A stretch of DNA of 64,000 nt, from the NCBI GenBank assembly GCA_003116975.1, contig BGKB01000044.1:880940-944939 (forward strand), in the 5' to 3' direction. The notes under the pieces were generated by a model, which saw only the letters and a program-made list of their open reading frames with translations, had not been told where the DNA came from and did not search any database. The DNA is from Aurantiochytrium sp. KH105 (lineage: Eukaryota > Sar > Bigyra > Thraustochytrida > Thraustochytriidae). The position numbers and the translations under genes are program-made. Positions 1 to 64,000 of this stretch are shown piece by piece. Every line of letters begins with the position of its first letter. The first letter of the stretch is position 1.

Positions 1-170
1 TCGCTCTCTCTCCTTCCTCGCCGAGCCTTCCCGCGGGCCACGGCCTGCTACGCCGCTGTGGGCGCTGCGGGAGGGAGAAAAGTGGAAGGTGGTGGGAAGA
101 AGGAACGGGAAAAGGAAGTGGGGGAGAGGAAGGAGGAGAGAGGCTAGGCTTGACTTGGAGATTGAGTGAG

Positions 171-230
171 CGACAGCGACAGCGACAGCGATAGCGACGG
201 CGAGAGCCACGGCGAGAGCCACGGCGAGAG
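171..230. repeat. GCGACA / CGAGAGCCACGG short tandem repeat
   Basis: The segment begins with four consecutive CGACAG-type hexamers and continues with two copies of a 12-bp CGAGAGCCACGG-type unit. It is simple sequence in non-genic DNA. Confidence 0.7.
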
Positions 231-3200
231 AGGGTTTGAGGCGGCGAATGAGGTCCACGAGCCGGAGCGACCGGGAAATAAGAAGAAGAATAAGAAGCCC
301 AGCGAAAGGATTTCCTGCAGCGCGTGCGGCACCGTCGAGAACAGAGAACCGGGACGAAAAAACAAAACGCAAGTCTGGGACGCGTAGAGTCCGAGTCTCG
401 GCTCTCGCGACTCGAGACTCGCGACCCGGCCAGTGTGTGCAAAGCGGGGAGCTAGCTTGCCCTGCCGGCATTTGGAGCGCCTCCGCGTGCAACTGCGGAC
501 GATGCGAAGCCCGACGCGCGAGGGCGAGTTTCGCGTCAGCCAGCCTGCAGCGTGCCGCGTGGGCCGGGCCGGGTCGGCTGTGCAGACTCGAGGAAGTTCA
601 CTTCGGTTCCGGATTGTGCTGGGCAAAAACACGTGAAACTCTGCTTGAACGCGAGTTCCAAAGTCCGCAGTGGACGCATGCACTGCATGCGCATGCACAT
701 ACGTATGCGCATGGCGAGGCGAAGCGCGCGTGCACATGCTGCCATCAGAAGGAAAGGGCGCCCCCGTGTGCTTTGCATGGTGGAAGAATGCAAGAAGCCG
801 CGCATCGTTGAAAGCTAGCCAAGCTTTTTCGACAGTCAGCTGGGGTTGTCTGGCACGTCGTCAAGGCAGATCAGTTGCAGAAAAAATTGCGCCGAGGAGC
901 CTTCGAGACCCGCTGGGTTGTCAGGGTTGCTTCAGATTGCCAGAGTTGCGTTAGAAAACTTGTAGGCCAAAAAAAAGCCTGCGAAACTCGAAATATCCAG
1001 CCTCTTCTTATCGATAACGCGGAACGCTGCGCTGCTCCGGAACGTCGCGAGAGTGCGATCGATGATCGAACGAACGACTGTGACGCGGACGACGCAACGC
1101 AGGTGCTGCACATGACGGCCTTGCTCGGCAAACTGAACAACCCAAGTGCTCGCCCGTCCCGATCTCCGAGCCGCCGCTCGCACTCGCCGCCGAGCAGGCC
1201 CACGATGGATTGGAATGGACAGAGTACTGGAAAAAAAAACTCTCCCGACGTGCACAAGGCCATTTCCTTGGACGCTGGCTTCCAGCGGGGCGCGTGTTGC
1301 GCGGGCTTGACTCCAATTCCTGATGGTTGGGCCTTGTTCGCGATCCGTCCGGCATGTTCCTTGTTGGGGCCAGACACCGCAGGGCGCTTTTGCTGTTGCG
1401 CGCTTTCCGCGGCGGCGGACCAAATCCTTCGTACCAGTGCAGCTGCCTGAGAGCCTAGCAGAGCTGCCTCAAGTGCACTGTTCTTGCACGTTTTCTTTCG
1501 TTCATCCGCCTCGCGCGGTGCCGTACGGCCGTGCAGCACGCACTGCAGCGCGCGCATTCTATGGACGGAGTGCATGCGCTCGCCTCCGAGTAAAACAAAA
1601 CAAACCAATTCGCAGTCAAACTTACAAACAGATTACAGAACAAATTCGCAAGTGGAAGCGCGTGCCGGGGCCATGGTCCAGCCTGCTCGGCGCTTGCTCG
1701 TTATTTTCCTGCTCGTTTTCCTCCTGCTCGCGTTCGTTTTCCTCCTTGCACGTCGCGTCGCCCGCCGCACGCGCGACCCTGTCGCGCAGGGAAGCAGGAT
1801 TTTACCTCGAAGACGCCTCCTCGCGGGTGCCGTGGCTCCCACCCTAGCCTGCTCGCACTTCTTGGATCCCGCCGACCGACCAGCCAGCCAGCCACCACTG
1901 CCAGCCAGCCAACGCTGCAGGGGCGACCACGCGAACGCCTCCCCGCTGAAGTCGGCTTTCCCCGCCCGGCCCCGCCTCGCCTCGCCTCGCCCCGTGGACT
2001 CGGGAGCGAGAGAAGTCGCGGCTGGCGGCCTCGTGGCTGTGGTTGCTGTCGCGTGTGTCGACGGCCAGCCGGACCTGTGTCGCGTCACACGAAAGCACAG
2101 CCCCGCTGCGGGTGCTGGGGGGCGCTGCCAGAGTCTGGCGGAGCAGAGGAGGCAGCGCGAAGCGGCGTAATAAGGGCGCGGAGAAAAGGACAGGGCAGAA
2201 GATCGAGTGCGTCGGGGCAGGGACCGCACCGCAGCGCACGCACCGTGCAGTAAACTTGGCGTTTCTCACCTAGCGGCCAAGGATAGGCAGGCGCGGCAGG
2301 CTAGTGCGGCGCGGCGAAGACGAGGAGCGGCGCGGCAGTGCGAGGCCGAGACCAAGCGAGCGAGCGAGCGGGCGAAGATCGCGCCGTGTCCGAGCAAAAT
2401 CCGCGAGCAGCGGCGCAGCTGCACTGCGCTGCTCGCGAGCTGCTCGCTGGGGCCGTTCGGCTCGCCCCGGCGCCGCCTGGAGCGGCATTTTGGGCGAAAG
2501 AGCTTGGAGAATAGCTTCCATAGAGCAGACGGCTGCTCTCCTGGGCTTCTTGGCCGAGGCGATGGTGCCTCGCCCCCGCCCTCTCGCTCCCTCTCTCTCC
2601 GAATCGCCTCGAGATCTTTGGCGCCGCGCTGCGCTCGCCTCGTGATCCCCTTTCTTCGTTCAGGCGCCGCCACGGCCGCGATCTTGTCTCGACTTCACCG
2701 TTTCTTCTACGCAAGATTGGCGCGGCAATGGTCTCCGCCGCTGGTGCGTGAATCCACATCGCGTGCAGCGACGGCCAGCCCGGACGGCAGGCACCGTGAA
2801 GTCGTCCTCGCCCGCCTTTGCGCGCGATCTCGCGGTCCAGACGGTCCGTCAGTCCGGCCGAGCGAAGAAGAAGCACCATCGTAGCTGCCGCATCGCGAGC
2901 GGAGAGAGAGAGAGGAGAGCGAGGCAGTCGAGACGCGAGGCGCCTGCCGCGAGAGGCGCGCCGCGAGAGACGAGCAAGGGGAGAGAGGGACGGGAGGCGG
3001 GGCGAGAAAGGCGAGAAGAGGCGGGCGGCTCCGGCGCGCGCGCGGGGGCAAAAAATGGTTCGAGGGCAGGCAGCGCCTGGTTGCGTGAGGAGGAAGAACA
3101 GGGGCGAACGAGGAAGACGGCACGTGCTGGATGAAATAAAAATAAAGAACGAAATTGACAGGAAATTTGTATGGAAGAACAGCACAGCATAGAAATAAAC

Positions 3201-3293
3201 TTGAATGCGCGGAAGGACGGATGGGCGTGCACTGCGGGGGGCGCTACCTTGTCGTGAGCGAGAAAAAAGAACGAAAGAAAAGGAAAAGAGGCT

Positions 3294-3390
3294 GGCAGGG
3301 GAAAAAGAAAGAAAAAGAAAAAGAAAAAGAAAAAGGAAAAGAAAAAGAAAAGAAGGAAAAGGAAAAGGAAAAGAAAAGAAATAGGAGACA
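3294..3390 (+). repeat. Purine-only GAAAA-type tract
   Basis: About 95 bases of almost pure purine on the + strand, made of GAAAAA and GGAAAA units. Long homopurine tracts can form triplex (H-DNA) structures; that is general knowledge and nothing here shows that it happens. Confidence 0.85.
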
Positions 3391-5537
3391 GACGAGCAAG
3401 AACTGCATTGAACGCGGCCGAACGGACGGAGAAACCCGCGAAGAAGCCGCTCGCTAGGGGCAGAGAGGTGCGGCGAAGGAACGCAGAGTGGCGTCCAGGG
3501 ACAAGCGAGGGCAGCGGCGAGCGGTGCGAGCAGTGGCGAGCAGTGCCGACGAGCGCTGGCGCCCCGAGCAGCGGCCAGCGGCTGCGAACGAGATTGTCAA
3601 GGCGACCCTCCCCGTGGGTGGAGCCTGCGACCCGCAGCGCGCCGGGGACAGGGCTGGACAGCGGAAGGTGCGGGGACCTAGCGAGTGAGTGTGGGGGGGG
3701 CTTGCGTGCCAAGATTATCGAGGCCACGATCAGCAAGAGATAGAAATATAGATTGCAGTGGCCAGGCGCAGATCTGACTGGCTCGGCTTATGCTTGCTTG
3801 AAGCTTCGAATCCGGCCCGCCGTGCCGTGAAAGTCGAGTGCGCGGGACGCCCGTGCTGGCGGCGACGGCGGCGGATGACGATTGTGCAGCGGCCCGGACG
3901 GTGGCAGCAAAGTGCAGCGTGCGTCAGGACTTGTCCGAGTGTGTAGTGCGTGTAGTGTGCGAGAGATGGGAGCACGGAGAGCATGCATGGGAAGAGGTGG
4001 CGGTCTTGTGCCACTGCGGGCGCACTTGGGCTGCGCCCGCACGGAACAAACGAAGAAGAAGTGCTCGTCCTGGGCATGGCTCGAATCCGCGTGGCGTCTC
4101 TCTGACGCCCTTTCCATCGTCTGCCACTGGTGAACCTCCTCCCTGTCCGTCGCAGCCGCCGACAGCCGCCGTCGCCGCCGCCTCAGGGTATGCCATGCCA
4201 GCTGCAGCTGCGACTGCCAGCGCCACTCCGGTCGATCTTTCATTTCTTTTTACTTGGCCAGTCTTTCGGTGGTTGGCGCCACTCAGCCACCAATGACACA
4301 GGCAGCTTGCTGCTGGCTGCTGCTGCTGCTGCTGCGTGCGGGATCCTCCCCGGCAAGACCGCGCGAGAGGCCACTCGCATTCGCACCCACCATCCGCATC
4401 CGCATACATTGCTGCGCGTCGCAACGGACGGGCGGATGGATGGCCACGGCGCCGGGGATGGATCGACCCCGCTGGCAGCTGCCATGGCTGCAGCCATCCC
4501 TCCATCTGCCCATCCCTGCACCCCTCCATGCGTCCGTCTATCCGTCCACGCATCCTTCATCAACCGCGGGTCGTGCATTGCTTCGTTTACCAAAATTTGT
4601 TTCGCGTGCATCGAGGCGCAAGGACGATGCATCTTGGCATCGGGATCTATGCCTCCGTGCCGCGCGATGCCTGGCCGCTCCAGGCCGCGCGACCTGCGCC
4701 GCGGCGGGAGGAAGCAGGCGCCAGCGCGGGCGGAGAGAGAGCGAGCGAGAGCGAGAGAGCTAGCTAGCTAGCTCGCCCCGGCGCAGGAAAGGAAAGGCCG
4801 CCGCCGGCTGGATTGGGCCGCAGCCCGGCCGTGATCGGGCGCGGCGCCAAGCTCAAAGACCCGCCCACCGTGTGCGCATGCATGCGCGCGCCCTCGAGGT
4901 CGAGGCTGGCGACGGCGAGGCCGAGGCCGTCCGCATCCATCCCCGGCGGCGCGGAGACCGAGCACAAATGCGAGGCGAGCGAGCGGCGGCACGGCACGGC
5001 GCGGCGCGACTTGTTAGGACATGGCATGGCGCGCGCCTGCAAATCACGGCCGGCGGCTTCCAGGGCGCAGCGACCGTTCGACCCTTGATCCCCGGCAGCT
5101 CGCGACGAGATCGTTGCGAGCGCCACTGCCAGCTGCGCTGCGCAGTGGAGCTCATGGAGCACGTGCAGCGGAGCTGCTCGGGCCTGAGTGCCGAGAGTGA
5201 GCCGGGTGGGTTCAAGACAATCGTCATTCTCGACATTGCAGCCGTGCAGTGCAGTTCCGAGCGCTGTGCCGTGCCGTGCCGAGGCTGGTTTTGCGCGCGA
5301 AAATCATCATCTCGCGCAACTCGGACTCTGCGAGTAGCCGTGAACGAGTGTCGCCATGCCACGATCGCTATCTAGTGAAGCTGGTTGCGAATCCGCCCGG
5401 ACCGAGGCGCGCGCGACCATTTTGTCTTCGTCGCATCTCCTATAGAATCGCGAGAGTGCTCCTCTGCAGCATTGCACAGGCAGTGCGAAAAAGAACAACA
5501 ACGCCTGATAATCGACAGCCTCCAAGCAGATGATGAT

Positions 5538-5675
5538 CTCCAAGGCGATCATGATCAACAAGCTCCAAGGCGATGATCATCGACAGCCTCCAGGGCGACC
5601 ATGATCAACACCTCCCAAGGCGAATTTACGACTCAGCCTCTAAAGGCGATGATGATAAACAACCTCCAGGCTCGC
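5538..5675. repeat. 25-26-bp tandem repeat, about 5 units
   Basis: The phrase CTCCAAGGCG or a close variant recurs at 5538, 5563, 5588, 5612, 5638 and (truncated) 5664, so the period is 24-26 bp. Between phrases lies a GATGATCATGATCAACA-like spacer that contains the palindrome TGATCA. It is an imperfect minisatellite without an open frame of interest. Confidence 0.85.
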
Positions 5676-7712
5676 TGGCCCACTGCCACTAAAATCGCGC
5701 ACGCCTCCGTTTCGACCGCCCGTCGCAAAGGATGACTCTCCTTTCCTCTCCGCTCCGCAGCTGCTGCAGCTCCTGCTTGCATCTTTCCATCCACCATGGC
5801 CACCAGCCAGCCACCACAGCCACTGCACTGCACTGCAGCTGCCTCCGGTCTGCTGACTGCGCTCGGACGGACGGAGCGAGTGGCCCTGGAAGAGAAGGTG
5901 CAGCCCCGGAGACTCCCGGGGGCCTGCGGCGCGTCCCGTGCGAGCGGCCGATTCGAGAACGCAGGCCTGCGTCGCGTTGCGTGCGTTGCGCAGCGTTGCG
6001 CTACGAGAATGGGATGGGACGGGATGGGATGGGATGAAGAAGGGATTTGGTGTTAGGGACGCGACAGGTCGACAGCATGCCGGCGAAGCAAAATACAGCG
6101 CAGCGGTGTATGTGGGCTTAGCTCGATGTGAAGCTACCGAGCACGCGGCCTCTGTCGCAATAGCGAGAGTGGCTCCAGGAACGCGAGAGATAATCTTTCA
6201 GCGGTGGAGGCTCCCCTGCCTCCATTTGATTCGGCGCATACGACGCGTGCTGGCTTGTCGCCAGAAGCAGGATAGAGCGAACGCGCGCGCAAAGAGAGAA
6301 ATAGAGAGAAATGAGGGTTACCGCTGTTGTGCGAACGCAGAGACAAATTTCATCGCGTACTCGTCCATACACATGTTGTTTCAGCCGACGAACTCAAGAC
6401 TTCGAGCCGCCAAAGCTGAAAAGGGCGCGGCAGGCGCGTGCCGATTCAGACAGATACAAAGAGACAAGCTTTGCTGCATCCATTAGCCATGGCAATGACG
6501 CGCGCAGCATCGCAACGAGCTGAGCCATTCCATTTACAAGTTGTTCAAAAGTTGAGGCATGTTCACCCAGCGTGCTCGAGGAGGGCATCTAAGTTGGTGC
6601 CGAGAAAAAGCCCTTGGGGGGAGGAGCCAAGAAGCGAGGTCACATGGGTATCTAAACTCATGTCTCCAGCATACGCTCGCGTAACGCAAACCTGTCACAT
6701 GACTTGCCAGAGTGAGCTTTTAACGAACGCATCATTAGCCTTGCAGGCGCACGATCTACCCAGATAACTTGCTTTTCGGAAACAGAGAGAGAGAGAGAGG
6801 CACACAATGCATTCATACGTTTGTCTGGGTGACCTGGGGGTTGTGAATTGAGTCCATTTCGCCAGCAGCGAGAGAGCTTGCCGTATAGCAATAGCCCGTT
6901 GGGAGTTCACACCTCCCTGGTCATGGAGGTGAGGCTTGTCGCAAGAATCCGAGATTTGTTTTGCTTAGTAGCCACGACTGGTCGATTAGCCGAGGAGTTT
7001 GCTCACGAAAGCGAAGTCTTGTCGCTGCGCTTAGCACTATTTACTTGCTGGAGACGAGGTGAGACGATTGCGTTTTTCTTGGCTCCCTGATGTCGTCAGC
7101 AAAAGACTCCGCGGATGTGGGATGTCGATCTCGGTCATGCAAGAGCTTGCGCAAGCGCGAAGGCTTTTGTTTTTGCGCGGATCGTGACCGCTCGTCGTTT
7201 ACGTGAAGTGCTCTGATTTGACAACGATCGCAACGAACCTGCCAGCCTGCGGCTCGCGCTTGTATCCAAGCACGAGCGAGAGCTTTCTGTATCGATTGGG
7301 CCTGTCGTGCGAACCATCAAAGGTTTAACTCAGGAGATCGTCTCGGTTTTGGACGAGGCGGACCCGATTGCCGGTCGTGAGGCATAATGGTCTAGATTCA
7401 TGCTTTCTCCACTTTTTGAACAAGGCATTCTCATGGCGTTTCTCATGGACTACAACGTGATCAATCTTGGCTAGCATGATTGTTTCTTGACGGCGCCGCA
7501 TGCTTGACCCAGAGTTTCGTCTCGTTGGAAAGTAGACTCGTTGCGAGCGTGTCGTGCATTGACGTCTTTGATATACTGAAATGTCTGTACGGGAGAGTTT
7601 TTCCAAAGAGAGCGCCTACGGGACCTCGAAGTCCAACACAGTACCTGTGATGAGGACCCAAGGAATCAATTTGGAACAACAAAATCATTTAAGGCTATTT
7701 CTGAGAGAAAAC

Positions 7713-9605
7713 TTAGGTTGAGGCAGTAGCTTCTTCGCAATCCCGCACCCAGCCTATTGCTTCCTTGGTGTGAGCGTTGCCAGGACCGAGCAGCTCGAGG
7801 AAAATGAGCTTCGCCTGAGTAAAAACCTCCAACGCCTTGTCAGTATTCTTTTGCTCAAGATGCAGGGCCCCGATATTGATGAGAGTTGTGGCGACATCGG
7901 GATGGCAGTCACCGTGAGCCTTTTTGAGGATGCTGAGAGCTTCGTTGTAGGACTTTTCCGCGGCCGCGTAATTCTTCAGACAAGCGTACACAAAACCGAT
8001 GTTGTTGTGTGTTTGTCCAACGAGAGGGTCTGTAGGTCCGAAAACAATTTGGCGCCGGCGCAATGCCTTTTTATAAGTTTGCAAAGCATCCTCGTAGTCC
8101 CCTTGCGCTTCATACGTCGCAGCAATGTTGAAGAGAGTCGTGGCCTCGTCAGCTCTTTGGTTTCCAAGAGCCTCGTCAATGGAAAGTGCTGTCCTGAACT
8201 CTTCGAGGGCCTTTTCGTGATCTCCCATAGCGCAGCGCATAAGCGCCACGTTGTTGAGCGCTGACGCAGTGTCATGAGCCTTATTGCCGTGCACCTTGAC
8301 GACAATATCAAGAGCCTCCTCGGAGGCTTCAAGAGCTTCTTCATTGTTACCAAGGCTAAAGTGCACGCCTGCAAGTCCGTTGAGCGCCAGGGCCAGCTCG
8401 TATGTGGCTTCGCCATCCGCGCAGGCAGCCCGGCAAATCACCAGGGCTTCCTTGAAGTAAGGGAGCGCCTTGTCGGGCATGTCTTGCTGGTTCAAAAAGC
8501 AACCAGCGCAGATCAGAATTTCCACAAGGGCCTCCTCCTCGCCGCTGTGACGTATTTCCTCGACCGCATCCTCGGCGATTTGGGCAAGCGACTCGCGCAT
8601 GCACTTGTTGATGGACGCATTGAGCGTAACGTATCCGTCGGGAAGATAACTTTCGACGGCGTCATCAATGGTGGCCTTGTCGTCCGTGTAAGCACTTGTG
8701 GCACTGCGCAGATCGCTGCGCTTGGTAACAATTTTGGCCAATGCCTCGGCATCGTCACGTTGGCGTTCGATAAAGTCTTCCGCTTGGCCTGGCGCGAAAA
8801 TGACCTCGACGGAGCCCTCTCTGTTGATTGCGCCAAGGATTTCCCAGGCGGTCCACGCCTGCTGCAGGGGCGCAGGTGTGTCCCATTTGTCCATGAAGAT
8901 GACGGCATCGTCGAATTTTCCAATGGCCCGATGCATACCGCTCGTGAGATACTTTTGCTTGGCGTTGGCGATCTCGGTGGGAAGCTTGGACTTTGACTTT
9001 CTGAGAAGCTTTTGGTCGGTGCATAAGATGTCGAGCCAAACGAAAGCCGACTCGGCGTCCTCGCCAAAGTGCTTTTCAAGCGCATCAACGAGATCCTTGA
9101 AGACACAGTCATGAGCCTGGGCGACATATGTTCCTTGAAGATCATCGCCCACATCCTGCTCCTCAAGGGTTGCAAGGTAAATGGGTTGCTCTGTCGAGAG
9201 AAAAGTAGGCAAGACGAAATTCGCGACATCTTGTGTTGTCCACGTTTCGCGCTCTTTCTTTCGGGCCTCCCTTGCCGAGAACGTGAGCGTCATTCCGGAG
9301 TGTGGCTCTAGGCCTTTCATCCTGTTATTCTTCTCACTTGTGAACTGCAGGGTGGCCCCTTCTTTGACCTCATTCGAGAGCTTGCGCGTAGCCACGTACA
9401 GCTCCACGTCGCTGGCAACCTCGCCAGAGAGGATTCCATCGCAGAGGCTCTTTACGGCGCGGAAAGAGACACTGCGCAGCTGGACGAGTTTGCGTGCGTC
9501 TTCGTCAAAGAGCTCATTAAAGGCCGCGGACGCCTTTCGGTGGCTCGGGTTGACGCGCGGCAGGCTCCGGCGCAGCTTGTGCAAGATGGACTTTTTCTTG
9601 GCCAT
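7713..9605 (-). CDS. Kinesin-light-chain-type TPR protein with conserved N-terminal domain
   Basis: A 630-residue protein starting at an ATG (9605). Residues 1-25 are basic. Residues about 110-320 form a globular domain with the motifs FVWLDILCTDQ and LQQAWTAWEI; this D-rich/AWxxWEI pattern recurs in large TPR families of algae and heterotrophic stramenopiles and has no settled name that I can give. From about residue 355 there are six 42-residue TPRs of the kinesin-light-chain/nephrocystin-3 kind, each with an NxxA/G core and an EALxxYxxAL second helix. The role is unknown; TPR arrays bind partner proteins. Such families are often expanded and fast-evolving, and a decayed paralogous fragment lies 0.8 kb upstream. 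I am sure of the TPRs and unsure of the function. Confidence 0.9.
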   Translation of the reverse strand: MAKKKSILHKLRRSLPRVNPSHRKASAAFNELFDEDARKLVQLRSVSFRAVKSLCDGILSGEVASDVELYVATRKLSNEVKEGATLQFTSEKNNRMKGLEPHSGMTLTFSAREARKKERETWTTQDVANFVLPTFLSTEQPIYLATLEEQDVGDDLQGTYVAQAHDCVFKDLVDALEKHFGEDAESAFVWLDILCTDQKLLRKSKSKLPTEIANAKQKYLTSGMHRAIGKFDDAVIFMDKWDTPAPLQQAWTAWEILGAINREGSVEVIFAPGQAEDFIERQRDDAEALAKIVTKRSDLRSATSAYTDDKATIDDAVESYLPDGYVTLNASINKCMRESLAQIAEDAVEEIRHSGEEEALVEILICAGCFLNQQDMPDKALPYFKEALVICRAACADGEATYELALALNGLAGVHFSLGNNEEALEASEEALDIVVKVHGNKAHDTASALNNVALMRCAMGDHEKALEEFRTALSIDEALGNQRADEATTLFNIAATYEAQGDYEDALQTYKKALRRRQIVFGPTDPLVGQTHNNIGFVYACLKNYAAAEKSYNEALSILKKAHGDCHPDVATTLINIGALHLEQKNTDKALEVFTQAKLIFLELLGPGNAHTKEAIGWVRDCEEATAST

Positions 9606-10081
9606 CTTGTCGCCGATCTTGCGTTGAACCGTCCGTCCGGCAGCAGACGCGCCCGCGCGCGCGAGGGAAGAAGAGGCGGGGGGGAGGGGGGGGGGGCGAA
9701 GGGGGCAGGCGCGCGCGCGGCAGTGTTTGCCACGCTCGGCGTCGCGAGGTCTGCGAGGTCTGCGAGGTCTGCGAGGTCTGCGAGGACCCCGGCGCGCTGA
9801 GCCGCTATTTGCCGTCTGCTTGTCGCGCTATGCGGCGCGTGCAAGGTGCACACGGACAGCGAGAGACAGGGACGCTGACGTGCAATTACAGAGCCGGCAC
9901 AAGCAGCTGCAGCCAGCGTGAGCACGCGCGAGAGATCGGGGATCGAAAGAAGGGGGGGGAGGGGGGAAGGGGGGGGAGGGGGGAAGCGCAAAGTTGACAA
10001 GGTTGATCTTTGTGGAGCACGGAGGAGGAGAGAGGCAATGAAGTTTTAGCACATAGATTTGTGTACGGGTGTCGCCAGAGA

Positions 10082-10118
<37 letters not shown>

Positions 10119-10392
10119 GCTCGCAAGAGGCTCTCTGCTCTTCTCCTAATTACCGGTACTACGCACGAGAGAGGCCTCAATGCCCTTGTCCTGAGCTACA
10201 TGATCTCGTTGAAAATCCAAACTGAAAGGAGGGGTGTTCTGAATGAAACTTCTAGCACACGAGGCCCTCAAAACTTTTATTGCTGCACTCCCTATCGCCT
10301 AAGAAAGTCTTAGTCCATTAGATTGGGTTTCGCACACCTGCGGCCAGCTGGACGCGGTGGTTAGGTAAGGCAATTTTTAAAAAAATAAATCG
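9606..10392. other. Upstream region of TPR gene
   Basis: Holds G-rich runs (about 9665-9700 and 9947-9985), a 9-bp tandem repeat (separate entry) and a 28-base T homopolymer at 10085-10112. No gene is recognised. Confidence 0.6.
9744..9788. repeat. 9-bp GCGAGGTCT tandem repeat (5 units)
   Basis: Four perfect copies of GCGAGGTCT (9744-9779) followed by GCGAGGACC, starting 139 bp upstream of the TPR gene ATG. The position is compatible with a promoter or 5' UTR element, which is inference only. Confidence 0.85.
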
Positions 10393-10530
10393 ACAGCGCT
10401 TCCTCGAAGTATGCCAAGGCCTCCTCGCTGCGACCTTGTGCATTGTATACATTGGCGATGGTGTTGAGCGTGTTCGCCACATTGGAATGACGGTCGCCAA
10501 ATTTTTCCTTTTGAATCGACAGCGAATCTA
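10393..10530 (-). pseudogene. Fragment of a kinesin-light-chain-type TPR gene
   Basis: Reading the minus strand gives a TPR-like string of about 45 residues. It opens with LSIQKEKFGDRHSNVANTL and continues through an NTIANVYNAQG core to a GRSEEALAYFEEALSIY helix. That is one full KLC-type TPR: the loop between repeats, helix A and helix B. No start codon or further repeats are found on either side, and the frame runs into A/T-rich sequence without a sensible continuation. It lies on the same strand as the intact TPR gene, so it is most simply a remnant of a tandem paralogue. Confidence 0.75.
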
Positions 10531-10639
10531 TGTTGAACTACGTCTTCCCGTTCTCTCAACTTCCTGTCAGACCGCCGACATCAATATCATCTCGAACATT
10601 TGGACCTTTCCAGTCCTCCGTAAGTGGCTCCCTGAGATC

Positions 10640-11005
10640 ATGACGACCTCCTTTGATGAGAAAAACAAGGTCAGCAGTGATGTTCATGAATACATGCTTG
10701 CACGAGCAGCAGGAGCTGAGCTCTTACTCGAAGCGGCTTTCGCTGGAACAGAGAATACTTTTGCGCTCAAAGAGAAGGCCAATTCCCTCTTGCGTGACTT
10801 CTACGTCAAGACACCATTTGGAGCGGTCGGAGAAAAGGCCCCGAGGCGCACATCGGCTCGCGGCTATAGTCGAGGAGACACTTTCGCCTTAGCCTACAAG
10901 GACATGCGCTTCTCCTTAAGAACGCTTTGCATAAGACAGGCTCCATTTGTGAGGACTATACTACAAATAATTGATAATGCACTAGATCACTGCAGCTCGG
11001 ACTAA
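10640..11005 (+). CDS. Possible small ORF, unrecognised
   Basis: A 122-codon frame from the ATG at 10640. Its first ~70 residues are helical and hydrophilic and have plausible codon use (for example SSDVHEYMLARAAGAELLLE). The rest is less convincing. I recognise no family. It may be a short real gene, part of a decayed gene, or chance. Confidence 0.25.
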   Translation: MTTSFDEKNKVSSDVHEYMLARAAGAELLLEAAFAGTENTFALKEKANSLLRDFYVKTPFGAVGEKAPRRTSARGYSRGDTFALAYKDMRFSLRTLCIRQAPFVRTILQIIDNALDHCSSD

Positions 11006-11524
11006 AAACGCACTTCAGATCGCGGGGGCTTCCAAGCCCCGCAGAGTATTGAACAACAAGAAAAAAGTGGACCTTCTCAAAAGATCTAATGTCAGGAGGG
11101 ATTGTCAGATATTCGATAGACACATTCAAGGAACACCATGCAGGAACAACGACATCCGTATCGAATTTGCGCCGTGAGAAGGCGCAGAGTTTGAAACCAG
11201 CAAAACGCCGTGCCAAAAGTTCGCGCCAGAACCTAGACCCGCGCCCGAATTAACATAGGGAAACCAGGCTACTGGCCTGGTACTCCTGAGCCGAGCAAGC
11301 CACCAGTGCTGGCCACAAAGCAGAATACCATCTACGTTTCTAATGATTTAGGAGGCTATAACAGATTACCTCTTGAAATGAATGGTGTGACTTCGTGAGC
11401 GTGGCGAGTGTCAAGAAAAATCATTAGATGAAGCGAGTTTATCTCTATTAGCTCGTTCTTCAAGGTGTCGCATGTGTCGCGGATAGGCCGTAGCAAGCAA
11501 GCAAGCAAGCTCTTGCACAAATGG
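11006..11524. other. Intergenic, no gene seen
   Basis: Moderate GC, no convincing ORF. A small hairpin, CCAGG-CTACTGG-CCTGG, lies at about 11265-11281. The region abuts the decayed retroelement, and I see no LTR copy in it. Confidence 0.6.
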
Positions 11525-12043
11525 TCAAGTCTCTAGTTTAAAAATGGACACTTCTACCTCTTGAGTCATGGTCAACTGTAGTTGAAAGATGCCGACCAAC
11601 AAGAATGCCGACGAAAGCAGACAAGAAAAAGAAATTGTTACTGTAGGATTTTCAGGCGTCGATTCCTTGCAAAAAAAAGCGTACATCGACAAGGGGGCAG
11701 GAATTCTGTTTGCTAGGTTCGCGCGAGAGTTAAAGCAGAAAAAGATTAGGATTCTCATCGATCAAGTCCTTGCAGATGCTTAAGCAGACAAGAAGTCCGA
11801 GATCGTTCGTTACGCTAGTGCACAGACCTATCGAAAGTTGTTCGCCGGCGTGTCCGAAGAGAAGGTGTGCACGTAGGTATTCCACATTGTTTCCTCTTCT
11901 TGCGGATAGTGCTAGGTGGGGTTTCTCCACTTTGGTACTGGCAGGCAGGATCGGGGTGCCATCCTTCGTCGGGAGTGTAACTTGTTGGCTTTAGTCGGGA
12001 GTCATTGGTATCCTGATCTTCTTCCTAGCCTGATCTCGTGCCC
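11525..12043 (-). pseudogene. Broken pol continuation after the protease
   Basis: The protease frame stops at a TAG directly after SASDLMD, where intact Copia polyproteins continue with a GHEI-like stretch. The same frame after the stop indeed reads GHEIRLGRRSGYQ and then meets a TGA. Further on, in a shifted frame, LFGHAGEQL resembles the GAG-pre-integrase R-L-G-H-A segment. So at least two stops and one frame change separate protease from integrase. The last part of the interval shows no recognisable domain. Confidence 0.55.
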
Positions 12044-12490
12044 CTAATCCATCAGGTCGGAGGCGGAGATCAGCGTGGCGCAGGCCTCTGGGACGTAGTC
12101 CGCCTGGAGGGTGACGCGAATTTGTTTGCCGCTGTTTGTACGAAGGGCGAACGAAAGTGTGCCGTCTCCTTCGACGGTAACCGACTCGTTGGCCATTACT
12201 ATTCTTCGTTTTCCTCCGCTTTTGAAATTTGTAAGGACGTTCTTCTGGGAAACGATCGTTCTTGAGCACCCGCTGTCCAGTATGAAGTCCGGTCCCACTG
12301 GTTTGTATGTCGTTGTCTGGATGGTCATAAGCGCATTTGCAAATGAAGATTCAGCAGCCACTTGTTTCGTTGTCGCACCTTCGCTCGACCTAACCAAGTT
12401 AGTTAGCTTGCTTCTTAGGTCGTTATCGTTTGTGGTTGCGCTTCCTTTTGTGACCACGCTGATTCCGGGATTTTGCACGGCATGCTGCAT
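12044..12490 (-). CDS. Copia-type aspartic protease ORF (retroelement)
   Basis: A 148-residue frame that overlaps the Gag frame by 68 bp and is displaced by +1 relative to it. The active-site motif is FILDSGCSRTIV at about residues 70-80, followed by a flap/strand region (RIVMANESVTVEG) and the LISASDLMD end typical of Copia protease. The ATG at 12490 need not be used: in a live element this part would be reached by frameshifting or would be fused in frame. It ends prematurely (see pol remnant). Confidence 0.7.
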   Translation of the reverse strand: MQHAVQNPGISVVTKGSATTNDNDLRSKLTNLVRSSEGATTKQVAAESSFANALMTIQTTTYKPVGPDFILDSGCSRTIVSQKNVLTNFKSGGKRRIVMANESVTVEGDGTLSFALRTNSGKQIRVTLQADYVPEACATLISASDLMD

Positions 12491-13103
12491 TGTTGTGTGA
12501 GTTGGTCCTGCAGTTATTGCAGAAAACTGGCTCTCTCACGTCACAGACGCCGTCTTTACAGGGTCCGTTGCAACGGCGGCACCCCAGTGTTCGGTTGTTG
12601 CCTTTTGCTCCTTCGTTTAGGACTTGGCGTCCTTGTGCAGCGAAAGCCGTTGTGCCTGCCGTAGATGAAGACGCCTCAGCGATAGCGTTCTGCTTTCTGG
12701 TTATCGCCATGCTGTGGAGCGTTTTGCACATAGCCCTGTCTAGTTCCTCCGGTGAGACCTCATCCTTATCTTCAAGGAGAGCGATGTGATATCGTACTTC
12801 TGCTGGTGCTTCTGATGAAGCACACATCATCGTCAGGATTGTTATGAGCTTATCTCCCTTTATCTGTCTTTTCTCGGCTTGTATGCCCAACATTTTGGCC
12901 TTCCGGGTCCACTCTTTCAGCGACCATTGGGATTCCATGGCCCTTGTCCAAGAGCCTGAGCTGAAGTGCTTCCATATTTGTTTCATGAGAGCCATGTCCT
13001 TCCTTGCCAGTTGCGTCTGTTGCTGTTCCGGGTTGTGTTCCCATAGCTTGAGTTCTTTACTTTTGAATTCCATTTTGGCGTTTGGGTCGATGTGAGCTTC
13101 CAT
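12423..13103 (-). CDS. Copia-type Gag with CCHC zinc knuckle
   Basis: A 226-residue protein starting at an ATG (13103). Residues 1-140 are helical and resemble the UBN2/Copia Gag core (WKHFSSGSWTRAMESQW, then a Met-rich TILTMM helix). Near the C-terminus CNNCRTNSHNNAAC is a C-x2-C-x4-H-x4-C knuckle, followed by a strongly basic tail (RGHKRKRNHKR), as in nucleic-acid-binding Gag. It lies directly downstream of an LTR-like repeat on the same strand. Confidence 0.75.
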   Translation of the reverse strand: MEAHIDPNAKMEFKSKELKLWEHNPEQQQTQLARKDMALMKQIWKHFSSGSWTRAMESQWSLKEWTRKAKMLGIQAEKRQIKGDKLITILTMMCASSEAPAEVRYHIALLEDKDEVSPEELDRAMCKTLHSMAITRKQNAIAEASSSTAGTTAFAAQGRQVLNEGAKGNNRTLGCRRCNGPCKDGVCDVREPVFCNNCRTNSHNNAACRAKSRNQRGHKRKRNHKR

Positions 13104-13140
13104 TGCTTCAAGGATTTTTACGTAGAGGATTAGTTGACGG

Positions 13141-13570
13141 AGATTCCCCAGAGGTCAGAAAGAATAGAAAGAAGAAGTTGATTTCAATAAACGTAAAAGA
13201 AATTCCGTTCCGTTGCTAGCACGAAACGGTAAAGTAGGTTGATTGCTTCTCACGCTGCTGCTCGGAGAAAGCTTTGGTGTAGGCCTAGTTCAAAATTCTG
13301 GTGGGTTTCGGTTCTGCCGGCTTCTGGCATCGGGTTTTGTCGCTGCCAGGTCTATTATTCGGCTCAGTGGTCCCAGGGTCGTGACCCTGGTCCATTTCTG
13401 CTATGTAGGTCTATGACTGTACTAAGGTTATTTCGGGTGTTCATACCGATAATGTTCGGTGTGTTGTGCACGCGCGACATAATGTTATTGCGTCGTGTCC
13501 TTCCGACGTTTGTCGTCGGGTGTCTACCTCTCTTATAGCAGTTTCCCGCCTGGCATCAGGTCTTTGGGAA
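13141..13570 (-). repeat. LTR-like repeat, copy 1
   Basis: About 430 bp, closely similar along its whole length to copy 2 and more distantly to copy 3. Shared landmarks are an imperfect palindrome centred on GCTAGC (13205-13229), the block TTCGGTTCTGCCGGCTTCTG, and the perfect dyad CCAGGGTC-GT-GACCCTGG (13373-13390). Only 37 bp separate it from the Gag ATG, so if it is the 5' LTR the leader is very short. Confidence 0.75.
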
Positions 13571-13581
13571 TTTTTTGACAG

Positions 13582-14030
13582 GGAGTCCTCAGAGGTCTGA
13601 AAGAGTAGAAAGAAGAAGTTGAGTTCAATAAACGTAAAAGAAATTCCGTTCCGTGGCTAGCACGAAACGGGAAGGTAGTTTGGTTGCTTCTCACGCTGCT
13701 GCTCGGAGAAAGCTTTGGTGTGGTTCAATATTCTGGTGGGTTTCGGTTCTGCCGGCTTCTGGCATCGGTTTTGGTCGCTGCCAGGTCTATTCGGCTTAGT
13801 GGTCCCAGGGTCGTGACCCTGGTCCATTTCTGCTATGTAGGTCTATGACTGTACTAAGGTTATTTTGGGTGGACACATAGAATAGATCCGGTGTGTTGTG
13901 CACGCGTGGCGTAATGTTCTTTCATCGTGCCCTTCCGACGTTTGTCGTCGGGTGTCTACCTCTCTTATTGCAGTTTCCCGCCTGGCATTAGGTCTTTGGG
14001 AATGTCCACTTCATTATTGTGGATCAATAG
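13582..14030 (-). repeat. LTR-like repeat, copy 2
   Basis: Directly follows copy 1 with only about 11 bp between. It contains the GCTAGC-centred palindrome (13646-13670) and the perfect CCAGGGTC-GT-GACCCTGG dyad (13805-13822). Indels relative to copy 1 are not multiples of three, so the repeat is not coding. Its right end carries the first unit of a 31-bp tandem duplication. Confidence 0.75.
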
Positions 14031-14061
14031 GAATGTCCACTTCATTATTGTGGATCAATAG
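14000..14061. repeat. Perfect 31-bp tandem duplication
   Basis: The 31-bp unit beginning GAATGTCCACTTCATTATTG occurs twice, identically, at 14000-14030 and 14031-14061, at the outer edge of LTR-like copy 2. A diverged single version is at about 14700 in copy 3. Perfect identity suggests a recent slippage or target-site event. Confidence 0.9.
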
Positions 14062-14281
14062 ATGTGATCGTATCGCTCTTGCTCCTCTTTATCCTTGAGC
14101 TTCTCTATGTACATTTCCGTAAGCTAGTGACCCACGCGGTACCGGTTGAACTTTCTCTCAAACTCGGGCCACATCAGGTCGATGTCCTTCCCCAGTTGGG
14201 TAGCGGTAGGTCCGATTTTAAGAGATTTGTGGGTGTCTTGGATGTCGCAATCTTGCTTATTTTGGCACAAGTTGACGACGG
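14062..14281 (-). pseudogene. Coding-like remnant between LTR-like copies 2 and 3
   Basis: The minus strand reads about 74 codons with protein-like composition, including KIGPTATQLGKDIDLMWPEF and EMYIEKLKDKEEQERYDHIY, broken by one TAG. It lies on the Gag strand and directly inside copy 3, so it is probably internal sequence of a retroelement, but I do not recognise the domain. Confidence 0.45.
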
Positions 14282-14735
14282 TGATTCCTCAGAGATCTGA
14301 AAGAATAGAAAGAAGAACTTGATTTCAATAAACGCAAAAGAAATTCCGCTTCGTGGCTAGCACGAAACGGGAAAGTACATTGTAAGCTTCTCTCTTAGCT
14401 GCTTGGAGACAGCTTTGATGTACTTCAATATTCTGTTGGATCTCGGTTCTGCCGGCTTCTGACATCGACTTGGTCGCTGCCAGGTCTATGCGGCTCAGTG
14501 GTCCCAGGTTGCGACCCTGGTCCATGTTAATTTTATTATCTGTCGGCCTAGGTCCGCCTATGGATATTCCATTTGGCCCGACGTCTTTGGTCCGTCTGGG
14601 AATTACGCATTCTCATGGCGTTGCCCCTTCGATTGCTATCAACTGATATCTGCTTCTCTTAGAACAACAGCAACTTCCCGCCCGGCATCAGGTCTTCGGG
14701 AAGGTCCACTTCATATTTATTGGGGTCAAATACAG
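14282..14735 (-). repeat. LTR-like repeat, copy 3 (diverged)
   Basis: Aligns with copies 1 and 2 but is clearly more diverged. Its version of the GCTAGC-centred palindrome (14346-14370) is the best formed, with arms CCGCTTCGTG and CACGAAACGG that differ by one base from perfect pairing. The second dyad is degraded here (CCAGGTT-GC-GACCCTGG, 14504-14520). It may be the outer 5' LTR of an older element. Confidence 0.65.
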
Positions 14736-16377
14736 ACACATCATCCACGCAGCGGTCACGGCCACACCCACCACCAGCCTCGCTCTACCAGTTTCAAAGA
14801 CTCCCTTCGAGCTTCGCTTAGGGCTCGGCCTCGAGCTCACGGTCTCGCCAGGACCGGGGACCTCGACCCTTCCGCACTAGGTGTGGGGCCCGTTCCGCGC
14901 AGTGCCTGCTTTCCCCACAGCCATGGGCGCGCGCCCACACAGCGTGTACGTGGCGAGGGAGAGGGCCTGGAGGCCCAGTGGCGGCGGCCTCGAAAGCGCC
15001 GATGTTTCCCTTAACCAACCAGGCAAGCGATCAAGCCTCCTCGATGCAGCCTTGGCCGTCTGCACCTTTTCGTCGATCCTTGAATCGTCCGCCGCGAGCG
15101 CGTCGCGGCCGTGCGCCGTCTTGTATTCATTCCTTTGTGGCACAGCCACCCCACGCGTCATCGGTCCATCCACTACTCTCTATGCCAGGCGGGCCAGGCT
15201 CGGCTGTGTGCACGCGCAGGCCTCTGTGTTTTGTGGTGTGTATTCCCATCCCGCTCCGAGCGGCCTCACATCATCAATCAAGTCCGGTCTGGGCACTGCA
15301 AGCTTCGGCCAATGCCCCGCTCGCACGCGACGCAGGCGTTGCGCGGCGTGGTGCTCTGCTGCTGCAGGTGCCGCTGGTGCTGGCTGCAGGTACTGGCTGC
15401 TGTAGGTGCTGGCTGCAGAAGCAGCAGCAGCTGCCAAGAGTGCGCGACAACGGCGAATTGGAGGCGGACCCGCCCGGGCCTGGTCGGGCTTTCAGCCGGC
15501 AGGCCGGGTGACCTGACCCGAGCCATCCGCGGCTTTTGACCGGGTTTTGGAGCTCGATTCGATGGCAGCCGCACCGCGCTCTACGCGACGCACAGCACAA
15601 ACGGTTGGCCGGCGGACGGCTAGCTGCCTCGCGGCCCGCTGCAGCATCAATGGTAAGGCAAACCTGCGCAGCTTTGGTTTTGGCCGGTCAAGACTTTCAT
15701 GTTCGCTGTCTTGTCGCGTCTTGTCCTGTTTGGTTTCTTCGTTGAAAAGGCTGGGTTCTTGTGGCGGCTGGTTTGTGGGTCGAAGACCTGGAGGGTGGCG
15801 CGGTCCGCCTTCGCGAGAGCAGGCTACGACTTCGACGTCGGTTGCTTTTGTCAGAGATAGATGTCGCGTCGTGCCGCCCTTCCCTTCCTCTGCCTTCCCT
15901 TCTCTTGCCTAGTCTTGTCTTGCAGCTGCAGCAAGCTAGCTAAAAAACAGTACGCTGCCCGAGCGACGACGCATGACGTGCCATGATGAGGAAGCAAGGT
16001 TTCCCGCGAAGTTCGAGGCGCCGGAAGCTTTCTCTCTAGAGCTAACAACATGTAAAGCCGAGAGAATGCAGCCCTTCTTTTTTGGCGCAGCTCGAGGAGT
16101 CCACGGGGTTTCCGACAAGCCTCCGTGGCAGCGTCTGCGGCAGAGGGAGGGAGGGAAGGCAAGCGAGAAGAAAGGCGGATGGATGAATGCAGTGCAAGGA
16201 AAGAGTCGAGATGGCGGTAAAATAGTCAAAAGATAAAAAAGGGCAGGCTAGGTTGGTTGGTCGGCGCGCGTCATCCGCCCGGTCACACTGGGGCGCCTTC
16301 GCGGCCGTCAATAAAGAACACATGTTGACAGAGAAAAAGGGGATGGGAGCCTCGCGAAGACGGGCGGGCTCGCTGGC
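14736..16377. other. Intergenic, no gene seen
   Basis: GC-rich sequence with overlapping Arg/Ser/Ala-rich frames on both strands and no family motif. A CTG/CAG-rich patch lies at about 15357-15430. It includes the 3' flank of the AP2 gene that ends at 16378. Confidence 0.6.
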
Positions 16378-17349
16378 TTAGAGGACGTTGGTGAGCTCGG
16401 AGAGGTCGATGTTGGGGTTGGCGGCGAGCTTTGCGACGGCAAGGTCGTAGGCACGCTTGGCGTCCATCTCAACCTTGTAGTAGCCGACGTGCTTGCGGCG
16501 GCCGCGGATCTTGATTTGGGCGACCCAGCGCTGCGTCCGCTTGTACCAGCAAACGCCGCGGTACTTGGAGGTCAGGGTGCGCTGCTTGGGCTTCTCGTCC
16601 TTGTTCGCGGTTGCGGTCGAGGTCTTCTTGGAGGTGGTGGAGCTCGCCGTGGGCGAGATGGACGGGCCATTGGCGCGCTTGAACTCGGAGGTGCCGGGCA
16701 TGACACGTCGGACCTTGGGCGCGCGCGAGGCGGTTTTGCTCGTAGTCGAGGTGGCGGCCGATGGCGGCTTGTACTCCTCGTCGTCCTCGTCGGCGTCGGT
16801 GTGGTCGGTATCCTCGTCGGCGAAGAGCTCGAGAGCGAGCGCCGCGGATGCGCGCTTGCGCTTGCGCGAGGGCATCTGCTGCTGGCTGCTGCCAAAGCTT
16901 TCCTCGAGAAACTCCGGGGTCGGCGACTGAGTGCGAGTGACGTCGCTCGAAGGCGAGGCTGGCAGCTCCCAGTAGGCCTCCGTTTGATATTGTTGCTGGT
17001 GCTGGTGCTGGTGCATGTGCATGTCGTGGTGCTGTGCGAACTGAGGCTGGCCGTAGGCTTGGTGGTAAGGGTCCTCGTTTGCTGGGGCGCCAATGACGTC
17101 GCCGAAGATGTTGTCATCGACGAGAAGGTCGTCGATGGACCTCATGAGCAGGGCATCCTCGTCCTCGAAGTCGATGGCGAGGTTATTGCTCTGCGCCGGA
17201 GCTTGTGCGGGCACGGGCGCGGCCACCGGCGCGGGCGCGGTGGCGGCGACGTTCTCCTGCACGTGGTGCATGTGTCCGACGAATCCTTCCTCGGTCTGGG
17301 GCGGAAACCAAGTGGCGAAGCTGTCGTCCATCAAGCTGTAAGAGTCCAT
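16378..17349 (-). CDS. AP2-domain transcription factor (copy 1)
   Basis: A 323-residue protein read from the ATG at 17349; the open frame extends further upstream but only through a TTG. The start region (MDSYSLMDDSFATWF) is acidic and aromatic like an activation region. The middle is low complexity, with a His/Met/Gln-rich run (about residues 108-120), acidic DEDDEE stretches and basic patches (SRKRKR). The AP2/ERF DNA-binding domain is at residues 261-323, with SKYRGVCWYKRTQRWVAQI, the RKHVGYY turn and the AKRAYDLAVAKL helix, and the protein ends right after it. It is a likely nuclear regulator with unknown targets. It is paralogous to the gene at 27644, which shares the RGVCWYKRT and RKHVGY blocks. 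Confidence 0.9.
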   Translation of the reverse strand: MDSYSLMDDSFATWFPPQTEEGFVGHMHHVQENVAATAPAPVAAPVPAQAPAQSNNLAIDFEDEDALLMRSIDDLLVDDNIFGDVIGAPANEDPYHQAYGQPQFAQHHDMHMHQHQHQQQYQTEAYWELPASPSSDVTRTQSPTPEFLEESFGSSQQQMPSRKRKRASAALALELFADEDTDHTDADEDDEEYKPPSAATSTTSKTASRAPKVRRVMPGTSEFKRANGPSISPTASSTTSKKTSTATANKDEKPKQRTLTSKYRGVCWYKRTQRWVAQIKIRGRRKHVGYYKVEMDAKRAYDLAVAKLAANPNIDLSELTNVL

Positions 17350-17730
17350 TCTCGCTTGGTCTGCGACCTCTACTCTATAGTCTTTGCTGTTTAGCTCTGC
17401 TCTACTTTGCTTCTGCTTCGATGCTCTGTTCCGGGCAGGGCACAGGGCGTCCTTGTTATCAAGGTCCAAAACGATTGAATTGGTCTGTCCGGATGCTGTC
17501 TCGCCGTAAGGGTTTTGGGTTTGCCGCTACGCGCGCCGCGCGGCCACTTCGGCGGCGCCCTTGGCCTCCCTTCTCCCCTATTGCTTCGCAGCGCCCTCCC
17601 TTTATCCCCGTAAGTCAAGTATCCACTCTGCGCACTCGCCCAAACCGCGCTTCTGCCATCCGGCGGTCTAAAAGTCGCCTTCCAGCCTTTCTACTCTGTC
17701 TCTCCAGAGTCCTTTTTCCCCCTTACTCTT

Positions 17731-17795
17731 TTTCTTCCTTTCTTTCTTTCTTTCTTCCTTCCTTCCTTCCTTCCTTCCTTCCTTCCTTTCTTTCC
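17731..17795. repeat. CTTT/CTTC pyrimidine tract
   Basis: A run of CTTT then CTTC tetramers, all pyrimidine on the + strand, about 380 bp upstream of the AP2 copy 1 ATG. Confidence 0.85.
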
Positions 17796-19317
17796 TGCTT
17801 TCTCGCCTTCTTTCTCCCGGCTGCGTCTCCGTTTACAGGGGGACGTGCCGGCGCCGTCCCCGTAGGCCGCGCTAGGCGCCAGCTAGGCGGCGCGCGCGCG
17901 CCGAGCCTTGGCGAAAACCAGACCGATCGACCGGGCGCGCGGCCGGCCGATCGCCATCGACCATGCGAAGGCACGAGGCCGCGCGAGGCGGGCGAGCTGC
18001 GCGAGGCGCGGCGGCGGCTTCGCAGGCGGTGGCGGCGGTGCTCGGCTCGCGCGCGCGCCGCCGCTGCACTCCCGCGCGCTGCATGGCGAGGAGGAGGGGC
18101 GGCGCGGGCAGGGAGCGGGAAAAGGAGAGAGAGAGAAAGGTGGCGACGACTCTGAAGCGGCGGCAGGCTGCTGTTTTGTTGTTAGGCAGAGGGAGAGGGA
18201 GGGAGAGAGAGCAGTCCGGTCCGGAGCGCCGCGGAGGGGACACACGCTGCGGGACCCGGCCGCTGGCGGTGCACGCGCGGGAGCCAAAGGCTAGAAACAC
18301 AGAGATTGGAAAAGACTGCGATCCAAAGAAGGAGTCGATCCCTCCGCCACCGCCGCGACACGGCGCGGCAGCACGCCCGCCTCCACCTCCTCGCGCTCTC
18401 TGGCCACGGTGCGGCCGGCCGAGGCGAAGGGAAGCAAAGCAGAGCAGAGCAGAGCAGAGCAGCAGCGCAGGGCGCCCCGTGCTTTGCTCCTTTTCTCTTC
18501 CCGCTCTCCCTCGCTTTGCGCCATGCTCGCGCGTGCAGCGGCGCCTGAGTGACCGACCGACCGACCGCCCGACCACTGCAGCCACACCGACGGCGAGCTC
18601 GCTTTGTCTTGCCCAGCCTCGCGCCAGGAGTGACCCCGCACCATGCCTCGCTGCGGCCCGCACTTGCTCCCGCACACCCTGGCCCGGCTTCGGCGGGAGA
18701 AGCGCAATGCAGGCCCACAGCCCCGCACCCCCAGCTGGCCGATCGACCCGTCCGATGCAACCCTGGGGCTTCCAGAGCGCTCGGGGCTTCCGCCTCTGAT
18801 TTCCATCCGCTGCGCCGAGGTTTCGTCGCTGCTTTCCCCGCCTTTTTGCCTTTCCTCCTTGCTGCGCTTGGTGCGCTTGGTGCAGGAAGGCGCGCGGCTT
18901 CGTAGCGGCGGCGCGGGCGACCGAGAGATGGATGCGTGCGTGGCTGCGCTGCGCTGCTGCCTGCGGTGTCCCGGCTGGCTGCGGCGGGCTAGGATCGCGC
19001 CGCCGCGCCGCCAAGTGGTCCCGCCGAGGCTGCTCTCACGCGCGTGCAAGCGCAGCCTCGTCGGCCGGATGCGGCAACGTGCCTAGAAACAGGCCCGGCT
19101 CGGGCAGCTTCAGCTTGAAAGAAAGAAAGAAAGAAGAGGGATGCATAGATGGATGGATGGAGGGATGGATGGATAAATGGATGTGCAGGGCGGAAAGATG
19201 AGCGTCGATCGAAACGAACAAAGCCTTTGGTCGCAGCCGGCTTCCTGCTTTGTCTTGCAAACGCTGCTCATCGATGACAGGCCGGCCTTGTTTTATCTAG
19301 GATGCCGTGCCCCTGAC

Positions 19318-19363
19318 AGGCACTGCAATGCACTGCATTGCACTGCACTGCACTGCACTGCAC
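19318..19363. repeat. CACTG pentamer repeat
   Basis: Alternating CACTG and CATTG/AATG units form a TGCA-rich tract. Similar TGCACTGCA-rich patches are at about 5820-5840 and 52338-52395, so this is a recurring simple sequence of the genome. Confidence 0.75.
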
Positions 19364-20516
19364 GCTTTAGCGTTGTACAGCACTCGCGGTGATCGGTGAT
19401 CTTGGATGCGCATTTTTTCGAAGTCATTTCCGTCGCGTTGCCAGCCTTGCCGGGGAGGCTGGCTCACGGATGTGAGTCGCTGCACCAACGCGGGAACGCA
19501 GGCTGCTGCAGGCGACATCCACCAGCAAGGCAGCAAGGCAGCGAGCGACGCACAAAGGACGGATGCGTCCGCGAGCTTCCTCGCGTCCGGAAGGGTGGAA
19601 ACGCGGCTTGCTTTCCTCGCCCCTGTTTCCCTTCTCCTTTCTCCCCTTACCCGTTGTTCGGTCGGGGACGCGCAGACCGCGTCCCTGGGCGGCTCCGGCT
19701 TTTGCGAGCAGCCTCCGCAGCTGTGGGCCGTACGCCAGGGACAGCTGCGGGGCTGCCCGCACGCCCATAAGCTGGCTGGCAAGCTGGCCGGCGGCACGCG
19801 GCTGCGGGGAGCTGTGTTTGTGGGCGCGAGAAGGAAAGGTCAGGCGGTGGAGCGAGTGGTGAGTGCCGCTCTGGGTGAGTCACTCGAGTGGGGGCGCCGA
19901 GACTCGCTAGACAGGAGACAGCCATCCGGCGAGGCACCCGCTGGCCGCTGTCGCACGCGCCGCAAGGCGAGGCGCGGCGACGGGAGGCGCGGCACGCGTC
20001 CGGAAGATGTCGATTGGCAGTGGCCGGGCCAGCGCATGACATGCATGCATGCGAGCATGGATGGTGCGGGTGTCGGGACTCAAGTGGACCCGGGCCGAGT
20101 CGACAAAGTGCTGATGCAAGCCGGAGGCGAAGCGAGGCGAGGCACGCGGCGCTCAAGACTGGGCCCGCGGTCCTTGAACGTGCCGCGCGTGCAGCGGCCG
20201 CCGCGAGACTGGACGCGAGGCGAGTGGACGGCCAATGGATGGACACATGAGGTGGAGGGAGGGATGTGGAAGCGGGCCTCGGAGGCGTCGGTAGAAAGTC
20301 AAGCGAGAGAGCGAGGCGTGGAGTCCGCGCAGTCTTCCTTTGTGCACGCGCGAGCAAGAACTTGGTTGGTTGGTTAGTTGTGTTGCTGGCTAGAAGCCAT
20401 CGCGCGCTTTGTTTTGGGAAAACTCCCAAGCAGCCTGGCGTGCGTAGCGCAGTGCAGGACAGTGCTGAAGCAAGCAAAATATGCTGCGTAGAGGCGGCGG
20501 TGGCAGTGGTATGGAT

Positions 20517-20548
20517 TTCGTTCGTTCGTTCGTTCGTTCGTTCGTTCG
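20517..20548. repeat. (TTCG)8 microsatellite
   Basis: Eight perfect TTCG units in non-genic DNA. Confidence 0.95.
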
Positions 20549-23500
20549 ATATCCGCTTCGGTGCGCACAGTCGATTTTGTTGCAAAACGCTTGTGCATTT
20601 CTCTGCCTCGAAGCGGGCCGCCGACCGAACTAAGAAAGAAGTGAAGCGAAGCAATGCACCTCGCGCGGCTGCGTTCATCGCATGCACAATGCACACACGT
20701 AATCTTTCCCTTTCTCTCTCTCGCTCGCGCAGTGAGCGAGTCTGAAAACCTAGCGGCAGCGTGCGCATTTTCGACCGCGTGCATGCGTGCGTGCGTGCGT
20801 GCGTGCACAACGACCTCGCGCAATGAAGAAGAAGAAGAAGGAAAAGAGCAAAACAAGGCGCAGCAAGAGAACCTGGACGGCGAGCCTCCGTGCGCGTTCT
20901 GGTGTGTGGAGCCAGCGGGCTCCGGCCGTGCCACGCCAGCAGCCTCTCTACTGAGGGCGCGCGCGGTGCGGAGGCGTGTTTTAGACTCGGAGCGAGAGCA
21001 CGCGAGCGGCGTCGCCATGCCGAGCCAGCCAGCCACACCAGCCTCGCGCGGAGCCAGGAAGCCGCAGCCGCAGCCGAAGCCGCACCCGCTCCGGTCCTGA
21101 GTCCGGCGCGAGTCCGTAGCCGCGCGCGCCGCGCCGTGCGCTGCCGATGCTGAAAGCAAGCCAGCACGAGCTGGCGGTGCAATAGGCCAGCTAGGCAAAA
21201 CAAGGCGAGGCAAGCAGCAGTGGGAAAGTGCGCGCTCCGCGTTGCAAAGGAGAAGCCGCGGGCGTGTAATTTTCTTTTTCCGCCGCTTCCGTGCGCTCGT
21301 GCGTATCGTGCGCGACTTGGCATGATAGTGTGGCACGATGGATAAGGCCGATCGACCGACCGACCAACCGATCTATCCACTGGCTATTGGCATGATTAGT
21401 GCTCGGTCGAAAGGCGGCTGCGGCTGCATGCACGCACTTGCATGGCGTCTTGCCAAGACCCGAACGAAAACTTGTGCACCTAGAAGCAGTGCGCGAGCAA
21501 GCAATAGCAAGCAAGGAATCAAGCGGGCGCGTTTATTGATCGACGAAACTCGAGTCACCCAGATTGAAGCCTTGCGAAACGATTTTCATGGTGCCAGCGA
21601 CCACAGAAGCAAACAAGCTAACTAGTTTTTAGCCTGTCCAGTGACACTGCCATGCCAGTCCAAGCCAAGATCATCACGCATGCCTCGCTATGTGGAGGCG
21701 CGCGCGCGCGCAAGAGTGAGCAAGCGGGAGCGCGAGAGAGAGCGCGTATCCAATCTCCATCCCAGTCCCATTTCACTCCATTTTCCGCCACGCCCATTTC
21801 GCCACCCTTGGGCCGGCCTTTCACCACGCCCCAACTTCCAAGTTCTCACCGCCGGTGTTAGTGTGGGCCGGGACCACGGTGTGACCGCCGGGGGCTTCGC
21901 TGCGGACGCTGTGGGATTCCGCAGCCATACCGTGGGACATCTGCTGCGGTATCTGCGGGCGGCCACTGCCTACAAGCTCGCAAACGTGTTTGCCCAACTA
22001 ACGAGCGGAACTACCCAACTGTAAACGCAACCTCTGCGCGCCTAAGCTTGGGACGCTCTCGCCTCGCCTCGCCACCAGCCAGCTTGCGCCGCCCTTCTGA
22101 CTCCGCTGCGGCCGAGGCCGGGACGCGGACGCGTACGCGGACGCGGACGCCAGGCCCGAGAAGGGGAGCAAGCGAGAAAGGAGCAAGCGAGCGAGAAAGG
22201 AGCAAGAGCGAGCAAGCCAGCCAGCCAGCCGAGCGCGCGTGACTGTGACAGTGACCGGCGGCCAGCCAGCTCGCACCTTGCGAGTGCCTCCGTCGCGGCG
22301 CAGCCTGCCGCCGACAAGCTGCTTGCGTCGGCATGCGTATCGATCGCACTGCCGGGCTCGCAGTCAGGCAGGCAGAAGGGCAGAAAGCAGGCAGCGAGCG
22401 TCCCCGCCGCCGTGCCGATTCTCAGCGGGTGGACCAAGGGGGAGCCGCAGCGCAGCCACCGGCGGCAGCCACCGAGGGAGGGAGGGAGGGAGGGAGGGAG
22501 GGAGCAGGGAGAGAGCGACCAGCGGCCTGCGGCTTTAGCGGGAGCTCGCGGGAAGCGCGGTCGGTCTTTCGCAGGAGAAGATACCTGGCGGCAGCGGCCA
22601 TCGGCCGCAGCAGCCAGGTCGCGCTGGCGGAACGCAAGCTGCTGCTGGCTGGGGAGGACGGCTCGCACAATGGAACGGATGACCCTGCGAGGAGTCGATC
22701 GATCGATCGATCGATCGATGGTTCTAGAAGCGAGCTGCAGGGAAATGGAAAGGCGCTCATGTCAAGTCAAGTAGGCAGATTGCGGCAGGCCTTGGCTTCG
22801 GCCGACTGTGATCCGGACGCCGGCCAGCGATCACTGGACGGATGATCGCGAGGAAGCTCGCACTGGCCGGCGGCCGGACCAGCGCCGCCTGCACTGGTTT
22901 TTGGCCGCCCTGCTCCTGCTGCTCGGAGTCCTATCCTCAAGATCGGTCCATGGATAGATAGTCCACGACCCTAAGAAAGTAAGAAAATCCCGTAAGGGCG
23001 ATCCTGAGCTGTCGCGGCCGGGCCAACTCGCGCAAATCCGATCCGATCCTGGCCCATTCTATCTTACTCGCGCTCGCCGCAGCAGCCACCGTCAGCTAGG
23101 CACCGTCTGCCAGAGGGCTGCTCGTTCGCCTTGCAAGCACGGCATGGCACCGCGCCGCACGAAACGCCACGGTATGGCACGTTTGATTAGCGTAGCGCCT
23201 TCAAGGGTGCAGGTCGGTCGTTAGGCGCCAGGACTAGGTCCGCTGCCCCCGCCGGTGCGACGCCGGAACGTGCCGCGGAGGCGCTAGAGGGGGCACACTG
23301 CAACTACGCTTACAGCGCACGGTGCGCAAGATTTCATCTTTCTCTTATCATCGAAGCCGTCCCCTCCCGGAGCCATCGACCGGTTTCACCCCCAGAGGCG
23401 GGAGAGTCCGGTTGCGGCGTGCCTCGCAAGAACCCGTCGACGGAGTCTGTCGAAGTCTGTCGCAGGTGGTCGAGGTAACGATAACTTGGAGCGCGAGCGC

Positions 23501-25195
23501 GCGAGCTTCGGGGTCGCGTCGAGTCGAGCCAGGCGAGCGGGGTCGCGCAGGACGGCGCGCAGTGGCAGCACTGCGGAGCCGCTGTGGCGGCGAACTGTGG
23601 ACGGCAGCAGCCTGGGCGCGCAGCAGGACTTGGAACCGGCTGGCTGCGGCCCGCGCGGAAACAGCATTTCAGGCGTATCCCCGGCGCCGCCCGCTCACTC
23701 GTGCCCCGCCACTGCCCCGCGTTGCCGGCAGCCAGCCAGGTGCCGCGAGCGCGATCTTGTCTTGTAGAGAAAAGGGCGCGAGGAGACGCGGACGCGGAGG
23801 AGGCGTATCTTGCTCGGCCACTCCACTTCACTTTCTTTTCCCTTTCCTTTCCTTTCCTTTCCTTTCCGTGTCCTGTCCCTTCACTTCCGCGCTGGTCATG
23901 GCGCGGCTCGAAGATCTTGCGGGACCAACCCACGATGGATCGATCCATGGATCGACCCATCGATCCATCGCCGCTAGATGCCTGCCTCCCTCTCTTCGCT
24001 GGGAAGCGCCATGCAGCGCCAACAATGCGCCGCGGCCGGCGGGCGCAAGGCGCGACCCCCGTGGTCCTCACCTCTCTTCTGGCTGCCGCGGCTCTCTCTG
24101 CTGGCCGATGCCGCTGGCAGCGCCGACGTCGGCAACCAGGCACCGCGCGAGGCGAGCAGCATGGCAGCAGTGCAAACAAAGGATGTCGCGACGCACTCGC
24201 CGTGACCAGTGGTGGGTGCTCACAGAGCCTCGACGCTGCGTTCTCGCGAGCTTTGGGAACCTCCCTCTCTCCTTGCCTCCGCATCGCGACGCTCCTCTCG
24301 TCGACAGCGACAGCGACCACTCGCTCTTTCCCTCGAGCCATCAATCTTGCAAGCGAGCGAGCCATCCAGCCCTTGATCGCTCGCGGACGGCCAGGAGACA
24401 AGCGCGGCTTCGAGGAAAGGAAAGGCCGCACCCGCCTGCGCGTTGCTGCTTTCTGCAGCCAGCTGCTCTCTGCGATGCTGGCGAGGCGCAAGGCTGGACC
24501 TCGCGTCAGCTGCAGACTCTCGTCTTGGCTGGTCACGTTGCCAAAGCCTGCAGCAGACTGCGAGCCTGTCGAGACCGGACGCGGTCACTCGGCTACGGCG
24601 CGATGCCAGTGCTTTGTTTCGAAGGACGAGAACTTGACTGTGTGACATAAGCAAAGCGAGCGGGGGGCGAGGAGGGGAGGGGGGGGGGGGATGGAGGGGG
24701 GGGGAATTGAGAGGAAGAGCTCGTAAGGCTAGCTGGCTGGCAGGCTGGGATGGCGAGCTTGTTATCGTGCTTGCTTGTTATCGTGCTTGCTTGTTATCTT
24801 TCGCTTTGCTTGCTTCTCCTTGATCGCGCCCAGGCCTGCTCCGTGATCGGTGGCACGCGCAGCGCTCCTCAGAAGCAAGGGCAAGCGGCCCGTTTGTTCT
24901 GATTCTTGTCTAATTGTGCTGTGCTAAGGTGGCTCTGGCGTTGCTTTCCAGCATCCGGTCAGGCAGTCCCCGCCGCCGAGAGGTTGGCCTGAGACCGGGC
25001 TCGAATTTGCAACCCGTCGGAGGGCGCGCAGTCTTGCGCAGCATTGCGCTGCGCGCACGACGCGGCGATCCCACGACGTCTGCGGTGCGATCCAGACTTG
25101 GCCGGCCGGTGGCGATTTCGACCCCTGCATGTGCACGGAGAGTATCCGGTCAGCAACCAGCAGCACAGCAGCCGTACTGCTATAAACAAGAGTCA

Positions 25196-25280
25196 GTCTT
25201 GCCTTGCCTTGTGTTGCGTTGTCTTGCCTTGCCTTGCCTTGTGTTGCGTTGTCTTGCCTTGCCTTGCCTCGGCTTGCCTT
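25196..25280. repeat. 30-bp CTTGC-rich tandem repeat
   Basis: The block GTGTTGCGTTGTC occurs at 25211-25223 and 25241-25253, each preceded and followed by CTTGC pentamers. This gives a 30-bp period over about two and a half units. Confidence 0.85.
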
Positions 25281-27643
25281 CGCCGCCTCGGTTCCACGCA
25301 AGGAGATCGAATCGACACGAGTGGTCTATTGCTTGCTTGGATTCGCTTGCCATTGCTTGCTCGAATTTGCTCGGTTTTGCTTGATCTCCGCAACTCGTGT
25401 CATTCATTTCAAGGCCCGCCTCGTGGATTGCGTCCTCACGATCTCTCCTGGCCGGCTCGGAACCCTCGCAATTTTGCGCCCGTTTCGACGCACGCGCCAA
25501 GAAATAGAGAGAGAGAGAGAGAGGAGAAGAGCAAGCAAGGATCAAGAAAGCGGCTCCTGCCAGCCAGCCAGTCTGTAAGCCTGCCTGCCTGCTGGTCTGT
25601 ATAAAGCAACGCTGCGACCAGTGCCAGCGCTTGCCAGCTTGCCAGCTCCGCTCCAGGTTTTAGCGCGGCAGAAGAAGCATGCACTGTGCGCGCAGTCGGC
25701 GCTCACATCCGGGCCCTAAACGTAAAAGCGGCGAGAGCGAAAGTTGCATCTCTCTCCATCCTTCACTCACTTTCCGTCACTCACTTGAAATTGCTCTTTC
25801 ACTCACTTGTTCTTCGCTGATTTTTCACTTATCCATCCTTGCATCCGTCAATCCATTCATCCACGTATGCATACGACGGTCACTCCACTCACCAAGTCTT
25901 TCTTGCGGCAAGAATGTGCTTGTATTGCGCGAGAGTCTTGATGTGAATGGCAAGTGCAAGTTCGTTTCGCTTTGCGCGAGTGATTAGGTTATCTTGGCTC
26001 ACCTCGACGGGACCTGCCGCCTGCACGGCCTTGCGCGCCTCCGTTGACCGATGCCGGCACCGGCTCGTGTGTCGCTCGCGCGTGCAGCGCAGGCCCTGCA
26101 CGTGCCGGCACGTCCGTCAGACGCGCGGTCTCAGAGCGGCGGCTCGGCCGGCGAGGCGAATCCATTTCGCCGTGTTTTTCGGCGCAAAGAACGAGACACT
26201 TGGGCAGCGTCCGCATGAGGCCTGACGCTGGCACTCAAAGAAGGGACGGCGCAGGCTGCCGTCTGCTACTTGGCTTGCCATAGCTTGACTTGAACTGGAT
26301 CTCGATGACCAAAAATCACGACCAAGAGTATTGCCAGCCTATTCGGCAAGCACATGCAACAACCAGCAAAAGCAACTCAGCAATCCAAAGCAGCGTCGTG
26401 AGCCCGCCAGCCAGTCAGCCAGAGCGTCCAGTCTCGCGCCCGCTTCCCTCTTGCAGAGAAGGCCTGTTCCCGTTCCCTTCCCCGCCCGCCTCGAGTCTCC
26501 CAGACCTAGCTAGACTCGCATGTAGCGTGCAGAAAGAGGCGCCGCGCTGCTTCAGAATTGAGCTTCCTCCAAGTCCCTCCGCGTGAAGGTCACTCACACT
26601 TTATTAGGGAAGAGGCCAGAATCCGCACCGCAGGCTGTGGGGCTATTTGGAACGGCGGCTGTAGGCGCGGCACTGCGCAAGCATCCGCGCGCGTGCAAGG
26701 GGGCCTCTGCCGATTTCAATGCTGGCTCGCCTCGCCTCGCATCGCCTCGCATCGCCTCGCATCGCCACGCATCGCCTGGCTTGGCCTGACATGGCATGGC
26801 ACGGCTTGGCTTGGCATGGTCGTGCCTGGCCGCGCGCTCGGGTCTCGCGGCGAGAGGCGCCGACGTTGCGGCGCAGGCTCTTGACTGCGGCCGCGCCATC
26901 GCCGAAGGCCGTCTTCTCTTGGCGACATCGCGCTCCGCCATCGCGCTTCGCAACAGCGAGCACCGCAGCGGCAGCAGCAGCAGGCAGCTCAGCTGGTGGT
27001 CGACGTCGTCGCGCGATGCGATGCGATGCGGGACAAGATTGGATTTCTCGCCTTCAAGGCAGGGTTTCCGCCTTCGAGGCGGGTGAAAGCGAGGCGACGG
27101 CGGAAGTGCAACCAAGCGGCCTGGAAAGGGGGCTCCCAGCGAGCCTTGCGAGCGCGTGCACCAGCGCGAACAAGGGTTCGCGACGGTGCAAATGCCGCGT
27201 GGCGCGTGTTTCTGGCATAGTGGTTTAGGCGTGGGCGAATGCCCGGGACCGCTCCCGACGGAGGCAGCGAGGCTGAATGAGCAGATGACAGCTTCGGAGC
27301 CGTGCCGCCGGTGCGGTCCGAGCAAAACACGAAACGCGCACTATACGCGCAAGAAGAATTATTCGGGGGTCCGTGCCAGGAGCCGATTGGTGGAAAAAAG
27401 AAGAAATAGACGTATCCTAGCGAAGTGGGCCGCCCCGACGCCGCACCCACCGAGCAGCAAATCTGAATCACCTCGCCTCGCTCGCCACACCACGGCAAGC
27501 AAGCAAGAAAGTTCGCGAGCAAGCAAGCCAAGCAGGCACGCACGCACGCAGGCGGGCACGCACGCAAGCAAGCCAAGCACGTACAGCGAGACAAGCCTTC
27601 TCTGCGCACACGCACAACACACACAGACACACATACTTGCAAT

Positions 27644-28546
27644 ATGTCTGAAAGCGGCAGCTCCTCGGACTGGACCGAAGAAGGCGACCCCCTCCTCGAC
27701 ACCTTCATTGGACTCGGCGATGACTTCCTCAGCCATTCACCTCTCATGGGTGAGTCCGCGGACCAATACCATCAAGACCCACCGAGCGTGTCTTGTTTCG
27801 ATCTCAACCAGCACCATCATCACCACCACCCGTCGCAGATGATGCATGTGCAGCCTCACCACGCCCAGCCACTGCAGTCTCCCCGGACCCCGATGCGTCC
27901 GCGCGTGCAGAGGAATTATGATCCCAGTGTCCTTCCCCTCTTTGCCGAACCGTACGCACCAAACCCGTTCGCGAGCGAGGACATTGAGCTCATTGATGCC
28001 CTCGAACAGCCGGCAAACCCGCAGTCTCACGAGGCCACTTGCCACGCAGAGCCGGCGCAGAATAACAACAGCTACATCATCAACAACAACAACAACCCGG
28101 CACCCTTCCACAGCTTCGACAACTTTTCTACCCACATCGACCAGGACGCGCAGCCCATGGCCGCCTGCGCGCCGGAGAGCCCCTTTACGACAGCATCCGA
28201 CGACTCACAGCCCGCCCGCAAATCCAAGCGCGCGCGTCGCCAAACAAAGCGTGCCAAGGCCGCACCGGGCAAGCCCAACCCGCCACGAAGGCTCACCTCC
28301 CGCTTTCGGGGAGTCTGCTGGTACAAGCGCACCAAGCGCTGGGTCGTACAGCTCAAGATGGCCGGCCTTCGCAAGCACGTTGGCTACTTCAAGGACGAGC
28401 TCAAGGCTGCACAGGCCTATGAGGAGGCACTTCGCGAAATCCAGCTGCCTGCGAAGCAAGCTGCTGCTGCCGCCGCCGCCGCCGCTCCAGCTTCCGTACC
28501 AACAACTACCTCTTCTGCGCCTCTGCCAATCACGTCTTCCTCGTAA
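27644..28546 (+). CDS. AP2-domain transcription factor (copy 2)
   Basis: A 300-residue protein from the ATG at 27644. The N-terminus (SGSSSDWTEEGDPLLDTFIGL) is acidic and hydrophobic like an activation region. It is followed by His-rich (about 48-56) and Asn-rich (about 145-150) runs and a basic stretch KSKRARRQTKRAK that could be a nuclear localisation signal. The AP2 domain is at about residues 219-272 (RFRGVCWYKRTKRWVVQLK, RKHVGYF, AAQAYEEAL). A poly-Ala segment and a Ser/Thr tail end the protein. It is a likely nuclear DNA-binding regulator, and it diverges from its paralogue at 16378-17349 across the 10.3-kb desert. Confidence 0.9.
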   Translation: MSESGSSSDWTEEGDPLLDTFIGLGDDFLSHSPLMGESADQYHQDPPSVSCFDLNQHHHHHHPSQMMHVQPHHAQPLQSPRTPMRPRVQRNYDPSVLPLFAEPYAPNPFASEDIELIDALEQPANPQSHEATCHAEPAQNNNSYIINNNNNPAPFHSFDNFSTHIDQDAQPMAACAPESPFTTASDDSQPARKSKRARRQTKRAKAAPGKPNPPRRLTSRFRGVCWYKRTKRWVVQLKMAGLRKHVGYFKDELKAAQAYEEALREIQLPAKQAAAAAAAAAPASVPTTTSSAPLPITSSS

Positions 28547-29313
28547 CGTGTTGCTCGCCCTCGCGCATGCAACATACAAACGATGACGTGTGCTTTGTTG
28601 ATGATCTGGAGGCGACATCTGAACATAAATTCGTCCTCGCATGGCAACATCGTTCGTGCTCTTATTGCTGTCCCTCCATGACCATCAACTTGGGACAAGG
28701 CGCAAAACCAAATCGAAAAAGAAAAACCTACAACCATAAGAAAGTTGTCCAGGAAGGCGTGGAGCTCGACCGCTCCACGCAACAACAGCCAACAACTGAC
28801 TTCCAAGCAACCTTCATCTCCCTGCCTCCGCTTTGTGGCATTTTGTCGCACAACGAGAATTTATCCTGACCAGCGTTCGCTACGTCTACCTAGCGCGTAA
28901 GACACAAAACAACTGAGAACTATTTACTATTTTTTTTATAGCTCAAATGCCTCTGCTACGGAGTACGCCCCTCGCTTTGTGAAGCACCTGAGCTCTGCGC
29001 ACTTGCACGGTTCTCTTCGCATAATCTAGGTCTGTGGGACAAGACACCAGAAAACCCAATTGGGGTAATGTGACCGTTTGGGGTCTACTTTCTTTCCATT
29101 ACGCACGCACGCACGCACGCGCGCATACGAACACGCACACGCACACGCACACGCACACGCACACGCACACGCACACGCACACGCACACGCAGATTAAGCC
29201 ACACGGCCTGTCTGTGAACAGGAGGCAGCTGCGCGCACCTTTGCGTGCGAACCCAACAAGAAGACAACCTTTCTCCAGCGAGCTAGCGAGCGAGCACACG
29301 AGACGCCGCCAAA
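28547..29313. other. Intergenic between AP2 copy 2 and IFT22
   Basis: Contains the AP2 3' flank, which is noticeably A/T-richer than the coding region, and the IFT22 promoter/leader with a long CA/CG microsatellite (separate entry). No further gene is recognised. Confidence 0.65.
29101..29190. repeat. (ACGC)n then (ACACGC)10 microsatellite
   Basis: ACGC tetramers (29101-29120) are followed by ten ACACGC hexamers (29131-29190), ending 123 bp before the IFT22 ATG. Alternating purine-pyrimidine sequence of this kind can adopt Z-DNA, which is general knowledge. It probably lies in the promoter or 5' UTR. Confidence 0.95.
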
Positions 29314-29883
29314 ATGGCGGCCAAAGTACTCATCGTCGGCCCCGAGCAAAGCGGCAAGTCGACCATCGCCAATATGCTTGCGGGCGTCGTCTCCGCTGCT
29401 CCACACGATCGCGATGAACCAGAGGACATCTCGCTCAGGGACCAGCCCTACCGACCTACAGCGGCGGTTCGTGTGGTCGAGTTCGAGGCCCAGCTCACCA
29501 GCTCACAGGCAAGAAATTGGGGCGGAGATAGGTCCGTAGAGGTTGAGATCTGGGATACTTCGGGCGCTACAAAATACGAGTCGTGCTGGCCTGCCATTCA
29601 GCAAAAGGCCGATGGTGTTGTCATTGTTTACAATCCAGAAAATCCCAATCACCTCGCAGAAGTCGAAACATGGTACGAGTGGTTTGTGGTCAAGACCGGT
29701 CTCAAGCAGGACCAATGTCTCGTCCTGGCTAATGATTGCAATAGCGGACCCGAAGACCCCCGCGCAAACCCACCCGCCGTCCTTGACGACTGCGAGCTCA
29801 TTTATACGGACGCAGCAGATGCCGACAAAATCAAAACCGCCTTTCAAGACCTCGTTGCCACCATTGGCTCCTTCAAGGAATAA
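29314..29883 (+). CDS. IFT22: Intraflagellar transport protein 22 (RABL5-like small GTPase)
   Basis: A 189-residue Rab-like GTPase from the ATG at 29314 in a good context (CCAAAATGGCG). The P-loop is GPEQSGKST (residues 9-17); the switch II region is WDTSGATKYESCWPAI instead of the Rab DTAGQE; VVIVYNPENPNH follows. These are the IFT22/RABL5 hallmarks, notably the ESCWPA block and the WY..FV motif (ETWYEWFVV). IFT22 is a peripheral subunit of IFT-B, which carries cargo along the flagellum. The gene implies a flagellate stage. It converges with the scramblase gene across 122 bp. Confidence 0.9.
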   Translation: MAAKVLIVGPEQSGKSTIANMLAGVVSAAPHDRDEPEDISLRDQPYRPTAAVRVVEFEAQLTSSQARNWGGDRSVEVEIWDTSGATKYESCWPAIQQKADGVVIVYNPENPNHLAEVETWYEWFVVKTGLKQDQCLVLANDCNSGPEDPRANPPAVLDDCELIYTDAADADKIKTAFQDLVATIGSFKE

Positions 29884-30005
29884 TATCAAAGCAACCCACC
29901 TTCGTAAACAACATCTAGATCATCTATTCACACATGACAAAGTAAAATTTTCCCACGAAAATAGGAAAATAACCCCCACGGCCGTCAACGTGCGACTCAC
30001 GCCTG

Positions 30006-30977
30006 CTAGTTATTTCCGCCAAGGGTCGTGACGACAGGAAACAGGCAACCAAAACAGTAACAATTCGCACAATGGATCTCTGTCTGCGTACCTTTGCGTC
30101 GAATGAGATTACCCGACTCAAAGAACATGTAGTCCGCAAGAAACGCGTTAGCCAGAATGAGAGCGCGGTGCTCTTCCGTCTCGCTGGCGGGAAACTCCAC
30201 CAAAAATCGATCCGCCTGGGTCGAAGCCTCTTGAAGCATCTGACAAAAGTCTTTGGGCGCCTCCTTGACAATCTGCCCGACCTGCGCGTGGTCGCCCTTG
30301 TCTTCTGGATTCACCAGACGAAATGTAATGTCCGTGCACAGCTCCATGCAGCCTCCGATGCACCATGTTGGTCCTTCTGCGCGCATAAATGGTTCGCTCG
30401 CATCGCGATCCATCATCTCCAGCTTCGGTGAACATCCAGCAGCCATGCACGTGGGTTCTTGCACGTGGCCCACGGGCTCTCCTTGCGCGTTAAATACATC
30501 GAGTCTTCCACGGCAAAAGTCCACGCAAGAAAAACAGTTAAAGAACCGTAAATCCTTTCGGGCCGTAAACACAAGTGTATTTTCGGGCACACCCTCCCGC
30601 GCGTCGAACGCCAAGAGTACAAGACTGTGCTGCGGGCTGCAGCACATGCGCTCGCACATCTCAGACTTCTCCTTTACCTCCAAGAGGTGCACTTGCGTCT
30701 CCGCATCGAACACAGAGTACTGATTTTCCATTTCGATGCAACCTGCGCAGCACATTTGAGCCAATGCCTCAAGTTTTTGCGGATGCTGGATAATGCGATA
30801 CCGGTTTGTGTGCGCAAGCGTTGCCCATGGACCGGCGTCGAGCACGGTGCCTTGTGCCACGGGGAGTCCACCGTCGGCCGTCATTTCAGCGACGGGAGGC
30901 GCGCTTTCACGGGCCACCGCAGCGACAGCCACGGGCATTTCATCGTCCAGAGGCCGCACCTTGTTATCACCAAACAT
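30006..30977 (-). CDS. Phospholipid scramblase-like protein
   Basis: A 323-residue protein from the ATG at 30977. Residues 1-60 are Ala/Pro/acidic. From about 60 it follows the scramblase beta-barrel fold, with Cys-rich clusters MCCAGC, ERMCCSPQH and FFNCFSCVDFC that in the family carry palmitate. Near the C-terminus TQADRFLVEFP followed by ANAFLADYMFFE matches the calcium-binding segment and single hydrophobic helix of PLSCR proteins. The likely role is in plasma-membrane or endomembrane lipid binding or scrambling; scramblase activity is disputed for many members. It diverges from the coiled-coil gene at 31353 across 375 bp. Confidence 0.85.
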   Translation of the reverse strand: MFGDNKVRPLDDEMPVAVAAVARESAPPVAEMTADGGLPVAQGTVLDAGPWATLAHTNRYRIIQHPQKLEALAQMCCAGCIEMENQYSVFDAETQVHLLEVKEKSEMCERMCCSPQHSLVLLAFDAREGVPENTLVFTARKDLRFFNCFSCVDFCRGRLDVFNAQGEPVGHVQEPTCMAAGCSPKLEMMDRDASEPFMRAEGPTWCIGGCMELCTDITFRLVNPEDKGDHAQVGQIVKEAPKDFCQMLQEASTQADRFLVEFPASETEEHRALILANAFLADYMFFESGNLIRRKGTQTEIHCANCYCFGCLFPVVTTLGGNN

Positions 30978-31352
30978 CCTCGAGATCTCTGTCGTGTGAT
31001 CGCCTCAATGTCTCGTTTGCTCGCAAGCGCACGTCAACGCTGCCTATCTTCTCGAATCGTTGATCTTTTCGAAGAATTGAAAGGAAGCACCAAGAGCACC
31101 ACGAGCTCACCGATTTACTTTTTCTCCATCGCTCGTTGGCATCCTAGCGAGAAAAAGAGAGATAGAGTGAGAGAACGTTTATATTGTGCTCTCGAACGAG
31201 TCCGAGTCATGTAGCACTTGAAAGCTTTAACGGACAGGTGTGTACCACCTCGTTCAGGGAGCGAAAAACACCGTCGACGAAAATTGGTCATGGGCGCCGA
31301 AGCAAAGAATTGAAACTCGGCTCACTTGCTCGATCGGCGCGAGGCGAGGCGA

Positions 31353-32501
31353 ATGGAGTCCAAGGAACATGAGGACGCGGCAGCGGATGCCTCGTCTCAA
31401 GGGGATCCCGATGCGGGCACAGACAATGCTCGGCTCGAGGGTCAGGAACTCGACGAGGACGACATCGACGACTTCGACGAAGACGATAACGAGGCCAAGA
31501 GAAAACAAGATAATGACGATGACGAAGACCGCAAACAGGGACAAGGCGAGGGCAAAAGAACTTCTGCGCAGGAATCGAACGCCTTCCTGGCAATTTCCGA
31601 CCCAGAGAGAAGATATCTCGACGACAAAGCGACAGACCTTGTGCGCGATTGCAAATACCTAGCTCCTCGTACGGCGCCAACTCGTCTTATTGCCATTGCG
31701 CCAGCCATAGAAGCTCATATTTCCAAACGAGACGGGGCCTTTGGCGCGCAATCCAACGATCTTGACAAGAAACGCGAGTTTCTACGGCAGCAAGCCCTCG
31801 AAAAGGAACGACAATTCAAAACCAACGTCTCGCACCTGCGCACACGCATCGAGACGTTCCGCGAGAGGCTAGAGGAGGAGGTTGAGCGGCGAGATGACGA
31901 ATACAACCATACCAAGACAAGTTTTGAGGCGACGCTTGAGCGAGCCCGCGTCCTGGTCGACGAAGAAATCGACGCCTCGGTCGCGGTCGTCGAAGAAGAC
32001 TGGCTGCCACCACCCGAGCGGCGTCTCGACGCCTGGAAGGCCGACTTCGATCACTTTGTGCACGTAACGGTGCCCGAGACAATCGAAAACCAGAGCGGGC
32101 GCGTCACGCGACACTTGATCAAGGCGCAAGAAACCTTTGAAATTGATAACGCCAAGCTGCTCAAGCGTGAAAGTAAGATTGAGCAACGCTTCGAAAGTCA
32201 TGTCGTCAACGCGGCTCGCAACATGTCCGAGGCGATCCGCAAGCGCAAGGACTGCTTTACACGCCTCGAGACCGACATGGAGGCTGCCGAAACGGAGGCG
32301 ATTGCCTCGACAGATCGTCACGAGGAGCACTGCGATGCACGCATCGTAGAGGTGGAAGACTTACAGAGCGGACTCGCGGGGATTCGCTCCAAAGCCGATT
32401 CCCAGCTTCTCATTGCCATCGAGGAAGCGATGCTTCGTCTGCAGAATTCAGTTCTTACCAATTTTGGGTCACAACAGGAAGCTTCCCTCACAACAAACTA
32501 G
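31353..32501 (+). CDS. Acidic coiled-coil protein (possibly SF-assemblin-like)
   Basis: A 382-residue protein starting at the first ATG, 31353; the frame is open a little further upstream only through a TTG. Residues 1-75 are very acidic (DEDDIDDFDEDDN). Residues about 120-375 are almost wholly helical with heptad-like spacing, broken at DWLPPPERR. I see no enzyme motif. The length, the Glu/Arg/Lys-rich helices and the neighbouring IFT22 recall SF-assemblin/beta-giardin basal-body fibre proteins, but there is no diagnostic motif, so this is only a suggestion. It converges with the Trm61 gene. Confidence 0.75.
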   Translation: MESKEHEDAAADASSQGDPDAGTDNARLEGQELDEDDIDDFDEDDNEAKRKQDNDDDEDRKQGQGEGKRTSAQESNAFLAISDPERRYLDDKATDLVRDCKYLAPRTAPTRLIAIAPAIEAHISKRDGAFGAQSNDLDKKREFLRQQALEKERQFKTNVSHLRTRIETFRERLEEEVERRDDEYNHTKTSFEATLERARVLVDEEIDASVAVVEEDWLPPPERRLDAWKADFDHFVHVTVPETIENQSGRVTRHLIKAQETFEIDNAKLLKRESKIEQRFESHVVNAARNMSEAIRKRKDCFTRLETDMEAAETEAIASTDRHEEHCDARIVEVEDLQSGLAGIRSKADSQLLIAIEEAMLRLQNSVLTNFGSQQEASLTTN

Positions 32502-32827
32502 AAGCGAGCAACGCAAATGTCTCTTTAGTTTTGTTTTTTTGGTTTCTTGCATTTAGGGTCGCTTACGAACAAAAGACTCTTGTGTCATTGCAATGCCGGT
32601 TTTCGATTTTTTTTTTCATAGTTAAAAATCTGAGTCATTGTCACACAAGAACAATCTTGATTCTGGTATTTGACGCCGTGCAGCACAAGACAAGCGAATG
32701 ACGTTCTACGTTAAAAGCTCTCGCGAATGGCAAGCACCGTCTCTCTATGACAAAATGCGACAAAGAAAGATTGCAAGATTATCACAGTTACGCGTCTGCA
32801 AGACTGTACAGAAAATAGACCACGTCT
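32502..32827. other. Convergent intergenic spacer
   Basis: A/T-richer sequence with T-runs between the 3' ends of the coiled-coil and Trm61 genes. It is presumably 3' UTR/termination DNA, and no gene is seen. Confidence 0.65.
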
Positions 32828-34075
32828 CTACTCGAAGGGGGCATACGCAAAGGTCAGGTAGCCCGTGTGACCCTTTTGTCGATCAAAGGGAAGAATGACG
32901 CGATCTGCTGTGATAAATTCCTTCTCCTGCATGGGTCTCGCGCACTGATCAATGACTGCTGCAACCGACGTCTCAAGCGAAGAGGTTTGGAAGGGTCGCA
33001 TGTCCTGGCGTTGCTTGCGCTCTGGCCGGGCTCGTTTGCGTTGAGCGGCAGCTGCTTTGTTGGCGTTTTCGTCCGCCTCCGCCTCGCCCTTTGCGCCATC
33101 GTCTGCCTCTGCGTTGGCGCCGCCCCGCGAACCTCCTGGACGACGCACAATGGCCTTTTCCTCCTCTGTTTGGAAGACAACTGGCACGGTGGTTTTGATC
33201 TTGGTGATGCGGAACTCGCGTGGGAGACACTCGAGCGTCATGATTGAGGAAAATCCAAGCTTGGCCATCTTGGCGGCCGTGCGCTGCACTTGCTCAATGC
33301 ATGGCGAAAAGGTGCAGATGCGTCCAAAAGGACGAAGTACCTTGACCGCGTGCGGAAGCGCGAGCCAAGGCGCTGGCAAATCAAGAAATACAGCATCCGC
33401 TTTTGTGGACTCGACTTCGGCGCCGAATCCGTTCTCGTACACGTTGGCGTGCGTGCAGCAAACGACATTGTCCAGCTTTGCAGCCGCAAAATCAAGTTTG
33501 GCAGCATCAACGCGAGCCTTGTTGAACTCAAAGGTATGGACGCGGCCATGAGGGGCTACCGCACGGGCCAAAAAGTTTGTCAGACACCCAGATCCAGTAC
33601 CAGACTCGACAACAACGCTACCGGGCTTGAGGTGGAGATGCGACACCACCATGGCGTTATCAAGAGGAAACATGATGGCGGTCCGGCGTGATACTGCATC
33701 GCACCACAGCTCGGGCGTCAGAGGCAAAAGGGTTGCGTAGCCACCGACCTGAACAAGAGCTCCCGATTCTCCGCGTGACGCTCGACCCGTCCGCGCACGT
33801 TTTCGCTGGTTCATGTTGTTGCGCATTGGCTGGACTCGTGACCCATAACGTTTGCCAACAAAGTGGTCGAGATCAAAGGTCCCGAGTCTGTGCTCAAAGG
33901 TTTCCCCGCGCTTGACTTTGACCTTGGTAATGCTCGTGTGATTCTCAAAGACAACCACGAGGTCACCGTCTTTGATGATGTCCTTGTCATCGCACGCAAA
34001 AGGCCCGCTCTCGCGCAGCACAGGCTCTTCCCTTGCCGGCGCCTCCAAGGTCATGCTCTTCTCCACGGGTGCCAT
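32828..34075 (-). CDS. TRM61: tRNA (adenine-58-N1) methyltransferase catalytic subunit Trm61
   Basis: A 415-residue protein from the ATG at 34075. The N-terminal small domain has the DGDLVVVFE...GTFDLDHFVGKRYGS pattern. The Rossmann methyltransferase domain follows, with the SAM site VVESGTGSGCLTNFLAR, the acidic residue in HTFEFN, and the catalytic Asp in FLDLPAPW. The ending RPFGRICTFSPCIEQVQ and ECLPREF is also Trm61/TRMT61A-like. The C-terminal ~100 residues contain an Ala/Lys/Glu-rich low-complexity insert (about 330-360). With Trm6, which is not in the window, it makes m1A58 in the T-loop of tRNAs in the nucleus. It lies 503 bp downstream of SERINC on the same strand. Confidence 0.92.
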   Translation of the reverse strand: MAPVEKSMTLEAPAREEPVLRESGPFACDDKDIIKDGDLVVVFENHTSITKVKVKRGETFEHRLGTFDLDHFVGKRYGSRVQPMRNNMNQRKRARTGRASRGESGALVQVGGYATLLPLTPELWCDAVSRRTAIMFPLDNAMVVSHLHLKPGSVVVESGTGSGCLTNFLARAVAPHGRVHTFEFNKARVDAAKLDFAAAKLDNVVCCTHANVYENGFGAEVESTKADAVFLDLPAPWLALPHAVKVLRPFGRICTFSPCIEQVQRTAAKMAKLGFSSIMTLECLPREFRITKIKTTVPVVFQTEEEKAIVRRPGGSRGGANAEADDGAKGEAEADENANKAAAAQRKRARPERKQRQDMRPFQTSSLETSVAAVIDQCARPMQEKEFITADRVILPFDRQKGHTGYLTFAYAPFE

Positions 34076-34578
34076 GTTTCTGACCCTTTCGCTACCGTCG
34101 GTGTATCACTGGACAGTGGCCGGAAGGGCGTGCGCTACGCTCCGCTTTGCTATGCGCGCAGGTCTCCCGTCTTATGCGGGCGTGGCGTGGGGCCGAGCGC
34201 GTTTGGCGAGCAGTGACAGTCAGTTTCCCACGGCATGCCCTGACCACTGGCTGGTGAGAGGTGGGCTTTTATAATTTTTGGCGCTTCTTTTCTTTGTTAG
34301 CTTCTGGCAGTATACGCCTCAAACGAGGCAACTTGAGGAGCGCCAACAAACGGGCTCGCCAGACAATGAATGTGTGCATTGCATAGATGTGGAATGCAGA
34401 TGCAAAGATAGTATTTCCCAAGAGTAGTAGTAGTGAGCCAAAGCGGTGCAAGTGTTGTGGTACGTATACATTATAAATTGATTATTTCCTTGTTCACTGT
34501 CAGATTACATGATCCGCGAGAAGATTCGTCACGGCAACGGTCGACCTTGGTTTGATATGCTTTGATAGACCTCGTGGC
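34076..34578. other. Spacer between SERINC and Trm61 genes
   Basis: It holds the SERINC 3' flank and the Trm61 promoter. Only short frames occur, and no gene or repeat of note is seen. Confidence 0.6.
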
Positions 34579-35970
34579 TCAGTAGTCAAAGTCGCGGTAC
34601 TCGCCAAGAACGCGAGGCGCCACCAAAGTCCAAATGTAGAGAAGCATGGTGAGCCATTGGGTGGCAATCTTGACCCACATGGTGGCAAGGCCAATGGTAC
34701 CGGTTTCGTTGCCATGAGCATTATCCGAGGCGCCCCAGTTGGTGAGAAGCATGCCCATGTACATGGAAGCGCCCATCAGAACAAGGTGGAAGATCCAGAT
34801 GCGCTCCGTAGGAGCAGAATCGTCCATTTCGGCATGCTCGAGTCCGCCAGATTCCACGCGCGACTCAGCGCCACTCTCGCTCTCAACAGTGTAGAGAGGA
34901 GTAGCAGCCTCAGAGTTGCGCATGTTGTCCGAGCCGGAAACGAGACCTTCAATGGAATCAGACACGGAGAGCGTGGTCCACATGAGAGACACCGTGGCGA
35001 TAATGATGCCAATGATGAGGTTGGCGAGGTGGTGCGAGCTGGTGTCATGACCCGGGGCGCAGACAGGGTCTGGGTGCGACGACAGCGAAGACCAGGCAAG
35101 GTAAGTGCTGTAGGCGCCGACAACCGCAGCCGGTAGAATGGCGCCTTCCTCGCCAACAATGCGGTCGCGAAAGAGAGTGAGTCCCGTGAAGACGATGATG
35201 CCAAGAAGAGTGATGGACGAAAACACAACGCCGGGCGCGCACTCTCCAAAAAAGGTAAAAAGCAGAGGAATCCCGACAAGCGAGACGAGGTAGAGCACAG
35301 CGGCCGAACCGAGAATGGCAAAAAGCCAGAAACGGTTCTCCTCGCCTGCTGCAGGAAAGGCCAGCTCGACCATGCGGTCGTTGATGTCGTAGCTAAAGTC
35401 GATAAGGATGAGAATCTGGAGCAGCAAGAAGCCCACCGAGCCGATGCGCGCGAGCCATGCGTAGCCCGAGTTGTCAAAGAACGAGTTCGAGACAAAAAAG
35501 GAAATGAGGAGGGCGAAAAAGAGACCAAAGAGCTTGAAAGCCCACCAGCCTCGCGTCGTGCGTCCGCCATCGAGAAAGGAGAGCACCGTCATGATCGCGA
35601 AAAACCCCGCCAGAACCGCGCTGATGCGGTACACGGCGGCGTCTCCCTTGCAGTAAATGTAATAGTCGGCGTCTTCGCGGAGCGTGTACCCGGCGAGGCT
35701 GGAGCCCGGCATGAGACTGTGCTTGTCGTCCTTGGACGAGCAATGAACTTGCCAGGCGCCCAGATCAAGTCCAAGATCATCGCCATTGTATCTAAAAAAT
35801 AGCGCCAGCAACGTGGCGAGCCCGAGCAAAAGCACGTAAAAGATCTTGGCCGTGCGCAGGCTCAGCGACCCCGCTGCGTTCATGCAGCAGCTTGCGCAGG
35901 TCGTCGCGCAGACGACCGTGTTACAGGCGATGGACGCCAGCGACGCCGCCGTGCTCACGAGGCTGCCCAT
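34579..35970 (-). CDS. Serine incorporator family membrane protein (SERINC/TMS)
   Basis: A 463-residue multipass membrane protein from the ATG at 35970. The N-terminus is Cys-rich (CNTVVCATTCASCC), as in SERINC/TDE1. About ten hydrophobic helices follow, with family landmarks AVYRISAVLAGFF, a conserved FFDNSGYAW stretch, ILILIDFSYDIND and the C-terminal half YSTYLAWSSLSS...CAP. A Ser/Glu-rich cytoplasmic loop is at about 370-395, and the last helices include FHLVLMGASMYMGMLLTNW. Family members sit in endomembranes and plasma membrane and have been linked to serine lipid synthesis and lipid scrambling. The cellular role here is inferred only from family. Confidence 0.92.
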   Translation of the reverse strand: MGSLVSTAASLASIACNTVVCATTCASCCMNAAGSLSLRTAKIFYVLLLGLATLLALFFRYNGDDLGLDLGAWQVHCSSKDDKHSLMPGSSLAGYTLREDADYYIYCKGDAAVYRISAVLAGFFAIMTVLSFLDGGRTTRGWWAFKLFGLFFALLISFFVSNSFFDNSGYAWLARIGSVGFLLLQILILIDFSYDINDRMVELAFPAAGEENRFWLFAILGSAAVLYLVSLVGIPLLFTFFGECAPGVVFSSITLLGIIVFTGLTLFRDRIVGEEGAILPAAVVGAYSTYLAWSSLSSHPDPVCAPGHDTSSHHLANLIIGIIIATVSLMWTTLSVSDSIEGLVSGSDNMRNSEAATPLYTVESESGAESRVESGGLEHAEMDDSAPTERIWIFHLVLMGASMYMGMLLTNWGASDNAHGNETGTIGLATMWVKIATQWLTMLLYIWTLVAPRVLGEYRDFDY

Positions 35971-37150
35971 CTTCTCCGCTCCTTCTTTCCTTCCTCACGA
36001 ACGGGCGGGCAAGCGAGCGAGCGAGCGAGCGAGCTAGTCGGCCGGCTGCGTTCCTACGAAGTACGCTCCAAACGCGGCAGCGACGCTAGACACGCACGCT
36101 CTGCGTGTTGATCGAGGTTGCCGCGGCTTCGAGACGGGTTTGCGGGCTCGGCTCCGTCGTTGGCAGACAGACGCGCCGCTCGCTCGATCGAGGGCGCACG
36201 AACGAGCCGTCGGCCGAGACTGACCGACCTGTCCAATCCAATTCGATCCGATCCGACCGAACGTGCTCCGGACGCGCGCGGGCAGGCGGGCGCGCGGGCG
36301 GAGGGAGGGAGGGAGGGCGGGTGGGCGGGCGGGAGCAGGCTCTGCGCGCGGGGTCGCGTGCGTTCTGAGGAGTGCGAGGCGCGCGAGGCCGGGAGACCAA
36401 AGGAAGAGTAACTCGGGTTTGCTTTTGTTTTCTTTGGATCAAGTTCAAATTCAAATTCAAACCGCATTCACAGGCACAGTCAAATCAAGTTCAAAAGCGC
36501 TGGGGCGGAACTCTTCCCGAAGATTCCCCGAGGGCTGAAATGCCCCCCTCCTTTCCGGCCGCTAGCAGTGGGTCCGGGAAAACAAAGCCTGGTCGGGCTT
36601 TCTAGACGATGGCACGAGCTGTTTTTCGTTTTCCCGAAGCGCGCTGAAGCCAAGCCTCCAACACCGCGGATGCCCCCACATAGAGTCCCAGGCGTGGGAA
36701 AGGAGAGTTACTTTTCTTCGACGACTTCCTGCGTTTTGCACCAGCATGCGCGAGCGCGAGCGCGAGCGCGAGCGCGAGGACGAAAGGCGGCGAAGATTTT
36801 TCCGCAAGAGAAGCCCGCCGTCCTGATGAGATGAACGGTTCGGGGCTTGAGCTTTCCCGGAATGTCCCTCCTTTCTTGCCCGTGGTGGGCGCAGAGGCAG
36901 ACCAAGCTTTTTCTCCGGACCCACGCCATGCCACGCCAGTGTTTCTGCAAACGAGCCTGCCTCTGCATCACCTTAAACACTAGACCCAGCTTCAACATTC
37001 GCATTTTAGAGTGGTGCTCACCTTCTGGCTTGTTGGGCGGGCCAGAAGTCGCGAGCCTTCACTTCGCAGAAATATTCCTATCGCACGAGTCGCCTTTTTC
37101 ATAAAATAGGCCTCGTCTCCAATAAGGCGAAACTCGGATCTTCATGCTTG

Positions 37151-37195
37151 CTTGGCTTGGCTTGGCTTGGCTTGGCTTGGCTTGGCTTGGCTTGG
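37151..37195. repeat. (CTTGG)9 pentamer microsatellite
   Basis: Nine perfect CTTGG units, about 840 bp upstream of the prohibitin-2 ATG. Confidence 0.95.
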
Positions 37196-37751
37196 CTTGC
37201 ATGCCGTTCAACCATTTGATATACAGTTGCTGGTTCTTCTGTGCGAAGAGAGATTCGCGACATATCCCAGTCCAGCAAAAACCATGATCACAGGTTACTA
37301 CCGGCGCTCTTTCTAATAAGTTGCTCACATCTATCCGTATATCATTTTGATGACGCGTGTATACGCGGGTCGCGAGAGCGCTTCATGAAGTTATGCATGC
37401 AGCAAGATGCATGCACAAAGTTCATGATCCCAGGTCGAAGCACCTGGCGACTCGCCGTCTCGCATCCATCCCGAGACTCCTCATCGCAGCCCGAGCATCC
37501 CTGCAGGAAGCCAAGCAGACGGGGCCCGCATCGTTGCAGCGAAGAAAGTCCGCCTTCTCCTCGGCCAAAGAGGCCCCTTCGCGCGGCACCTTCCGCAGCG
37601 CGGCGGCACGCTCCGCTCCGGAACGCTGTGTCTTTTGTTGTTGTTGTTGTTGTTATTGTTGTCGTTGTTCACTTCTACCTGGCTACTGCTGGCAGCGAGC
37701 GGCGCGTCCCGGCAGGCAAACTTCTAGAAGCCCGACTTTGCGCGGCGCTCT

Positions 37752-37900
37752 GCGCACTTGCGCGCGCGCATTCCCGACTTGCGGGGCGCGGCGCAAGTGG
37801 CGGAAAAGCGCCGGCCCGGGGCTGCTGACTTCACTATGGCGGGCGCGGCGCAAGTGGGGCGCGGCGGCGGCGCAAGTGCAGAATCCGCGCGCGCAAGTCG
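37752..37900. promoter_or_regulatory. Cluster of GCGCAAGT-core elements upstream of prohibitin-2
   Basis: Six copies of the core (G/C)GCAAGT occur in 150 bp on both strands. Two pairs form a composite: two cores in the same orientation 21 bp apart, with an AAT between them followed by CGCG. One composite is forward at 37871-37900 and one reversed at 37752-37783. Single cores are at 37793-37799 and 37848-37856. The same composite occurs in the WKF/IMPDH promoter. The cluster lies 137-285 bp upstream of the ATG. Regulatory function is inferred from repetition, spacing and position. Confidence 0.6.
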
Positions 37901-38036
37901 AGTATAGCCGCGGAAAAGGCGGCGCGGCGCGGAGGCGGCGGCGGCGCGAAGGAGTGGCTGCAGAGCGAGCAGAGCTCCAGCGTCGCGGACTTGGGCGAGC
38001 GCAGCGGCAGGCAGAGCGGCAGGCAGACGCAGCACG

Positions 38037-39351
38037 ATGGCGGACAAGGCGAAGGAGACGATGGAGAAGATGCGCAACATGAAGATGCCGCAGGGCGGCG
38101 GCGGCGGCGGCCTCGCCAGGGGCGCCGCGGCGCTCATCTTTGGCGGCGGCGCGCTCGCCTTTCTCGGCTACAGCTCGCTGTAAGTGGCGCAGACGCGCGC
38201 GGGCGCGGCGAAGGGGACGGGGCGGGGCAGGGCGGGGACGCGGGGAGGGAGAGCGCGGCCCGCGGCGGGGCGGAGAGGGGAGCTCGCAGAGACGAGCGCG
38301 CAAAACGCAGGCGAAAAAGGCGGCCACCGACCGCGAGGCAGAGCGCGGAAAGATGGATACTCGCCCGCCGAGCGCGCACTCTCTCCCTCCATTTCTCCGG
38401 GCGGGAAGGGCAGAGCCATGGCCGCAGCGCGCACGGTCAATGGAGAGACACTGTGACGAGAAGGGACTGGTCGACTAACGTAATGACTTGCAAAACGCGT
38501 GCTTTCGTCACTCCCGTGACTTTGGAATAACCCAAACCTCTTCTTCTCCGGCACGATTATTGCTATTATGACAACTTCACAGGTTCGATGTGCCCTCGGG
38601 TCACAAGGCCGTCATGTTCAATCGCATCACCGGTCTGCGAGAGCAGACGTACGGTGAAGGTATTCACGCCCGGATCCCATGGTTCGAGTACCCGACCGTG
38701 TACGACGTGCGCACCCGGCCCCGGAACATTTCGTCGCTCACCGGCTCGCGCGATCTGCAGATGGTTAACATTGCGATCCGTGTGCTGCACCGCCCCGACA
38801 GCAGCCACCTGTCGGCCATCCACCGCCAGCTCGGCACCGACTACGATGAGCGTGTTCTTCCCTCGATTGTCAACGAGGTCTGCAAACAGGTTGTCGCCCA
38901 GTTTAACGCGTCCCAGCTCATTACCCAGCGTGAGCAGGTCTCGCAGCTGATCCGAAGGAACCTTATGGTCCGTGCCCAGCACTTTAACATCCTCCTCGAG
39001 GATGTCTCCATCACGGAGCTCAAGTTCGGCCGCGAGTACTCTAGCGCCGTCGAGCGCAAGCAAGTTGCCCAGCAGGAGGCTGAGCGTGCTCGCTTCCTCG
39101 TCGACAAGGCCCTCCAGGACAAGCGCTCCATTGTTATCCGCGCCCAAGGTGAGGCCAAGTCTGCCGAGCTCGTCGGTAAGGCGATCCAGGACAACCCCGG
39201 TTTCATTGAGCTGCGCCGCATCGAGGCCGCCAAGGAGGTCTCCGACACGCTCTCGCGCTCCGCGAACCGCGCTTTCCTCAGTGCCGAGAACCTTATGCTT
39301 GGCCTTGTCGCGCCTTCGCAGAGCGCTGCCGACATTGCCAAGAAGAAGTAA
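38037..39351 (+). CDS. PHB2: Prohibitin-2, two exons
   Basis: Exon 1 is 38037-38179 and exon 2 is 38583-39351; the 403-bp intron (38180-38582) begins GTAAGT and ends TTCACAG. Joined, they give 303 residues (human PHB2 has 299). Exon 1 encodes the Gly-rich N-terminus and hydrophobic anchor (GAAALIFGGGALAFLGYSSL), and the junction reads SSL-FDVPSGHKAVMF, the canonical prohibitin start of the PHB domain. Exon 2 contains GLREQTYGEGIHARIPW and the C-terminal coiled coil (AQQEAERARFLVDKALQ). PHB2 forms ring complexes with PHB1 in the mitochondrial inner membrane, acting in membrane protein quality control and cristae/respiratory chain maintenance. Confidence 0.95.
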
Positions 39352-39357
39352 GGATAA

Positions 39358-39790
39358 AAAGCAAACTCTCACCTGGCAACACAGATACTATCCCGGGTAC
39401 GGCCCGGCGCAACACTAGCCGTATGATGCATTTGCTTTTACTTATTCTACTCGTGCCCTTGGCTTGTTGAAGAGCAATCGTGCATTCATATCTCCCCTCG
39501 ATCATTCTTTTTTTCTTCTTTCTTTACAAATCATGCATCTGCCTCATCTGGCTTCATGTTTACTTTGCTTTTTTTTTTTTTCCTACCTTGTTAGCATTCA
39601 TGTAAGGGGATGAAACGCAAGATCTCACTTCGTAGTACAGATACTATCCCGGATGTATGGCCCAGCTCAACACTTGATATATAACGCATTTGCTTGTACT
39701 GATTCGACTCGTGTCTTTGGCTGGGTGAAGAGTAGTCGTGCCTTGATTTTTTCTCCCCCATGACCCGCCCTTTCTTTCTTTCCTTTCCTT
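39358..39790. repeat. Diverged tandem duplication in the prohibitin-2 3' flank
   Basis: Two related copies, about 39380-39515 and 39625-39760, offset by about 245 bp. Both contain ACAGATACTATCCCGG, then a GCCC...CAACACT segment, GCATTTGCTT and a GACTCGTG/TACTCGTG...TTGGCT...TGAAGAG block, and each is followed by T-rich DNA. The duplication covers the 3' UTR region only. Confidence 0.8.
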
Positions 39791-40533
39791 TCATTGTTTT
39801 TGTCTTTTCTTTTCTTTTCTTCTTTCTCATATGCCGCTTTGTCCTTGTCTTCGCTATTTTTGGCAACTTTATACAGTAAGTCATGCTGTGAAAAAAGCTG
39901 AGAAAGAGCGCGAGCAGACCTTGCACTCAGTTTGAACTCATGTCAACTTTCGCAAATGTGGTGCCAGTATTTGACTCCTCTCCCAGTCGACGAAAACCTG
40001 GAGCAGTCGCCATTTTCCTTCGTAGCTTACGACGAGGGCACTCGGGCTGACTTGGTCTTTCTATCTTCGCACACGATGTTCACACCCACCACCACAGATG
40101 ATTGCTGCGAGTTATCCGTTGCGGACGCGTGGCGCCGCTGCCATCCGAAATTGCGTTGCGCATGTGAGAACAGCACAGCGCTGGCGCGGCTTTTCCTGTA
40201 CAGCTCTACGTCCATCTTTGGAGGCGCGGGAGGCTGTGCGGTCTCACGGGCTAGGCGCCTCTTCCTCACGCAAGTCCCGTCGCATCGCCTGGCGCGGATG
40301 CATAGGTGTACTGTTCCACTGGAGAGCAAGTGACAGCTTTTTAAGTTCGCCCGTCCGTCTGCGGGTTCTGAGGAGTAAATCGAAGCACTCAACTCAACAA
40401 GCGCGAGCGAGCAAAGCTCTGCATCGTACAGCGGCTTCGCGCTGCAGTGCGTAAGCGTCGCAGTTTAGCTTGCAGCGAAGCGGATCAGTGACTGCGACGG
40501 CGACGGCAACACCTTGCGCAAGGTGGCCCAGCC
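39791..40533. other. Intergenic upstream of the CCDC81-like gene
   Basis: Begins with a pyrimidine-rich T/C tract (39770-39830). Frames of 120-130 codons exist on both strands at 39932-40392 but overlap each other, with no motif and no clear preference for one. The rest is presumed promoter of the gene at 40534. Confidence 0.55.
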
Positions 40534-42237
40534 ATGAGTGCCGCAACGCTGACGCGCGAAGTGCTTTTTGAGCGCGTCTTGCAAGAGGCCAAAGGTGGCA
40601 CCAAGGGTACTGCGACGGCACGCCGCGCAAAGGCGCTCATGCTCCAAGGCGTAACCATTGGCAAGCTCGAGCTCGTTTGGCAACGTATCGGTGCCAGCAT
40701 TGCAGACGCCCTGCGTCTCGATAAAAGTGTCCACATTCCGCAAATCGGACGCTTTGGACCCAACAAAGCAGACAACAACCGGCCATGCTTTGTTCTGGCT
40801 GAAAGCTTTGCTCGTGCGCATGACTTGGACGCAAGCCTTCGCAAACCAGTGCAATTCGGAGTCCTCGCCGACCTAAACATCTCCAAGCTCTGCATTGAGA
40901 CGCGACTACCCAAAGATGAGGTTCGCGCCATTGTCACGACTCTCTTTTCTTGCCTCGGTCAGGCGCTCGAGGATCGAGCGCAAGCTGTCCATGCAGAGCT
41001 CACTGGGGTTGGCGTCTTCCATGGAGATCACGGACGATTGCAATTCTCCTTTGGCACGTCGCCCGCCACTGCCAGACGCTTGCGATCGCGCCGTAGCGCG
41101 CGGCTTGACGGCAGCATCCAAGAGGACGATGACGCACGTTCCGTGGCCTCCTTCCAACGCGAAGCTCCGGCATCGGCGCGAAGTCTCTGCCTTACAGGCC
41201 GCAGCGGTCTCGAGCAAGAGAGCGGCCAGGACGACGAAGGCAGCAGAGCGACCGAGGACAAGAGCATTTCCGTGCCAAGACTTGACCTCTTGACACGCCC
41301 CAGTGCAAGATTGTACACCATTGCCGACGAGGAAAAAGGTCAAGACGCGCTTGACATAGCCGCTGCCGAGACATTCTTTCCCATCGGCCACGGAGACGAA
41401 GACGAAGGTGACGGCGACGACCATTCCGAGCTGTACGCGCCGTCCATCGATACCTGGGAGTCTTCCACAGATGCCTCGGGCCCCATTGTGTACCCAACCT
41501 TTTATCATCGCGAGCGGCGCTCGGACCCGTTGCACACCTCCGTGGAGGAGCGGCAGCAGCGACGCGCGCAAAAGATGATGACCATCACGCACGCAGAATT
41601 TAAACGCATCACCGAAGAGCTCAAAGACGAGTTGGCGAAATGCGAGCAGCAGGACCTTGACATTGCCCGTCGCAACGAAATGAGCGAGATGGCATATCGC
41701 GACAAGCTCGTGCAAATGAAGCGCGAGCAGCTCGATCTAAATGAATTCCTCATCAAGCAGGCCCAGGAGCGCCGCGACCGAGATCGTGCCGAAAGAGTTG
41801 ACTTGCTCGGTTCTGGGAAAATCATTGCGGAAGAAGGACCCAGAGCTTTTCCCGTGGAAGGCGAACCAGACTACGAGGGCGCCGCGCGCACCAAGCAGCT
41901 TCTCAAGAATGCGCTCAGAGCGCAGATTCGGGACAAGACCCGGCGTCAGCGTGAGGAACGGGCGCACAACGTTGCCGAGGAGCGTCTTCTCATTGACAGT
42001 AATATTAAGCTTCTCCGGAATGAGCGCGTCAAGGAGTCCAAGCGGCGCACTCGCAAGCGTCGCGACCTTCAAGAGCACTGGCGAAGGCAGAATGAGATTG
42101 CTGGCATGCAGCGCATGCTGACAGAGGCCAAGAACGGCAAGATCATCGCGCACACGCAGAGCGAGGCTGGTCTCCTCACTGTGCGGAGCGTCACGGGCAG
42201 TGCGCGAAACTCGGTGTCATCGCTCGACCTCGTCTAA
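40534..42237 (+). CDS. CCDC81-like HU-domain/coiled-coil protein
   Basis: A 567-residue protein from the ATG at 40534. Two consecutive HU-like domains occupy about residues 15-95 and 100-180. The first has LVWQRIGASIADALRLDKSV and the IPQIGRFG hairpin, and the second has LPKDEVRAIVTTLFSCLGQA and GVGVFHGDHGRLQFSFG. This doubled HU arrangement is that of eukaryotic CCDC81. A Ser/acid-rich linker follows (about 190-320), then a long charged coiled coil (about 340-545, including TRRQREERAHN and RRTRKRRDLQEHW). CCDC81 is a centrosomal/ciliary protein in animals, so a basal-body or flagellar role is plausible here. Confidence 0.85.
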   Translation: MSAATLTREVLFERVLQEAKGGTKGTATARRAKALMLQGVTIGKLELVWQRIGASIADALRLDKSVHIPQIGRFGPNKADNNRPCFVLAESFARAHDLDASLRKPVQFGVLADLNISKLCIETRLPKDEVRAIVTTLFSCLGQALEDRAQAVHAELTGVGVFHGDHGRLQFSFGTSPATARRLRSRRSARLDGSIQEDDDARSVASFQREAPASARSLCLTGRSGLEQESGQDDEGSRATEDKSISVPRLDLLTRPSARLYTIADEEKGQDALDIAAAETFFPIGHGDEDEGDGDDHSELYAPSIDTWESSTDASGPIVYPTFYHRERRSDPLHTSVEERQQRRAQKMMTITHAEFKRITEELKDELAKCEQQDLDIARRNEMSEMAYRDKLVQMKREQLDLNEFLIKQAQERRDRDRAERVDLLGSGKIIAEEGPRAFPVEGEPDYEGAARTKQLLKNALRAQIRDKTRRQREERAHNVAEERLLIDSNIKLLRNERVKESKRRTRKRRDLQEHWRRQNEIAGMQRMLTEAKNGKIIAHTQSEAGLLTVRSVTGSARNSVSSLDLV

Positions 42238-42270
42238 TAAATAACAACAGATGAAGAAGATGAAAAGGCC

Positions 42271-42291
42271 GGGGGGGGGGGGGGGGGGGGG
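42271..42291. repeat. G homopolymer (21)
   Basis: Twenty-one G in a row between the converging 3' ends of the CCDC81-like and ubiquitin-L40 genes. The length may be unreliable because homopolymers are hard to sequence. Confidence 0.8.
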
Positions 42292-42434
42292 AGAGGAAAA
42301 AACGCGACCAGTAGAGCACCCGCGCGAGCGGGAACTTCAAGAGAAAACATGAACGAATGATCAAACAAACGAACGAATGAACGAATGAATGAAGAAATAA
42401 GCGCAAACGCAGTCAGATGAAATTAGCAAAAGCT

Positions 42435-43142
<708 letters not shown>

Positions 43143-43640
43143 CGTGCTCGCGTGCGTGCGTGCGTGGCGCTGCCTCGCTCGCTCGCTCTCTCTCCAAGGG
43201 GTCTGTCTCTCTCTCCCTCGCGCCCGCCGCCGCCCGCTCCCCGCGTTCCCCTGCCGCGCCTCCTCTCCTTTCGCGCCCCGCGTCGCGCCCCTCCGCGCCG
43301 GCAGGGCCCCCCTCCTCGCCGCGCCTGCTTGCCGCCGGCCCGCCCCTGCTCTGCGCGATAGGGGCGCCGCCCCCCCTGCTGCGCCCGCGTGCCTGGCGGC
43401 CCTTGGAGCACAGGGGAGAACGCTACCCTAACCCTGGGCGCGGGTTCCGTGGCGGTGCCGCGGTGGTGCGGGGGGGGGAGTGCGCGGGGAGGGGTGCGCG
43501 GGGAGGGGGTGTGCGCCGGAAGGGCGGGCTAACCGTGGCGAGGACAGACGCGGAGCGCGGCGAGGTGGAGGTGGAGGTGGAGGTGGAGGTCGAGGTCGGG
43601 CGCGGCCGCGGGAGAAGGAGAGAGGGGACGGGGGAGGGAG
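43143..43640. promoter_or_regulatory. Bidirectional promoter region of ubiquitin-L40 and the unknown gene
   Basis: A 498-bp divergent spacer. It contains a telobox-like ACCCTAACCCT at 43425-43435 and a GGAGGT hexamer run (43563-43598) just before the downstream ATG. Teloboxes are known promoter elements of ribosomal-protein genes in plants and fungi; use here is inference. Confidence 0.45.
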
Positions 43641-44558
43641 ATGGCGTCGGAAGAAATGGCGGAGAAGATGGGCCAGCCGGAGGCCTTGTCCGAGGAGGAA
43701 GGCTCTGAGGCTGGGAAGACCGAGATGAACGATGCGGATGCTGCGAATGCCGCTGCAACTGGCGAGAACACGACGGGCCTCGTTGACGTCCTGCAAGCGA
43801 GCGTCAAGTCGCTCGAAGCGTCCGTGGGCACGGCATTTGCGCGAATGGGCCACTCGCTGCAACAAAGCGTGTCGATGATGGAAAGCATGAACGGTATGAT
43901 GGAAGAATATGTCACGCGCGGAATCACGATTCATCTTGATCTTATCTCAACGGAAGATACCGAGGCTGAAGATGATCCACATGCGGACGCGATGCAGGTC
44001 AAGATCCAGGTCAAGAATCGTACACGTATTCCTCTTGCTGAGATCAAGGTGCTTGTTAAAGCTGATGCAACAGAGGTAGCCGAGGAAGCCATTACGGCGA
44101 TTCATCCTGGAGAAGCCTGGGATGGCGTAATTTCCGTTCCGCTTCTTCTCCGCGTCGGTGCTTCGCTCGAGGTCTCTGTGACATTTCCGAGCCCTGGCAC
44201 CGGAAAGCTCTTGTCTTCGTCCAAAACGATGATTGTCAAGACACGCCACATTACCAAGTTTATCCATGCACCCGATGCGAAGGAAGGCGGGAACGATGAT
44301 ATTGAAAAAGAGATTGTACTCAAAGAGGTCCCTGCGACGCGTGTGCGTGAGGCTCTTGGCGTCGGACCCATGGATGGTCTCGTCACCAACGCTGGCACAT
44401 ATCAATCAAGCCTCATTCATGTTCGGCTCAAGATGACGCCAGACCAGCAGCGTGAAGGCAAATTGTCGGTCCATATTCGTCACCTCGATGACCCTGCATC
44501 CGGTGCGACGGCCGCAGCCTTTGCACGTGAGCTGTCCACTGAGCTGCCTTCGACGTGA
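43641..44558 (+). CDS. Conserved-looking protein of unknown function
   Basis: A 305-residue protein from the ATG at 43641. Residues 1-45 are acidic (EALSEEEGSEAGKTEMND). Residues 45-95 are a helix (VKSLEASVGTAFARMGHSLQ) that may be a coiled coil. From about 95 to 300 the sequence alternates strands in the style of beta-sandwich or appendage domains (HLDLISTE, VKIQVKNRTRIPLAEIKVLVK, LEVSVTFPSP, SLIHVRLKMT), possibly two Ig-like modules. There are no catalytic motifs, signal peptide or membrane helix. I do not recognise the family. It diverges from ubiquitin-L40 and converges with the aminotransferase. Confidence 0.75.
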   Translation: MASEEMAEKMGQPEALSEEEGSEAGKTEMNDADAANAAATGENTTGLVDVLQASVKSLEASVGTAFARMGHSLQQSVSMMESMNGMMEEYVTRGITIHLDLISTEDTEAEDDPHADAMQVKIQVKNRTRIPLAEIKVLVKADATEVAEEAITAIHPGEAWDGVISVPLLLRVGASLEVSVTFPSPGTGKLLSSSKTMIVKTRHITKFIHAPDAKEGGNDDIEKEIVLKEVPATRVREALGVGPMDGLVTNAGTYQSSLIHVRLKMTPDQQREGKLSVHIRHLDDPASGATAAAFARELSTELPST

Positions 44559-45149
44559 GTGACAAGTGTTGACCGTCTAAAAGTGTATATAAAGAGGAAA
44601 TGCATCTGAATCGAATTGTTATGGCTAGAACATCTGTATTTTCCACCAAAGTAACTCTCCACGATAATGCGCAGGGTCGTGAATCTTGCAAGCAAAAGAA
44701 TGATCAAATTTCGCAAATTTCTGTCTGCTCCCCACTCTTCTCTGCCTCCCTCTCTTTCCAAAAGTAGAACAAACAACAAGTAGTGAAATTGACTGACATG
44801 TGACTGACTGACTGACTTGACCGCCTTCTATTGCAAAAGAATTGGCTGAGCTGAGCAAGACTAGCGCACTGAGCGTTCCTTTTTGTTGGACAAAGTGCGC
44901 ATAAACCAAAAAGCACAAAGTCTCGAGCGACGCTGTATGCCGAGGGCGAGGTGCTTTCCACCGCAAAGCTTTCTGAGACCTATTGTTCTATACAAAAGAC
45001 AGTGGTCCGCGTACGGAAAGCATGCGCTTGCTAGCACATGAAAAAAAAAGAGGAGGCGGGGGGGGGGGAGGGGGAGAGATCCATCACCTTCTCCTTTTTC
45101 TCTGCATTGCAATACCAAATGCATTGCCAAATGCAACGTAGCGCGCTGC
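44559..45149. other. Convergent 3' spacer
   Basis: A/T-richer DNA between two gene 3' ends, with a G-run at 45058-45076. No gene is recognised. Confidence 0.65.
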
Positions 45150-46328
45150 TTACTTGAGACTGGCCATGACCTTGGCAAGCTTCTCCTCAAAGATCTCGGC
45201 CGTGCGCTCTGGGTTGCGAAGCTTGTCAATGCCAAAGAGACCAATGCGGAACGTCTTGAGGCCCTCCGGCTCGTCGCACTTGAATGGCACACCACCGGCA
45301 ATCTGAAGACCAACCTCCTTGAACTTGGGCACCATAGCATCGGACTCAGCATAGCTCACGACAACGGTGGGCGCCTCAAAGCCCTCGGCCGCCACCGAGG
45401 GCAGACCGTGCTTCTTCATGGACTCGCGCACGAGCGAGCCGATCTTGCGCGCATTCTCAGCGGCCTTCTCGAAGCCGAGCGTATCGCGCAACTCCACCAT
45501 GACAGAACGCATCGCCATGAGCGCGTCCGTGGGAAGCGTCGTGTAGTACATGAAGCCGCCGTCCTCGTACTTGTCCATGACCGTGAGCCACTTGCCAAGA
45601 TTCACGCTAAAGCTCGTGCTCGAGGTCTTGTCCGAGATCTGGCGAGCCTTGTCGTTAAGCATGACAATGCCACAGCAGGCCGGGCCAGACCAGCCCTTTT
45701 GCGGCGCCGTGACCAGGACGTCCACGCCCAGATCCTCCATGTTGGCCCACAGCGTGCCGGCGGCCACAGCGTCGAGCACAAAGATGGCCCCCACCTCGTG
45801 CGCCGCGGCGGTCACCTTCTTGAGGTAGTCGTCCGGCAGGATGATGCCGGTCGAGGTCTCGACATGCGGGGCAAAGACCACCTCGGGCTTTTCCCGCTTG
45901 ATGGTCTCGATGACCTCATCCACCGGCACGGGCTCCATCGGGGGCTGCATCGAGTCGTTCTTGACGCGCGCCTTGAGCACGGTCTCGGACTTGGGGATCT
46001 TGCACGTGGCAAAGATATCGCTCCAGCGAAAGCTAAAGAATCCCTCGCGCAGCACCATCACGTTCTTATCCGTGGCGAACTGGCGGGCTACGGCTTCCAT
46101 CGCGTACGTGCCGGAGCCCGGGATGATGGCCGTGTGCTGCGCGTGGTACACGCTCTTGAGGATGGACGAGATGTCGCGCATGCACTCCTGAAAGGGCGCG
46201 CTCATCAAGTTGATGGCGCGGTCCGTGTACACCACCGAGTACTCGAGGAGCTCGCCCGTGTTCTTCTGGATGAACGGGCACGCATTCTTGGTGTCCACCA
46301 CCTCGTTCTTGCTCGACTTGGGGCCCAT
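45150..46328 (-). CDS. Class V aminotransferase (alanine/serine-glyoxylate type)
   Basis: 392 residues from the ATG at 46328; the frame is open 81 codons further up, but that part is low-quality Arg/Ser sequence and the usual family start falls near this Met. It is a fold-type I PLP enzyme: PGSGTYAMEAVARQFAT is the cofactor phosphate region, VFAPHVETSTGIILP and FVLDAVAAGTLW supply the PLP-binding Asp, and APQKGWSGPACCG carries the Schiff-base Lys. The C-terminal domain has FRIGLFGIDKL. Family members transfer amino groups from alanine or serine to glyoxylate or pyruvate. No PTS1 is present at the end (MASLK) and there is no clear mitochondrial presequence, so it is probably cytosolic. The LLEYSVVYTDRAINLMS opening is like bacterial members. 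Confidence 0.88.
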   Translation of the reverse strand: MGPKSSKNEVVDTKNACPFIQKNTGELLEYSVVYTDRAINLMSAPFQECMRDISSILKSVYHAQHTAIIPGSGTYAMEAVARQFATDKNVMVLREGFFSFRWSDIFATCKIPKSETVLKARVKNDSMQPPMEPVPVDEVIETIKREKPEVVFAPHVETSTGIILPDDYLKKVTAAAHEVGAIFVLDAVAAGTLWANMEDLGVDVLVTAPQKGWSGPACCGIVMLNDKARQISDKTSSTSFSVNLGKWLTVMDKYEDGGFMYYTTLPTDALMAMRSVMVELRDTLGFEKAAENARKIGSLVRESMKKHGLPSVAAEGFEAPTVVVSYAESDAMVPKFKEVGLQIAGGVPFKCDEPEGLKTFRIGLFGIDKLRNPERTAEIFEEKLAKVMASLK

Positions 46329-47066
46329 GGTTCTTCTTTCCTCCGTCCTCTGCTGGCTTACAAGCTTGCTCGCCTCTTTCCGCCGCTGCTGCGAGTGCAA
46401 CGTCGACGTCGAGTTCGTGCGTGCCTGAGACCCGGCGGCCGCGGCAAGAAGGAAAGCGGATGAACGATCGCTCGACCGGCGGCAGGTGACGACGGGCGCT
46501 TCTTCGTACAAGGCGGTGCAGTGCAGCGCAACGTAGCGTAGCGTAGCGTTCGGAGTATGCCTGCATTGCAAGCGCGTCTTGCAAGCAGGGCTCCAAGCCA
46601 GGATACGGCTTCAAGCCGCACCGGACCCGGCGGCCCGCGCACTTGATAACTGCGCGCCTCGTCCTGGTCCCGTGCGACCCTCGTGGCTACCGTGGCTTAC
46701 TCCTTACATACGGCGACTGAAAACTGCCGCCCGGAAAGGCAGAGACTCGCGGCCAGACGGCGCGCGACGCGACGGTCGCGACTCCAGGGCAGGGCAGCGA
46801 GCGGGGACCGGGCCTCGGCAGCGGCAGCAGCTGCGTCTGCAGCTGTTCTCGGCGATGACCGCGACGGAGACGTCGCTGTCGCAGCTCGGCTCGGTCAGAA
46901 GGGCCAACGAGATCGTCGGAAACCCAGAATGCGCCTTGCAATGATTGACAATGTGGAAGATGAAGGTGTGCGACGGGAATGAAGTGTTTGGGAACGCGGG
47001 AACTCTGCTCTCAAGTGGCGAAAGAAGCGCGGCGGCGGCAGCGGCAAAAAGACCTAGGAAGGGGAG
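46329..47066. other. Divergent spacer, aminotransferase / PH gene
   Basis: GC-rich upstream region of both genes. Frames occur but show no motif. It holds GCGTAGC short repeats near 46535-46550. Confidence 0.6.
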
Positions 47067-47990
47067 ATGGACGAGGGCGGAGAGAATGGTCACGGCGGTG
47101 GCGGCAACAGCGGCGGCGAACCCGGACGCACGGGCCATCTGCTGCTTCGAAGCGAAGCCTTTCAACGCAACGGGACGCTTAAAGTCAAGACGCAAAGGGT
47201 GTTCTGCGTCGTCGACAAAGACGAGCTCTGGTGCGTCAAGGCAGAAGCGCTCGAGGCGCAAATTGCTCTCGGACCGTTGCACGAGCGAGCGCGACAGCTA
47301 CCTACCATACTTCGCATTCGTCTCGAGGAATGCGTACGTGTTGAACTTGTGACACCTTCGATCGAGGAAAGCGTGGAAAAGATGCGCCTCCGCAAACGCA
47401 ATGACAAGCCTCTGGCATTCCGGCTGATACGTTTTCGTCACGGGCCTCGAGCAGCTCCCAAGTTTCCTCCACCTGCATATTCCTCCCGTCCGAATGAGGA
47501 TGCCTTTGAGCTTGCCGCCGACGCTGGTGGAAGCGTTCGTGGTTGGATCAACTTTTTGCAAAAGGCGAGATGGACGTGTGGCTCGATGCTCTCAAGCAGT
47601 TTAGGCTATTTCCAAGAGCAGGAAGCAGCAGCAGTCAAACGTGTCGCGATCCGTATCTATCTCATGGAAAACTTGCAATTCGCAGCTCCTGAGACCGCCT
47701 TTGTCGTTCACGCAGATCTTTCCTCTTGCTGCGGCGACGATTTGGCCGAATTTCTCCTCATGAAGCTGGGTCTTCCTCCAGGCGATACCCACTTTGTCGC
47801 CCGGGCGACTTCGCTCGCGCCTCGCACGGCTTTGTCGCATGCCCAAATGCACGCGCCCTTGGCCAGATGGCTGCAACAGCAGGATCGCATCGAAATTGAA
47901 GCCTGTCATGCCAGACATGCCCGCTCCGGGTCAGCGGGATACGCTCGCGTCTCTGCAGTACTTCGGGACGCTCCTCGACCAAAACACTGA
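47067..47990 (+). CDS. PH-domain protein with a reading-frame break or unseen introns
   Basis: A 307-codon open frame from the ATG at 47067. After a Gly-rich start, residues about 23-155 look like a pleckstrin-homology domain (GHLLLRSEAF, RVFCVVDKDELWCVKA, FELAADA). The expected final PH helix is missing in this frame but present just downstream in another one: EMDVWLDALKQF at 47567-47602. A 38-bp GT..AG segment (47527-47564) would join FELAADA-G to it in frame. The original frame resumes as good coding sequence by about 47690 (ETAFVVHADLSSCCGDDLAEF, possibly a ubiquitin-like/RA fold), so a second switch is needed. Tiny introns or assembly errors are both possible. Confidence 0.7.
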   Translation: MDEGGENGHGGGGNSGGEPGRTGHLLLRSEAFQRNGTLKVKTQRVFCVVDKDELWCVKAEALEAQIALGPLHERARQLPTILRIRLEECVRVELVTPSIEESVEKMRLRKRNDKPLAFRLIRFRHGPRAAPKFPPPAYSSRPNEDAFELAADAGGSVRGWINFLQKARWTCGSMLSSSLGYFQEQEAAAVKRVAIRIYLMENLQFAAPETAFVVHADLSSCCGDDLAEFLLMKLGLPPGDTHFVARATSLAPRTALSHAQMHAPLARWLQQQDRIEIEACHARHARSGSAGYARVSAVLRDAPRPKH

Positions 47991-48134
47991 TTGTGATACA
48001 TTCCCTTTCACCCAAGAAGCAAGAGGGGAAAGAATGAGGCCAAATGCAGATAGCCTCACCTCCGAAAAAAATCCAGAAACACAAAAAACCAAGAGAAGAG
48101 CAAAGATTACAATTGTCTATTACTACTACTACGA

Positions 48135-50792
48135 CTAAGCACTGCTCGGTGCAAAAAAAGAATTTCTGCGCATAAAACGACCTACCATGGATGGTTTTCG
48201 TGGCGGAGCAGCAGCAGATTTTGCATCGCGGACAAGCACGACCGGTTCCATATCGTCAAGAGACGAGGGTGTTGTATCAAACTCTACCGCCACCATCGAG
48301 GAACTAGGAGCTTGCTTGATGCCAAGCTCTCTACGGAGACCAGCAGCAATGTCCTTGGCCAGCGCTTTTTTCGTGAGATGATGGGCATCGCGCGAGCAAA
48401 AGGATGCAATAAATGCCGAGCTCTTACGCAAGGTATCGTCCGAGCGTTTCGAAGCCGCTCTGCCCTTGCCCGTCGGCACGAGTGCGCTTTCCAGCAAACG
48501 AAAGCCTCGGCAGAGTTCGGAGGCGCGGACGAAATTTGCGCGCTCCTTTTTCGAAAAGAGCATGTCACGCAAGGTCTCCTCGTCGGACGCGTCTCCGTGC
48601 AGACCCATGGCTTTAAAGAGAGCGGCCATGGCCTGAATGATTTCGAGGTCGACTGGCCGCCCGTCGGCGTCGACTTCTAGACCAAGCGACTCGGGCCGAA
48701 AGCCAAAGGCGCCTTGTTTGAAAGGGTCCTCGAGCGATAGATCCATCGAAAGTGCGGGACCCTTGGATGCCTTGGAAGGCGCGTACTTGATTTGGAGCCC
48801 AGAAGCGAGAATGTCCAGGCAGCCATCGACATCAAGGGCATATGAGGTCCCAAACGAAGAGTTCTTGCGCGAGAATCCACTGTTGCGCCGTTGCAAGACG
48901 CTATGCGCAGATCCTTGTCGCTCAAGGCGAGCCCCATGTGGCGAAGTTACGGAGAATGTCCGTTTCATGGAGCGGTGCGAGGCTTTTACTGAAGATGAAA
49001 GACTGTGTGGTGTTGAAGCCCGCGGCATATGGAACGAAGAAATCGCCTTGGGTCCACGCGGAGACGCTCGAACGAGAGAGGGCACTGCAGAAATGCGTAC
49101 AAGGCCAATGTCGCGGTCGCTATCGGTAGAGAAAGAGCCCGTGTCATCTTCAGAATTCGAGTCTGAATCAATATGAAGAGCATCAATGTCTGCCCACGTT
49201 TCCTGTACAGGAGGCGTCAAGCCCTCCCACAGGGCGGCAGAGCTGCCGTCGAGGGCGGCCAGCGTCCAGGCCGCAGCACGGGCCCGATATCCAAACCAGC
49301 GCGCCTCTCTGCGATCTGCATACATGATGGAAGCGACATCGTCGGCATCTGTACTTGCGCGTCGTCGTGCGGCTTGCACAGGAGGTGCAAAAAAGGTAAA
49401 GGCAGTGACAAAGCGAGCAAGCTCGAAGCAAGCCTCCCAAGCAGCCTCGCTCTCGGTGCGCCAGAACCCAGAGTTTTGCACCTGGCGCACAACACTGAGC
49501 GTGACTTGGCGCACAATCTTGCGAGCATCCTGATCCCATTTGACGAGTTGCATCATTTGATTTGCGAAAGCGTACAGCTGTTTGCCCAAGCTTTGGTGTT
49601 TTCGCGATAACGTTTGCGCGAACGCGCACGAGACGAGATTGAGAGCGAACGTGACGACCTCTTTTTCTGCTTCTGTTGGAGTCGCGGCTGTGTCGACGTC
49701 ATCACGGTGTTTCGTGGCGCCAGATGAGAGTTGCGGAGGGTCCGGGACGCGACTTGTAGTGGTGAGAACGAAAATGATAAAAGAGTGCCACTGCCGCGTG
49801 GCTATCAGAGCATCGAGATTGCGCGGCGTCTGGAGCATGAGGAGATTGAGGTTCTTGAAATACATGGCGCGCTCCGCAGAGGCTTCATGCAGGAGCGCAA
49901 TGCCCGCAAGAAGGGGAGGCAATAAATAAGGCGAGGTGATGTGGGCACCGAAGGGCTCCGCCGCAGCTTTTGCAATTGGGCTGAGATCGTCCGCCGAGAC
50001 AAAGTATTCCGGAGTTGGAGCTTGAATTTGATCCAAGATAATTTCCCAGATCGCCTGCACGTCCGAAGGCGCCACCCAGGCGGAAGGGCCCACGCCGCTG
50101 GCGTCGAGCGTCTTACTTGTCAGAGCAATGAGCGATGCGAGAGCAAAGCTGCAAAATGCCATCTCCAGCGAACGAGCTTCGAGATCCCGAAGATTGATGG
50201 CTCCAGCGGCTGTTGCATCTTCTCCAGGATCCGTGTCTTTGGTCTCGGTGGTTGATGGCGAGCTTACATTTGCGGCCGCGCTGGCGGCGCTGCTCAAACT
50301 TCGTGCCACGAGTCGCATGGATTTTCGTTTGCTGTCGTCTTCAAGCCACGATCGGGCCGCGGCGGCCTTCCAACGGGGCTCGGAGAGTATGTCGACAGAG
50401 CCTGCGACGCAGTCTTTGTAGACATTCAAGGCGCGCCAGAGCGTCTTGAAAGCCCAGTGCCTGACGACGGGCGAGAGATCACTGAGGAGATCTACGAGCA
50501 TGTCGAGCAGAATATTCGCCTCGTTGCAACTCAGACCCGAGACGAAGTCTGGGCCGGCATGCGCGTCAAAGAGTACGAGTGCGATAAAATACATGGCGTC
50601 TTCGGGTGATTTGGGTCCCGTGCGGCGCTTACCAAAGACATAATGGACGAGATGATCGCACGGGCACTCGCCCGGGTCAGCGCTGTCGGGCGAGAGTCGC
50701 GTCGGATTTGACAAAAAGAGCTCCCATAAGCCTTGGCACGAGCCGAGGCGCGACCAGTCCTTGTCGAGCCATTCCTCCCAGCAAGTGGCCAT
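48135..50792 (-). CDS. Large helical protein of unknown function (885 residues)
   Basis: An 885-residue protein from the ATG at 50792. Residues 1-510 are mostly helical and HEAT/ARM-like (for example LLDMLVDLLSDLSPVVRHWA, and NLLMLQTPRNLDALIATRQW). Residues about 545-660 are Ser/Arg-rich and probably disordered, with many possible phosphorylation sites. The C-terminus is mixed. The RNLDALIATRQWHSF segment faintly recalls the helical region before the PH-BEACH domains of neurobeachin-type proteins, but no BEACH or WD40 domain is present. The function is not known. It converges with the PH-domain gene across 144 bp. Confidence 0.8.
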   Translation of the reverse strand: MATCWEEWLDKDWSRLGSCQGLWELFLSNPTRLSPDSADPGECPCDHLVHYVFGKRRTGPKSPEDAMYFIALVLFDAHAGPDFVSGLSCNEANILLDMLVDLLSDLSPVVRHWAFKTLWRALNVYKDCVAGSVDILSEPRWKAAAARSWLEDDSKRKSMRLVARSLSSAASAAANVSSPSTTETKDTDPGEDATAAGAINLRDLEARSLEMAFCSFALASLIALTSKTLDASGVGPSAWVAPSDVQAIWEIILDQIQAPTPEYFVSADDLSPIAKAAAEPFGAHITSPYLLPPLLAGIALLHEASAERAMYFKNLNLLMLQTPRNLDALIATRQWHSFIIFVLTTTSRVPDPPQLSSGATKHRDDVDTAATPTEAEKEVVTFALNLVSCAFAQTLSRKHQSLGKQLYAFANQMMQLVKWDQDARKIVRQVTLSVVRQVQNSGFWRTESEAAWEACFELARFVTAFTFFAPPVQAARRRASTDADDVASIMYADRREARWFGYRARAAAWTLAALDGSSAALWEGLTPPVQETWADIDALHIDSDSNSEDDTGSFSTDSDRDIGLVRISAVPSLVRASPRGPKAISSFHMPRASTPHSLSSSVKASHRSMKRTFSVTSPHGARLERQGSAHSVLQRRNSGFSRKNSSFGTSYALDVDGCLDILASGLQIKYAPSKASKGPALSMDLSLEDPFKQGAFGFRPESLGLEVDADGRPVDLEIIQAMAALFKAMGLHGDASDEETLRDMLFSKKERANFVRASELCRGFRLLESALVPTGKGRAASKRSDDTLRKSSAFIASFCSRDAHHLTKKALAKDIAAGLRRELGIKQAPSSSMVAVEFDTTPSSLDDMEPVVLVRDAKSAAAPPRKPSMVGRFMRRNSFFAPSSA

Positions 50793-52871
50793 GGCGCGCG
50801 TCGACGCTGATCAGTCGTTTGTGCCAATGCCTCTACTCTACTCGATAATCTGTCGCGTCGTACGATGGATGTCTGAGACGCTTTGGAGCGAAGTGAAGAC
50901 CAGCTGTTTGGTTGAGTTGTCTGCCAGAAGAGCAATATCTATGACGAAAGGAAGGAAACAGAACCAACCAGCCCTGCGGCTGATTCGGGGGTGGCCAAGC
51001 CGGTCGGCCGGCCGGCAGGCCCGCCAGCAGCTTTTGACTTGGCCACCGACGACGGTCCGCCTGCTGGTTAACCCACCCACCCACCCGTCCACCTATTTAG
51101 AGTAAAAAACCACCTAAGTCCGTGAATTAGCTCGTCCGCTCGCTCCCTAGAGCGGTCGTTCTCGTATTGGTTCGCCTCGGACAGGGTCCTGCCTGCGTTC
51201 GCCTCGCGCGCCTTGGCCTCGCGCGGCTGCCAGCTTCAAGTTTGCCAAAGAAAGTCTCGCCCGGCGCCGCGCTCGCGGCGAAAGACTCCGTCCCACCAAT
51301 GCGCGCGCTCCAGCTCCACGTCCGCGCCCGCGGCCGCGTTGCCGCCCCGGGCCAGGCCAGGGCGAGCGCGTGAGCGATCGAACGAGCGATCGAGCGATCG
51401 AACGATCGAACGAATGAATGAATGAATGAATGAATGTACGCGCGCCGCGGCCTCGCCGTCGGCTGCGCCCGCCGAATTGGACTCTCGCCCTCGCTCGCCA
51501 CGCGCGCGCGCATCGGGACTCGCTAGCTAGCTAGGGCCCACTAGTGCTAACGCTAGGAGGGGGCTGCACACGCTCACGCCTAGCTGCGCAACCCACTTTG
51601 CGAGGAGGGTGTGTACCGGCGGGGCGGGTGCAGGCGGCACGGGGGCCTCGGCGCGCGGCGGCTGTGGCGCGAGATGAGCGGCGTGGGCGCGCGAGCGAGC
51701 GGGCGGCTGCGGGCAAGAGCAGAACTGGCCGTCGTGCGGCAAGGCAGGCTGGCTCGTGGTGTGGCGGGGGGGGAACAGGAGCTCAGCCAGCTGACGTGCG
51801 CGGTGAGCGAATGGTTTTTACACAAAAAAATTGTAGTCCGAAGGCGACCGAAGGTGATAATGATCCGAGCTCACATTCATCACGATTGCCACCTCGACCT
51901 GCCTGTAGCAGCAAGCGACAGCGACTAGGCCTACTGCGAAAGCCGGTCCTGCTTGCCACCGTGCCGGACCAGACAGGCACTAGCAGCCCGAGTAAAACAA
52001 AGTCCCGTGCCCAGCGAGCCGTGGCCGTGCACGAGCAAGCCAGGGCCTCACTGCTGCCGGTGTCGTGGCACCTCCGAACAGAAATAGGCAAGCGCGCGAG
52101 CACGCGCCTCCGCACCGCGTCGGCGCTCACCCTTCACAGGTCGTCCATCGCCCCGTCACCCGCCTCCTTCCTTGGCTCCTCAAGGTGCTGGAACTGCGCG
52201 ATTGGCGGTGCCCAACAGCCACCCATTGATTGCCCTTGCCATTGCCGTCCCCATTGCCAATGCCAGTCATCCCAACTTGGTTGACCAGCTGTGTGCAGGA
52301 CTGGCAGGCCTGGTAGGCCTTATCGTAGCAAAGGCGTAGCGCATTGCATTGCACTGCAGTGCAGTGCACTGATCTGCAATGCATTGCATTTCACTCCACT
52401 TTTGGCTGCAAATGTCAGTGTGTTGCACAGCGCCGCATCGCAGTGCACTGCGCATTGCACATTGACAGTGATTGCCCTGCACCCGCACAGCACTCTGCCG
52501 CCGCTCTGCGCTGCACCCAATGCGGGGCTCGTGCCTGGCGGCGTGTGCTAGCCCACCAACTAACTATACTACCCAACTAACAGCCAGCTGCCGGCGCTAG
52601 CTAATGTATATACTATAGCTGGCAGGGCCTGGCTGCCGGCCTGGCAGGCAGGCGGTGACGCTACATCCATCGCAGTCCGAGCAGAGCGGGAGGGAAAACA
52701 AACGCCGATTGCCAGGAGCAGCAGCAGGCAGACCGCCATTCATCCAGGCGCGCGCGCGGGGACCGAGCGAGAGCTTGAGCGCGAGAAACCTGCCCGTGCA
52801 GCCGCGACCGAGAGCAAGCAAGCAGGCAAGCACGCAAGTGAGCGAAGCGAGCGAGCAAGCAAAAGGCAACC
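50793..52871. other. Intergenic upstream of mitochondrial carrier gene
   Basis: About 2.1 kb without a recognised gene. It includes GAAT tetramers (51408-51434), GATC-rich DNA (51375-51410) and a TGCA/CACTG-rich patch (52338-52395). Confidence 0.6.
52338..52460. repeat. TGCA-rich CATTG/CACTG patch
   Basis: Runs of GCATTGCATTGCACTGCAGT type and related units form many short palindromes. The same motif family is seen at about 5820 and 19318. Confidence 0.7.
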
Positions 52872-53762
52872 ATGGGCGGCGGCAGGAACACGATGATTGA
52901 TATCGCCTCCGGCACGGCCGGAGGCATCGCCCAGGTGGTGGCCGGACACCCTCTGGACACCATCAAGGTCCGCTTGCAGACGCAGAAACCGGGCCCCGAT
53001 GGCAAGATGCCCTTTGCCGGCATGGCAGACTGCGCCAAGAAGACCTTTTCCAAGGAGGGCGTCAGCGGCCTCTACAAGGGCGCCGCATCGCCCCTGCTGG
53101 GCGCCATGGCCCACAACGCCGGTGTCTTCTTCTCGTACGGTCAGGCCAAGGCCCTCACCGGCGCAAACGAGGTGGGCGCGGACTTGTACAAGTACTGGCT
53201 TGCGGGCGCCATCGCCGCCATCCCCATCACCATCGTCGAGACCCCCGTGGATCTCCTCAAGATCAAGCTCCAGGCCCAGGTCGGCGAGGGCGAGTACGAG
53301 GGCGTCTTTGATGCCGCCCGCAAGCTCTCCAAGGCACACGGCGTCGGTGGCCTCTACCAGGGCGTCGGCGCGACCCTTTTGCGCAACGTGCCTTGCTTTG
53401 GTCTCTACTTTTTCGGCTCCGAGTTTGGCTTCCGTCTGGTGAACACGCCTGGCGAGCCCGCATCGCCGCAGCAGGTCTTCCTCGGCGGCCTTGTCGGCGG
53501 CGCCTGCGCCGGTGGCATGTTCTGGGGTCTTCTCTACCCTCTCGAGACCATCAAGACGCGCATGCAGAGCGACCACATTGTCAAGGAGAAGCGTCTCTAC
53601 AAGAGCGTCCTCGATTGTGCTTCCAAGACCTACGCCGAGGGCGGTGTCCAGGCCTTCTTCAAGGGCTACATTCCCTCGCTCACGCGTGCTGTGCCTGTCA
53701 ACGCTGCCATCTTCTGCGCCGTCTTTCAGGTCAAGGACGCCATGTACAAGAAGTGGGCCTAA
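52872..53762 (+). CDS. Mitochondrial carrier (SLC25), carnitine/acylcarnitine-like
   Basis: A 296-residue protein from the ATG at 52872 (context CAACCATGGGC). Three ~100-residue repeats each carry the carrier signature: PLDTIKVRLQ in the first, PVDLLKIKLQ in the second, PLETIKTRMQ in the third. Six hydrophobic helices are evident, and the conserved Gly-rich turns (GLYKGAASPLLG, GLYQGVGATLLRN, FFKGYIPSLTRA) follow each. The opening ASGTAGGIAQVVAGHPLDTIKVRLQ is typical of the SLC25A20/A29 (acylcarnitine/basic amino acid) branch. The substrate is inferred from that resemblance. Location is the mitochondrial inner membrane. Confidence 0.92.
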   Translation: MGGGRNTMIDIASGTAGGIAQVVAGHPLDTIKVRLQTQKPGPDGKMPFAGMADCAKKTFSKEGVSGLYKGAASPLLGAMAHNAGVFFSYGQAKALTGANEVGADLYKYWLAGAIAAIPITIVETPVDLLKIKLQAQVGEGEYEGVFDAARKLSKAHGVGGLYQGVGATLLRNVPCFGLYFFGSEFGFRLVNTPGEPASPQQVFLGGLVGGACAGGMFWGLLYPLETIKTRMQSDHIVKEKRLYKSVLDCASKTYAEGGVQAFFKGYIPSLTRAVPVNAAIFCAVFQVKDAMYKKWA

Positions 53763-54395
53763 ACGTGACCATGTGGCGGCGCTTCCCGTCTCTGCGTCGT
53801 CGTGATCAAGGTGAGCTAGGTTTGGGGTGCTGGGAAACAAGAGAAAACAATTGCCACGAAAAGGAGAGAGAGAGAGAGAGAAAGGAAAAAAGAAAACACG
53901 CTTTCCACCTACTCCGTCGTCTTTGTGCGGCATCGATCTACTGGCCGCGCCTTACTGCTTTGGAGCTCTCTTCGTTTTCCAACCCCCGCTTGTTCCCCGC
54001 GACCTGCACACCTTTCTTCAAGAAGCGAGGTCCTTTATGCGTGCGTACAACACTGCATCATTCATTCGGAAATGACTTATGATCATAAGTACAAAAAAAT
54101 TGTTGTTGCAGACAAAGGTGGCCCTCTTTTCTTGCATGTTGAGGCTCTTTTTGCTACCTACTCATCCGTGCGCGCCTGTGTGCTAAGACGTCGCAGACAC
54201 ATTCTCTTGGCAGAAGAAGAAGAAGAAGAAGAAGAAGGAGGAGTAGGATTTCTTTTCTTGTTTGGGGTGCTCGTTTGCCTTGAGACCGATAAAAGAAAAC
54301 AGAACAGAATATGAAATGGAATCGCCAGTGGATGCAGTGCCCTACAAAGCCCTGCAGTGCACTGAGCACTTCGCCTTGTTGACGTCAAAGGGAGA
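53763..54395. other. Convergent 3' spacer
   Basis: 3' flanks of the carrier and WKF genes. It contains GA repeats (53864-53884) and a GAA triplet run (54213-54240). No gene is recognised. Confidence 0.65.
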
Positions 54396-55010
54396 TCAAG
54401 ATTCAGCAGGCGGTGCCACCGAGTCGATTGCGGCAACAATCTGTTTGGCGCGCTTATACTTGGCGCGGAGAGACTTTACCTTGTACTCAAGTTTGGCGCG
54501 CTGTTCCTCATCCGCGGCGGCAGCCTCGCCGAACTTCTTTTCAAGACGACCAATGCGGTCGGCAAGTGTCTGGCCGTCGGCTTCGATGTCCGAAACGATC
54601 TTGGCCGCGTCTGCACGTGCGCGCTGCAGCGCTTGGCCTTGAATGGACTTGAGGTAGTCGAGCACGGCTGTCTGAAAGAGAGACTTCCCCACGGCTTTGC
54701 GGTCGAGCAAGTGCTGCAGAATCCAGATTTGCTGCACCTTGGAGAATTTCCAGGCGTCACGGTGGTTCTTCCACTGCAACAAGTACGCCTCGGCGGCCTT
54801 GGCGCGCTTCAGGAGTCGCTTCTTTTCCGCATCGGCCTTGCGCTTCTCTGCAGCGGCCCTCGCGGCCTGGTTGGCCAGCCTCCTCGCCTCTTCGTCCTTG
54901 ATCTTGGCCTCGCGCCGCTTCCTCTTCTCCTCGCGGTCCGGCTTGGCCTTTTCGCCCGGGTTCTCGGGCTTGGCGCGCTTGCGCTTCTTCGACGTCTGCG
55001 CCTCCGCCAT
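54396..55010 (-). CDS. WKF-domain protein (C7orf50-like)
   Basis: 204 residues from the ATG at 55010. The frame stays open far upstream through promoter sequence, but that part is Arg/Ala/Pro noise. The N-terminal ~75 residues are highly basic (SKKRKRAKPENPGEKAK). The WKF domain follows at about 80-125: AWKFSKVQQIWILQHLLD and the FQTAVLDYLKSIQG helix. The C-terminal third is a coiled coil with KLEYKVKSLRAKYKRAKQIV. WKF proteins, including human C7orf50, are associated with nucleolus and ribosome biogenesis; the molecular role is poorly known. It diverges from IMP dehydrogenase. Confidence 0.88.
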   Translation of the reverse strand: MAEAQTSKKRKRAKPENPGEKAKPDREEKRKRREAKIKDEEARRLANQAARAAAEKRKADAEKKRLLKRAKAAEAYLLQWKNHRDAWKFSKVQQIWILQHLLDRKAVGKSLFQTAVLDYLKSIQGQALQRARADAAKIVSDIEADGQTLADRIGRLEKKFGEAAAADEEQRAKLEYKVKSLRAKYKRAKQIVAAIDSVAPPAES

Positions 55011-55637
55011 CTCGCTCGTCTCGCCGCCGCTCGCGCCCCGCCCGCCCGCCAGCCAGCCAGCCAGCCAACCGGGTCTGCCGCGGCGTGCTCGCGCCGCCTC
55101 CCCAGCGAGAGCGCGCCGCGTCCCGCCTCCTCCTCGGTCCCTGTGGCCACCCACTCGGCGCCCGCCTGCCCTCCGCGCCGGTCCAGCCTGACCGCCGCCT
55201 GCCTGCCTGCTGCTGCCTGCTCGCTCGCTCGCTGGCTTGCTGGCTGCCTGGCCTGCCGGCTCGCCCGCCCGGCTCGGCGGGCCGCCGCCGCGCAGGACCC
55301 GCGCCCGGCTGGCCGCCCGGCCGCCGGGGCCGCGGGCGGGGCGGGCTGGAGCGGGCTCGGCGGGCGGGCTCGGCGGGAGGGCGGGAGGGCGGGAGTCGTT
55401 GGCAACGGGCAGGCGGCGCATTCCGCACTTGGCCGCGCGCGCCGCAAGTGCACAATGCGCGGGCGCAAGTGGGCCGCGCGGAAAGCTGCACTTGCGGCGG
55501 CGCGCCCCGTGTTTGGGTGGCGGCGAAGAACGATCCTCGAGGCCAACTACTTTTTCCGCAGCCACGGTTCGTTCGGCCGGCCAATCAGCCAGCCCAATCC
55601 GCCAACCCGAGCGAGCGACCGAGCGACCGACCGCGCG

Positions 55638-55669
<32 letters not shown>

Positions 55670-55823
55670 GGCCGCGCGAGGAGGAGCGGAGCGGAGCGGA
55701 GCGGAGGAGAGGAGCCGCGGCGCGAGCGCGAGCCCCGGCGACCCAGCCCGAGCGCGGTTGGTCGGCCGGCCGGTCGTTGAGAGACAGACAGGCGAACAGC
55801 AGGTGCGCAGGCACAGGCTCGCG

Positions 55824-55861
<38 letters not shown>

Positions 55862-55902
55862 TCTCTCTCACGCGGCGCGAGCGAGCGGAGCAGCGAGGAA
55901 AG
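55011..55902. promoter_or_regulatory. Bidirectional promoter of WKF protein and IMPDH with GCAAGT-core elements
   Basis: An 892-bp divergent spacer. Between 55416 and 55496 are five copies of the core GCAAGT/ACTTGC or a close variant. The composite at 55443-55472 has cores 21 bp apart, AAT at its positions 12-14 and CGCG after it. A reversed half composite lies at 55416-55432 and a single reversed core at 55487-55496. The same composite is found twice before prohibitin-2. The rest is low complexity: GCCA/GGCA tetramers (55635-55670, 55825-55858) and GGAGC repeats. Function is inferred. Confidence 0.6.
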
Positions 55903-57444
55903 ATGCAGGCGCAACTGAACACCTCGCTCGACCACCTCGGGGGCGATGGATACTCCGCGGAGGAGCTCTTCAACAAGATGGGCCGCGGTACCGCGTACAC
56001 GTACGATGACGTGATCCTCATGCCCGGCCATGTGGGCTTTGGCGTCAACGAAGTGACTCTCGACTCGAAGCTGACCAAGAAGATCAACCTCCGCCTCCCC
56101 TTCGTCTCCTCGCCCATGGACACCGTGACCGAGAGCGAGATGGCCATCAACATGGCCCTCCAGGGCGGCATCGGCATCATCCACTACAACAACACCATCG
56201 AGGAGCAGGCCGCGCTCGTGCGCACCGTCAAGCGCTACAAGAACGGCTTCATCACGGACCCCATCGTTCTCTCCCCGAACCACACCATCGCGGACGTCGA
56301 CCGCATCAAGAGCGAGAACGGCTTTTCCGGCATCCCCATCACCATCGACGGCAAGATGGGCTCGCGGCTGGTTGGCTTCGTGTCGAACCGCGACGTGGAC
56401 TTCCTCGAGGACCGCTCGCGCAAGCTCTCCGAGGTCATGACCACCGACCTCGTCGTCGGTCAGGAGCGCTGCACGCTCTCCGAGGCGAACCTCATTCTCC
56501 GCGAGTCCAAGAAGGGCAAGCTTCCCATTGTCAATGACAACTACGAGCTCATCAGCCTCTGCAGCCGCAACGATCTCAAGAAGAACCGCGACTTTCCCCT
56601 CGCCAGCAAGGATCCCGTCAACAAGCAGCTGCTGGTCGGCGCCGCTCTCAGCACCCGCCCTCACGATCGCGAGCGCCTCCGCGCCCTTGTGCAGCAGGGT
56701 GTTGACTGTGTCGTGATTGATTCCTCGCAGGGTGACTCCATCTACCAGCTCGAGTTCGTCAACGAGATCAAGAAGGAGTATGGCGATGACATCCAGGTCA
56801 TTGGCGGCAACGTTGTCACTTCCTCGCAGTGCCTCCACCTCATCAAGGCCGGCGTCGATGGCCTGCGCATCGGCATGGGCGTTGGCTCCATTTGCACCAC
56901 GCAGGAGGTGTGCGCTGTCGGCCGCGCTCAGGCCACTGCCGTCTACCACACGGCCCGCACGGCCGCCGTCCATGGCGTCCCCATCATTGCCGATGGTGGC
57001 ATTTCTTCCTCGGGCCAGATCACCAAGGCTCTCGCTCTTGGTGCTTCGACTGTCATGATGGGCTCCATGCTTGCCGGATGCGAGGAGAGCCCCGGCGCCT
57101 ACTACTTCCAGGACGGCATCCGCCTGAAAAAGTACCGTGGCATGGGCTCCGTCGAGGCCATGGAGAAGGGCTCCAGCAAGCGCTACTTTGCCGACAAAAA
57201 GAACATTGTCAAGGTTGCCCAGGGTGTCTCTGGCGCCGTCGTCGACAAGGGCTCTGTCTCCCGCTTCCTTCCCTACGTCGCCCAGGGCGTCCGCCATGGC
57301 TTCCAGGACCTTGGCGTCAAGAACATCCCGGAGCTGCACGAGGGTCTCTACGGCGGCTCTGTGCGCTATGAGCTCCGCACCCACGCTGCCCAGCGCGAGG
57401 GCTCCGTGCACGGCCTCTACTCATACGAGAAGCGCCTCTTCTGA
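55903..57444 (+). CDS. IMPDH: Inosine-5'-monophosphate dehydrogenase
   Basis: 513 residues (human enzymes 514) from the ATG at 55903; upstream in-frame sequence is promoter. TIM-barrel enzyme: [14 protein letters not shown] at the N-terminus, [13 protein letters not shown], and a CBS pair in the middle (about 115-230). [18 protein letters not shown] follows, then the catalytic loop [18 protein letters not shown] with the active Cys, [24 protein letters not shown], and [12 protein letters not shown] of the flap. The eukaryotic C-terminal end is [10 protein letters not shown]. It oxidises IMP to XMP with NAD+, the committed step of GTP synthesis, in the cytosol. AATAAA is 10 bp after the stop (57457). 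Confidence 0.97.
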
Positions 57445-59060
57445 AACTCTACGCGAATAAAAACACAAATGGTATAGACCCCTGCCCTCGAGCGGGTGTT
57501 TTCCCACCAAAAAAATAGTGATCTAAAATGAAGTGAAGTGAAGTAAGAAGCGCGCGGTTTGCTTTGCGTCTCCCTGGCAGCAGATCCATAAGCTTCGCTT
57601 GCTTTGCTGCACTTTTGCCTCCAATATCATCGAAAATGACTCAATTAGAATGCATCACAATCTGTTCATGCCATTTCCTGCGCTCTTGCATTTCTCTTCT
57701 ATTCATGCATCAATCCAGAGTGCTGAGAGTGTTTTCAACGAGACCAGAGCGCCCCGCGCAATGCGATTCGGCTAGCGCAGAAGCAATGCTCGTCACCAAG
57801 ACTGGCATCGATTGCGCTCTTCGGAAGAATTGAATTGAGCTGCCTACTTGCCTCACATCTAGGCCTACAAGCGTGTTCATACTTCAAATAATTTGTTGTA
57901 CGAGATTTAGCATCGACGACAACGACAACGACGCGCTTCGCGCAATGCGGTATGGGGCTTCTTTTTGATCACAAGTACCAATTCTTTGACCTCGGGAAAA
58001 GTGACATTCTCATGAGGCTCTTTCCTCCTCAATCATCTGGCTGCCTCGCGACCAGTGTCCATTGATGAGCGCAAAGTCATCAAAGGGTGGCGAGGTGCGA
58101 TATTTGCTTGCCTCACTTTGGCTGACGCAAGTATGTGCAGGCGTGTGATGATTTTCCCCATCATTCTGCTACAGGTGCTTTCTCAAGAAATTCTCCGCAG
58201 CTCATCTGTCTCCTCCCCTTTCTTCTTCCGCTCCTGCGTTCCCTCTCATGCGTTCGAGCCAGCGCGCTCCCCAACTTCTCAGCCTGCCGGGCAGTTGCCA
58301 GCTGGCACGGCAACGAACGGGCTGTCGCGCGACAGAGAACCAATTTTGGGACAACCGCGGGCGGACCACCTCGTCCCCACAGCCGACGGAGAGAGTGGAA
58401 AGGAGAGGAAGAGTCCTGGGCCGACTTGGGCAAGGGGGCCAGCCAGACCTATGTAACCATGGCGAGGAAGGCGAGCCGAGGCGAGGCAGGCCGAGGCGTG
58501 CGTGTGATGGGCTCAGGCTCACGCGTTGGTTTGCGGGCAATCAAGAACGAGTAAGCGGCCATCAATTGACGTGGGTGGCTAGCGAGGGCCAGAAGACTGA
58601 CCAATGTGATTGCGAGCCATAGCTAGCTAGCTCAGTAGTTGCTTCTACCTATGCACATTACACAAACGAACGAGCGAGCGAGCGAGCGAACGAAAGAGTG
58701 AATGGACGATTGAAGAACAACCGGCGGTGTGCCAAAGAAATAATTGGAAAAGTGCCACGCAAAGGGGAAAGAAAAACCTCTCAAGGCATTTTCGCCTGCT
58801 CTCCAGGAAGCACGGTGTGCAAACCCAGAGCGCCGGGCGTGGGAGCACGAGGCGCGCCCAGCGTGCTCCGACGTGCCGACTTCCGGGACGCCAAAGAGCG
58901 CCTCCGTGACGATTTCGTCAAGCACAAGGCGATAGAGCCTGCACCGCCCAGGTGGACTTGATTCGACTGGGCTAGACTTGTGCCGCCAGACGTTCAACGA
59001 GGCGACCGTGCCAATTCGCTGACTGCGCCGGCAGCGCGGCGAACGAAGTCCTCTGCAAAC
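57445..59060. other. Intergenic upstream of the DENN gene
   Basis: The first part holds the IMPDH 3' flank with an AATAAA. The rest has scattered frames of at most about 180 codons without motifs, CGAACGAGCGAG repeats at about 58660-58690, and the DENN promoter. No gene is recognised. Confidence 0.6.
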
Positions 59061-62000
59061 ATGCCGAAGCGCCTCATCCATTCCGTGGCCAGTAAGTTGT
59101 CGCAAAAGCAGGCCAGACTCAGCTCTCTGCGCGCAAGCGTTTACATGCGCAAATATGTCGTGCACGATGAACACTCTGAAAGACTAACGGGCGGCTTGAC
59201 CTGCACAATGGAGCAAAGTCGCCGAATTTGACGAGCTCAAGGGGAACACGCTCAGCTATGTGTATCCAGAAAACCCTTCGCCGGTCATCAAGAGCCACCA
59301 GAGAGAGGATATCGCGGAGCTCTGTCTTCCAGACGGAGGCCACAAACGCAGCAGCGACTGTATCTATATTTTGCTCACAGCTGAGCGTAACGTGCCTCTC
59401 TACGGATTCGCGTACTTTCGAAACAGGGAAAGCGCGGCGGAGAAGCGCGGCGCAAAGCAACTTGCAATTCTCGTGATTTCTACTTCGCCGTACTTTGACC
59501 GCTTCAAGCCTTTTCTTTCCGTTGCCGTCGAGGAATATTTAGACCACCATCAGTCGAAAGCCATCGTCCACCAGCTCTATGGCGCCCTAGAGAAATCGTA
59601 CCGCAGAACACGACGTCTTGCCGTGAGCCGCCACAAGTCATATGATAGCCTTGACTTGGTTCTGCAAAGTAGTGACGACGACATCGAGGGGACGCAGGGT
59701 GAGAGTGACAGTCGTCCTCCTGCACCAATGATTGCAAAGCAGAAAGCGCGACCAGCAAGCGCGCGTCTCGCGCTGCGGGGCCGGCCATCCAGTTTTGATC
59801 CAAAGAGTACCTTTGGCGCTGCGCGAGATGCCGAGCCGACAAACTTTATGACGCTCTCGTCCGTGAGCGTGCAAGGTAGCAATGGCTCTGAAGCTGCTGG
59901 CTCGGGCAGCGACAATGATAGGGGTGGCGCGACTGGTGGCGATGACGACGCTCGTGAGGACGCACTTTCGGAAACAGGCTCTCAGGCGGCCGCCCCCATG
60001 GATGATCTTGTGAATCGGAACAGCGTTTGCTTTGCCAAACTCAAGAGCGACGCGCAGGGACGTGGTGTTCAAGACCATCTTGGACTGCTCTCCAGCTCGT
60101 GCACTTACACCATGCATCTGTGGGGACGCATGTTTGTGATGCAGCCACTCTCGAGACTTCAAAGCAACGAATTCGGTGGCGTTTCGCTCAAGGAGGTTGT
60201 GCTTAAATTCCGTGTGCAGACCATGGCACTCTGGTCCGCCCTTGTTGGTCTGCGTCGCGTGCTTGTGTGCGGCCCAGAAAGCCAAGCGGGCACAGTCGGG
60301 GGCCTTGTCCTCGCGACGCCACTTTTGCTTGGTCCTCTTGGCGCTCTCATCATCCCCAACCTTGTCCCTTATGCAACACTAGCGAACGTGGACCCCTTGA
60401 CAAAACACTCGAGCTACGTGTGCGGGACGACGAACGGTCTCTTTGCAACAAAGGAGGACTGGTACGATCTCGTCATTGACCCCAAGGATGGCAAGCTCGT
60501 CATGAGCAGCACTTCGCCCATGGATCGCAACCTCCTCAAGGTCCAAGGAGGCGACCTTGCCTTCATCACGCGCATTTTAGACGGCATTGAAAATGGAAAA
60601 CGAGAAGAAGACTGGGTTCGCTTTGAGTTTTCTACCTTTACTCAGGACTTTTTGGATTCTGTACGTGAGATCGAGCTTGAGCGTCAGACGCGCAAACTCA
60701 AGGAAGAAGGCGCCTCTACTGCCAGCAGCGCAAGTCTTTCCCCTGTTCATGGTCACTCGGCCTCTGACGCTTCTTCTCTTGCAACCATGGGTCTCTTAGA
60801 CGGCATCGCGGATGTGGAAGGTTCAAGGTCGAGACTACGATCTGTGAGCATGTGGCGACAAAAGACGAAAACCTCGTTCTTGAAGCGCAAGGGCCCTCGT
60901 TCAGCTTCAGAGAAACTGGCGAAAACCTTTGCTGGATCCCCGCTCTGGCTCCGGTACCGCTGGATACAACTCAATCCAGAATCGTACACGTCGAGCAGGA
61001 AGCATCTCTCGCGCGTGCATGTGGTGACTGTTCTAGCAGACCCTTTGCATGCTGCCAAGCTAGAGCCCAAGCCTCCTGCAGCCCTAGAAAACCAAAATGG
61101 CCTCCAGATGCGCGAAATTCAAGACGATGAGGACGAAGAGAGACAACCAGAGCTGCCACTTTTAAAGCCTGTTGCAAAGCAAGAAAAGCTCCCTGCCCCA
61201 ACAGCTGAAATTCCTCCCCAACTTCCCAAAAGACCAAAAGGCTGGAAGGGATTGCCAGGGGAGGGACCACCGCGACCTCCTGGCATGCCTCTTGCATTGC
61301 AGTCCACCAAACAGTCACCCAAAGCAAGCGGACGGCTTGGCATTCGAGGCGGTACCAGCGGTGGCAGCGCTTCCCCCGTGTCAGCTGGGACGTCTTCCTC
61401 GTTGTCGTTTTTCAGATCAAGACAGCGGGCCGGTCAGTCGAGCGTGTCAAAGCGAGCACCTCCTTCGAAAGCAGCCGCAAAGGATCTGAAGAACCTCGCA
61501 CAGGCTTGTGTCTTACAACGAGGTAGTCTGCGAGCAGTTCCGCAAGGCACATCACCAAGCTCGCCCAAGAGCTGCAGAAGCGCAGGAGATCCTGCCGACG
61601 GACCAAATGACGACTTTGGCAGTATGAGTGGGCGCAGCTTCTCTTCCGAAGACTCGACGTCGCGTGTTGACAGGACAGCCCTATACTTTGAGGAAATTGA
61701 CGATACTCAGCCACCGCCGCCGTTGCCAGCAGCCTCCGCAGCAAATCGGTCCGGGAACAAGTGGAGGACCGCACTCACGCCTGATGGCAGAGTTTATCTT
61801 TGGAACGTGGACACGAAGGAGACGAAATGGCCGTCGCAACTCGAAGACGAAGAAGAGGAAGGAAACGGCGGCGACACCGACGTGGACAGCAACGTAGATG
61901 AGGATGCCGGTCATGAGACGTCGGAAACTCTGCGAGAAAGACAGCAAAAACGCAAATCGCGTCTTCAGCAGGCCAGGACAGCGCCGACGGTTCCCTTGCG

Positions 62001-62322
62001 TCGAAGTCCGAGCTCGCAAGACCAAGCGTACCGATCGTGGAGCGCGAATCGAAGGAGTTTGAATTCTGAAGAGTACGGAAGCGATGACGAAGATGAAGTC
62101 GATGACGAAGACTCGAGCGGGGCAAGCAAGTGGGTCCTGCTCAAGGGTCGCTGGCAGCGTGTGACCGTGCTCATGCAGGAAGATATTGCGCTAAAAGTGT
62201 TTCGCAAGAGTGACTGGGTTGAGGCGTTCACCGAGGGCGGTGAGCGGTTCTGGCACAATCTCAAGTCTGGCGAATCTACCTGGGAGCAACCTCCACGCAC
62301 AGTGTCGACGATTGTAGCTTGA
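59061..62322 (+). CDS. DENN-domain protein (AVL9-like) with two WW domains, two exons
   Basis: Exon 1 (59061-59091) encodes MPKRLIHSVA; a 127-bp intron (59092-59218) starts GTAAGT and ends CAAAG; exon 2 runs from 59219 to 62322. The join gives HSVAIAEFDELKGNTLSYVYP, the usual uDENN opening, and a 1044-residue protein. The uDENN part continues with LYGFAYFRNRES and PYFDRFKPFLSVAVEEYL. The central DENN (about 290-460) includes VLVCGPESQ, LLLGPLGALIIPNLVPYAT and SYVCGTTNGLF, most like AVL9-type DENNs. A ~350-residue disordered Pro/Ser region follows. Two WW domains are at about 856-885 and 1009-1037 (DWVEAFTEGGERFWHN). DENN proteins regulate Rab GTPases in trafficking, and WW domains bind Pro-rich partners. 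Confidence 0.9.
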
Positions 62323-62346
62323 TCGGGTCAACAAAGGACATTTACA

Positions 62347-62350
<4 letters not shown>

Positions 62351-62377
<27 letters not shown>

Positions 62378-62390
62378 CATACATACATAC
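62351..62390. repeat. (ATAC)10 microsatellite
   Basis: Ten perfect ATAC tetramers in the 110-bp gap between the converging DENN and peroxidase genes. Confidence 0.95.
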
Positions 62391-62432
62391 AAGGACAACA
62401 TTTTCACTTCTTTTGCTTTTGCTTTCCTTTTT

Positions 62433-63470
62433 TCAACTATGGGAGGTAAGTTCCGGCGTAAGGTTCTTGCAGCCAAGCTCAGTCAACTTTGTCCACGCAA
62501 GAGCGGCATCTTGGCGGAAGATGCGTCGGTTGCGGTTGTAGTAAACGACATGGCGATAGTAATCTTGATCCCAGTAAAGGACCATGTCGGCGATGAGAAG
62601 CATCCAGCGACGGCCGGCAAAGAACATCTCGTACTGGCGCTTCCCCGAGGCCTTGTGCACCTCGCGATAGTTGCGAATCCCTTGCTCGTAGAGCGAAATG
62701 TACCCAAGTCCCGTCTCGTAGGCGTTCCACTCTGTGGGATCGAAAGCATACCATGCGTGCTCATAGCCGCTGTTTTCAGGATGGCAACGGCCGAACTGGT
62801 GGCCCAAAAGAATTAAACACACGGTTTCTTTGTCTGTGAGACCCAAGCGCTGAAAGGTTGCGCGGACTGCGTTGATTGTCGGCGCCTCGCGAATGTGTGC
62901 AGGCGCATCAGGAGGGGCATCTGGGTCGGGACCAAGGTCCGCCGCAGGGAGTCGCGACGTGTTCGGATTGACGGTTCCAAAGCCAAAGGGGCACTTGCCC
63001 TCGCCAAAGATGGCCGTGGCCTCGGCGTCGTCAAAGTCTGGACGACCGGTCTTGACGGGAATGTGTGGCCCGCCGGTGGACTCGATCGCAACGGCGCCGG
63101 CGAGGATGTACAGGTCCGCGTAGGAGATTGCGGGAAAGCGCGCCTTGACGGACTCCAAGAGCTCCTTGGCCTTGCTCAGGCCAGCATTCTCCGGGTCGGC
63201 CGCCTCGTTCTCGAAGCGAAAGGTTGATCCCCAGCTGCCCCCGTTGCCGGACTCCTTGCAGTACGTCCCCGAGCAGTGCCAGGCGAAGCGGATGAAGAGC
63301 GGCGCGTACGAGCCGTCGTCGTGGCCAGGCGCGTACATGAGTCGCTTGATGGCCCTCCGCACCTCGCGCAGGTCCATGCCGGCCTCGCTCCCGCTTGCGG
63401 AGGCGCTCGCGCTCCCCGCGCTGCTCGCCATTCTGCGCAAGGTGTTCGCAAGTCGCTTCGGCGTCTGCAT
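62433..63470 (-). CDS. Class I haem peroxidase (ascorbate/cytochrome c peroxidase type)
   Basis: 345 residues if begun at the ATG at 63470 (MQTPKRLANTLRRM). In-frame ATGs also occur at 63599, 63518 and 63431, so the start is uncertain. The basic, acid-free N-terminus suggests a mitochondrial presequence. The distal site is FIRFAWHCSGTYC (Arg, Trp, His); ISYADLYILAGAVAIESTGG and GRPD follow; the proximal His is in LILLGHQFGRCHPENSGYEHAW; FDPTEWN and the hydrogen-bonding Asp in LLIADMVLYWDQDYY complete the class I site. Instead of the usual GG.NGA.MRF the sequence has GGSWGSTFRF. It reduces H2O2 using ascorbate or cytochrome c; which one cannot be told here. Confidence 0.9.
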   Translation of the reverse strand: MQTPKRLANTLRRMASSAGSASASASGSEAGMDLREVRRAIKRLMYAPGHDDGSYAPLFIRFAWHCSGTYCKESGNGGSWGSTFRFENEAADPENAGLSKAKELLESVKARFPAISYADLYILAGAVAIESTGGPHIPVKTGRPDFDDAEATAIFGEGKCPFGFGTVNPNTSRLPAADLGPDPDAPPDAPAHIREAPTINAVRATFQRLGLTDKETVCLILLGHQFGRCHPENSGYEHAWYAFDPTEWNAYETGLGYISLYEQGIRNYREVHKASGKRQYEMFFAGRRWMLLIADMVLYWDQDYYRHVVYYNRNRRIFRQDAALAWTKLTELGCKNLTPELTSHS

Positions 63471-63961
63471 CGCCTTGCCCTTTTCTTCGTTTGACCATCC
63501 TTGCTTGCTTGCTTGCATGGTCTGTCGGGTTTTAGAACGCGACTTCCGACACCCAAACGAACAAGGAAAACCAATAGTCGTACGGAGACATTCGCGCATG
63601 GACCGCGCGCGCAGCCAGAAGAGCAGCAACGACAGCCACCAGCGCGTCAAGATTGCTGCTACCGTACTGCCCGCTGCTGCTGCTGCTGCTGCTGTTGATC
63701 AGACCCAATGCTGGCTGCGCACATTTCCGCGGCCAACCAGAGGTCCTCACGGGGACTGAAAGACCATGGTGTGTAGTAATAAATAATAAGCAGCGGCCAA
63801 ACATGGGCAAACATGGGCCCACAAACAAGCGACCGGCCGGCGCGCAGCAGCAGCAGCGCTCGGGCCAGTACGCATCGTGTCTGTGTGCATCTATCTGCTC
63901 TACGCCTCTCTCCCCCCCCCCCCCGACGTGCGCACGTAGACCCCATCACTTCGCAGAGGCC
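63471..63961. other. Divergent spacer at the right edge
   Basis: Upstream of the peroxidase and of the partial gene. It contains a CTG triplet run (63675-63695) and a C homopolymer (63914-63924). Part of it may be peroxidase leader if an upstream ATG is used. Confidence 0.55.
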
Positions 63962-64000
63962 ATGTCTCGTTCGAGTCGCGACCACAACAAGGCGCCGGTG
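63962..64000 (+). CDS. Possible 5' end of a gene cut by the window
   Basis: An ATG at 63962 opens a frame MSRSSRDHNKAPV that runs off the window end. The polar start and the divergent position after the peroxidase gene suggest a real gene, but 13 codons are too few to name it. Confidence 0.35.
   Translation, partial: MSRSSRDHNKAPV

Follow-up and report, generated by a model that had tools for sequence, protein, structure and literature searches.

CGCAAGT units at two-turn spacing in promoter regions of Aurantiochytrium sp. KH105, a candidate cis-regulatory array

Sites for the ETS (CCGGAAGTG), NRF1, and Sp1 factors in animal CpG-island promoters are G+C-rich, orientation-free, and placed before housekeeping genes, and yeast ribosomal protein promoters carry tandem Rap1 sites. 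Spacing peaks between Rap1 and Mcm1 sites in yeast ribosomal protein genes favor a single helical face, and cooperation via TFIID is argued for in that study (PMC6173580). Among stramenopiles, the nearest described case that our literature search found is the PhRiboBox of the oomycete Phytophthora, a 12-nt element present in 68 of 85 ribosomal protein promoters at a median distance of 64 nt from the start codon, upstream of it, which also occurs in translation, transcription, and DNA-replication genes and is found in both orientations at similar rates (PMC4696810). The oomycete core elements INR, FPR, and DPEP are described, in the excerpted text, as lying at or just past the start site with a forward bias (PMC3599244). 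Gene regulation in the thraustochytrid lineage looks poorly charted, and no thraustochytrid promoter element was described by title among the top literature matches when the lineage was searched with promoter, motif, and transcription-factor terms.

Here we describe an element built on the core CGCAAGT, in a 64,000-nt stretch of DNA from Aurantiochytrium sp. KH105 (the window) and across the assembly to which it belongs. CGCAAGT arrays resemble the PhRiboBox, as excerpted, in the growth-gene class and in their freedom of orientation. The two differ in that the excerpted text of that paper mentions neither arrays nor a rule of spacing (PMC4696810), whereas CGCAAGT units follow a spacing of ~21.4 bp. 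The yeast Rap1 system, as excerpted, is similar in its growth-gene promoters and in the spacing of Rap1 and Mcm1 on one helical face, but it has another sequence and two different factors, while CGCAAGT arrays consist of one repeated element with the same pitch in all orientations. INR, FPR, and DPEP are, like the CGCAAGT element, stramenopile promoter elements; as far as the excerpt describes them, they differ from it in that the CGCAAGT element faces either way and forms arrays ahead of coding starts. We rejected identity with an oomycete core element because the orientation bias is missing, both orientations occurring within single promoters and all pair orientations genome-wide, and the DPEP consensus given in the excerpt, SAASMMS, also misfits CAAGTGC, which has T where M is required (PMC3599244). 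The presence of both orientations in one promoter, together with arrays between divergent genes, argues against any directional core promoter element. A whole-word search with extended core words gave no literature match; the bare string CGCAAGT occurs in 2,402 papers. The core words are absent from the text (figure logos apart) of the Phytophthora motif papers PMC11267843, PMC3597505, and PMC4696810, and fragments of them in the text of PMC3520976 and PMC3599244 lie inside unrelated sequences.

Arrays before PHB2 and IMPDH

An earlier note on the window had reported two composites of the same layout and opposite orientation before a prohibitin-2 gene, and both are present, as a forward composite of two units at 37871-37900 (plus strand) and a reverse composite at 37754-37783, with the common layout CGCAAGT-N4-AAT-N-CGCG-N-GCGCAAGT. 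The reverse element had been placed at 37752-37783; the element itself stands, but its true start is 37754, and the earlier coordinate took in two bases too many. Six exact CGCAAGT cores lie in this promoter (37756-, 37777-, 37792+, 37849+, 37871+, and 37892+, the sign giving the strand), and those at 37792 and 37849 are the further cores, at least two, that had been said to lie between the composites. The six cores form a reverse tandem pair of two units at 37754-37783 (minus strand; cores 37756-37762 and 37777-37783, pitch 21 bp), a head-to-head pair at 37777-37798 in which core 37777-37783 (-) and core 37792-37798 (+) are separated by a gap of 8 bp, within the head-to-head peak described below, and a tandem run of three forward cores (37849, 37871, and 37892) at 37849-37898 (plus strand), with pitches of 22 and 21 bp, which holds most of the forward composite. 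The prohibitin-2-like gene (PHB2) occupies 38037-39348 on the plus strand, with its start codon at 38037, 139 bp beyond the end of the last core, and an SPFH/Band 7 exon at 38587-39348; the name prohibitin-2 is that of the earlier note, and the Pfam family is Band 7. Dinucleotide shuffling of 37700-37920 (2,000 shuffles) gave a mean of 0.05 cores (maximum 2) and no 21-bp pairs, versus the six cores and two pairs observed. We rejected an element common to the whole prohibitin family on account of a second prohibitin-like locus (contigs C82 and C94), which has no element beside it among the best similarity matches listed.

A third composite, said to lie in another promoter, was found at 55443-55472 (plus strand; units at 55443 and 55464, pitch 21 bp), and the identity of 22 of 30 positions claimed for all three copies holds for the PHB2 pair and this one. 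It stands in a promoter common to the IMP dehydrogenase gene (IMPDH and CBS domains; 55903-57438, plus strand), downstream of the array, and a divergent WKF-domain gene (54417-55010, minus strand) on the opposite side. The array runs in the order 55427 (-, degenerate), 55443 (+), 55464 (+), and 55490 (-), with a gap of 9 bp, a pitch of 21 bp, and a length of 33 bp. Its fourth unit, the degenerate core at 55427-55433 (minus strand; ACTTGGC on the plus strand), lies 9 bp head-to-head from core 55443 and is an exact core in the other copy of the locus, and core 55464-55470 (+) with core 55490-55496 (-) makes a tail-to-tail pair at 55464-55496, 33 bp overall and within the tail-to-tail peak. All three neighbor arrangements (direct, tail-to-tail, and head-to-head) are found within this single promoter. 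Local dinucleotide shuffles gave a mean of 0.046 cores and one 21-bp pair in 2,000. The stretch that separates the array from the IMPDH start codon, presumably the leader, has short repeats of CCGAGCGAGCGA, AGCC, and GCAG at 55607-55673 and 55823-55859.

The assembly (76.0 Mb in 367 contigs) looks diploid, since most proteasome, CCT, and L7Ae-family matches are paired at near-equal scores. Contig C141 carries a 98% copy of the PHB2 region and a 94% copy of the IMPDH region, and the cores of the PHB2 reverse tandem pair and of the three-core forward run are also present there. The PHB2 copies are separated by two substitutions plus a single indel over 211 bp. Over 131 bp, the IMPDH copies show seven substitutions, and two of these turn the fourth core into an exact one. 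Between the RPN5 copies (90.7% identity over 377 bp), only the variable bases 9-10 differ within the first unit. Across the eight locus pairs compared, 26 of 27 exact cores are kept, including 12 of 12 in the three pairs not chosen by a matching composite (PHB2, IMPDH, and RPN5); the BCAT-like pair and four other pairs were chosen for matching a listed composite. In the BCAT-like pair, whose copies are 86.6% identical, one of the three cores carries a single base change that gives TGCAAGT, a variant seen in phase elsewhere. Core retention between copies is a suggestive sign of constraint, not a test of it. Allele divergence across the assembly ranges from ~2% (the PHB2 region) to ~13% (~240 bp of the BCAT-like promoter). 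Separately, an identical 28-bp composite occurs at C3:347483-347510 and C22:174437-174464, where the nearby flanks do not match.

Frequency, spacing, and orientation across the assembly

Genome-wide counts were compared with those of the same pattern reversed, and they take in both alleles, so that allelic copies inflate them about twofold: 416 versus 2 for direct pairs at exactly 21 bp (CGCAAGT-N14-CGCAAGT), 1,181 versus 16 for direct pairs with N{0,30}, 239 versus 8 for tail-to-tail pairs, 333 versus 10 for head-to-head pairs, and 926 versus 0 for the strict single element CGCAAGTSSRSWATSSSS. The listed places are complete up to contigs C27 for 21-bp direct pairs, C10 for direct pairs with N{0,30}, C24 for tail-to-tail pairs, C16 for head-to-head pairs, and C11 for the strict element. 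Within the window, three 21-bp pairs were observed, and none arose in 100 whole-window shuffles; the single CGCAAGT core shows no clear enrichment across the window (19 versus 14.0 in shuffles, sd 3.5). The reversed-control counts and the shuffles rule out a chance origin, and the feature is neither chance nor local to the window. The 6.05 Mb of contigs C1-C9 hold 88 distinct array or element loci (~14.5 per Mb, off-peak pairs excluded by eye). By rough extrapolation this amounts to ~550 loci per haploid genome and ~5% of genes, taking ~300 genes per Mb, itself a rough figure based on the 60 coding segments predicted across tiles that total 200 kb.

Among the listed places, neighbors stand ~21.4 bp apart center to center, or two helical turns, whether direct, tail-to-tail, or head-to-head. 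In tallies of the first listed places (100 direct, 50 tail-to-tail, and 50 head-to-head), 90 direct pairs fell at 19-23 bp, most commonly at 22 (37 pairs) and 21 (32 pairs), 44 tail-to-tail pairs measured 33-35 bp overall, and 34 head-to-head pairs measured 21-25 bp overall, with a gap of 7-11 bp. A rigid footprint predicts a direct pitch of 21.41 bp, that is, half the sum of the tail-to-tail length and the head-to-head gap, with peak limits of our own choosing; the observed mean was 21.33 bp. A head-to-head gap of ~8 bp had been expected ahead of that count and was recorded only afterwards. The 15-bp palindrome ACTTGCG-A-CGCAAGT lies off the spacing peak at C1:670436, C9:53566, and C15:907097 (among the first 50 head-to-head pairs listed) and is perhaps a repeat family.

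These spacings agree with the earlier proposal of sites paired two helical turns apart, in the 21-bp window pairs as in the genome-wide listings, and with sites in both orientations, which were seen inside single promoters and as pairs genome-wide. The proposal had further taken the composite for the site of a dimeric or paired protein. Pairing at two turns stands, but a special 30-bp two-core dimer element is not supported, since there are three equivalent arrangements and an AAT in each unit. We consider it unlikely that a preformed dimer or two-headed protein reads the 30-bp composite as one site. Such a protein would suit the direct pairs at 21-22 bp, which are the commonest arrangement and in excess over the other two orientations; against it, tail-to-tail and head-to-head peaks fall at the same center distance, which argues against a fixed two-core site, the pitch varies from 19 to 23 bp, and runs of three or more units occur, sampled promoters holding 2 to 10 exact cores each in either orientation (maximum 10, at locus L001). 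Some strict single elements also have no exact-core partner within N{0,30} among the matches listed (e.g., C1:119357 and C1:240798).

If the sampled fractions hold throughout, the in-peak pairs number an estimated ~1,060 direct and ~210 and ~230 of the other two kinds, placing direct pairs ~2.4-fold above the 2:1:1 ratio of random orientation. This excess indicates a tandem preference, and orientation is not fully free. Slippage could conceivably yield head-to-tail repeats of 21 bp, as in a dispersed minisatellite, and either such repeats or mobile-element remnants might lie near genes by happenstance. We regard this origin as very improbable. Slippage cannot make the head-to-head and tail-to-tail peaks, and the single center distance in all three orientations argues against it as the sole cause; a tandem repeat would have head-to-tail copies only, and we found 239 tail-to-tail and 333 head-to-head pairs versus 8 and 10 in the controls. 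The spacers, moreover, vary in G/C while the core and WAT stay constant, and BLAST among 50 loci and the window gave no match of at least 200 bp besides overlapping loci and one allelic pair.

Beyond nearest neighbors, 42 exact and 11 one-mismatch cores lay 41-44 bp from a core in 210 sides, versus 4 + 3, 2 + 0, and 2 + 1 in three control ranges, and a weak excess was seen at 62-65 bp (12 + 2 versus 6 + 3 and 2 + 0, exact plus one-mismatch, in 210 sides). The same number of sides held no exact core and one near core at 26-29 bp, and again none and one at 30-33 bp. Apart from the window, the loci of this count had been picked for 21-bp pairs, so the count at 20-23 bp is not independent; the excess at 41-44 bp was not directly selected for by that choice. 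The counts bear on the main rival to abutting neighbors, helical phasing of the sites on one face towards a common partner, such as a large coactivator, with no contact between neighbors. Two turns are indeed 21.4 bp, and in the excerpted yeast study Rap1 and Mcm1 sites favor one helix side and TFIID cooperation is argued (PMC6173580). A pure phase rule, however, should also permit ~31-32 bp, where the sides were nearly empty; the excess at 41-44 bp, as noted, was no direct product of how the loci were chosen. On balance, phasing alone seems rather unlikely.

The reading that we consider probable is a cis-regulatory array in which one predicted factor per unit would fill adjacent two-turn slots cooperatively and drive growth-gene promoters. 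A sequence-specific factor would occupy each unit in monomeric form, with its contacts to the CGCAAGT core made in the major groove and those to the A/T triplet probably in the minor groove. Bound copies would occupy neighboring slots cooperatively on one helix face, and the bound row would bring the transcription machinery to growth-gene promoters (those for ribosomal proteins, CCT chaperonin, translation initiation, PHB2, IMPDH, and others), with arrays in shared promoters acting in both directions. We infer the cooperativity of the putative factor from the spacing alone. One center distance, despite the different protein faces that would meet, favors simple abutting with weak contacts or DNA-mediated cooperativity. 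A more tentative extension, plausible though somewhat short of an even chance, is that an asymmetric factor sits in a close-packed row at two turns per copy, touching its neighbor in any of the three arrangements, and that the number of filled slots, not their orientation, sets the output.

Sequence form of the unit

Judged from the sequence, each unit is asymmetric, spans ~21 bp, and has the form CGCAAGT-SSRS-WAT within A/T-poor surroundings; the composite is two such units adjacent. The core is followed mostly by G, then by SRS and by WAT at positions 12-14, and most of the remaining positions between about -6 and +20 are depleted of A/T. Among the 96 distinct array cores that the sampled loci supplied, G occupies position 8 in 77% and C in 19%; G/C predominates at positions 9-11, with 22% A at position 10; and A leads at position 13 (66%) and T at position 14 (64%). 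The remaining flank positions are mostly G/C with the choice between the two weakly preferred, and the CGCG between composite cores is likewise mostly A/T-poor filler in which G or C is weakly preferred. The commonest forms at positions 11-14 are GAAT (22/90), CTAT (14/90), and GCAA (9/90). At non-contact positions from -6 to +20, A/T makes up 2-10%, except for 25% at position 10 and 23% at position 15; in the first 400 bp outside the arrays it makes up 29-34%.

The A/T triplet is kept in the 19 cores that have no downstream neighbor (A/T in 84-89% at positions 12-14), so AAT is part of each single unit. Where a side was free of cores, exact or with one mismatch, for 55 bp, A/T was 4-19% at -7 to -1 (26 upstream sides) and ~30% farther out, and the downstream sides (n = 19) showed a modest depletion, 0-16% at positions 16 to 22 versus ~30% farther out. 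This depletion offers a footprint estimate that is independent of spacing, from small samples and with a soft downstream edge.

The 13 one-mismatch cores found in phase were GGCAAGT (4), CGCCAGT (2), TGCAAGT (2), and one each of CCCAAGT, CGTAAGT, CGCAAGG, CGCAAGC, and CACAAGT. An ETS-type core is GGAA, and a bHLH E-box is CANNTG. CGCAAGTG is one letter away from the ETS CGGAAGTG, and a G+C-rich, orientation-free housekeeping setting is common to both; we nevertheless rejected an ETS-type site, as the core here is GCAA and CGGAAGT is absent from the 13 in-phase variants. To our knowledge, neither an A/T triplet nor slot spacing is part of ETS, NRF1, or Sp1 sites. An E-box needs G after CGCAAGT and was rejected as well because, with G in 77% and C in 19% at position 8, CAAGTG is frequent but not required.

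Promoter context and neighboring genes

Composites lay within 1.5 kb upstream of a coding 5' end at 21 of 26 independent loci versus 18.5% of 600 random points, in line with the promoter location first claimed, and in predicted coding sequence at 1 of 26 loci versus 56% of the points (Fisher p 4e-11 for the contrast in context); four loci had no clear gene. These 26 make up the full set of independent loci in the first 30 listed places of the 21-bp pair search, L002, L003, L004, and L025 having been dropped for overlap with L001 and L024; L057 was also dropped, as it has just 28 bp in common with L009 and is hence not its allele. Genes were called with a codon-usage gene finder of our own making, for which the window and tiles served as training data, and the random points were drawn in the window and 20 tiles. 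At the sole locus in predicted coding, L019, the coding call has a low score for its length and is possibly false. In 264 kb (the window and 20 tiles placed without regard to the motif), of which 145 kb is coding, all nine cores with the A/T extension lay outside predicted coding sequence. The nine include four of the window, in the PHB2 and IMPDH promoters, which were the reason that the window was picked; the remainder are four in two RPN5/START promoter copies and one in L044, perhaps by chance. Bare CGCAAGT cores also occur inside predicted genes.

Upstream enrichment (21/26 versus 18.5%) with coding depletion (9/9 extended cores non-coding) is the pattern of a cis-regulatory sequence, and the same nine cores with the 1/26 loci in coding sequence rule out coding constraint. 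Equal frequency in shuffled DNA or inside genes, which the earlier note had named as counting against the element, was not what we found, the whole-window shuffles being free of pairs and the extended cores non-coding. Known non-coding RNA genes beside the arrays were rejected, since Rfam gave no matches at gathering score at 20 of the 26 independent loci. A PDB sequence search with four unannotated ORFs gave no matches.

Ribosomal protein genes beside the sampled composites are RPS12 and RPL10, together with RPL23 and RPS10, which flank one array. The probability of four such genes among 28 coding segments pointing away from composites is ~4e-5 at an assumed base rate of 0.7%, with two of the four on one array. 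Other composites stand beside genes for eIF3e, a BCAT-like aminotransferase, NAD epimerase, GAPDH, a kinase, an acyl-CoA dehydrogenase with cytochrome b5, CK2 beta, a CFA20-domain protein, CCT, a UBR-box protein, RPN5/START, PHB2, and IMPDH/WKF, beside RPEL, ankyrin, PH, GST, and other domains, and beside several genes of no recognised family. Strong CCT/HSP60 matches have a composite or element-like match ~450-900 bp upstream of the domain start on C44/C108 (similarity matches), C11/C18 (tail-to-tail list), C23 (21-bp pair list), and C8 (sampled locus L026). Among the matches listed, which cover C14 and C26 incompletely, no element accompanies CCT/HSP60 on these two contigs, and weak CCT/HSP60 homologues on C2 and at C8:356187 have none; further strong matches lie on contigs beyond the reach of the listings.

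Orientation-free arrays in G+C-rich intergenic DNA might also suit a general promoter-opening factor, the array then being a chromatin or DNA-replication landmark (for an origin or nucleosome-free-region factor) instead of the site of a gene-specific activator. We think this quite unlikely, given that by our rough count ~5% of genes carry arrays and that CCT and ribosomal protein genes recur, suggesting a gene set. For the preferred reading, a cis-regulatory array, an element that counts 926 strict copies, versus zero in the reversed control, provides a direct handle on a putative growth regulon, with possible uses in identifying the factor by DNA affinity, in building strong promoters, and in testing cooperative binding by spacing without fixed orientation.

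The target set is not clean, given shortfalls among proteasome, L7Ae-family, and GTPase genes and loci that front genes of no recognised family. None of eight 20S proteasome genes on C1-C27 has an element among the matches listed, and a general proteasome-gene element was rejected on this count. The listed matches place an element at one of five translation GTPases above 100 bits on C1-C11, namely a lone strict element on C7, and none at the L7Ae-family gene of C4. A tubulin-gene element was rejected because no listed match lies within 1.5 kb of five tubulin genes on C1-C18, four of which stand where the listings are incomplete; an array 2.6 kb upstream of the C3 tubulin gene stands beside CK2 beta (L011).

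Three further observations concern coding and repeated sequence. A strong translation-GTPase match (197 bits) at C32:64041-64694 and C195:33361-34014 has one in-frame TAG in both copies, which may be an in-frame intron or mark a recoded or broken gene. Within the window, 13134-14003 holds a 432-bp unit in two tandem copies that match at 89%, and 16381-17514 (minus strand) encodes a protein with an AP2 DNA-binding domain, just above the Pfam cut-off.
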